This document shows positions 1 to 37,734 of a DNA stretch of 37,734 nucleotides, piece by piece. The position numbers and the translations under genes are program-made. The notes below the pieces were generated by a model. It did no database searches. It was not told where the DNA came from and worked only from the letters and a program-made list of their open reading frames with translations. The DNA comes from Gammaproteobacteria bacterium (GTDB lineage Bacteria; Pseudomonadota; Gammaproteobacteria; Steroidobacterales; Woeseiaceae). The DNA lies in contig JAACFE010000014.1 of NCBI GenBank assembly GCA_009937525.1, positions 1 to 37,734 of the forward strand, in the 5' to 3' direction. The number at the start of each line of letters is the position of its first letter. The first letter of the stretch is position 1.

Positions 1-266
1 ACGACGACAACTACGCTTTAGCTGCTTAAAAACCAGCTCTAAGCCTTCCGCCCGGATCGTGCCTGTGCGTCCGGATCACGGGAGTCACCGACACGGGACC
101 GCGGTGCGGGCATGTTCAGGGCCCAATCCGTTAAATCCTCACTGAACTGGCTGTGAGTCTTCCCTGCCCGTCGGGTAGCCCGCAGTGAGATCAAAGACGG
201 AATAAGCATGTAGAGCTCGTAGCGTAGGGCTTGCGGACGTGGGTTCGATTCCCACCACCTCCACCA
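1..266 (+). ncRNA. ssrA: tmRNA (SsrA), 3' portion
   Basis: Transfer-messenger RNA, which rescues stalled ribosomes and tags the nascent peptide for degradation. The window opens inside the tag reading frame: bases 3-26 read DDNYALAA followed by TAA at 27-29, the usual gammaproteobacterial tag ending. Downstream come GC-rich pseudoknot segments and the tRNA-like 3' end, with a T-arm (ggttcgattcccacc, about 242-256) and an encoded CCA ending at 266. The 5' half lies outside the window. A strong hairpin follows immediately. No integrase or attachment-site duplication is seen at this 3' end, although tmRNA ends are common integration sites. Confidence 0.95.
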
Positions 267-272
267 AATTCC

Positions 273-306
273 GGGGACAGTGACCGTCGGTCACCGTCCC
301 CTTCTT
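273..306 (+). terminator. Rho-independent terminator of tmRNA
   Basis: GGGGAC-A-GTGACC (273-285) pairs with GGTCAC-C-GTCCCC (289-301) around a 3-base loop, with one internal mismatch, and is followed by cttctt. It begins 7 bases after the tmRNA CCA end. The convergent gene ends at 313, so the stem may also stop transcription from the other side, though no clear T tract is present in that direction. Confidence 0.85.
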
Positions 307-312
307 GTCGCC

Positions 313-861
313 TCAGTTCTGCTTGTTGTCGCCCTCGGCGAGGCGCTTCCTGACGAGACCCTCGAGCCTCGTCATCCCCCCTTCGCGCCCCAGCGCCAGG
401 GCCTCTGCATCATCGGCACCGTGCAGGCTGGCCCTCAACGCAAGCAATGCACCAACGCGGTTGCTGCTGGCGCAATGCACGAGCACTGGTCCGGGGTACC
501 GCTGCAGGAGTTCGTCAAGCTTGCGGGCACTGTCGAATGAGACGTCGTCCTCGCTTGCTATCGGGAACGCGACGTAATGCATGCCCAGATCTTCGACGAA
601 TGCCGCTTCTTCCAGGCCCCGATCCTCGTCTTCCGCCCGCATGTCGATCACGGTCGTGTAACCGGCAGCCGCGAAGACCTCGAACCCGGCTTTGTCCGGC
701 TGGCCGGCGGCCGTGATGCCGTCGACAGGAGACACCGTGCCGAGCCTGACGACCTGCTCCAGGTCGACCTTCAGGCTCGTAACCGGCGCCAGATCAGGTT
801 CCTCGGCAACCGCCCCGAGGGTCAGGGCAAGTATCGTCATTGCACTGATCGGTCTTAACAC
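313..861 (-). CDS. Exported dual-specificity-phosphatase-like protein
   Basis: Small cysteine-phosphatase-fold protein of about 182 residues. The motif HCASSNRVGAL (Cys130, Arg135) matches the P-loop HCxxxxxR of dual-specificity phosphatases. The upstream part (TAAGQPDKAGFEVFAAAGY, then VIDMR) resembles the phosphatase domain found alone or fused in beta-lactamase-hydrolase-like (DUF442-type) proteins. The N-terminus MLRPISAMTILALTLGAVA looks like a signal peptide, so it probably acts in the periplasm. I chose the GTG at 859-861 because AGAGGAAATAAC precedes it; the open frame extends to a TTG at 894 with no gain. The lipoprotein gene upstream ends at 895, so the two genes probably share a transcript. 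The substrate is unknown; a sulfurtransferase-related role cannot be excluded. Confidence 0.82.
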   Translation of the reverse strand: MLRPISAMTILALTLGAVAEEPDLAPVTSLKVDLEQVVRLGTVSPVDGITAAGQPDKAGFEVFAAAGYTTVIDMRAEDEDRGLEEAAFVEDLGMHYVAFPIASEDDVSFDSARKLDELLQRYPGPVLVHCASSNRVGALLALRASLHGADDAEALALGREGGMTRLEGLVRKRLAEGDNKQN

Positions 862-894
862 GTTATTTCCTCTTTGCTTCCAGCCTGACCGCAA

Positions 895-2631
895 TCAATC
901 GGCGAGGCTCATGTCCGTATCTATCTCGATACCCCGTTCCGTGAACATCACGTTGACGTGCAGGCGCTCGTAGAATTCGGCCGCCACGCTCATTACGTCG
1001 GACATGGCGTCACGCATTTCTTCCGACATTTCCTCGTCGTCGTCCTCGCGCATCGCCTCGCCGAGCATCGTATAGTATCGGGCGCCGTCGAGCCCCACGC
1101 TCATAAACGGCGGCGGCGTGCCGCCCTCCGCCTCGAGAAGCGAGGGCAGGACCGTCTCGGCATCTTCGCTCACCGAGAGCGCGATTGCCGAATCGGTCAG
1201 CGCAATCCAGGCCCGCTCGACGCCCGCCTCCGACTCCGGAAGTTCGAACCGGTGGGCCTTGCCGTCCGGCTCAATGGTCATCTCGGCGAACTGGGGCAGC
1301 ATCGCTTGACCCATCGCCAGCAGCCCCTGCGCATTGTCGATCGCCAGCAGGAAACTTGCGTCGATGGACTCCGGCGGCTGTTTTCGGCCGATGTCGAAAC
1401 CCTGCATGTCGTTGACGACGGCCAGGAAGCCGTGGAAGTCGTAGAGCACCGGTGGCACCGGCTGCGCGAGCGCCTGTTCACTCGCTGCGAACAAGCCGTC
1501 CTGGAATTCCGCCAGATGCTCGCACTCCCATGGGTCCTCGCGCAGTGCGGCAACGTGCCTGTCGAAGAACGCCCTGATCGACGCGGCATTCAGGCTCATG
1601 CCGATGGAAAACAGGCCGTCGTAGACCCGGCCCAGCCCGGGTACCGGCGCCACGAACGTGGCGAATTCCGCGGCGACGTCGTCGCGCAGTTCAACGACCG
1701 TCGTCGATCGGATCTTATCGGCCGATACCTCCTCGTAGCCCGTGACGACGCGTGGGGCAATTCTTGCCAGCGCTCCGAGTTCGGCCTTGCAGACGTCACT
1801 CAATGCGCCCGCGTCGTAATCCATGATTTCCAGGAGTAATGCGTCGAGACCCTCGGGCTCCTCGATGAACGTATCCGCGAGGCGCACGGTATCGACGAGA
1901 CCGACGTATTCGTGCAGATAGCCGTACTCATTGGCGATGTCGCGAAGCTCGCCGCTTTCCGCGATGCTGTCAGCCGGCAGCGTAAGCCCGAGCAGGCTCG
2001 CCAGCGACGCGTCGTCGAGGGTGTCCGGCGCAATGGTCAGGACCAGCTCATTGCCGACCGTGGCAACGATTACGCGGACGCCCTCGTCTTCCACATAGCG
2101 ATACGCCGTACCCTGGACTTCGGCAACCGGAAGTTGCTCGCCCGCGCTTGCCTCGATTCGGCTGATCGCCTCGTCGAGCAGGCTCGCATCGCTCAGGGTG
2201 GCACGCAGCACCGGTAGCAGGCCGTTGCCGTAGAGTATGACCGTCGAATCCCGCGTCAGCCCGACTTCCCTGAGGCCTTCGAGGGACATCCGGGACCGGA
2301 GTTCCTCCACGATGGCGTCAACGTTTTCCGTCTCGTCGGGGTCGCCAGCGTCCGCCGACCGCGCCTCGCTGACGGCGACCCGCAGCATCTCGGAATAGGC
2401 CGCCAGCAAACGGTCCACTTTCGGCTCCATGATGTCCATGAACTCGTCGGGAGGCGGTGCGAGCATTCCGAACACATAAGGCGTGTCAGCGGGTACGTAG
2501 CGCAACAGACCGCCACTATCGCCGAGGTAAGATGCTTTTTGCGGTTCCTCGTCGGATTTACCACAGGCCGCAGCGCCGAGCACGCAGACAGTGATCAACA
2601 GAAGTTGCCGGGCATGAACGATCTTGAACAT
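895..2631 (-). CDS. Large lipoprotein of unknown function (DUF3352-like)
   Basis: About 578 residues. The N-terminus MFKIVHARQLLLITVCVLGAAAC is a lipoprotein signal peptide with a lipobox ending at Cys23, so the mature protein should be membrane anchored. The body alternates predicted beta segments and amphipathic helices, starting with YVPADTPYVFGML, which is the opening typical of DUF3352-type proteins. A very acidic stretch (EDDDEEMSEEMRD) lies near the C-terminus. The ATG at 2631 has AGGAAG six bases upstream. The frame stays open to 3204, but that extension is antisense to the GNAT gene and is not real. It is divergent from the GNAT gene across a 147-base intergenic region. No catalytic motif was recognised. 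Confidence 0.8.
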   Translation of the reverse strand: MFKIVHARQLLLITVCVLGAAACGKSDEEPQKASYLGDSGGLLRYVPADTPYVFGMLAPPPDEFMDIMEPKVDRLLAAYSEMLRVAVSEARSADAGDPDETENVDAIVEELRSRMSLEGLREVGLTRDSTVILYGNGLLPVLRATLSDASLLDEAISRIEASAGEQLPVAEVQGTAYRYVEDEGVRVIVATVGNELVLTIAPDTLDDASLASLLGLTLPADSIAESGELRDIANEYGYLHEYVGLVDTVRLADTFIEEPEGLDALLLEIMDYDAGALSDVCKAELGALARIAPRVVTGYEEVSADKIRSTTVVELRDDVAAEFATFVAPVPGLGRVYDGLFSIGMSLNAASIRAFFDRHVAALREDPWECEHLAEFQDGLFAASEQALAQPVPPVLYDFHGFLAVVNDMQGFDIGRKQPPESIDASFLLAIDNAQGLLAMGQAMLPQFAEMTIEPDGKAHRFELPESEAGVERAWIALTDSAIALSVSEDAETVLPSLLEAEGGTPPPFMSVGLDGARYYTMLGEAMREDDDEEMSEEMRDAMSDVMSVAAEFYERLHVNVMFTERGIEIDTDMSLAD

Positions 2632-2778
2632 TCGAATCTTCCTGAATTGGCCAGAAATCTGCCGGACAACAGTAGTCCGGCTCGGTAACGCGCACCGGGC
2701 TGGAAAAGTAGCGAGATTTGGCGGTCTCGTAGCGTCGACTGGATCGAATGCCGCCTCTGGCGCAGTATACGCAAATCC

Positions 2779-3294
2779 ATGATGAATGCCGAGCCGAAAT
2801 ACACGATCACGCTGCGCGACGCTGAATTTGAAGACCTCGAGGATGTGCTGCGGCTGAACGAGGCATCGGTTCCCGCGGTCAACAGCGTCGACCTCGAGCA
2901 GATGCGCTGGTTCGCTGCCAATGCGGCGTACTTCAGGGTGGCGATGCAGGATGAGGCATTTGCCGGCTTTCTGATCGGTATGCGTCCCGGGACAGATTAC
3001 GCGAGCCCCAATTACCGGTGGTTCTGCTCGGCTTACGACGACTTCGGTTACATTGATCGCATAGCGATTGCCGAGAACGCGCGGCGCCTCGGTCTGGCCA
3101 CGCGCCTGTATCGGGATTTCGAGGCCAGACTGCCGGCGACTGCCCGCGTGTTGACCTGCGAGGTGAATCTCGTTCCTCCCAATGAATCGTCGATGCGCTT
3201 TCACGAGGGTTACGGGTTTCGCACGGTCGGCACCCAGACAATCTATAACGGCCGCAAAAAGGTGGCATTGATGGCAAAGAGCAGAGAATCGTGA
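2779..3294 (+). CDS. GNAT-family N-acetyltransferase
   Basis: Protein of 171 residues with the GNAT fold. The acetyl-CoA pyrophosphate-binding segment is seen in the stretch DRIAIAENARRLGLATRLY (about 92-110), a variant of the R/Q-x-x-G-x-G/A motif. The C-terminal NESSMRFHEGYGFRTVG matches motif B, where the substrate and CoA sites close. The family transfers an acetyl group from acetyl-CoA to an amine; the substrate cannot be predicted. There are two adjacent ATG codons (2779, 2782). The stop overlaps the GTG start of the next gene (GTGA), so the pair is probably translationally coupled. Confidence 0.85.
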   Translation: MMNAEPKYTITLRDAEFEDLEDVLRLNEASVPAVNSVDLEQMRWFAANAAYFRVAMQDEAFAGFLIGMRPGTDYASPNYRWFCSAYDDFGYIDRIAIAENARRLGLATRLYRDFEARLPATARVLTCEVNLVPPNESSMRFHEGYGFRTVGTQTIYNGRKKVALMAKSRES

Positions 3295-4523
3295 ACAGCA
3301 GTCCTCGGGAATTCGACGTCATCGTCGTCGGCGCGACCGGTTTCACCGGTTCGCTCGTCGCCGAATACCTCTGCGAACGTTACGGCGTAGGCGCGGACCT
3401 GCGCTGGGCCGTCGCCGCGCGCAACCAACAGAAACTATCCGCACTGCGGGAGTCGCTGGGGTCACCGGCAGCGTCACTGCCGGTGATCATTGCCGACACG
3501 CTGGACGCACGTTCTATGAGCGATCTGGCGCAGCGAACGCGTGTGGTTCTGACCACTGTCGGGCCGTACGCGCGGTACGGCAGCGAGCTGGTAGCAGCCT
3601 GCGCAGAGAACGGCACGCACTATTGCGACCTCGCTGGCGAGGTGCAGTGGATCCGGCGCATGATCGATGCACACGACGCGACCGCCCGCCAGAGCGGCGC
3701 CCGTATCGTCCACTGCTGTGGTTTCGATTCGATCCCGATGGACATCGGCGCCTGGTTCCTGCAGCAGCAGGCGCGGGAGCGCTACGGGGCCTATTGCGAT
3801 TCCATCGTCCTGCTCGTCAAGGCCATGAAGGGCGGCGCGAGCGGCGGCACGATGGCGAGCATCATGAACGTGATGCGCGAAGCCCGTGCCGACCGGGAGG
3901 TTGCCCGGGTCCTCGCTCGCCCGTACAGCCTGAATCCGGAGGGTGGGCCGCGTGGCCCGGATCGCAGCGACCAGCGCGGCATTCGCTTCGATGTCGACGC
4001 ACAGAACTGGACAGCGCCCTTCATCATGGCCACGGTCAATACGCGGGTGGTCAGGCGCAGCCACGCCCTCCTCGGCTATCCCTGGGGTGAATCGTTTCGT
4101 TATCACGAGGCGATACGCACCGGTCGCGGCATCGGCGGCTGGTCCCGATCGGCGATGATCACCGCGGGCCTCGCGGGGCTCGTCGGCGCCGCATCATTCG
4201 GCTGGAGCCGCGGGCTGCTCGAACGATACGTGCTCCCGAAGCCGGGTACCGGCCCGGACGCCGCAGCACGCGAAAAAGGATTCTTCAATCTCGAACAGAT
4301 CGGGCGACTCGCCGACGGGCGGCAGATCCGCGGCAGGATCACCGGCGATCGGGATCCGGGCTACGGCTCGACGAGCAAGATGCTGGCCGAAAGCGCGGTG
4401 TGCCTGGCGCTCGACGAACTCGATTCCGCGGGCGGCGTGCTCACCCCCGCGGCGGCAATGGCCGCACCCCTGCTGCAGCGTCTGCAGGCGAATGCGGGAC
4501 TCAGCTTCGAGATTCGGGACTAG
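3291..4523 (+). CDS. Saccharopine-dehydrogenase-like NAD(P)-binding reductase
   Basis: Protein of 410 residues. The N-terminus FDVIVVGATGFTGSLVAEYL carries the Rossmann motif GATGFTG. Further conserved parts are TTVGPYARYGSELVAACAENGTHYCDLAGE (about 86-115) and HCCGFDSIPMDIG, typical of the trans-acting enoyl-reductase / saccharopine dehydrogenase-like family found widely in bacteria and in eukaryotes (SCCPDH). These proteins bind NAD(P); most have no assigned substrate, though mycobacterial members reduce polyketide intermediates. The start is a GTG overlapping the GNAT stop. A short hydrophobic segment about 285-300 (ITAGLAGLVGAASFGW) suggests membrane association. It converges on the DUF1684 gene, with stops overlapping by 4 bases. 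Confidence 0.88.
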   Translation: MNSSPREFDVIVVGATGFTGSLVAEYLCERYGVGADLRWAVAARNQQKLSALRESLGSPAASLPVIIADTLDARSMSDLAQRTRVVLTTVGPYARYGSELVAACAENGTHYCDLAGEVQWIRRMIDAHDATARQSGARIVHCCGFDSIPMDIGAWFLQQQARERYGAYCDSIVLLVKAMKGGASGGTMASIMNVMREARADREVARVLARPYSLNPEGGPRGPDRSDQRGIRFDVDAQNWTAPFIMATVNTRVVRRSHALLGYPWGESFRYHEAIRTGRGIGGWSRSAMITAGLAGLVGAASFGWSRGLLERYVLPKPGTGPDAAAREKGFFNLEQIGRLADGRQIRGRITGDRDPGYGSTSKMLAESAVCLALDELDSAGGVLTPAAAMAAPLLQRLQANAGLSFEIRD

Positions 4524-5476
4524 TGATCGATCGTCGTCCCGACGTAAGCGTCACGATCGAATAACTCGCCTGCCGCTACCCGTATCGGCAAGCGGTTGCG
4601 CGGTGACGCCACCGGGCAGGTGGAAAAGTCGTTGAATGCGCAGGGCGGGCTGTAGGCGCGGTTGAAGTCGAGAACCAGGCGCCCGTCCTCGCCCGGCATG
4701 GCGGCATACAGGAAGCGGCCGGCCGGGTAGGTTTCCCTGCCGTTGGTCCGGTCGCCGAACACGAAGAACAACCGTTCTCCCAATGAATACGCCTCCAGCC
4801 GGTGTGTCCGGCCGTCCTTCTCGAACACGGCCACACCGGGCGACTCCGGACTCCAGCCCAGCCCCTCGATGACCGTACTCGCGGCCACCTTGCGCGGCTC
4901 TTCGTAGCGCTCCAGCGTTGCCTCGACCCGCCAGGAGGGATCGATCGGGAAGTAAGGCAGTTCCGGAAACGACGCCAGCGCCGGATGCTCGAAATCCCTG
5001 AGTCGCACGGCGTAGCGACCGTCGCGCTTGATAATCGTCCACGCCAGGGAGCCGTGCGTGACCATTGCGGGATTCTCGCTCGTGTCGTCCGCGACCAGCA
5101 GCGCATCAGCCACCGGTTCGTCTGCCGAGTAGAGCTCCACTCCCGACAACGGCACCATGACGACGCCGTCACCGGTCAGGCGAAACTCGCCGATGTAGGC
5201 CGCCGCAGAGGCCGGAAACACGAGATCGTTGTCGGCGGCAGAGCCGAATGTCGATCGTTCCTTCTCCAGCCAGTAGAGCCCCGCGAGATTCAGGAATCCG
5301 GTCGGCGACATCAGCGAGGCACGGCGGCTTTCCCGCCATGCCAGCACGTCCGCTTCGTGGAGCGCTGTGTCGAAATCGTCGGCAGACGATGACCAGGATG
5401 CATTCAGCAGCAGCACGAGCAGCACCGCGGGAAGACCGCGACGGGCACTTGTTGCAAATCGTTCCTTTTCTGTCAT
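4520..5476 (-). CDS. Exported DUF1684 protein
   Basis: About 318 residues. The N-terminus (MTEKERFATSARRG, then AVLLVLLLNASWSSSA) is a signal peptide. The C-terminal half has the DUF1684 hallmarks: TNGRETYPAGRFLYA, DFNRAYSPPCAFNDFSTCP and NRLPIRVAAGE. The N-terminal domain resembles an FHA-like beta sandwich in this family (STFGSAADNDLVFPASAAAY). Members are about 200-320 residues and uncharacterised. The ATG at 5476 is preceded by GAGGTGCC at good spacing; the longer GTG start at 5485 lies inside that Shine-Dalgarno sequence and is unlikely. The gene is divergent from srkA, 72 bases away. Confidence 0.85.
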   Translation of the reverse strand: MTEKERFATSARRGLPAVLLVLLLNASWSSSADDFDTALHEADVLAWRESRRASLMSPTGFLNLAGLYWLEKERSTFGSAADNDLVFPASAAAYIGEFRLTGDGVVMVPLSGVELYSADEPVADALLVADDTSENPAMVTHGSLAWTIIKRDGRYAVRLRDFEHPALASFPELPYFPIDPSWRVEATLERYEEPRKVAASTVIEGLGWSPESPGVAVFEKDGRTHRLEAYSLGERLFFVFGDRTNGRETYPAGRFLYAAMPGEDGRLVLDFNRAYSPPCAFNDFSTCPVASPRNRLPIRVAAGELFDRDAYVGTTIDH

Positions 5477-5548
5477 GGCAGGCACCTCGACCCCGATTCC
5501 TCGATCCTGATCCTTCTCGCAAACGCGGCGTAGCGTATCATCCGGCGG

Positions 5549-6547
5549 ATGAACCGCAACACCGCATCACTCGCCTACGCCGATCTGCAGCCGCAGGACT
5601 TTCTCGAAGCGCTCGAGGATCTCGGCTTCAGATGCAACGGACGCCTGCTCGCACTCAACAGCTACGAGAATCGCGTCTACCAGGTCGGTATCGACGACGA
5701 CGATGCCATCGTCGCGAAATTCTATCGTCCGAACCGCTGGTCGGACGCGGCAATACTGGAAGAACACGCGTTTGCGGTGGAGCTTTCGCGGCAGGAAATC
5801 CCGGTCGTCGCACCCATGAAAATCGCTGGCACCACGCTGCACAGGGTCGGCGACTTTCGCGTCGCGGTGTATCCCTGCCGCGGTGGCCGCGCGCCCGACC
5901 TCGACAATTTCGAGTTGCTGGAACAACTGGGCCGTTTCGTCGCACGGATACACCTGGTCGGCGCAACCGCCGAGTTCCGCCACCGTCCCGGCATCGACGT
6001 CGACAGCTACGCGATCGAGTCCATGGAGTACGTGCTCAAGCACGACTTCATTCCTGCCGAGCTCGTGCCTGCCTACGAAAGCGTCGCGCACGCGGTGATC
6101 GATGGCGTCGAGGCGTCGTTCGAACGGGCGGGCGACACCCGGCAACTGCGGATCCATGGCGACTTTCACCCCGGCAACGTGCTCGTAGCCGGGGAGCAAC
6201 TGCACATCGTCGATCTGGACGACGCGCGCAGCGGTCCCGCCGTGCAGGACCTCTGGATGTTCCTGTCCGGCGACCGGGCGGAACAGATTCCGCAGCTGAA
6301 CGCACTCCTCGAGGGTTACTCGGGATTCCGCGAGTTCGATGCCCGCGAGCTGCACCTGGTCGAGGCTCTTCGTAGCCTCCGCATCATGCATTACGCCGCC
6401 TGGCTCGCGCGCCGCTGGGACGATCCCGCATTCAAACAGGCGTTCCCATGGTTCGATTCCCACCGTTACTGGGAAGACCACGTTCTCGCGCTGCGGGAAC
6501 AACTATCGCTGATGCAGGAAGAACCGCTGGAGTGGCGCCCGTTCTGA
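5549..6547 (+). CDS. srkA: Stress response serine/threonine kinase SrkA (YihE family)
   Basis: Protein of 332 residues with the aminoglycoside-phosphotransferase/choline-kinase fold of YihE/RdoA. Visible elements are the family-typical opening (LEALEDLGFRCNGRLLALNSYENRVYQVG), Lys57 in AKFYRP for ATP binding, the catalytic loop HGDFHPGN (203-210, Asp205) and the metal-binding DLDD (222-225). The length equals the E. coli protein (328). In E. coli the kinase protects against oxidative and envelope stress and counters MazF-type killing. It is cytoplasmic. The next gene converges with only 4 bases between stops. Confidence 0.93.
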   Translation: MNRNTASLAYADLQPQDFLEALEDLGFRCNGRLLALNSYENRVYQVGIDDDDAIVAKFYRPNRWSDAAILEEHAFAVELSRQEIPVVAPMKIAGTTLHRVGDFRVAVYPCRGGRAPDLDNFELLEQLGRFVARIHLVGATAEFRHRPGIDVDSYAIESMEYVLKHDFIPAELVPAYESVAHAVIDGVEASFERAGDTRQLRIHGDFHPGNVLVAGEQLHIVDLDDARSGPAVQDLWMFLSGDRAEQIPQLNALLEGYSGFREFDARELHLVEALRSLRIMHYAAWLARRWDDPAFKQAFPWFDSHRYWEDHVLALREQLSLMQEEPLEWRPF

Positions 6548-6551
6548 TCGC

Positions 6552-7304
6552 TCACCGCGACGGCAACGCACACCGGCGCGGCGCAATCTCGAACCGGTCG
6601 ATCCAGCGCGAAAAGGTCTTGCGGCTCAATGTCTGTAATGCACCGATGCGATCGTTCGTCTGCAGACGGATCTCGTCCGGATCTACGCGGCCGGCTTCGT
6701 CCTCCAGCATCGGCTGGTTGGCCGGGACGGTCAGCCATCGTTCGACCAGCGAGGCGTCCACTTCGAGATGAAACTGGAATCCGTAGGCGTGTTCACCGCA
6801 GCGGAACGCCTGCACATTGCTGGCAGGCGATGTAGCGAGGTTCTGCGCGCCGGCGGGAAGAGTAATGCCGTCTTCGTGCCACTGGAAGACCTCCTGGGTG
6901 CTCGAGAAGCTCGAGATCACGGGGTCCGTCACGCCTGCTTCGGTCAACTGAACGTCGTGCCAGCCGATCTCCCGTTCGGCGTTCCTCGAAACCCGACCGC
7001 CGACGGCCTTTGCCAGGAGCTGCGCCCCGAGACAGATTCCCAATACGGACATGCCGGTATCCACGGCCTCACGGATGACGTCCACTTCGGTCACGAGGTT
7101 CGGGTAGGTATCGATCTGGTGTGCGTTCATCGGTCCGCCGAGCACGATGAGCGCCTCGTACTTCTCCAGCGATGGCCGCTGGTGTGGATCGCGGCCGAAG
7201 TTTACATAACGGATGCGGAATCCTGCCTCTTTCAACAGCGGATCGAGGGTCCCCAGGGGTTCGTAGGGAACGTGCTGAAACACGAGTATCTTTGGTCTGG
7301 CCAT
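6552..7304 (-). CDS. Class I glutamine amidotransferase (GMP-synthase-like)
   Basis: About 250 residues. A stand-alone GATase1 domain with the catalytic triad: Cys91 in GICLGAQLLA, His179 and Glu181 in FQFHLEVD. The oxyanion strand ALIVLGGPMNA is also clear. Such proteins hydrolyse glutamine to supply ammonia, or act as gamma-glutamyl hydrolases on polyamine or amino-acid conjugates; the partner synthetase is not nearby, so the substrate is open. I chose ATG at 7304 (MARPKILVFQ) because the family begins there. GGAGG precedes it, but only one base away, so the exact start is uncertain; the frame is open to 7409. Confidence 0.85.
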   Translation of the reverse strand: MARPKILVFQHVPYEPLGTLDPLLKEAGFRIRYVNFGRDPHQRPSLEKYEALIVLGGPMNAHQIDTYPNLVTEVDVIREAVDTGMSVLGICLGAQLLAKAVGGRVSRNAEREIGWHDVQLTEAGVTDPVISSFSSTQEVFQWHEDGITLPAGAQNLATSPASNVQAFRCGEHAYGFQFHLEVDASLVERWLTVPANQPMLEDEAGRVDPDEIRLQTNDRIGALQTLSRKTFSRWIDRFEIAPRRCALPSR

Positions 7305-7477
7305 GCCTCCGTACACCGGATTCGTGACTGGTTCGGTCAGTTCCGTTATACCTGCGTATGGCAGCATCGTGAAGACGGCCGCTGTATTGCACATGCCCAC
7401 GCATCGCACTACAGTAGGATTGGCTCGAAACTGGCGGCAATCAACGGAACTCTGGTCCGCGCGTCGACTCTGATAGA

Positions 7478-8317
7478 GTGTTCGTGCGCGACAAATTAGC
7501 GGGATATTCTGAATTGGGAGCGAAATTACGCAGCCTCACCGGCGGAGCACTGTTTTCGGTGCTGCTAGCCGGCTGCGGCTCGAATGTCACGCTCGAACCG
7601 GTCACCATCCCCGCCCCCCTCATAAGCCCGATGCCGCTGTCGATCGCGGTGCGAATACCCGCCGAATTCGAGCACTACGTACACGAGGACGAGGTCCTCG
7701 GCCGAGAGAAATGGCGCATCGATCTCGGCGGATCGAATGCCGCGCTGTTCTCCCAGCTGTTCGAGTACATGTTCGACGACGTGACGGTGCTGGGTCCTGA
7801 CGACGATGCCAGAGACCTGTCGATTGACGCGCTCATCGAGCCGAGCATCGACGCCTTCGAGTTTTCGGTGCCCAGCCAGAGCAAGACGGAGTCCTACGCC
7901 GTCTGGATACGTTACCGGCTCAAGATTTACGACAATGCCGGCGACGTGTACGCCAACTGGCCGCTGAGTGCTTACGGCAAGAGTGAACAGTTCGGGCTCG
8001 GCGGTGACGAGCCGCTGAAGCGGGCCGCTATACTCGCCATGCGCGACGCCGCTGCGCTCATGATCATGAACCTGGACAAATCGACCGCCATATCTGCACT
8101 CAAAGACCGTCCCCCCAAGACCCTGGTAGCCTCCGGTAATTCGGCGGGCGCAGCAGCGCAGGAGGAGGCAGCGCAGGCAGAAAAATCCCCGTTGCCGAAG
8201 CGCCGTGAGGTGACCTTGCCACCGCCCGGTCCTGTGGCCGGGCCCGCGGTATTGTCGATGGATGCAGATGAAGACGATTCAATGGAGAAGTTCCTGGAGG
8301 GAAGCAGCAATGATTGA
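7478..8317 (+). CDS. Lipoprotein of unknown function
   Basis: Up to 279 residues. The segment LRSLTGGALFSVLLAGC is a lipoprotein signal with lipobox LAGC. The listed GTG start gives a long leader; a TTG at 7514, preceded by AGCGGGA, gives a more compact signal peptide (GAKLRSLTGG...) and may be the real start. The mature part resembles an outer-membrane-associated lipoprotein with beta strands and a C-terminal low-complexity Ala/Glu/Pro-rich linker (about 215-260). The last 8 bases overlap the next lipoprotein gene, so both are probably made together. No family assigned. Confidence 0.75.
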   Translation: MFVRDKLAGYSELGAKLRSLTGGALFSVLLAGCGSNVTLEPVTIPAPLISPMPLSIAVRIPAEFEHYVHEDEVLGREKWRIDLGGSNAALFSQLFEYMFDDVTVLGPDDDARDLSIDALIEPSIDAFEFSVPSQSKTESYAVWIRYRLKIYDNAGDVYANWPLSAYGKSEQFGLGGDEPLKRAAILAMRDAAALMIMNLDKSTAISALKDRPPKTLVASGNSAGAAAQEEAAQAEKSPLPKRREVTLPPPGPVAGPAVLSMDADEDDSMEKFLEGSSND

Positions 8318-8990
8318 GGCTACCCGTCGAACGGGCACGATATTGACCGCCGGTTTTGCAACGCTCGCACTCAGCGGCTGCATTACGTCGCGCGTCGAGG
8401 ACGCGCGCGAGGGCATGACCGGTATCGAAGATGACGAAGCCGTTGTGATTCTCGCCAAGAGCTATCACCTCGGCAATGAAACCGAAGACAAGTACATCAG
8501 CTGTGTCGAAGACGCGCTTTCGCGAGGTTCGAAAGGCCTGCGCGTCATTCCTCACAGGCAGTTCGTCGATTCCCTGTTCCCCTGGTTCGAGCCGCGGACG
8601 GCACCGGCCGAAACCAGGGGACTGCCGAAACTGATGGAGCGACCCGGGGTGGCGGAACGCATCGCGGACCAAAAGGTGCGTTATATCATCTGGCTCGACG
8701 GCGACACCGATCGGGTGGCCGGCGGCGGCAGCCTGTCCTGCGCGGTGGGCCCGGGTGGTGGCGGCTGCTTCGGCTTTGCCTGGTGGCAGAACGATGCGGA
8801 CTACAACGCCGCAGTCTGGGACCTCAAGGGGCTCGAATCCGCGGGCTCGGTCACTGCCGACGTAAGCGGCACCTCGTTCCTGCCCGCCCTGGTCATACCG
8901 ATCCCGCTGATCGCGCGCGCAAGGGCTTCAGCCTGCAAGGGACTCGCCGACCAGTTGCGGGACTTCATCATCGACGAGCCCGAGGTCTGA
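8310..8990 (+). CDS. Lipoprotein of unknown function
   Basis: About 226 residues. The N-terminus MIEATRRTGTILTAGFATLALSGC is a signal peptide with lipobox LSGC. The centre contains LIVIPHR-like and KVRYIIWLDGDTDRVAGGG segments, then a Gly/Cys-rich stretch (SCAVGPGGGGCFGF) and a C-terminal hydrophobic patch (LPALVIPIPLIARA). The ATG at 8310 has GGAGG about 9 bases upstream and overlaps the previous gene by 8 bases; the frame is open to 8262 but without support. It resembles a putative stress-response/DUF-type lipoprotein seen in Proteobacteria, but I cannot name the family. It converges with the NlpC/P60 gene. Confidence 0.8.
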   Translation: MIEATRRTGTILTAGFATLALSGCITSRVEDAREGMTGIEDDEAVVILAKSYHLGNETEDKYISCVEDALSRGSKGLRVIPHRQFVDSLFPWFEPRTAPAETRGLPKLMERPGVAERIADQKVRYIIWLDGDTDRVAGGGSLSCAVGPGGGGCFGFAWWQNDADYNAAVWDLKGLESAGSVTADVSGTSFLPALVIPIPLIARARASACKGLADQLRDFIIDEPEV

Positions 8991-9014
8991 GAAAGTCTGT
9001 CCGCGCGCCCGGCA

Positions 9015-9518
9015 TCACCTCAATCGGCCCGCACGTATAAACGCCTGGCGGTAGTAGTCCTCATCGAGTGATTCCACCGACACCGACCTGCCGGACGACG
9101 GGGCATGGACGAAGCGCTCGTCACCGACATAGATGCCGACGTGCGACATCTTGCCGTCGAACCGGAAGAACAGCAGATCACCGGCCTGCAGCTCGTCATA
9201 AGCAACCGCCTCGGCAGTGCTCCACAACTGGCCGGTCGTTCTCGGCACTGTCTTGCCGGCATTACGGAAGGAATAGTGCACGAGCCCGCTGCAGTCAAAG
9301 CCCGTTGGCGACGCGCCCCCGTAGCGATAGGCCGCGCCGACCTGCTTCAGGGCGATGGCCGCGGCCCGCTCACCAACGGTTGCAGGCGCCCGTGTTGCAG
9401 CCGATACTTCGGCCGGCTGCGTCTGCACCGATCCCGGACCGGCGCAGCCGGCCATGCACAGTGCGCCGAGGACAGCTAATGCCGTGCGGCGAATGCGAAA
9501 ATCCGGGTGGGCTATCAT
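9015..9518 (-). CDS. NlpC/P60 family lipoprotein peptidase
   Basis: About 167 residues. The signal peptide ends in lipobox MAGC (Cys25). The NlpC/P60 domain fills the rest: Cys76 in FDCSGLVHYSF, His126 in KMSHVGIYVG and His138 in FVHAPSSG form the catalytic site. The family cuts gamma-D-glutamyl-meso-diaminopimelate bonds in peptidoglycan, and the lipid anchor points to outer-membrane or periplasmic work in cell-wall remodelling, as for E. coli Spr/MepS (188 residues). The ATG at 9518 gives a compact signal; the frame extends to a TTG at 9548. The promoter region is shared with the divergent metallopeptidase-like lipoprotein gene. Confidence 0.9.
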   Translation of the reverse strand: MIAHPDFRIRRTALAVLGALCMAGCAGPGSVQTQPAEVSAATRAPATVGERAAAIALKQVGAAYRYGGASPTGFDCSGLVHYSFRNAGKTVPRTTGQLWSTAEAVAYDELQAGDLLFFRFDGKMSHVGIYVGDERFVHAPSSGRSVSVESLDEDYYRQAFIRAGRLR

Positions 9519-9575
9519 AGTCACGACTCGATACGGCGACACGACCAAGGATACGCCGGGGAGCCCCGTAACCGT

Positions 9576-10898
9576 ATGAACTGTTTCTCAGGCTGCCATC
9601 ATCGGTGCGCGCGCGTTGCGCTGCCGACCGCTGCTCTGCTGCGCCGGCTGGTGTTCATCCTGCTGGTTGCCCCGGTAACGGCCTGCGGCGGATCGGGTTC
9701 CGATAACGCGGAGAACGCTGCTCCGCATGATTACGAACTTACATACCGCGTCGACCCTGACCCGTCGGAGTCGGAAGTGGCGGTGGAACTCGAGCTGCGG
9801 CAACCCCGGACACTCCTGCTGGAAGTGCGATTCCGCGCCCCGGGGGGGCGGTTCAGTGACTTCGCGGGCGATGGTGAAATCCAACGGGAGGGCGAGATAC
9901 TGAGCTGGCTGCCGCCGGAACAGGGCGGCAAGCTACGCTGGACGGTCAGCGTGCCGCACCGGCGCAACGGCAAGGGTTACGACGCCTGGCTGGGTGAGGA
10001 TTGGGGGCTGTTTCGCGCCGAGGACATCATCCCCTCCGCCGCCACCCGCACGATGAAAGGCGCCCGCAGTGTTACCCGCCTTGCATTCGACTTGCCTGAC
10101 GACTGGTCGGTGGTCACCGAGTACCCGGAAGAGCGCGGCATGTTCGACGTGCGTCGCGTGAAACGGCGATTCAAGCAGCCGAAAGGCTGGGTCGTAATGG
10201 GCGACCTCGGTGTTCGCAGGGACACCATCGCAGGGATCAATGTCACCGTCGCGGCCCCGGTCGACAACCGGGTCCGCCGGCTCGATATCCTGGCGCTACT
10301 GAACTGGACCTTGCCCGAACTCGCGCGAATTGTTGCGGACCTGCCACCGCGAATAACGATAGTCAGCGCGGGCAAACCCATGTGGCGTGGCGGCCTGTCC
10401 GCCCCTGCGTCACTTTACATCCATGCCGAGCGGCCTTTGCTGAGCGAGAACGGCACCAGCACGCTGCTCCACGAGATCATGCACATCGCGCTCGACTTCG
10501 AAACGGAACACGAGCACGACTGGATCGTCGAAGGACTCGCCGAGTACTACAGCCTGGAACTGCTTCGCCGCAGCGGCACCATCTCACGGCCGCGATACGA
10601 TCGGGCCCGGAGGGCCCAGCAAAAATGGGCGCGCGCATCGGATACGTTGTGTGGGGGCGCATCTTCCGGTGCGACAACGGCCAAGGCGGTCAGCGTATTT
10701 CTGGAACTGGACAGGGAGCTGCGCCGCAAAACAGAGGGCAACAAGGACCTCGACGACCTCGTCGGCGCAATCGTGGCGGAACACGGCAAGCTCGACATCG
10801 ATGTGCTGGACCGGCTCGTTGGCGACATCATCGGCGAGAACCCGGACGCACTGCACATCGACAAGCTGCCGGGTTGCCGTAAGATGGCTCAACGCTAG
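9576..10898 (+). CDS. Lipoprotein with gluzincin (M61/M1-like) metallopeptidase motif
   Basis: About 440 residues. The N-terminus has a signal peptide (LLRRLVFILLVAPVTAC) with lipobox Cys37. A beta-sandwich region (about 50-210) precedes a catalytic segment HEIMH (299-303) and WIVEGLAEYYS, whose Glu319 would be the third zinc ligand, as in gluzincins. Its overall order, beta domain then HExxH-x15-E, resembles M61 glycyl aminopeptidases without the PDZ domain. It should act in the periplasm on peptides. The ATG at 9576 was chosen over the 9507 frame opening, which overlaps the divergent gene. The AAA+ ATPase follows 19 bases downstream. Confidence 0.82.
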   Translation: MNCFSGCHHRCARVALPTAALLRRLVFILLVAPVTACGGSGSDNAENAAPHDYELTYRVDPDPSESEVAVELELRQPRTLLLEVRFRAPGGRFSDFAGDGEIQREGEILSWLPPEQGGKLRWTVSVPHRRNGKGYDAWLGEDWGLFRAEDIIPSAATRTMKGARSVTRLAFDLPDDWSVVTEYPEERGMFDVRRVKRRFKQPKGWVVMGDLGVRRDTIAGINVTVAAPVDNRVRRLDILALLNWTLPELARIVADLPPRITIVSAGKPMWRGGLSAPASLYIHAERPLLSENGTSTLLHEIMHIALDFETEHEHDWIVEGLAEYYSLELLRRSGTISRPRYDRARRAQQKWARASDTLCGGASSGATTAKAVSVFLELDRELRRKTEGNKDLDDLVGAIVAEHGKLDIDVLDRLVGDIIGENPDALHIDKLPGCRKMAQR

Positions 10899-10917
10899 AC
10901 TCAGACATTTTCATCGG

Positions 10918-12408
10918 ATGGACCGCCGCCAGGACCTTGAAATCATCTTGCGCTCGCGCACTCCTTTGATCGTCATGGAGACCCGTGACGAGCGAAGAGT
11001 GCTCCGGATGTTGCAGGCGATCGGCATGCAGTCATCGACTGCCGAGTACATGCCTCTTTTCCGCTGGACCATCACCGATGGCTTGCAGCGGCTCGACATC
11101 GAGCTCGAACCGCAACTGATGAACTCGGAACCGGCGGATGTGCTCAAGCATGTCCGCGCGGTTTCCAAACCCGGCATCTACGCCCTGCTCGACTTTCATC
11201 CGTTTCTCGATGACCCGGTGCACATTCGCCTCATAAAAGACATCTGCATTCACTATCGCGACGTCCCGCGGCAGCTGATACTGATAAGTCACCAGATCGA
11301 ACTACCGAGAGAACTCGAAGCGTTCAGCGCCCGGGTCGACATGGCGCTTCCCGGTGAAAAGGAACGCAAGGCGATCATCGGGACAGTAGCTAGGGAGTAC
11401 TCGGCCGAGAATGCCGGTGCCCAGGTGCAGGTGGATCCGAAGGCGTACGAACTGCTCGTACGGAATCTCGCCGGCCTCACTTACGCCGACACGGAACGAC
11501 TCGCTCGTAACGCGATCCAGGTCGATGGCGCAATAACGCGCAGCGACCTGCCCGGTGTCATGCAGGCCAAGTACGAATTGCTCAATCACGGTGGAGCCCT
11601 GCATTTCGAATACGACACGGCACGCTTCAGCGACGTCGGAGGTCTCAGTCGGTTGAAGACCTGGCTAAGCCAGCGCAGAGCCGCTTTTCGTGGCGAGAAT
11701 GACGCCTCGCACCTGGACCCGCCGAAGGGCGTCTTGCTGACCGGAGTCCAGGGTTGCGGCAAGAGCCTCGCCGCAAAATCGACCGCAGGCATTTTCGGCG
11801 TTCCGTTGCTGAGGCTCGATTTTGCCAACCTCTATGACAAGTACCACGGAGAAACGGAACGCAAGTTGCGCGAGTCCCTCAAGACCGCTGACGTGATGTC
11901 GCCGTGTGTGCTCTGGATAGACGAGATCGAGAAAGGCATCGCCGGCCGCGGCGGCGAGACCGGCACGACTCAAAGGGTACTCGGAACCTTTCTGACGTGG
12001 ATGGCAGAGCGGCAATCGTCCGTGTTCGTGGTCGCGACGGCCAATGAAATCACCGGACTGCCGCCAGAACTGGTTCGCAAAGGCCGCTTCGACGAGATCT
12101 TCTTCGTCGACCTGCCTGATGCCGGCGTCCGTGCCACGATACTCGCCATTCATTTGACCAGTCGCGGCCAGCGTCTCGGCGACTTCGATGTCGAGTCACT
12201 CGCCGACGCGATGGAAGGATTTTCCGGCGCCGAGATCGAACAGGCTGTTGTGTCGGCGCTTTACGCAGCGCATGCTATGAACCAACCACTGGCATCCACA
12301 CACATTCAGCGCGAAATCGAACAGACGAAGCCGCTGTCGACCGTGATGCATGAACGCATCAGCGCGCTGCGTGCATGGGCGGACGGCCGCACAGTACCCT
12401 GCGACTAG
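10918..12408 (+). CDS. Ycf46-like AAA+ ATPase
   Basis: About 496 residues. Two parts are visible: an N-terminal domain (1-205) that looks like a degenerate AAA module without a P-loop, and an active C-terminal AAA+ domain. The latter has Walker A GVQGCGKS (276-283), Walker B VLWIDEIE (331-338), sensor 1 [15 protein letters not shown] and the arginine-bearing [15 protein letters not shown]. This is the signature of Ycf46-type proteins of cyanobacteria, plastids and many Proteobacteria; their role is poorly known (a link to CO2/photosynthesis in cyanobacteria has been suggested). The ATG at 10918 was chosen because the longer frame to 10651 overlaps the upstream gene. An FHA/coiled-coil gene follows. 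Confidence 0.88.
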
Positions 12409-12439
12409 CCCCTACTTTACGTAATGTCCTTGCTTCGGC

Positions 12440-12468
12440 TTGCGCCGGCACCCGTATCCTCGTGATAA
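12440..12468 (+). promoter_or_regulatory. Candidate sigma-70 promoter of the FHA gene
   Basis: TTGCGC (12440-12445), 17 bases, then TGATAA (12463-12468). Transcription would start near 12475, only a few bases before the ATG at 12478, giving an almost leaderless message. The match is moderate, and the ATG has only GGGG two bases upstream, so the leaderless reading is plausible but unproven. Confidence 0.4.
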
Positions 12469-12477
12469 TAACGGGGT

Positions 12478-13611
12478 ATGGCTAATGACAATAACAAACT
12501 AAAAGAATTAGTCCCTGACGACAAGGATCGGACCGCAGACCTCGAACTGCCGATCCTGCGTGAGTCGGATGCAATTGACGACGCCGAGCCGGCCACCGAA
12601 CTCGACTTCGATGCCATGCAGTTCGATCCGTACGTTGCGCCTATTCGCAACCGCGACGCCGTCATACAGGATCTCAAAGCTGACCTGCGCATCAAGACGG
12701 AAACCATCGATCGCTTGCAGTTCGATGTCGAGCGCCTGCGCTCGAGACGCATCGGTCTCGAAACTGAGGTAAAGGCGCGTGAATCGCAGACTCGCAAACT
12801 TGCCAAGGCAATCGAGGAAGCCAACAAGCAGATCGACACTCTGACGTCTGCGCTTCGCGAAGCGAAGAAGTCTTACGACGAAGTCACTGGCAAGCTTGCG
12901 TCTACCCGCACGAAGCATCAGGAGGAACTGCGTATCCTGCGCTTCGAACTCACCGAGGCTGCGGAAACCGCCGCCCAGCAGGAGCTGATCAACGAGCAGC
13001 TCGCCTCGGACCTCGTCGACACGCGTAGCTTCAAGGGAGAACTGGAGCGCATGCTGACCTCGAGCGAGGAACAGAGTCAGTTGCACATCAGCCACCTCGA
13101 AGCCGAACTCGAGCAGCTGAGAAAGGTCAATTCGGACTACGAACTCGAGCTCGCAACCAAGAACGAAGCGATCGCGAACCTGCTCGAGCAGATTTCCGGC
13201 AAGGTCAGGCAGGACGAGTCGATTCGGGAGCTCGAAGCGGCCATCGAAGAACTCGACGAACATATGTCTGAGCGCCTGCAGGCGCCGCCTGTGTTGGACA
13301 AGGACCGAATGAGCCGGGTTCTGATCGGCAAGATCGATGACCAGGAACTCCGCTTCCCGTTGTTCAAGAATCGATTGACGATCGGGCGCACGCAGCACAA
13401 CGATATCCAGCTCCAGGCGCCGCACATCAGCCGCCGTCATGCGGTCCTGATGACAGAAGGCGACGTGACTCGGGTCATCGACTGGGGCAGCAAGAACGGC
13501 GTTTATGTCAACTCCAACCGCGTTACCGAACATTTTCTTGCGAGCGGCGACGTCGTAAGGATCGGCGACGCAAAATTCCGCTATGAGGAACGGCCGAAAC
13601 GCGACTCCTGA
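12478..13611 (+). CDS. Coiled-coil protein with C-terminal FHA domain
   Basis: Protein of 377 residues. After an acidic N-terminal stretch (1-50), residues about 60-265 form a long coiled coil rich in Glu, Lys, Leu and Arg. The C-terminus (about 282-372) is an FHA domain with LTIGRTQHNDI, HISRRHAVL and the conserved Asn-Gly in WGSKNGVYVNSNRV. FHA domains bind phosphothreonine peptides, so this protein probably reads the output of a Ser/Thr kinase; none lies within this cluster (SrkA is 6 kb away). No membrane segment is seen. The upstream AAA+ gene ends 69 bases before it. Confidence 0.9.
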   Translation: MANDNNKLKELVPDDKDRTADLELPILRESDAIDDAEPATELDFDAMQFDPYVAPIRNRDAVIQDLKADLRIKTETIDRLQFDVERLRSRRIGLETEVKARESQTRKLAKAIEEANKQIDTLTSALREAKKSYDEVTGKLASTRTKHQEELRILRFELTEAAETAAQQELINEQLASDLVDTRSFKGELERMLTSSEEQSQLHISHLEAELEQLRKVNSDYELELATKNEAIANLLEQISGKVRQDESIRELEAAIEELDEHMSERLQAPPVLDKDRMSRVLIGKIDDQELRFPLFKNRLTIGRTQHNDIQLQAPHISRRHAVLMTEGDVTRVIDWGSKNGVYVNSNRVTEHFLASGDVVRIGDAKFRYEERPKRDS

Positions 13612-13716
13612 TCGGCCTTAACGTTTCTCTCGAAACAATTTGTGAGCGCAATCACGGACACCCGTGGCACTAATGCGTATGCTCCTGTTCGGATCCAGGG
13701 AATGGGAATCGCATCA

Positions 13717-14022
13717 ATGTTGAGCAATGCGGGTACGAAATCGGCAAGCCTGTCCGATACCCAGGAGGTCACCCGCGCTGCCGGTTCCGTCGTATCCCGG
13801 AAGATCTGGTTGCCCAAAGGGCTGTATGACGCCCTTCCCTATTTTTACCTCGCCGCCGGAGTGGCGGCATTCCTGGCAACCCTCTACATCAGCACCTGGC
13901 TGTGGCTACTCCCGCACTATCTCCTGTTCTCGGCCGCCTGCCTGCATCTCGGCATACTGATACTGCGTCGCCGCAAGCGTACTCGGCAGCTGCCGGACAT
14001 TGCGGAATCCGACGCCACCTGA
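13717..14022 (+). CDS. Small inner-membrane protein, two predicted TM segments
   Basis: About 101 residues. The protein has a polar N-terminus and two hydrophobic helices in LPYFYLAAGVAAFLATLYI and WLWLLPHYLLFSAACLHLG, followed by a basic tail (ILRRRKRTRQLP). ATG at 13717 is preceded by GGGA nine bases away; the same frame is open to a GTG at 13642 that would add 25 residues without a visible ribosome-binding site. It follows the FHA gene on the same strand. No family recognised. Confidence 0.65.
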   Translation: MLSNAGTKSASLSDTQEVTRAAGSVVSRKIWLPKGLYDALPYFYLAAGVAAFLATLYISTWLWLLPHYLLFSAACLHLGILILRRRKRTRQLPDIAESDAT

Positions 14023-14082
14023 TCGCCCCCCCGGTTCTGCTCAACCGGAAACCCCGAAACCAGGGTTGACCTGCCCCGGACA

Positions 14083-14427
14083 GTGGGCAAGGATACGCCC
14101 GTATCAAAGCCGGATGTCCCCGTGACCGATCGCCGCAATTCCCTCCGCAAAATCATCATCAAGGAGACAGCCCTGCTGTTGGGATTCCTGTTCCTCGGGC
14201 TGGTGCTCTTGCCCGTCGCCATCTACCTGGTCGGACAGGCGATCTTCGGTGATTATGGCGGCGGCACTTACGGCCATTTCTATTCCGAGATGAGTGGTCG
14301 AATCCGCGCCGGCGATGCTGCAGCCTGGTTCCTCGTACTGTCACCCTACCTCGGTTGGCAGACACTGCGCCTGATAGGACTGGGGTGGCGTCTCGCGGGC
14401 CGACGGCCGCTGTCGCGAAGCCATTAG
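14083..14427 (+). CDS. Small inner-membrane protein
   Basis: About 114 residues from GTG at 14083; a GTG at 14122 is an equally possible start. The main hydrophobic helix is ETALLLGFLFLGLVLLPVAI, followed by YLVGQAIFG; a second weaker one is AAWFLVLSPYLGWQTLRLI. The C-terminus is basic (WRLAGRRPLSRSH). It lies 60 bases after the previous membrane protein gene and is probably co-transcribed. No family recognised. Confidence 0.6.
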   Translation: MGKDTPVSKPDVPVTDRRNSLRKIIIKETALLLGFLFLGLVLLPVAIYLVGQAIFGDYGGGTYGHFYSEMSGRIRAGDAAAWFLVLSPYLGWQTLRLIGLGWRLAGRRPLSRSH

Positions 14428-14441
14428 TGCGCATCTCTTCG

Positions 14442-14463
14442 AAATGTGAGCCAAATCACATTT
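14442..14463 (+). promoter_or_regulatory. CRP/Vfr-type binding site, perfect consensus
   Basis: AAATGTGAGCCAAATCACATTT contains TGTGA (14445-14449), a 6-base spacer and TCACA (14456-14460), with AAA/TTT flanks: a full match to the CRP consensus. The centre lies between 14452 and 14453. A TAATAA at 14482-14487 would be a -10 box giving +1 at 14494, which places the site at exactly -41.5, the class II activation geometry. The gene most likely controlled is the one starting at 14602. Confidence 0.8.
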
Positions 14464-14481
14464 TGCTTGAAGAATTTCCGC

Positions 14482-14487
14482 TAATAA
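14482..14487 (+). promoter_or_regulatory. Candidate -10 box of a CRP-dependent promoter
   Basis: TAATAA in an AT-rich patch of an otherwise GC-rich region, at the right distance downstream of the CRP site for class II activation. No good -35 hexamer is present, as expected when CRP overlaps that position. The predicted transcript would have a leader of about 108 bases before the ATG at 14602. Confidence 0.5.
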
Positions 14488-14601
14488 GTCATTAATTAAG
14501 TAATTTATGTCAACAGCGCAGCCATTCGCGTCGCGCAGCACCCTATAGTGTTCAGCGGGGGCTGTGTTGGCAACTTACAATTCGGACGGTGTAACAATCT
14601 C

Positions 14602-14970
14602 ATGATCAGGCGTTTGATCAATTGGCTGAAAGGCGGCCCCGCCCCAGAACTGCGCGATTCTGCCCCGGAACGCCGCCGGGTATCCGCGCACGCCGCGCTG
14701 CATGCCAGAGCGACACCAACTCCGGCACGCGAACCGCGCCTGGATATCGGCGAACCGAAAGAAGAATTCGAAGGCCGCATAGAGAATGTCGGCCCCGGGA
14801 AGAACGTGCTGGTTCGCGAAGGCTATGGCAGCGACGACACCGGCGCCCGGGAGATGCTCAAGCTCCTGGAAGATTCGCCGCTGGACCCGAGCGAGCCTGC
14901 CGGAATCGACCCCTACAATTCGGGCGAGTTCGATCGCTCCAGGCACTGGGACACGCGCTTCCGAAACTGA
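14602..14970 (+). CDS. Small soluble protein of unknown function
   Basis: About 122 residues. The N-terminus is basic (MIRRLINWLKGGP), followed by a disordered Ala/Pro/Arg-rich part and a more ordered acidic C-terminus (EEFEGRIENVGPGKNVLVREGYG, then EDSPLDPSEPAGIDPYNSGEFDRSRHWDTRF). The frame is open to GTG 14548, but ATG 14602 begins the recognisable sequence. It lies downstream of a perfect CRP site. The DUF1232 gene follows 70 bases later on the same strand. No family recognised. Confidence 0.68.
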   Translation: MIRRLINWLKGGPAPELRDSAPERRRVSAHAALHARATPTPAREPRLDIGEPKEEFEGRIENVGPGKNVLVREGYGSDDTGAREMLKLLEDSPLDPSEPAGIDPYNSGEFDRSRHWDTRFRN

Positions 14971-15040
14971 TTCCGCGCGATACGTGTCCACCCGTTTCTC
15001 GTGATAGTCTCCGCACCGTCAGCGTGCATGGAGCGATTGA

Positions 15041-15601
15041 ATGGGGCTGCGAGTTACCTTCGAACTCGACGAGGAAGATCTCAAGCATTTCCGCCTGATC
15101 ATGCGGCAGGCCCGTACGACGGCCGCCCGTATCGCGCCCGAGGACATCGTCGCTGCCGCGGAGGACCTGCTGGCGGATATCGGACCGGATGGAACGCCTG
15201 CGTTCGTTGCCGAGCGGCTGCAGAAACTTCGACTGCTCATCGACATGCTTTCGGACATCGAATGGCGCCTGCCGCAGCGGGACGCCGACCGTGTGCTGAA
15301 CGCACTCGCCTATTTTGCCGAGCCCGAAGACCTCATCCCGGACCACATACCCGGCCTGGGTTTCCTGGACGACGCCATCATGATCGAGCTGATTTGCCGG
15401 GAACTGAAGCACGAGATCGAGGCTTACCAGGACTTTTGTGACTTTCGGCGGCGGATTCTGCGTGACTCCGGCCGAAATGCACGTGTCAGCCGCGAAGACT
15501 GGCTGGAAAACCGCCGCAGCGAACTGCAGTCGCGCATGCGGCGCCGCAAGCGCAGGGAAGGCGGCGGCCGCTCGAGTGGCGGTATCGGCCTGCTCCGCTA
15601 G
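15041..15601 (+). CDS. DUF1232 (YkvA-like) protein
   Basis: Protein of 186 residues. Residues about 86-118 (NALAYFAEPEDLIPD, then HIPGLGFLDDAIMIELI) match the DUF1232 core, a short segment shared with YkvA. The N-terminus is an acidic helix pair (MGLRVTFELDEEDLKHFRLI), and the tail is strongly basic (RMRRRKRREGGGRSS). Function unknown; many relatives are membrane associated, but this one has no clear transmembrane helix. The ATG has GGAG seven bases upstream. It converges with a small membrane protein gene. Confidence 0.82.
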   Translation: MGLRVTFELDEEDLKHFRLIMRQARTTAARIAPEDIVAAAEDLLADIGPDGTPAFVAERLQKLRLLIDMLSDIEWRLPQRDADRVLNALAYFAEPEDLIPDHIPGLGFLDDAIMIELICRELKHEIEAYQDFCDFRRRILRDSGRNARVSREDWLENRRSELQSRMRRRKRREGGGRSSGGIGLLR

Positions 15602-15607
15602 CCCTTA

Positions 15608-15892
15608 TCACGGCCAGTAATACCAGGCGGTGCCCAGCCAACCCAGCCACATCAGGCCCAGGGCCAGGAACCGCGCCCGGTGCCCGACCAGCAGAGAATA
15701 GAAACTCGTGGCCGAAATCGCGGTCATACCGAGGAAGATCAGCATACTGGTCAGGAGCGGCCTGAATTCGTGCTGCAGGCGCGGATGCTCATCACCAAGC
15801 AGCAGGAATACGACAAGTACCATCGCCAGGCTGATAGTGATGGCCGCGCAGGACCCGAGCAGAATGCCGGTAATCATGGTCAGAGGGCGCAT
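15608..15892 (-). CDS. Small membrane protein, three predicted TM helices
   Basis: Protein of 94 residues, almost all hydrophobic: MITGILLGSCAAITISLAMV and LVVFLLLG (helix 1), PLLTSMLIFLGMTAISATSF (helix 2), FLALGLMWLGWLGTAWYYWP (helix 3). It ends 6 bases past the DUF1232 stop, converging, and its upstream region is shared with prc. No family recognised. Confidence 0.75.
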   Translation of the reverse strand: MRPLTMITGILLGSCAAITISLAMVLVVFLLLGDEHPRLQHEFRPLLTSMLIFLGMTAISATSFYSLLVGHRARFLALGLMWLGWLGTAWYYWP

Positions 15893-16034
15893 ACAGGAGT
15901 TTCCGGGGCGGACTATAAATCACCCAGAGCGAGATTTTATGCCAAATACGCCCTTGATCGAAGCGCCGCGGACATCTAGCCTAGCCCACAGAGCTGGTGT
16001 GAAACAATGTCAGCCGAATAATATGGAGATTGCC

Positions 16035-18140
16035 TTGAACAGATACAACAACCGTCGCACCCGCTGGATCGCCGGCGCATTGCTGAGCTTTGTGGCTCTG
16101 CCGCTGATGGCGACCTCGACGATGGATGACGACACGCTGCGTCCGGAGCCGCGGCACGAGAGCGTTGGAGAGCTGGTCACCGAATTCATTCAGAAGTCCC
16201 ACTATTCGCATATCTCCGTCGATGACGAATTGTCCTCACGCGTCATGGATCGTTACATCGAGGCACTGGACGGCAATCGCATGTATCTGCTCGAGAGCGA
16301 CATCGCGTTCTTCGAGGACTACCGCTACAAGCTCGACGACATCGTCAGGAGCAAGCCCCTGGATCCCGTGTTCGAGATGTTCAGCATCTACCAGACGCGT
16401 GTCCGCGAGCGACTCGACTTTGCACTCGCGGAACTCGAGTCGAAGCCGGACTTCACGGTCGACGAAGAGTATCAGTTCGACCGCGCCGAAGAGCCCTGGG
16501 CAAAGAGCGAGGCGGAACTGGACGAAATCTGGCGCAGGCGGGTGAAAAACGACGTATTGCGGCTCGAGCTGGCGGAGAAGCCATGGGAGGAATCCCAGGA
16601 CCTGTTGCGCAAGCGCTATAAGCGCTACCTGAAGCGCATCGACCAGGTGAAGGCCGACGACGTATTCGAGACCTTCATGAATGCGTTTGCCCACACGCTG
16701 GATCCGCATTCCAGCTACCTGTCGCCGCGCAATTCCGAGGAATACCGGATCCAGATGAGCCTGTCGTACTTCGGGATTGGCGCCTCGCTGCAACTGGACG
16801 AAGACTACGTGCAGATCGTCAACATCATCCCCGGCGGTCCCGCCGCCATAGACGGCAAGCTCAAGCCGAAAGACCGTATCACCGGCGTCGCGCAGGGGGC
16901 CGAGGGGGAGATTGTGGATGTCATAGGCTGGCGCCTGGACGACGTGGTCGACCTGATCCGGGGTCCGGCGAACACCGTGGTGCGGCTGCAGATCATCCCG
17001 GCCGGCGCCCTGCCCGGCAGCAGCGAGAAGATCATCGCGCTGACGCGCGACCAGGTGAAACTCGAGGAACAGGCGGCGAAAAGCGACCTCATTACCGTGC
17101 CGCGTGACGGACGCGAATGGCGAATCGGCGTCATCGAAGTTCCGAGTTTCTATCGTGACTATCGCGCCATGAGCAGTGGCGACAAGGACTACACCAGTAC
17201 CACCCGGGACGTGAAGCGCCTCATCGACGAACTCGAAGAACAGGGCATCGACGGCCTGATACTGGATTTGCGCGGTAATGGTGGTGGCCACCTGACCGAA
17301 GCCACCGCGCTCTCGGGCCTGTTCATCGATAACGGCCCCGTCGTGCAATTGCGTAATTCCAACGGGCGCATCAGCCGCCTCGACGATCCGGACCCGGTCG
17401 CACGGGTTGCCTACAACGGGCCCCTGACCGTGCTGGTCGACCGCTTCAGCGCGTCGGCATCGGAGATCTTTGCTGCCGCGATCCAGGACTACGCCCGAGG
17501 CGTGATCATCGGCCAGCAGACCTTCGGCAAAGGCACGGTGCAGAATCTCTATTCGCTCGACCAGTACCTGAAACCGGAAGACGGACCGGGCTATGGCCAG
17601 CTGACGCTGACCATCGGCAAGTACTATCGCGTCACCGGTGAGAGTACGCAGCATCGCGGTGTTGATCCCGACATCACGCTGCCCTCGCTGATCGATACCG
17701 AACAGTTCGGTGAAAGCGTAAGGGACAGCGCGCTGCCGTGGGATACGATCCAGACCACGCGGTTCCGCCCCGGCGAGCCGCTTGACAGCACGATCGAGTC
17801 CCTGACGGCCAGCCAGGTGGAACGTGCCAAGACCGACCCGAATTTCCAGTATCTGGTGGACCGGACCCGCGATGCGGAGGAAGCGAGGCAGCGCAAGACG
17901 GTATCCCTGAACTACGAGCAGCGACTGGCCGAGCGCGAGGATGAACTCGAGCGCGAACTCAGGCGCGAAAACGAACGCCGCGCAGCGCTGGACCTGGAGC
18001 CGCTGGAAAGCCTCGAGGATCTCGACGAGGAGGACCTGCCGGACGTGCTGCTCGAGCAGGCCGCGGGCATCGCGACGGACCTCGCCGAAATGCGCGAGAT
18101 GCAGCGGATACCCGCACAGACGGCCCAGAACCGCGGCTGA
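16035..18140 (+). CDS. prc: C-terminal processing periplasmic protease Prc (Tsp)
   Basis: About 701 residues, close to E. coli Prc (682). Order: signal peptide (NRYNNRRTRWIAGALLSFVA, then LPLMA), N-terminal helical domain, PDZ domain (about 230-330), Ser/Lys peptidase domain and C-terminal DUF3340-type domain. The dyad is the second Ser of FSASASEIF (codon at 17454) and the Lys of TFGKGT 25 residues later. Prc degrades misfolded and tagged periplasmic proteins and trims penicillin-binding protein 3 and MepS, so it may act on the NlpC/P60 protein seen here. TTG at 16035 has GGAG six bases upstream; ATG at 16023 is the alternative, with no ribosome-binding site. A perfect inverted repeat follows the stop. 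Confidence 0.93.
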   Translation: MNRYNNRRTRWIAGALLSFVALPLMATSTMDDDTLRPEPRHESVGELVTEFIQKSHYSHISVDDELSSRVMDRYIEALDGNRMYLLESDIAFFEDYRYKLDDIVRSKPLDPVFEMFSIYQTRVRERLDFALAELESKPDFTVDEEYQFDRAEEPWAKSEAELDEIWRRRVKNDVLRLELAEKPWEESQDLLRKRYKRYLKRIDQVKADDVFETFMNAFAHTLDPHSSYLSPRNSEEYRIQMSLSYFGIGASLQLDEDYVQIVNIIPGGPAAIDGKLKPKDRITGVAQGAEGEIVDVIGWRLDDVVDLIRGPANTVVRLQIIPAGALPGSSEKIIALTRDQVKLEEQAAKSDLITVPRDGREWRIGVIEVPSFYRDYRAMSSGDKDYTSTTRDVKRLIDELEEQGIDGLILDLRGNGGGHLTEATALSGLFIDNGPVVQLRNSNGRISRLDDPDPVARVAYNGPLTVLVDRFSASASEIFAAAIQDYARGVIIGQQTFGKGTVQNLYSLDQYLKPEDGPGYGQLTLTIGKYYRVTGESTQHRGVDPDITLPSLIDTEQFGESVRDSALPWDTIQTTRFRPGEPLDSTIESLTASQVERAKTDPNFQYLVDRTRDAEEARQRKTVSLNYEQRLAEREDELERELRRENERRAALDLEPLESLEDLDEEDLPDVLLEQAAGIATDLAEMREMQRIPAQTAQNRG

Positions 18141-18156
18141 TTGCATGGTTTGCGTC

Positions 18157-18200
18157 CTGCTCGCCGGGTGTTATACTCGGGTATAACACCCGGCGAGCAG
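18157..18200. repeat. Perfect 20-bp inverted repeat between prc and the next gene
   Basis: Arms 18157-18176 and 18181-18200 pair without a mismatch around a 4-base loop (TCGG). The arms contain GGGTGTTATAC and its complement. The right arm ends 6 bases before the GGAGG of the next gene. There is no T tract, so it is not an ordinary intrinsic terminator; it may protect the 3' end of the prc message, attenuate the downstream gene, or serve as a protein-binding dyad. Confidence 0.85.
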
Positions 18201-18216
18201 CTTTCCGGAGGTGACC

Positions 18217-18744
18217 TTGACAACCCGACGGGCACCACGACGTAGAGTGGCATCAAGCTATCTGAGCGCAATTCTGTTGCTCGTGCTTGGCGCCTGGGTG
18301 CATCCGGCCCTCTCGGCAACCGGCGCCGGTGCGCGTTGCGACCATCCCGTCGACGCCCCACCGATGTCCGCCGATGCTGACAACAAGCTTGCGATCCAGG
18401 TAATCGATCACGGCACGAGTACATCCGTGGCGGACCGGGAAGTTGCCGTCGACGACGCCTTCAGTGATCCGGTCCCGCAATCCCCCAGCCTGCACACGGA
18501 ACGCGCGGCCGACGACATGCTGCAGCAGATTTTCGGTGAAGCGCGAACCCTGCAGCCGCCGCTTTCCGAAACGGGGCTCGTTGATGACCGTGGTACGCCG
18601 CTCGCGATCGACAAGGCCGAGGCGATGGAAGAGCCCACAGCGGTACTCGAGACAGACCAGGCTGACGTCGCCGCGGAACTTCCGGGCTTCTCGGCCGACG
18701 AATTGCTGCGCTACCGGCAGAAGATGTTCCGCAAGGATATCTGA
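18217..18744 (+). CDS. Exported protein of unknown function
   Basis: About 175 residues. The N-terminus has arginines (TTRRAPRRRVASSY) followed by LSAILLLVLGAWVHPALSA, a signal peptide with a cleavage site after ALSA. The rest is acidic and probably extended, ending in a helix (SADELLRYRQKMFRKDI). The TTG at 18217 was chosen because GGAGG sits five bases upstream; the GTG at 18211 overlaps that Shine-Dalgarno sequence. The inverted repeat upstream separates it from prc. No family recognised. Confidence 0.7.
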   Translation: MTTRRAPRRRVASSYLSAILLLVLGAWVHPALSATGAGARCDHPVDAPPMSADADNKLAIQVIDHGTSTSVADREVAVDDAFSDPVPQSPSLHTERAADDMLQQIFGEARTLQPPLSETGLVDDRGTPLAIDKAEAMEEPTAVLETDQADVAAELPGFSADELLRYRQKMFRKDI

Positions 18745-18761
18745 AGCGCCGCGGGCCCCGT

Positions 18762-19793
18762 TCAGCGGCTCAGTATTCCATTGATTCCCCAGTAGTTGTC
18801 GCCGACAAGATTGGCATCGGACTTCGTGACCACGCCGTTCGAGTTGATCGCGAACACGGTGGCCACGGTACCCGCTAACGGCACCGCGTCGTCGTCTTCC
18901 TGGAAGACCGCGTGTTCCGCTATCAGTTCGGCGCGTCGCTTGAGCACGTCCACGTAGTCGCTCGCTTTCTCCATCGATTCCACGTGCGCGACGATGCGCT
19001 CCAGCAGCAGATCACAATCCCTCTTGTTGCCGTAGTTGATCGCCCCGACGCTTTTCTCGCTGGATTCCTTGACCAGCGCAACGAGATTCCGGTCGTTGAA
19101 CTGAAGATACAGATGCTGAGCGAAGGCGATGATCATGAAGTTGATCGAGCGCTTTTGCGGGATACTCAGCCCCGGTGCGTCGGGGTGCGCTGCCTGCTCG
19201 ACAGACGCGAGCCTCTCCATTAGCTCCTGTTCATCGTTCCTGGCGGCGTCCAGGCGTTCACTGAAGTCGGCAAGCTCATTCGATGCCGCGCGCCCCTTGA
19301 GCATCTTCGACAGTCCGCTCATCGACTCTACCCGCTGCCGTTCGGCCTGGAGCTGGTCCTCGAGCAGTCGAAGCCGCTCACGTTGCTCAGAGAGTTCTTT
19401 TTCGACGGCCGCCCTCCGGGCCTCTTGCTTCTCGCGCCAGGTCGTAAGTTGCGCATCCCGGCGGCGGTTCTCCCGCTGCTGCTTCAGCTGCTCGGCAAAC
19501 TTTGTCAGTTTACTCTCGCAACGCCGGTTCAATGAACGAAGCTGATAGAACACCACGACGGTATGGACCCACTCCGGATCCACGAGCAGGCCTTCCAGGT
19601 GTTCCAGCCGCTGGACGATTCTCGCCGTCGCTCCTTGCTGCTCCTTGACGAGCTGCTGCAGGCGATACTTTTCCTTTTCGAGCGCAGCAAATTCCTTCTT
19701 GAGTTCCGCGCGATTCCTGAACAGCTCGACGAGCTTGTGGTTGTCGTCGTCAGGCTCGTTCGCGATCCCAAAGATTGCTTGCCGGCTCGGCAT
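18762..19793 (-). CDS. Long coiled-coil protein of unknown function
   Basis: About 343 residues. Residues about 20-205 are a long coiled coil (repeating Glu, Lys, Arg, Leu), and the C-terminal third (about 210-343) looks globular, with SIPQKRSINFMIIAFAQHLYLQ and, near the end, GTVATVFAINSNGVVT and NYWGING. No signal peptide or membrane segment. The ATG at 19793 has AAGAGAG six bases upstream; the frame is open to GTG 19817. The convergent exported-protein gene ends 17 bases away. Not recognised. Confidence 0.78.
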   Translation of the reverse strand: MPSRQAIFGIANEPDDDNHKLVELFRNRAELKKEFAALEKEKYRLQQLVKEQQGATARIVQRLEHLEGLLVDPEWVHTVVVFYQLRSLNRRCESKLTKFAEQLKQQRENRRRDAQLTTWREKQEARRAAVEKELSEQRERLRLLEDQLQAERQRVESMSGLSKMLKGRAASNELADFSERLDAARNDEQELMERLASVEQAAHPDAPGLSIPQKRSINFMIIAFAQHLYLQFNDRNLVALVKESSEKSVGAINYGNKRDCDLLLERIVAHVESMEKASDYVDVLKRRAELIAEHAVFQEDDDAVPLAGTVATVFAINSNGVVTKSDANLVGDNYWGINGILSR

Positions 19794-19916
19794 AAGAACT
19801 CTCTTGACATAATCCACCCGCGGTCACGTCGCCGCGGCCTTCGGAATCATGTCAATTAGCGTCTCGGGAGACTCGGACCTGATCGACAGTTTCTGTAACT
19901 GCCGTTATCCCGGAAA

Positions 19917-20372
19917 CTAGCGTTCCAGAACGAGGTGCCCCTGGTCGGACAGGTATTCGAGCCACTTGTTCAGGATCACGTTGCGTCGCCAGCGCGTATC
20001 GAGTTCGCGGCGGTTCTTCCTGATCAACCGCCGTATCGCCGCGTGTCGATGATCGCCGGCCAGGCTCATTGCCTCGGCGAGGCGTCCGTCGAGATAGGCA
20101 CGCACCGTGATATCCGGATCCGCGAGCCGGCCGTCGTCCGTCTCGAAATGGTAGGTCAGTGACATCGTGATCGTGTAGCGGCAGCGCTCCAGGATTTCGA
20201 TGAACAGTTCGCACTCGCCCGCGACCCTCGAACGAAAGCATCCGTCGAGGCGCTCGAGTTCCGGTACCAGTTGCAGCAGCCGCAGATAGTTACTCTCATA
20301 AAGAGCCATCAGGCCGGCAAAGCTGCGCGGTCTGACGATCGTTTCGGGCACTAGCTGCGAATCGAGTAACAT
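19917..20372 (-). CDS. DUF1249 (YqiB-like) protein
   Basis: About 151 residues. The sequence FAGLMALYESNYLRLLQLVP, then ELERLDGCFRS, and ERCRYTITMSLTYHFETDDG followed by LADPDITVRAYLD match the DUF1249 family, which in E. coli (YqiB, 140 residues) lies near the nudF/cpdA genes; here it stands alone. Function unknown. The ATG at 20372 (MLLDSQLVPE) is preferred over the frame opening at 20411. TATATT lies 12 bases upstream of the ATG and could be a -10 box. Confidence 0.88.
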   Translation of the reverse strand: MLLDSQLVPETIVRPRSFAGLMALYESNYLRLLQLVPELERLDGCFRSRVAGECELFIEILERCRYTITMSLTYHFETDDGRLADPDITVRAYLDGRLAEAMSLAGDHRHAAIRRLIRKNRRELDTRWRRNVILNKWLEYLSDQGHLVLER

Positions 20373-20450
20373 GCAGCCAATATAGCACAGGGATGCATGC
20401 CCAAAAGGCAAGCAATTACCGTTCCAAGACGGGCGTCACAAAGCGAAAAA

Positions 20451-21275
20451 TCAGGCTCGAACTCGGCGCTCCACGCCGGTACTATCAAGGATTCGGCTTG
20501 CTATTTCCTCGATCGAAAACTCCGTCGTGTCTACGTTCGGAATATTGTAGCGCCGGAATATCTTCTCTGATTCGCGGAGCTCGTAGCGTACCTGCTGGGC
20601 GCTCGAGTACGTGCCGAGCGGCCGTCGCTCCTTGCGGATGTGCCGCAGGCGTTCGGGGGCGATCGTCAGACCGAACAGCTTGTGCTTCTGCTCCAGCAGC
20701 ACATCCGGCAGTTCACCCGTCTCGAACTCCTCGTCGGCCAGCGGAAAATTGGCGGCGTAGACGCCGTACTGCAACGCGAGGTAAAGACAGGTCGGCGTCT
20801 TGCCGGAGCGCGACACACCGATGAGTATCACGTCCGCCATTTCATAATTCCTGCTGATGCCGCCATCATCGTTTGCGAGCGCGAAGTTGGTGGCCTCTAT
20901 CCGCCGCATGTATGCCTCGATGTCGGTCATGCCGTGCGCTCGCCCGGGTTCGTGCGTGGATTCCTGCTGAAACTCGACTTCCAGCGGCGCCAGGAATACG
21001 TCAAATATATCGAGGTGCAGGCCCTGTGCCTCCCGAACGATACTGCGTAGATTGTCCTGCACCAGCGTCGAAAACACGATCGGCCGCAGGCTGTCAGCCT
21101 CGCCCGCCGCATTGATCCTCGCGACGGCTTCGTGCGCCTTGTCATCGGAATCTATAAATGGCAAAGTCACTTGCCGAAATTCCTGACCGTTGAACTGAGT
21201 AAGCAGACTGTGTCCGAGCGTTTCGGCAGTCACGCCGGTCTGGTCCGAAAGAAAGAAAACAGTGCGTTCAGTCAT
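20451..21275 (-). CDS. ppsR: PEP synthase regulatory protein PpsR
   Basis: Protein of 274 residues of the DUF299 kinase/pyrophosphorylase family. Features: TVFFLSDQTGVTAETLGHSL at the N-terminus and the P-loop GVSRSGKT (153-160), followed by CLYLALQYGVYAANFPLA. The enzyme phosphorylates PEP synthase on a threonine next to the catalytic His, using ADP, and reverses this with phosphate, thereby switching PpsA off and on. ATG 21275 gives the family-typical start. It is divergent from ppsA, 101 bases away, as in many gammaproteobacteria. Confidence 0.95.
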   Translation of the reverse strand: MTERTVFFLSDQTGVTAETLGHSLLTQFNGQEFRQVTLPFIDSDDKAHEAVARINAAGEADSLRPIVFSTLVQDNLRSIVREAQGLHLDIFDVFLAPLEVEFQQESTHEPGRAHGMTDIEAYMRRIEATNFALANDDGGISRNYEMADVILIGVSRSGKTPTCLYLALQYGVYAANFPLADEEFETGELPDVLLEQKHKLFGLTIAPERLRHIRKERRPLGTYSSAQQVRYELRESEKIFRRYNIPNVDTTEFSIEEIASRILDSTGVERRVRA

Positions 21276-21341
21276 ATTCAGCAGTCTCACCCGATGGCCG
21301 CGATTCGTATCGCCGCGCATCCCCGTCTCGAAATTCGATTG

Positions 21342-21359
21342 TCCATTTCCTGTAATGGA
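21342..21359. promoter_or_regulatory. Dyad upstream of ppsA, possible operator
   Basis: TCCATT-TCCTGT-AATGGA is a perfect 6-bp dyad with a 6-base spacer, 17 bases before the ppsA TTG start. Its position between the divergent ppsR and ppsA genes makes it a candidate regulator site. No convincing promoter hexamers were found beside it. Confidence 0.35.
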
Positions 21360-21376
21360 ACACAAGGGAGCCTAGA

Positions 21377-23740
21377 TTGGAACCATACGTCATCAAGCTC
21401 GCTGAGCTTGGAATGAATGATGTTGAGCGCGTCGGCGGAAAGAATGCTTCGCTGGGCGAAATGATAAGCAACCTCAACGAGCTCGGAGTGACAGTTCCTG
21501 GCGGATTTGCGACGACGGCAACGGCCTACCGTGATTTTCTCGCTGCTGACGGGCTCGACGCACGCATAAACTCGCTGCTCGATGATCTCGACGTTGACGA
21601 TATCGAGGCTCTGACCTCCGTCGGACGACAGATCCGGGGATGGATCCTTGATACGCCATTGCCCGAGCGTCTCATGAAAGACATCCGCAACGCCTGGGAA
21701 GAAATGAGCGGTGGCGACGATATTGCCGTTGCCGTCCGTTCATCCGCGACGGCCGAGGATCTGCCCGATGCATCGTTTGCAGGCCAGCAGGAGACATTCC
21801 TCAACGTCCGCGGCGTCGATCATCTCAATGATGCCCTGCACCAGGTGTTCGCGTCGCTGTTCAACGACCGGGCCATTGCGTATCGCGTGCACCAGGGATT
21901 CGATCACAGGCAGGTCGCGTTGTCGGTGGGCGTGCAGACGATGGTTCGAAGCGAAATCGGCGCGTCGGGCGTGATCTTCACGCTCGACACCGAGTCCGGG
22001 TTTCGGGACGCCGTCTTCATCACTTCCTCTTACGGCCTCGGCGAAACCGTGGTACAGGGCGCCGTGAATCCCGACGAGTTCTATGTCTACAAGCCGGCAC
22101 TCAATGACGGTAAGTACCCGATACTCCGCAAGATCCTCGGCGGCAAGGCCATCAAGATGGTCTACAGCGATGACCCCCGGCCCGGCAAGACGGTTGAAAC
22201 GGTCGACGTCGATGAGGCGGACTCGCACCGGTTCTCGCTGAGCGAGGAGGAGATCATCGAACTCGCCAGGATGGCGGTCACGATCGAGAATCACTATCAG
22301 CGCCCCATGGATATCGAGTGGGGGAAGGACGGCAGCGACGGCAAGATCTACATCCTGCAGGCGCGGCCGGAGACCGTGCAGAGCCGCAGCGGCCGGACCA
22401 TTCAGCGGTTCACGCTCAAGGGGCGCTCGGACGTAATCAGCAAGGGCCGCAGCATCGGCCAGAAAATAGGTTCGGGCACCGCTCGGGTGATTCGCGACGT
22501 CAGCGAGATGAACCGCGTGCAGAACGGCGACGTTCTCGTCTCGGACATGACGGATCCCGACTGGGAACCCGTAATGAAGCGAGCCGCGGCCATTGTCACG
22601 AACCGCGGCGGCCGCACCTGTCACGCGGCGATCATCGCGCGTGAACTCGGAATACCGGCTGTCGTGGGTTGCGGCGACGCGACAGACGCGATCAAGGACG
22701 GGACCGACGTCACCGTCAGTTGTGCCGAGGGCGATGAGGGACTGGTCTACGCGGGACGGCTGGAATACGAGAGGACCAAAATCGAGCTGGACTCACTACC
22801 GGACATCCCCGTCAAGATCATGATGAACGTCGGCAATCCCGACCGTGCCTTTGATTTCGCGAACGTACCGAACAAGGGGGTCGGCCTGGCGCGACTCGAG
22901 TTCATCATCAACCGCATGATCGGCGTTCATCCGCAGGCACTGCTCGAATATGAATCGCTCGACGAATCGACGCGCAAGGCGATCGACGAGCAGATGGCAG
23001 GCTATGACGATCCCGTCAGTTTCTTCGTGGATCGGCTTTCCGAAGGCGTATCGACGATCGCTGCGGCGTTCGCACCCGAACCGGTCATCGTGCGCATGTC
23101 GGACTTCAAATCCAACGAATACGCCAACCTTATCGGGGGCGACAAGTACGAACCGGATGAGGAAAACCCGATGCTGGGCTTCCGTGGCGCCGCGCGCTAC
23201 GTGGCCGACAGTTTTCGACCCTGCTTCGAGATGGAGTGCGCGGCGATCCGCAAGGTCAGGAACGACATGGGTCTCATGAACGTGCAGGTCATGATTCCGT
23301 TCGTGCGTACGGTGAAACAGGCCAGCGACGTAATCGACCTCATGGCAAAGAATGGACTGGAACGCGGCAAGGACGATCTGAAGATCATCATGATGTCCGA
23401 ACTGCCTACCAATGCCCTGCTCGCCGACCAGTACCTGGACTATTTCGATGGCATGTCCATCGGCTCCAACGACATGACCCAGCTCGTCCTGGGGCTCGAT
23501 CGCGATTCCGCACTCGTGGCCGACCTTTTCGACGAGCGCGATGACGCCGTCAAGGCAACACTCTCAATGACCATATCCGCCTGCAAGGCACGGGGGAAAT
23601 ACATCGGGATTTGTGGCCAGGGGCCGTCCGATCATCCGGATCTGGCGAAATGGTTGCTGGACCAGGGCATCGAAAGCATGTCCCTCAATCCGGACACCGT
23701 CATCGAAACCTGGCTGTTCCTCGCCGGGGAATCCGTTTAA
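21377..23740 (+). CDS. ppsA: Phosphoenolpyruvate synthase
   Basis: Protein of 787 residues, matching E. coli PpsA (792). It converts pyruvate, ATP and water to PEP, AMP and phosphate for gluconeogenesis. Domains in order: N-terminal ATP-binding domain ([31 protein letters not shown]), the phosphohistidine domain with His416 in [20 protein letters not shown], and the C-terminal PEP-utilising barrel with [16 protein letters not shown] and Cys746 in [11 protein letters not shown]. The threonine before the His-containing motif is the target of PpsR. The start is TTG at 21377, with GGGAG six bases upstream. Cytoplasmic. Confidence 0.97.
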
Positions 23741-23752
23741 CCGGAGCCGGGT

Positions 23753-24433
23753 TCAGAAACGGTCGTAGCGCGACCTTCGCTGCCAGCGGATCCGCGGCAA
23801 CCACAGACCGAGAACCATGCCTACAACGAGCACCAGCGCTCCTGACATGAACCAGTAGCGGGTCGTCTGGCTGGTCAGCTCCCGGTTCTCCTGCTCGAGC
23901 GTCGCAACGCGGATTTCTTCAGCCGCCAGTTGCTCCCGCAGCTGTTTGTTCTGATTGTTGATCGCAAGGACGTTCGCGGACGTGCGCTTGATTTCCCCAA
24001 GTTCTTCCTCGAGATCGCTCTTCTCACGTTCAAGCGTCTCGATTCGCTTCGTCGCCGTGTCGTACTCGGAACGAATTGCCCCGAGCTGTGAATTCAGAGA
24101 GGAGCCTCGCGACGCCTCGTTGGTGAGCTGGCTCGTCAGCTTCGCAAGCTGCTCCCTGGCGGCAGGTTCGTTCATGAGGTACCGGGTCAGCACCCAGCCC
24201 TCTGTTCCACCGCCGGTGCGAACCCGCGAATACCCGGTATCGGCATCCCTCTCGAGAACCTCGAGTTCGGTGCCACTCTTCAGCATCAGCTCGATGGCGT
24301 TGCTCGTCGACGGACCGCTCCGCAACGTAATTTCGAATTCATCGCTCACCCAGGCGCTTTCCGCGCCGGCGGCCCCTGCAAACAGCAACGCCGACAAGAG
24401 CGACGCCGCAATGCCGTTGATCGTCGGTTTCAT
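23753..24433 (-). CDS. SH3-domain, coiled-coil membrane protein (TIGR04211-like)
   Basis: About 226 residues. Signal peptide (MKPTINGIAASLLSALLFAG), then a bacterial SH3 domain (about 28-90, with DEFEITLRSGPSTSNAI and EGWVLTRYL), a coiled coil (about 95-185) and a C-terminal membrane helix (WFMSGALVLVVGMVLGLWLP) with a basic tail. This order is that of the TIGR04211/YgiM family, thought to be anchored in the inner membrane with the SH3 domain in the periplasm. Function not known. The gene converges on ppsA with 12 bases between stops. The frame is open to 24484, but ATG 24433 begins the signal. Confidence 0.9.
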   Translation of the reverse strand: MKPTINGIAASLLSALLFAGAAGAESAWVSDEFEITLRSGPSTSNAIELMLKSGTELEVLERDADTGYSRVRTGGGTEGWVLTRYLMNEPAAREQLAKLTSQLTNEASRGSSLNSQLGAIRSEYDTATKRIETLEREKSDLEEELGEIKRTSANVLAINNQNKQLREQLAAEEIRVATLEQENRELTSQTTRYWFMSGALVLVVGMVLGLWLPRIRWQRRSRYDRF

Positions 24434-24493
24434 GGCGCAACTATAAGACATGGCGCTCGGCGGTTCTAGCCAAAAATCTGCCAAATCAGTCGC

Positions 24494-25105
24494 TTATCGG
24501 CGACACCTGGCAGCTATTATGGTCCAGACCGCCAGCAGGTTATTGGCCGGCATCGCATATACCCTGGCCAGTTGCAGACCGTTTTCACTGCCCAGCACCT
24601 GCAGATCGTCGAGATCGCGTATACCCATAGCCGCGTTGCGGGCCCGAAGCGACGCATCGAAAGCCTCATTGCTCGGCGTACTGAATGCCCCGCCCCGACT
24701 GAACGGTCCATACAGGCAGAACAACCCCGGCTCACTCAACATGTCACCTACCCGCTCGAACATGCGGCACACGGCAGCGTAGCTCATGATATGCGCCGTA
24801 TTGGCGGAGAAGACGGCGTCGTACTTATGCCCGGTTTTGCCCGAGGTCAGTACATCGAAGCCCATCGGCGGCAGGACGTTGTCGAGCCCGGCCTCCGCGA
24901 TCCATGCGCGGATTCCGGGATGCGACTGCTCGAGGTCGCTGGTTTGCCAAAGCACGTGGCGTAATTCGGCCGCGAACGCGACAGCATGTTGACCGGTGCC
25001 GGACCCGATCTCGAACAGTGTGGAACAATTGCGCAGTTCGTGCCGCAAGACACCCAGTATGGGCGCGGCGTTTCGCACAGCCGCCGCCGCGTGTGGCCTC
25101 ACCAC
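24494..25105 (-). CDS. DUF938 SAM-dependent methyltransferase
   Basis: About 203 residues. The SAM-binding motif FEIGSGTGQHAVAFA (about 31-45) and LVVRPHA-like start with RNAAPILGVLRHEL match the DUF938 family, whose members are about 200 residues. The catalytic target is unknown. Start is GTG at 25105, overlapping the orn stop (TAGTG); another GTG lies at 25102. The frame is open upstream to 25246, antisense and within orn, so it is not used. The pairing orn-DUF938 suggests translational coupling. Confidence 0.82.
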   Translation of the reverse strand: MVRPHAAAAVRNAAPILGVLRHELRNCSTLFEIGSGTGQHAVAFAAELRHVLWQTSDLEQSHPGIRAWIAEAGLDNVLPPMGFDVLTSGKTGHKYDAVFSANTAHIMSYAAVCRMFERVGDMLSEPGLFCLYGPFSRGGAFSTPSNEAFDASLRARNAAMGIRDLDDLQVLGSENGLQLARVYAMPANNLLAVWTIIAARCRR

Positions 25106-25692
25106 TAGCTGGCGGCCGCTTCGAGCGCGGTTGTATTCAGCAGATGCTCGCGGTACCAGACCAGTTCCGCGATCGAATCGCGGATATCGGCCAGCGCGCG
25201 GTGGCTCGATTCCTTGGTAAAGCCGGCCGCCACCTCCGGTGCCCACTGCTGGGCCAGTATCTTGAGCGTGCTCACATCGAGGTTGCGGTAGTGAAAGTAA
25301 CGCTCGAGCGTCGGCATCTCCCGCGCCAGGAACCGACGATCCTGACAGACACTATTGCCGCACATCGGCGACGTCCCCCCATCGACCCAGGTGGCGAGAA
25401 AATCGAGCGTTGCCTGCTCCGCCTCTTCGGGACTGACCTTGCTGGCCAGCACACGGGCCGTCAGGCCCGAATCGCCGTGCTGACGCGTGTTCCATTCGTC
25501 CATCGCATCCAAGGTCTCCTTCGACTGCGAGATGGCGAAAACGGGACCCTCGGCGAGTTCGTTCAGGTATTTGTCGGTGACGATGGTTGCGACTTCGATG
25601 ATCCTGTCATTGACCGTATCGAGACCCGTCATCTCGAGGTCGATCCAGATGAGGTTGCTGGCGGTGTCGATCAGGGGCGGACGCTCGTTCAT
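25105..25692 (-). CDS. orn: Oligoribonuclease
   Basis: Protein of 195 residues, a DEDDh 3'-5' exoribonuclease that degrades short RNA oligonucleotides (including pGpG, the end product of c-di-GMP breakdown). Catalytic residues: Asp18 and Glu20 in [10 protein letters not shown], Asp118 in [10 protein letters not shown], His164 and Asp169 in [13 protein letters not shown]. Length equals E. coli Orn (181-184) plus a few residues. Divergent from rsgA, the same neighbour as in E. coli. Cytoplasmic, normally a dimer. Confidence 0.96.
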
Positions 25693-25800
25693 TGCAGATC
25701 CAGTCTCCGGTTAGGCAGGCGCTAGTGTACAACGCATGACGGTGCATGGTATTGCGTAGCGCGGCATACTGGGCATCATGCGCACGATGACACGACGATC

Positions 25801-26697
25801 ATGATCGAGCGAGACGCCCTCGTCGTCGCGACTTACAGCCGTCGTATGCAGCTGTTGCTGTCCGACGGCGGCAGGGTCGACGCACGCATCAAGGGCAAGC
25901 GCCTTAAACCGGTCTGTGGAGACCACGTCGAAGCCCAGCCAATTCCCGGCGAGCCCGACTGGCTCATCACCGCGATCGGCGAGCGTCGGAACCAGCTGAC
26001 GCGACCGAACCTGCGCGGCAAAGTGGAGGTGCTCGCAGCCAATATCGACCGATTGATCGTAATGGCCGCAGCGACCCCCGAGCCGGAGTGGTCTATCGTC
26101 GACCGCTACCTGTGCGCGGCGGAACTCATCGATACGGACGCTGCTGTCGTCTTCAACAAGATCGACATCCCCGCCGCAGACGCGTTCGAAGAGGTACTCG
26201 ACGAGTATGCGCGTATCGGCTATCCGGCATTGCGCTGCAGTGCGAAGACCGGCCATAAGGTCGACGCCGTCGCGGCATTGCTGCGCGATGGCGTGTCGAT
26301 CATCGTCGGTCAGTCGGGCGTCGGCAAGTCCAGCCTGATCAATCGATTGCTGAAGGACGACCGGCAACGCGTCGCGGCAGTCTCGGACAAGAGCGGCGAG
26401 GGCCGCCACACGACCGTCAGCTCCGTAATGCTGCAGTTACCGGAGGGTGGTGCCGTGATCGACTCCCCTGGCGTGCGTGACTACGCGCCCGCGCTTGAGC
26501 CGGACGAGGTCGTTGCCGGCTACCGTGAAATCGCGGCCGCCGCCCGGGATTGTCGTTTTGCGAACTGCCGGCACCTGCGCGAGCCCGGCTGCGCCGTCAA
26601 GGCGGCGGTTGACGACGGAACGATCAGCAAGCGCCGCTACGACAGTTATCGGCATCTGCTCGCACTGACGACAAAACTTATGTCCGGACAGTACTAG
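25801..26697 (+). CDS. rsgA: Ribosome small-subunit GTPase RsgA
   Basis: Protein of 298 residues. A circularly permuted GTPase: OB-fold (1-75), then G4 NKID (119-122), G1 GQSGVGKSS (170-178), G2 RHTT (202-205), G3 DSPG (221-224) and a zinc knuckle (Cys251, Cys256, His258, Cys264). RsgA helps late 30S maturation by checking the decoding centre and releasing RbfA. Length is somewhat shorter than the E. coli protein (350), lacking an extended N-terminus. Its stop overlaps hinT by 4 bases, converging. Confidence 0.96.
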   Translation: MIERDALVVATYSRRMQLLLSDGGRVDARIKGKRLKPVCGDHVEAQPIPGEPDWLITAIGERRNQLTRPNLRGKVEVLAANIDRLIVMAAATPEPEWSIVDRYLCAAELIDTDAAVVFNKIDIPAADAFEEVLDEYARIGYPALRCSAKTGHKVDAVAALLRDGVSIIVGQSGVGKSSLINRLLKDDRQRVAAVSDKSGEGRHTTVSSVMLQLPEGGAVIDSPGVRDYAPALEPDEVVAGYREIAAAARDCRFANCRHLREPGCAVKAAVDDGTISKRRYDSYRHLLALTTKLMSGQY

Positions 26698-27044
26698 CCG
26701 GGCGGCCAGCCCATCGTCCTGCCGCCCAACAGGTGCAGGTGGATATGAAAGACGCTCTGGCCCGCGGCGGCATTGCAATTCATCACGACGCGATAACCGT
26801 CATCGGCCAGTCCCTCGTCAGCGGCGATCCTGGCAGCAGTGAGGAACAGCTCTCCGGCCAGCGTATCGTGACCGTCCTCGAGATCATTCATCGTCGCGAT
26901 GTGCTCCCGGGGAATGAGCAGAACATGGGTCGGTGCCTTCGGATTGATATCGCGGAACGCAATTAGCGAGTCGTTCTCGAAAACGATATCGGCATTGATG
27001 TCGCCGTTGACAATTTTGCAGAAGAGACAATCTTGTTCGGTCAT
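26694..27044 (-). CDS. hinT: HIT-family nucleotide-binding hydrolase HinT
   Basis: Protein of 116 residues with the histidine triad H-x-H-x-H (His100, 102, 104) in SVFHIHLHLLGGR, and the HinT-type start CLFCKIVNGDINADIVFEN. HinT hydrolyses purine nucleoside phosphoramidates such as AMP-lysine. It is the last gene of the dnaX-ybaB-recR group, 9 bases after recR. ATG 27044 has AGGGGAAG just upstream. Cytoplasmic. Confidence 0.95.
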   Translation of the reverse strand: MTEQDCLFCKIVNGDINADIVFENDSLIAFRDINPKAPTHVLLIPREHIATMNDLEDGHDTLAGELFLTAARIAADEGLADDGYRVVMNCNAAAGQSVFHIHLHLLGGRTMGWPPG

Positions 27045-27053
27045 AAGCTTCCC

Positions 27054-27653
27054 CTATTCGATCAGACGGCGCCCGTAGAACGCGTGGGACAACGTTCCGC
27101 CATCCACATATTCGAGTTCGCCACCCAGCGGTACACCATGCGCGATCCTGCTCGCCGGCACGTTGTGCCGCTCTGCGAGATCCGCAAGATAGTGAGCGGT
27201 CGCGTCACCTTCGACCGTCGGATTGGTGGCAATGATCATTTCATTGATGCTGCCTTCCTCGAGTCGCTGCTCAAGCACCGACACCCCGAGTTCCTGCGGC
27301 CCGATACCGTCGAGTGGCGACAGGTGCCCCATCAAGACGAAGTAATGGCCGCGGAAGCCGGTGGCATCCTCGATAGCCATGACATCCGCCGGCGATTCCA
27401 CGATACAGAGCTGCGCCTCGTCCCGCCCGCTCGCACTGCAGATCGAGCAGAGGTCGTGCTCACTCAACATGCGGCAGCGTTTGCAGTGACCGATGCCCTG
27501 CACGGCCTGCGATAACGCCGTGGACAGGTGCGACGCACCGTCACGGTCGCGCTCCAGCAGGTGAAACGCAATGCGCTGTGCCGATTTCTTGCCGACGCCC
27601 GGCATGCATCGCAGCGCGTCGATCAGCTGAACCAGCAGGGGCGAAAAGGACAT
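27054..27653 (-). CDS. recR: Recombination protein RecR
   Basis: Protein of 199 residues, the same as the E. coli protein (201). Helix-hairpin-helix at the N-terminus ([20 protein letters not shown]), zinc finger with Cys57, 60, 69 and 72, and a Toprim-type domain ([27 protein letters not shown]). RecR works with RecF and RecO to load RecA onto gapped DNA. It lies between ybaB (7 bases) and hinT (9 bases). Confidence 0.97.
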
Positions 27654-27660
27654 TCGCCGC

Positions 27661-27984
27661 TCAGAATGGCAGGTTCATGCCGGGCGGCAGCGACATGCCG
27701 GACGTCAGGCCGGCAAATTTTTCCTGCACGGTCTTCTCCACCTTCGTCACCGCGTCGTTGAATGCCGCCGTGATCAGGTCTTCGAGCATCTCCTTGTCGT
27801 CGCCGATCAGCGTGTCGTCGATTTCGAGCCGCTGCAGGCGATGCTGGCAGGTCATCGTGACCTTGACCATACCACCACCCGACTCGCCCGTGACGGTCAA
27901 TGAGGCCATCTCCTCCTGGGCTTTTTTCATATTGGCCTGCATTTGCTGGGCCTGCTTCATCAACTGGCCTATGCCACCTTTCAT
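27661..27984 (-). CDS. ybaB: Nucleoid-associated protein YbaB/EbfC
   Basis: Protein of 107 residues. The start [20 protein letters not shown], the core [15 protein letters not shown] and the C-terminus [14 protein letters not shown] are the YbaB/EbfC family pattern (E. coli 109). A small DNA-binding dimer. The ATG has AAGGAG eight bases upstream. It sits 13 bases after dnaX, as in most gammaproteobacteria. The same frame is open much further upstream inside dnaX, which is not real. Confidence 0.96.
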
Positions 27985-27997
27985 TGCTTGCTCCTTG

Positions 27998-29611
27998 CTA
28001 GTCGGACCGCGACGAATCCAGCGGCTCGATCGAGTCGGTCTTGAGTTCCGCGCCGAACATGTTCTTGAGCTTCTGCACGTTGGGGTCGGATTCGAGCGAT
28101 TTTCGCGCCGCGTCGATGCGCGCGTCAGCGATACGGTTTTCCCGCTCGTGCGGCGTTTCGGGCGTTGCTTTCGCGATCCGGATATCGACGACCAGTTCTT
28201 CCCCGAAATGCTTCGACAAAGCCGCCCCCAGCGCATCCTTGCGATGCCGCGTAAGCAAGGATTCCGAGCGCGGATCCAGGCTGAAATACACGGTGCTCCC
28301 CTCTCGCCTGTCGAGGGCACAATTGCCGGCCAGCAAGCGCAGCGATCCAGTCAGCCCCAGATCGCTCATCAACGCGCCCCAATCCGGATCCCGCCAGCTT
28401 TGCGCAGCGGCATCCGGGGCCTTCGCCGCGGCAGCGGCCGGTTTCGGGGTGGACGGCGCTGCCCGGGGCATTTTCTCGGCCGGCTTAACGGCTGAGCCGC
28501 CCGAGCCACCGCTAGCAGCATTCTGAGCCGCGGGCTTGAATGCCAGCATGCGCAGCAAGGTCATCTCCGCGCCGCTGCGCGCGTCAGGCGCCAGCGGCAA
28601 GTCGCGGCGGCCCATCAGCGCCGTCTGGTAGAACAACTGGACATCGGCCGGTTCGAACAATCCCGCAAATTCGGACAACACGCTCTCACCGATTTCGTCG
28701 ACGGTGTCAGCGGAGCCGACGAGTTGATAGACGGCGACACGCTGCAGCATTCTTGCCAGGTCCTCGAGCAATCGCGCGTAATCGGGAAAATGCTCGTCAA
28801 GTTCGGCAATCAGATCGATGATCGCGGCTGCATCCTCCGCTGCCAGGTGCCCGAGCAGCCTGACGACGTGATCGCGGTCGATCGTGCCCAGCATCAGCGC
28901 CAGCGACTCCTCGTCGACCTTGCCACCACAGTAGGCGATTGCCTGGTCGAGCAGGCTCAGAGCATCCCTGAGGCTGCCGTCGGCGGCACGTGCCAGCATC
29001 GCGAGCGCGGCTGTCTCGGCTTCGATTCCCTCGGCATCACAGATATGAGCCAGCCGGTCCTGGATCAGCTTCGGTGTGAGCCGCTTCAGATTGAACTGCA
29101 GGCAGCGCGACAGGACCGTTACCGGAAGCTTGTGCGGATCCGTTGTCGCCAGCAGGAACTTGACGTGTGGCGGAGGTTCCTCGAGTGTCTTCAACAAGGC
29201 GTTGAACGAGCTGGTCGACAGCATGTGCACCTCGTCGATGAGGTAGACCTTGTAGCGGCCTCTGGAGGGCGCGTACTGCACGTTGTCGAGCAGGTCCCGC
29301 GTGTCGTCCACCTTGGTCTTCGAAGCGGCATCAACCTCGATGAGATCCACGAAGCGCCCCTCGTCGATCTCCCTGCAGGCGCCGCATTCTCCACACGGTT
29401 CCGACGAAACGCCTTTCTCGCAATTCAGGGCCTTCGCCAGGATTCTCGCGATCGTCGTCTTACCGACCCCCCGGGTACCGGTGAATAGGTAGGCGTGGTG
29501 CAGGCGTCCGGAATCGAGCGCATTGACCAGCGCCTTCAGCACATGCTCCTGACCGACCGTGTCCGCAAAGGTTTTTGGCCGCCATTTCCGCGCCAAAACG
29601 AGATAGCTCAT
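27998..29611 (-). CDS. dnaX: DNA polymerase III subunit tau (DnaX)
   Basis: Protein of 537 residues. AAA+ clamp-loader ATPase: P-loop GTRGVGKT (45-52), zinc-binding Cys64, 73, 76 and 79, Walker B-type IDEVHML (125-131), then sensor [11 protein letters not shown]. An Ala/Pro/Lys-rich linker (about 380-405) leads to a shortened C-terminal tau region, compared with 643 residues in E. coli. No A-AAA-AAG slippery run is present at the end of domain III, so a frameshifted gamma form is unlikely. No clear ribosome-binding site precedes the ATG at 29611. Gene order ffs-dnaX-ybaB-recR-hinT. Confidence 0.96.
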
Positions 29612-29723
29612 AGTGAAACCAAGAGGCGTAGACCGTCTTCCCTAAAGGTCAGTCAGTGTAACGCACGGGCCTTCCGCCGCAAGGGGCAAACCGCGGCCGC
29701 AGCGGACATGAAATCCGGAAGTG

Positions 29724-29832
29724 GCCCGCGCCAGCGAGTCCCCGGCACCCGGCGTCACCGCTACCGCTGCTCCCTTCCGGGCCTGACGGGGTTTACGGCT
29801 GACCGTCGCGGGGAAGCCGACGCGGACCGGGC
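29724..29832 (-). ncRNA. ffs: Signal recognition particle RNA (4.5S, small bacterial type)
   Basis: The minus strand carries GTCAGGCCCGGAAGGGAGCAGC, the conserved symmetric/asymmetric loop and tetraloop region of bacterial 4.5S RNA (29764-29785). The flanks fold back: CCCCGCGACGGTCAGCC on the 5' side and GGTGACGCCGGGTGCCGGGG on the 3' side, with GCCCG at the 5' end pairing with CGGGC at the 3' end. The ends (about 109 bases) are set from this closing stem and may be off by a few bases. With Ffh it targets membrane proteins to the Sec translocon. It lies upstream of dnaX, the usual place. Confidence 0.9.
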
Positions 29833-29911
29833 GCGATTATGGCTGCTCTGCGGCGCGGATACAAACCGCGCCGAGTGCAGCCGTTTGTCGCGTCGGGATT
29901 CGGACAACCCG

Positions 29912-30691
29912 CTAGTCGTTGTCAGCGGCCCTGCGCCTGTTGGTGCCGAGATAGACCCGCGACGAATCGCAATCGAGTTTGCCGGCGAACAGTTCGTCGC
30001 CTTTGACCCAGCCGCTTTCGGCGTACTGGTCATAATCGGCACCCTGGTCTTCCAGGTTCTGCCAAGCCGCGATGAACTTGAAGTCAAAATCCTCCGAGCC
30101 ACCGCCGTACGCCGGGAAGAACACCCACATTCCCGACGTCGAACCGTGCCCGGCGCGGTACGCGGACCATTCGCTCAGTGCCGGCGAGATATCGCCGAAC
30201 GTCATACCGTCATTCATGGTGCAGTCCGAGAAGGATACAACGATATGCGACTTGTCTTCCCGCTCCGGCGGGGTCTTGTATTCGAGCGCGGCGAAATTGG
30301 AATGGGCGCTGCAAGTCCAGAGCTTGTTGAACTCATCCATTACATCGCCGCCGGTGGCAAGCCATCGATCCTGGGCGCGACCGAGTGCTTTGGCACTGGG
30401 CGAGCCTCCCAGCCAGAGCACGTCGAACTCCTGATCCGGACCCGAGTAATACGGCACCAGCGTCCAGGCCGAATAGTCCTGCAGACTCTGTTCGTCCGCC
30501 CACGCATTCCATTTTTCCACGACCTTGTCGAGATCGGACGGGCCCTTGCCGTCATTGAAGGTGCACGGAAAGATTTCAACCGGTGTCGCCGGATCGGGTC
30601 CCTCGGCGGAGCTTTCATGGCTGTCCGCGAATGCGATTCCGGACGACAGCAGCAAGCTGCTGCTCAAGAGCAGTAAGGATAGTCGTTGCAT
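29912..30691 (-). CDS. Secreted protein with an internal duplication
   Basis: Protein of 259 residues. Signal peptide (MQRLSLLLLSSSLLLSSGIA, cleaved near FADS). The mature protein holds two similar halves: about 41-138 (CTFNDGKGPSDL, then WTLVPYYSGPDQEFDVLWLG, and ending near KLWTCSAHSNF) and about 155-250 (CTMNDGMTFGDI, then GMWVFFPAYGGGSEDFDFKF, ending near GKLDCDSSRVY). Each half has a Cys at either end, suggesting disulfides. ATG 30691 has GGGG six bases upstream. It is separate from the dnaX cluster; ffs lies between. Function unknown. Confidence 0.82.
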   Translation of the reverse strand: MQRLSLLLLSSSLLLSSGIAFADSHESSAEGPDPATPVEIFPCTFNDGKGPSDLDKVVEKWNAWADEQSLQDYSAWTLVPYYSGPDQEFDVLWLGGSPSAKALGRAQDRWLATGGDVMDEFNKLWTCSAHSNFAALEYKTPPEREDKSHIVVSFSDCTMNDGMTFGDISPALSEWSAYRAGHGSTSGMWVFFPAYGGGSEDFDFKFIAAWQNLEDQGADYDQYAESGWVKGDELFAGKLDCDSSRVYLGTNRRRAADND

Positions 30692-30717
30692 TGTATTCCC
30701 CTATATTATTGTTGGTT

Positions 30718-30737
30718 CGGGCCGGATGACCGGCCCG
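30718..30737. repeat. Perfect hairpin in the leader of the secreted-protein gene
   Basis: CGGGCCGG-ATGA-CCGGCCCG, an 8-bp perfect stem with a 4-base loop, 27 bases before the ATG at 30691 (minus strand). A -10-like TATACT lies at 30745-30750 on the minus strand, which would put the hairpin at the very 5' end of the message, where such stems often protect RNA from decay. The -35 box is weak, so the promoter is only a guess. Confidence 0.5.
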
Positions 30738-30855
30738 GTCCCCAAGTATACTGCCTTCCGCCGGAAGCACGAGAATCCACGCAACACGATCAGGCCGCGC
30801 ACACGGCACGCGCCCGCCACTTCAGTGGCAGGCCCGACCCATCGGGAATCACCCG

Positions 30856-31377
30856 TTACAGGTAAGGCGTCTCGTCGACGTCGAATTCGACCTCTTTTTT
30901 GGCGCTATCGGGAAGCTTCGCCATGGCTTCCTGCAGCATCTCGACGTGCTCGGTCTCCTCGTCACGAAGCTCGGTGAACAGCTCGATCACCTCAGGATCG
31001 CTGATGCCGGGTAACGCCATGTCGTAGAAGTCGTGAGCCCGCTTCTCCGCGTCGAGCCCGACTTCAAATGCGTCCAGCGTTGACATACCGCGGTGTGCTG
31101 CACCCATTTCCGGCGCCTCGACATCATACAGGTCGTCCAGCGTCAGGCGTGCGGGCGCGTTACCGAACAGCGACTTCCTGCGCTCCGCCAGCTCGCTGCC
31201 GTGCTTGGCTTCATTCTCGGCCATCGAGGCGAAGAACGCGCCGGCATCGTAGCCGCCGGTGTGGCCGAGCTGTGACGCGAACATCTTGTAACGCTCGTAG
31301 GCCTCCAGCTCGATCAGTATCGCGAGATCGAGGGCGTCCATCAGGCTGAGCTTGGAGAGATCGAGACGGGTGGACAT
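30856..31377 (-). CDS. Ferritin-like (rubrerythrin-type) protein
   Basis: Protein of 173 residues. A four-helix bundle with iron-ligand patterns: Glu25 in ELEAYERYK, Glu56/His59 in ENEAKHG, Glu111 in DAEKRAHDFY and Glu141/His144 in RDEETEHVEML. It lacks a rubredoxin domain, so it is the short rubrerythrin-like kind, which stores iron or removes peroxide. The stop is in a tail, VEFDVDETPYL. ATG 31377 has AGGAG eight bases upstream. A hairpin (GCCACTgaAGTGGC) lies just past the stop. Substrate not certain. Confidence 0.88.
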   Translation of the reverse strand: MSTRLDLSKLSLMDALDLAILIELEAYERYKMFASQLGHTGGYDAGAFFASMAENEAKHGSELAERRKSLFGNAPARLTLDDLYDVEAPEMGAAHRGMSTLDAFEVGLDAEKRAHDFYDMALPGISDPEVIELFTELRDEETEHVEMLQEAMAKLPDSAKKEVEFDVDETPYL

Positions 31378-31539
31378 CGGATAGGCTCCTGGTCTGTTTT
31401 TGATTTGAGGCGTATAACCAAATTACATTGCAGCAGCGCCCCGGCCCGTTGTATAGGTGAAAGTACGTAATCCCGGCGCGACCGTGGAACGACATCGGAG
31501 TATCGTGTTTAGCCTGCGGAGAGGCAGTCAGGTCGGAAC

Positions 31540-32484
31540 ATGAAAAAGCTTATTACGCTGCTAACGCTCGCTTTTCTCGCGCTGCTGATTGTCCCGGTTC
31601 TCGTAGCGCGGACCAACAGTCCGGACCAGCGGAACTTCGAGTTTGTCGAACTGGCAGATACGAGCTTTCGCGAGATCAGTTTCGAGAACGCGTCCCAAGA
31701 GCTGATGTTGGCGGGCATGCTGTTCGTCCCCGACGGTGAGGGCCCGTTTCCGGCCGCAGTCATTATTCACGGCTCTGGCACGAGCCGTCGGGATAACGGG
31801 TGGTACCTGACGCTCACAAAATACCTTCAGGACAAGGGCATCGTCGTTCTTCTTCCTGACAAGCGAGGCTCCGAGAAGTCGGAGGGAGACTGGCGGACCG
31901 CAAGCTTTGAGGACCTGGCTACCGATACCGTGGCGGCCGTCGATTTCCTGAAACATCAGGAGCAGGTTGCGATCTCCGAGATCGGCGTGATCGGCATGAG
32001 CCAGGGAGGGCATTTCGCCCCGGTCGCGGCAGCTCAATCCGGGGACATCGCGTTCATCGTGAACGTCGTCGGTGGCGCCATCCCGATGCACGATCAGCTG
32101 GTCTACGAGGAAAATCACAACCTCAGGCAGATCGGCGTTCTCCCGGGGCTTTCCGACGTGCTCGCCTACCCCGCCGCCTGGTCACTCATCCGTATTCGCC
32201 AGAAGACATTCTGGTCCGCGATAGGTAATTTCGATCCGATCCCCTACTGGCAGCGGACGTCGGTACCATCACTCGTTCTTTACGGAGAGCAAGACACGAA
32301 CGTGCCGTCGGCAGAGAGCGCTGCAAGGTTACGCGCTTTACAGAATCCCGAGATTGAAGTGAAAATCTACGAAGGGTCCGGCCATGCGCTTGAGGACCCG
32401 ATCGGTCGTGGGAATACGATCATCCGGAAAGAAACGCTCGACGATATTCGGGATTTCATTCTGAGCGTGTCTGAAGGTTCCTGA
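31540..32484 (+). CDS. Alpha/beta hydrolase, membrane anchored or exported
   Basis: Protein of 314 residues. The N-terminus KKLITLLTLAFLALLIVPVL is a signal or anchor. The fold has the oxyanion motif HGSG (77-80), nucleophile Ser154 in GMSQGG, Asp252 in YGEQDTNVP and His282 in GSGHALEDP, a complete triad, as in prolyl-oligopeptidase-like or dienelactone-hydrolase-type esterases. The substrate is unknown. Start ATG 31540 follows GGTCGGAAC. Divergent from the ferritin-like gene, 162 bases away. Confidence 0.9.
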   Translation: MKKLITLLTLAFLALLIVPVLVARTNSPDQRNFEFVELADTSFREISFENASQELMLAGMLFVPDGEGPFPAAVIIHGSGTSRRDNGWYLTLTKYLQDKGIVVLLPDKRGSEKSEGDWRTASFEDLATDTVAAVDFLKHQEQVAISEIGVIGMSQGGHFAPVAAAQSGDIAFIVNVVGGAIPMHDQLVYEENHNLRQIGVLPGLSDVLAYPAAWSLIRIRQKTFWSAIGNFDPIPYWQRTSVPSLVLYGEQDTNVPSAESAARLRALQNPEIEVKIYEGSGHALEDPIGRGNTIIRKETLDDIRDFILSVSEGS

Positions 32485-32568
32485 GTCGCTTCGTGGGAGC
32501 CTTAACTCCAGGCCTGCGTATTTCTGCGGCCAGCAGCCACGGGAAACCGCAGTTCAGTCCTCTGACTT

Positions 32569-32574
32569 TATAAT
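32569..32574 (+). promoter_or_regulatory. Consensus -10 box before the cupin-like fragment
   Basis: TATAAT, a perfect -10 hexamer, 18 bases before the ATG at 32593. No good -35 at 17 bases. AGGGG lies about six bases before the ATG. This suggests that the gene start is still intact even though its end is not. Confidence 0.5.
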
Positions 32575-32592
32575 CCTGACCAGGGGCCATCG

Positions 32593-32835
32593 ATGTTGAG
32601 CGATCTCGAATGCAAGACCATCCCGATCGGACCGCCCGATCGAACGTTCCTCGATGGCAGCGAATACTGGGTAGTCTACCTGCCATCGGTGCGGATCGGG
32701 CTGGGCCATTTCCGGCCGGGCTGGGTCTGGTCCAGGCATGCGGGGGCACAGACGGGCCAGGAGTCCCGGTCACATATCGGCGATGTGAGCGGAATAGTTC
32801 GTAGAAAACGTCGCCGAGTAGTCGCGACTCGATGA
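32593..32835 (+). pseudogene. Cupin-like gene, 3' part lost
   Basis: An 80-codon frame. The first 65 codons read like the N-terminus of a small cupin protein: LECKTIPIGPPDRTF, YWVVYLPSVRIGLGHF, RPGWVWSRHAGAQTGQ, ESRSHIGDVSG. The conserved cupin metal-ligand segment would follow, but the frame turns into Arg/Lys-rich residues (IVRRKRRRVVATR) and stops. No continuation of the cupin barrel is found in the other forward frames. A good -10 box and an AGGGG ribosome-binding site precede the ATG. Truncated gene is the best reading; a short functional protein cannot be excluded. Confidence 0.45.
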
Positions 32836-32892
32836 CCGCATAATTGCGGCGGGAGTGTGCGGTTCGCATGCGCGTGGCGAGGCCAGACCCGA

Positions 32893-33045
32893 CTACTCCG
32901 ACAGCATCTCCACTTCGATCGATAGCTCGATCGTGCTGTCCTCGGGATTGCTGGCGCCGAGCTCGAGTTTCGTGGCCTGCAACGGTTTGGCCGAGCTGCG
33001 AACGGAACCCATGGCGGGGACTTCGAGATATGCGCATTTTCCCAT
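32893..33045 (-). CDS. Possible small protein (50 codons), unknown function
   Basis: A 50-residue frame with coding-like composition: MGKCAYLEVPAMGSVRSS, AKPLQATKLELGASNPEDST, IELSIEVEMLSE and TAG. It is preceded by GAGAG at a long distance (12 bases) from the ATG. A TGA lies upstream in frame. It overlaps no real gene and faces the cupin fragment. It may be a fragment of a longer lost gene; the C-terminal half reads like an ordered beta strand end. Not recognised. Confidence 0.35.
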   Translation of the reverse strand: MGKCAYLEVPAMGSVRSSAKPLQATKLELGASNPEDSTIELSIEVEMLSE

Positions 33046-33103
33046 ATACCCACGTGCTCTCGTTCCGGTGTACGTTCAGATTTCTTCCAGAGGGTTCTGA
33101 AAC

Positions 33104-34387
33104 GTGGCCCATACAACGCTGAGAACGAGTTACTCCGCCCTGACCGAAAGGCTGAACCGGTTTCCCCAGGGCGCACCGCCGTCCGACCTCCTGTTCCGGA
33201 TCTTGTCGATGCTGTTTAGTGAGGAAGAAGCCGGGCTGGTTTCACTCATGCCGATCAAACCATTTACCGCAAAGAAAGCCAGCCGTATCTGGAAGAAGAG
33301 CCTCACCGAGACGCAGAACATACTGGATGAGTTGGCCGACAGGGCCATTCTGGTCGATTTCGAGCAGAACGGTGAAACGGTTTATGCACTGCCGCCACCG
33401 ATGGCCGGTTTCTTCGAGTTCTCCCTGATGCGCGTCCGCCATGATATCGATCAGAAAGTGCTGAGCGAGCTGTTTCATGAGTACATGAATGTGGAGGAGG
33501 ACTTCATCAGGGAGCTATTTACCCGTGGTGAAACTCAGCTGGGGCGAACTTTCGTGCATGAACCTGCTCTGTCCGGTGAAAATGCACTGCATGTGCTGGA
33601 CTACGAGCGGGCCAGCGAGGTGATTGAAACAGCGAGCCACATCGGTGTGGGACGCTGTTACTGCAGGCACAAGATGGAACATATGGGCAGGGCCTGTTCC
33701 GCACCCCAGGATATCTGTATGACCTTCAACACCACCGCGTCCTCGCTTACAAGGCATGGTGTTGCGCGTGAGATCGACAAAGAGGAATGTCACGACTTAT
33801 TGCAGGAGGCCTACGACAACAACCTGGTGCAGTTCGGCGAGAATGTGCGCGAGAGTGTCAACTTCATTTGTAATTGCTGTGGCTGCTGTTGTGAGGCAAT
33901 GATCGCCGCACGCCGTTTTGCAATTCTCAACCCTGTGCACACGACGAACTTCATCCCGGTAATCGACGAGGAAACCTGCAATGGCTGCGGTAAATGCGTC
34001 AATGTTTGCCCGGTCGAGGCGATGACCCTGGTTTCAGCCCATGATCCGAACAAACCGAGGATGAAAATAGCCCGGCTGAATGCTGAGCTTTGTCTTGGTT
34101 GCGGCGTGTGTATACGCAGCTGCAACAAACACGATAGCCTGTCTTTGGAATCGCGTCCGAAGCGGGTTCTTACGCCATTGAACGGAACACACCGGGCGGT
34201 CGTCATGGCCATTGAACGGGGCAAATTGCAGAACCTGATCTTCGACAACCAGGTCTTGTGGAGCCACCGCGCCATGGCTGGCGTGTTAGGTGTGATCCTG
34301 AAGCTGCCGCCGATTAAACAGGCTCTGGCAAGTGAGCAGCTCAAGTCCCGCTACCTGGAAACGCTGATTAGCTATGCGAAGCATTAG
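33104..34387 (+). CDS. Winged-helix and 4Fe-4S ferredoxin-like protein
   Basis: Protein of 427 residues. The N-terminal part (about 1-130) looks like a winged-helix domain (TAKKASRIWKKSLTETQNIL, DELADRAILVDFEQNGETVY). The centre has two cysteine groups: CYC...AC...C (185, 187, 198, 205) and a dense CNCCGCCCE (256-263). The C-terminus carries two 4Fe-4S sets: CNGCGKCVNVCP (292-302) and CLGCGVCIRSC (330-340). It resembles a redox protein with iron-sulfur clusters, known in many bacteria as a 4Fe-4S dicluster or DUF362-related protein without a defined substrate. Start GTG 33104 has AGAGGG nine bases upstream. It ends before the first repeat copy. Could be an electron-transfer or redox-sensing protein. 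Confidence 0.85.
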   Translation: MAHTTLRTSYSALTERLNRFPQGAPPSDLLFRILSMLFSEEEAGLVSLMPIKPFTAKKASRIWKKSLTETQNILDELADRAILVDFEQNGETVYALPPPMAGFFEFSLMRVRHDIDQKVLSELFHEYMNVEEDFIRELFTRGETQLGRTFVHEPALSGENALHVLDYERASEVIETASHIGVGRCYCRHKMEHMGRACSAPQDICMTFNTTASSLTRHGVAREIDKEECHDLLQEAYDNNLVQFGENVRESVNFICNCCGCCCEAMIAARRFAILNPVHTTNFIPVIDEETCNGCGKCVNVCPVEAMTLVSAHDPNKPRMKIARLNAELCLGCGVCIRSCNKHDSLSLESRPKRVLTPLNGTHRAVVMAIERGKLQNLIFDNQVLWSHRAMAGVLGVILKLPPIKQALASEQLKSRYLETLISYAKH

Positions 34388-34406
34388 GCGGCGCCCACGC
34401 TGACGG

Positions 34407-34486
34407 CACTCGGCCAGAACGAAAAGAGGCCTTGCGGGGCCCTTGTTCGTTCTGGCGGTGGAGCGAGTCCTGAACGGAGGATGCTC
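34407..34486 (+). repeat. Hairpin-plus-box repeat, copy 1
   Basis: CACTCGGCC (34407-34415), hairpin (34414-34455), box CTGGCGGTGGAGCGAGTC (34452-34469), 10 bases, then GATGCTC (34480-34486). Shares all these parts with copies at 35391 and 37435. It lies between the convergent ends of the ferredoxin-like gene and the acidic-tail protein gene. Confidence 0.8.
34414..34455. terminator. Bidirectional terminator hairpin, repeat copy 1
   Basis: CCAGAACGAA (34414-34423) pairs perfectly with TTCGTTCTGG (34446-34455); the inside adds AAGAGGCC/GGGCCCTT pairing. It lies between two convergent genes, ending 34387 and 34558. A-rich on one side and T-rich on the other gives function in both directions. 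Confidence 0.75.
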
Positions 34487-34557
34487 TCGCGACTCAGGAG
34501 TTGGCTCGAGGGGACCATTCGCCAATTTCAGCCGGAACCTTTGTACTCGAAATTGCC

Positions 34558-35235
34558 TTAGTATTCGTCTTCCTCGTAGTACTCCTCGTCCTCATAGTAC
34601 TCGTCGTCTCCGTAATAGTCGTCCTCCTCATCGGACTCCATGAGCATCATCAATTCAGCACGGTACTGATCCAGTATCGCCTGTTCGGCTGCAGTCGGTT
34701 CGGGCAGACTCCGGGCGTTCTCCGCTATCGCCTTACTGTACTGCGCAGATTCTTCCATTCCCTGCTTGATCTGCTGGTACATTTCCTCGCCGAACTGCTC
34801 ACGCTGTTCCTCGATCATCGCCATCTGTTGCGCCATCTGCTCGGGCATTATCTTGGCCGCTTCGAGCATCTGTTCACGATAGATCATCATCGTTATGCGC
34901 ACTGTATTCCGAGCCCAGTCGTCGGCGTCGAGATTGTGCGATTCGGCCCACTGAAGATATCGATCATCATTAAGTAGTGACTCAAATTCGATGCCTTCTT
35001 CCGTTTCGTATTCATCTTCGCCGATTTCCGAGTATTCCTCCCAGAGGTCGATCAGGCTATTCACATCACTTTCATCGAAGCGGACATCGCCAACGAAGCT
35101 GTTTACTTCTACCGACATCTGCTCGAGCTTATCGAGGGCTTCCTTTGTTGCCTGTTCCGCGTCTTGAGCGAACATGGTGATTGGTGCTATGGCGACTAAC
35201 ACCACGGCGAGCAAAATTCTTACATTCTCTACCAT
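34558..35235 (-). CDS. Exported acidic protein with Tyr/Asp/Glu tail
   Basis: About 225 residues. Signal peptide (MVENVRILLAVVLVAIAPIT, cleaved after MFA). The centre is helical and Gln/Glu/Met-rich (EQMAQQMAMIEEQREQFGEE), typical of a periplasmic or surface coiled protein. The C-terminal 25 residues are almost only Asp, Glu and Tyr (EDDYYGDDEYYEDEEYYEED). Such a tail may bind metals or cations. GGAG lies about 10 bases before the ATG at 35235; the frame extends to 35277. Base use here is less GC-rich than in the neighbouring housekeeping genes by eye. Not recognised. Confidence 0.78.
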   Translation of the reverse strand: MVENVRILLAVVLVAIAPITMFAQDAEQATKEALDKLEQMSVEVNSFVGDVRFDESDVNSLIDLWEEYSEIGEDEYETEEGIEFESLLNDDRYLQWAESHNLDADDWARNTVRITMMIYREQMLEAAKIMPEQMAQQMAMIEEQREQFGEEMYQQIKQGMEESAQYSKAIAENARSLPEPTAAEQAILDQYRAELMMLMESDEEDDYYGDDEYYEDEEYYEEDEY

Positions 35236-35390
35236 TTTCTTATTCTCCTTACGGTCCTTTGGGCTTCTTACTCGCAATATCGTTCCCGATTAGATCACCT
35301 ACGATCCTGCCAGTGACTCGAGGAACTTACCTATATGCAGTACGGCCAACGACATGAAATTATCGGTCTTGGACGAGTGTGTCGGCTCTG

Positions 35391-35474
35391 TGCTCGGAGG
35401 ACACTTAAGACGGGCCCCACAAGGGGGCCATCTCGTTTTCTGGCGGTGAGGTGAGTCTTGCGCGAAAGATGCTC
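35391..35474 (+). repeat. Hairpin-plus-box repeat, copy 2
   Basis: TGCTCGG (35391-35397, weak match to CACTCGG), hairpin (35413-35429), box CTGGCGGTGAGGTGAGTC (35440-35457), 10 bases, then GATGCTC (35468-35474). The spacing between boxes is the same as in copies 1 and 3. It lies just after the symporter gene on the minus strand. Confidence 0.75.
35409..35440. terminator. Terminator hairpin, repeat copy 2
   Basis: GGCCCC (35413-35418) pairs with GGGGCC (35424-35429) around a 5-base loop, then ATCTCGTTTT. It is placed downstream of the symporter gene (stop at 35489 on the minus strand) and upstream of the acidic-tail gene. The T-rich side faces the plus direction. Confidence 0.6.
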
Positions 35475-35488
35475 CGGTCCATATGGCG

Positions 35489-37222
35489 CTATTGTTTCAA
35501 TCGCCGCACGTAAGAGCGGCGCGCGCCGTAAATCAGCAGGTATGTACAGACAGCGAATACAAGGGCCCAGCCGTAAGCGAAGACCGCCTCGATGCTAAAC
35601 CACCCTCCAATGACCGACTCGCCCTTCAATTCCCGGTACGGCAGTACGAACAAGCTCATTAGCAAAGCAGCTGACAACAGACCGAACCCTCCTGTCAGGT
35701 ACGCGATCCTGAGCGTGCCTGCAATCTTGCGCGGATCAACATCGTCCCGCGGCGCCACGAACAGAGATTCTCTGTAGTCACGTTCTTCGTCAGTAACCTG
35801 TGTAAATCGAGATACAGTCAAGACTGTTACCAGGCTGAATGCTGCCCCAATAAGAATCGGGTTCAGATAGACGGGCCAGTCCACAACACCTGCAAGACTC
35901 AGCAATTTCGGAATAACGTTGCCGAAAAAGCCCGCGATGATTCCCCACATGGCGGCAGGAGCCGTGATACGGCTGCTCCATATACTCATCAATGCGACGG
36001 GTCCCCAGGCTGAGGCAAACAACGTTCCAGCGAAATAGGTCAGCCAGAAGATCTGCGGCTCAAAGGAAAGACTGACTATCAACGCGATAATACTGGTGGC
36101 GAACATCATCAAGCGGCTATAGCCCAAGGCCGATTGACTGGCGTCTTTGGACCGACCAAGTATGTCGTTGCTCAGGTTAAAGCCGACTATTGACAGAAAT
36201 GTTGTCGCGGATGACAGGGCAGCCGCAACCACACCTGCCAGGACCAGCGCCCCGAGCAAAGGTGGCATCAAGTTAGTCGACGCCCAGATCATGACCTTCT
36301 CAAACGGCACGATGTCAGGGTTACTCAGATTTACGACGGCGGCGCCAACGTACAACAACGTCTGAATCGAGATCACGCAGATAGCCGCAAGACATGCTGA
36401 GCGCAGCACGACATGTTCGTTCTTCGCCAACAGGTAGCGACTTGACTGCCAGGGACTGATTGCGGTTACGAAGCTCCATGCGAAAGCAACAATGAGGTAC
36501 CAAACCAGGAAATCTGCGGGCGACTGCCATTCCTTGTCCGGTCCAAGCTGGCCGTACCATTCGAGCAGATCCGGCTTCGCCTCAAGATTCGCAAGCCCTC
36601 CGAGTGCGGTCATCCAGCCATCGTGTGTATCGAGAATGGAGAAAAGGGCGAACAGCGTCACTGACGCAAATAAGAGAAACATCAGGGTATCTGTGATGAC
36701 GACGCCCCTGGATCCCGAATACAGTGTGAACGAGGTATAGCTGAACCAGACGATCAGCAAAGCGCTCCGATATTCGAGCCCCGCAAGTTCCGACAGAATC
36801 AGTGCCGCGCCCTGCGTCACCGCGACCAGGTAACAACCAATGCCAACGATTACGGTCGCAGCGGCAACCAGCCTGACCCGATGATCGTTGAAGCGACGTC
36901 CGAAGAATTCGGCAACTGTGAGGGCACGACTACGGCGCAGATATCGCCCGAAAAATACAGCACCGTAGACATAGCCGGCATAAGCGATCGGGGGCAGCAG
37001 TATCCACCCTCCCGCGTTGACCCCATACGCCATGCCTGACTCGGCAAGAAATGTGTTCGTGCTCAGGAAGCTCGCAACCAGAGTCCCAACGATCATCAGC
37101 GTGGATCCGTTTCGTCCCGCTACAACATAGTCGTCGAGGTTCTTAACTTTGCGGCCGGCGTAGTTACCAATCCCGATGTAAACCAGGATACTGACAAAAA
37201 TCGTAATGGTGAAAATGTTCAT
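35489..37222 (-). CDS. Sodium/solute symporter (SSS family)
   Basis: Protein of 577 residues with about 13 hydrophobic helices. It starts with TITIFVSILVYIGIGNYAGR and KVKNLDDYVVAGRN, the SSS opening, and contains TLVASFLSTNTFLAESGMAY (helix 2, sodium site), AFAWSFVTAISPWQSSRYLL and ALVLAGVVAAALSSATTFLS (the SSS signature). Family members take up sugars, amino acids, carboxylates or vitamins together with sodium; the substrate cannot be read here. Helices 1-13 span the inner membrane, tail RRSYVRRLKQ. The upstream gene is incomplete in this window. Confidence 0.93.
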   Translation of the reverse strand: MNIFTITIFVSILVYIGIGNYAGRKVKNLDDYVVAGRNGSTLMIVGTLVASFLSTNTFLAESGMAYGVNAGGWILLPPIAYAGYVYGAVFFGRYLRRSRALTVAEFFGRRFNDHRVRLVAAATVIVGIGCYLVAVTQGAALILSELAGLEYRSALLIVWFSYTSFTLYSGSRGVVITDTLMFLLFASVTLFALFSILDTHDGWMTALGGLANLEAKPDLLEWYGQLGPDKEWQSPADFLVWYLIVAFAWSFVTAISPWQSSRYLLAKNEHVVLRSACLAAICVISIQTLLYVGAAVVNLSNPDIVPFEKVMIWASTNLMPPLLGALVLAGVVAAALSSATTFLSIVGFNLSNDILGRSKDASQSALGYSRLMMFATSIIALIVSLSFEPQIFWLTYFAGTLFASAWGPVALMSIWSSRITAPAAMWGIIAGFFGNVIPKLLSLAGVVDWPVYLNPILIGAAFSLVTVLTVSRFTQVTDEERDYRESLFVAPRDDVDPRKIAGTLRIAYLTGGFGLLSAALLMSLFVLPYRELKGESVIGGWFSIEAVFAYGWALVFAVCTYLLIYGARRSYVRRLKQ

Positions 37223-37434
37223 GCTGGCAGCCCTGTTTCTTCTTGTTGTGGCCTGCGAGTCTGGGCACTACCCTACACGAATTGGATTGCCAGCGGTTCA
37301 ATTCCCACCTTGTTGGCGGAGACGGGGGCGGATGGCCGCTGCGCGGCTGGGATAGACGCTACGCCTGCGGCTCCACGCCCCCACTCGCCGCTACGCGGCT
37401 ACCTGAGTCGAACAGGGTTCGAAGTCCTCCACCA

Positions 37435-37519
37435 CACTCGGCCGAAAATCAAAATGGGGCCCGCATGGGGCCCCATTTTGATTTCTGGCGGTGGGGCGAG
37501 TCCGCCGCGGACGACGCTC
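37435..37519 (+). repeat. Hairpin-plus-box repeat, copy 3
   Basis: CACTCGGCC (37435-37443), a perfect 17-bp hairpin (37446-37484), box CTGGCGGTGGGGCGAGTC (37485-37502), 10 bases, then GACGCTC (37513-37519). It lies 30 bases past the stop of the partial gene ending at 37549 on the minus strand. The flank TCCTCCACCACAC mirrors TGGCGGTGGGG, so the whole unit is a larger imperfect palindrome. Confidence 0.8.
37446..37484. terminator. Bidirectional terminator hairpin, repeat copy 3
   Basis: AAATCAAAATGGGGCCC (37446-37462) and its exact complement (37468-37484) around a 5-base loop. A-rich and T-rich ends make it a terminator in both directions; on the minus strand the stem is followed by ATTTTGATTTTC, the end of the partial gene's transcript. 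Confidence 0.85.
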
Positions 37520-37548
37520 CGTGCGTCTCGGTGATCGACGACACGACA

Positions 37549-37734
37549 TCAAGGCAAGTTCATTTTCCGACGCAACGCCTGAAAGCGGTCATCGTCCCAG
37601 ACCGGTCGAAACTGGGGATCGACTGTCGCGTAAACGAGGATTGTTTCGCGCTGCGAATGTGCCTTTTCCAGGTACTCGATAGCCCGGCCTGGTTCATCGG
37701 CATGAATACGCATGCGGGCATGTTCGACGTTGCT
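37549..37734 (-). CDS. C-terminal end of a TPR-type protein (partial)
   Basis: The last 61 codons of a gene entering from the right edge, ending in TGA at 37549-37551. The residues AIEYLEKAHSQRETILVYAT and VDPQFRPVWDDDRFQAL followed by RRKMNLP match the common C-terminal pattern of tetratricopeptide-repeat proteins, often fused to a winged-helix or adenylate-cyclase N-terminal part in this class of bacteria. Only the end is visible, so the N-terminal domain, and thus the function, is unknown. Confidence 0.75.
   Translation of the reverse strand, partial: SNVEHARMRIHADEPGRAIEYLEKAHSQRETILVYATVDPQFRPVWDDDRFQALRRKMNLP

Follow-up and report, generated by a model that had tools for sequence, protein, structure and literature searches.

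A conserved predicted CRP target with two promoter geometries upstream of a small-protein gene in Woeseiaceae

We describe a CRP-type site that is conserved upstream of a gene for a small protein in Woeseiaceae, and comparison of the sequences makes CRP control of this gene very likely. The site (AAATGTGAGCCAAATCACATTT, site 1) lies at 14442-14463 on the forward strand of the window, by which we mean the whole stretch of 37,734 nucleotides that was analysed. The sequences show the site, its conservation, a conserved -10-like block downstream of it and a CRP gene in the same genome. Site 1 probably serves as the operator of a CRP-activated promoter with a class I-like arrangement, and a second predicted CRP site further upstream has the spacing of a class II promoter. 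The locus would represent a conserved predicted CRP target in which two promoter geometries stand side by side, and it links an undescribed protein motif with CRP. Woeseiales are described in the abstract of PMC7451513 as having a global distribution and being dominant in marine sediments, and the main text of that paper makes no mention of CRP or cAMP; in the literature searched, nothing relevant was found on CRP or cAMP in this group.

Site 1 and its neighbouring genes

The first-pass annotation had called a full-consensus TGTGA-N6-TCACA site at 14442, and both its sequence and its position were verified. Site 1 carries the palindrome expected of a CRP site (core 14445-14460, centre 14452.5), and this is the only perfect core in the window, against a mean of 0.01 over 100 dinucleotide shuffles, one of which contained a single perfect core. 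When up to two mismatches were allowed, the window held 8 matches, below the shuffle mean of 11.7, so that the perfect match alone stands out. The whole genome (3.0 Mb) contains five perfect cores compared with one for a reversed control pattern, and 1.5 would be expected if the composition of the window held throughout. A perfect core could in principle arise by chance in a genome of this size, and inspection of the loci of the other four revealed no clear theme. That site 1 is a chance match without function is nevertheless extremely improbable, and as a general account this is refuted by the retention of the site across orthologous loci described below.

Site 1 borders an AT-rich stretch (14450-14509, 28% GC), and its core starts 18 bp beyond the end of the preceding gene. 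This gene (14083..14427, forward strand), directly upstream of the site, encodes a protein of 114 amino acids with hydrophobic, probably membrane-embedded stretches and an uncertain GTG start, for which no Pfam family was found above cut-off. Downstream of site 1, at 14602..14970 on the forward strand, lies the gene for P0001 (122 amino acids), a conserved small protein without a known family; as had been noted before, and as the Pfam search bore out, it is followed by a DUF1232 gene (15041..15601, forward strand). The product of the latter matches the DUF1232 model (PF06803) above cut-off, although just 28 residues of the 186-residue protein align. Among the best 80 of the 92 confirmed named loci, homologues of the DUF1232 gene were found in 78 and those of the 114-residue protein in 74. 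Since only 70 bp separate the 14602 gene from the DUF1232 gene and the latter is so widely retained, it is plausible from the gene arrangement that the DUF1232 gene is co-regulated, possibly on the same transcript.

Conservation of site 1 upstream of orthologues

A search for the same site upstream of orthologues of the 14602 protein had been proposed as a check on the initial observation, and the site is indeed kept. Named orthologue records come mostly from Woeseiaceae, and also from Woeseia, unclassified Gammaproteobacteria and Proteobacteria, and two Chromatiales; from 92 confirmed loci the best 80 were kept, and six were dropped for too little upstream DNA. In the resulting 74 loci we found 53 perfect cores, 20 cores at 9/10 and one at 7/10 (L112), so that 73 of the 74 have a core of at least 9/10. 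Control windows from the same loci (n=610) contained no perfect core and four at 9/10, some of which may be the second site, about 1 kb upstream. The DNA of the one exception, L112, is identical to that of L179 from genome G629, in which CRP is present.

Orthologues of the protein are present in 32 of 36 relatives of the same genus. In 29 loci from these relatives a core of at least 9/10 invariably occurs within 330 bp, 108-281 bp upstream of the match, and 20 of these cores are perfect; all 29 recur in the named set, and the two comparisons therefore constitute one test. Three further same-genus orthologues include two with a 9/10 core (L035 and L036) and one, L037, with no core of at least 8/10 near the gene, even though its genome (G021) encodes CRP. 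Of 12 further loci in an earlier set, ten have a core of at least 9/10 near the gene, and the remaining two are L037 and L042, which has no upstream DNA.

Promoter geometry at site 1

Site 1 had been placed at -41.5 from a candidate promoter, with TAATAA (14482-14487, forward strand) as its -10 box, which corresponds to class II geometry. The box and the arithmetic (a transcription start at 14494) are correct as computed, the class II spacing fits the window exactly, and a composite class II pattern fits site 1 with one mismatch. The relatives do not bear this assignment out. In 74 sequences (73 loci plus the window; L112, which lacks the site, was left out), TAnnnT was absent from offsets 36-38, that is, from the TAATAA offset (37) and one position on either side, and occurred in 11 anywhere in 32-42; the counts instead peak at offsets 55 (16 sequences) and 61 (21), with six more at offset 56. 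TAATAA itself lacks the final T and is not kept as TAnnnT in relatives. It is also outscored by TAATTT (14501..14506, forward strand), the top-scoring -10 candidate 3' of the site in the window (5.3 vs 2.0). Given the empty offsets 36-38 and the peaks at 55 and 61, class II was rejected for site 1, and we regard a promoter of this type there as unlikely.

TAnnnT at offset 55, 56 or 61, equivalent to site centres at -59.5, -60.5 or -65.5, is found in 42 of the 74 sequences, and neither mode is seen in 32. This puts the -10 signal 18-24 bp downstream of TAATAA and 47.5-53.5 bp past the site centre. An alignment of 30 sequences on the core shows two conserved elements, the site itself and a block spanning offsets 55-62, with little conservation in the columns between and around them. 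In the window, TAATTT would put the centre of site 1 at -60.5 and the transcription start near 14513; it overlaps TATGTC (14506-14511), which aligns with TATGTT, the form seen in other relatives. We also observed TGCA at offset 75 (16 sequences) or 76 (7) after the core across the 74 loci (L049-L128), just past the predicted start.

Class I CRP promoters have a site centred near -61.5, upstream of the -35 region (PMC2859248). Site 1 would resemble lac-type class I promoters in lying upstream of the -35 region and in that the AR1 segment is identical in the host CRP, and would differ from them in its predicted centre, which varies among relatives (-59.5, -60.5 or -65.5). A centre at -65.5 does not keep the helical phase that is usual for class I. 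Seen across the aligned sequences, a class I-like geometry appears to be the best fit for site 1, despite the two modes and the sequences that show neither. No sigma-70 consensus -35/-10 promoter was found in 13600-14640 (shuffles 0.5), as expected where an activator is required. With the leaders of 74 loci anchored on the ATG, no upstream column rose above 0.25 bit, so that no Shine-Dalgarno position is conserved.

We propose that CRP, with cAMP as the putative ligand, would bind site 1 and activate transcription from about 14513, giving a leader of about 90 nt and a transcript that would code for the motif protein (14602-14970) and, if the genes form an operon, might extend into the DUF1232 gene. 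CRP might also bind and repress, or have mixed effects, as activation does not follow from where the site lies; however, a -10-like block at the observed distance past the site centre suits activator dependence, as does the lack of a consensus sigma-70 promoter, and repression or a mixed role seems improbable. Of the earlier proposal, a CRP-type site ahead of the 14602 gene is supported, with the site in 73 of 74 loci and, in the genome, a CRP orthologue and two class III cyclase-domain matches, and the class II mode (0/74) is not.

A second, predicted class II-type promoter upstream

Class II geometry is found instead at a second predicted CRP site, TGTGAGCGCAATCACG (13641-13656, forward strand, centre 13648.5; site 2), which was not seen in the first-pass annotation. 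Of the 74 sequences (73 loci plus the window), 67 score at least 9/10 for site 2, and in 66 of these 67 TAnnnT occurs at offset 37, which places the centre exactly at -41.5. In the window this -10 element is TATGCT (13678..13683, forward strand), with a predicted start near 13690. On these sequence grounds site 2 has the spacing of class II CRP promoters and site 1 does not. The composite class II pattern with at most one mismatch has 19 matches in the genome versus one for the reversed control; two of the 19 are site 1 read on either strand, and four have no mismatch.

This predicted second promoter, 800 bp upstream of the first, would precede two genes for small hydrophobic proteins, namely the 114-residue protein introduced above and a 101-residue protein (13717..14022, forward strand, predicted start), also with hydrophobic, probably membrane-embedded stretches, which lies downstream of site 2, has a homologue in 67 of the best 80 named loci and has no family match. 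Two CRP promoters would give the gene cluster two CRP inputs.

CRP and other regulators of the genome

Three proteins of the genome exceed the PF00325 cut-off, and one of them, P0003 (217 amino acids), matches the NCBI CRP equivalog model with 319 bits (cut-off 266). In the PDB it is closest to E. coli CRP and to Vfr, in keeping with a cAMP-CRP/Vfr protein. In the alignment with E. coli CRP, the AR1 segment DAMTHPDGMQI is identical, and the recognition-helix R, E and R and most cAMP-contact residues match, with residue numbers and roles that we take to be as in E. coli CRP. P0003 differs from the latter in the replacement of S128 by N and of H19, H21 and K101 by R, and the change at S128 may mean that ligand binding differs from that of E. 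coli CRP. P0003 occurs in 38 of 41 genomes of the genus, at 97-100% identity over the matched length and in some cases as fragments. Two class III cyclase-domain matches were detected in the window's genome, in which no class I adenylate cyclase was found. At locus L002 (1441-2909), crp adjoins a gene that we take to resemble coq7.

Another member of the Crp/Fnr family could bind site 1 in place of CRP, since the two further PF00325 proteins have R-E-x-x-x-R recognition helices, which would matter for this question, and PF13545 has nine matches in the genome at E <=0.001, one of which (C68) is stronger than CRP. Yet these two PF00325 proteins, at 27.6 and 24.8 bits, stay far below the equivalog cut-off of 266, and the half-sites are of the TGTGA type rather than the FNR type. 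Moreover, CRP is the strongest PF13545 match in G003 and G028, which have 10/10 sites, and in G032 and G035, which have 9/10 sites. We therefore consider a different regulator quite unlikely, and CRP remains the preferred regulator of site 1.

Motif genes elsewhere in the order

A 40-position profile of the P0001 motif matched 120 of 396 order-level genomes, from six families. By-eye comparison found a CRP match (E 1e-60) in 115 of these 120; no CRP match at this level was found in G008, G689, G447, G458 and G507, which are 64, 71, 90, 92 and 82% complete, respectively. Both a CRP match and the motif gene are lacking in small-genome members of the family (G004, G011, G562 and nine g290 genomes), and several larger genomes of the genus (e.g. 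G018 and G025) have CRP without the motif gene. Across these genomes, shared descent can explain the co-occurrence of CRP and the motif gene as well as function does. Woeseiaceae genomes from the water column are reported to be smaller than those from sediment (PMC12175321), and the joint absence of CRP and the motif gene in small genomes might track lifestyle.

For 60 motif loci, the 650 bp that precede the motif were scored for their best core. Cores of at least 9/10 were present in 19 of 22 loci from other genera of the family (17 of the 22 also belong to the named set), in 21 of 31 loci from other families and in all seven loci of type-2 paralogues, compared with 6 of 239 controls for the whole 60-locus set; the other families and the paralogues at other loci thus combine to 28 of 38 with a CRP-like core. 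Anchoring the search on the first in-frame ATG gave a core in 46 of 60 loci (controls 2/323). The ten other-family misses all score 8/10, four of them sharing CTTGA-N6-TCACA, and a copy with a broken motif (L182) has no site. In 5-kb loci from other families, homologues of the neighbours TM114, TSP and mTM94 were found in 19, 23 and 20 of 30, respectively, and many of the genes in other families are therefore positional orthologues and not independent cases. None of these neighbours occurs at the seven type-2 paralogue loci.

The motif protein

P0001 carries near its C terminus the motif DPYNSGEFDRSRHW (residues 103-116; 14908..14949, forward strand), with the consensus DPYN[ST]GxFDRSxxW and with columns that are invariant or nearly so. 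Over 75 sequences, L86, D103, P104, Y105, N106, G108, F110, D111, R112 and W116 are invariant, and a GPGKNVL stretch that is absent from the other-family proteins compared is nearly invariant. Same-genus orthologues of the protein are 34-57% identical, except for two named loci at 76 and 79%, whereas P0003 reaches 97-100% within the genus. No match was obtained for P0001 in Pfam, NCBIfam or PHROGs, for a profile of the 75 sequences in the PDB, or for the relatives in Pfam. Structure prediction yielded a low-confidence model (mean pLDDT 63.8, pTM 0.17) with a helix at 2-9, two short strands and a helix at 116-120. P0001 is probably largely disordered; our guess from sequence and model is that its N terminus forms an amphipathic helix and that the motif at its C terminus serves for docking.

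Profile searches for the motif were made within the class and, across 369 class-level genomes, confine it to the order, one marginal match aside. The first class-level profile recovered the window's genome, G229, G058 and, marginally, G238 (E 0.008); the second recovered the first three and a weak additional place in the window's genome (C31, E 0.005). As a speculative and rather doubtful extension, the motif might mark CRP-induced small proteins across the order, including paralogues with little else alike, which could form a post-translational arm of cAMP signalling made up of disordered, membrane-tethered peptides that dock one common partner through the motif.

Some further observations concern the paralogues and the more distant loci. 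L219-L225 and L043-L045 encode Cys-rich paralogues that end in the same DPYN motif; the cores upstream are all at least 9/10 for L219-L225 and likewise 9/10 for L043-L045. In family f10 (L199-L218), several loci have a GTCGCAATTTGGGAACAT-like stretch downstream of a degenerate CRP-like core. Finally, in G597 the type-2 paralogue L224 (C20:2084-2164) lies on the same contig as the crp gene (C20:8599-9246), about 6.4 kb away.
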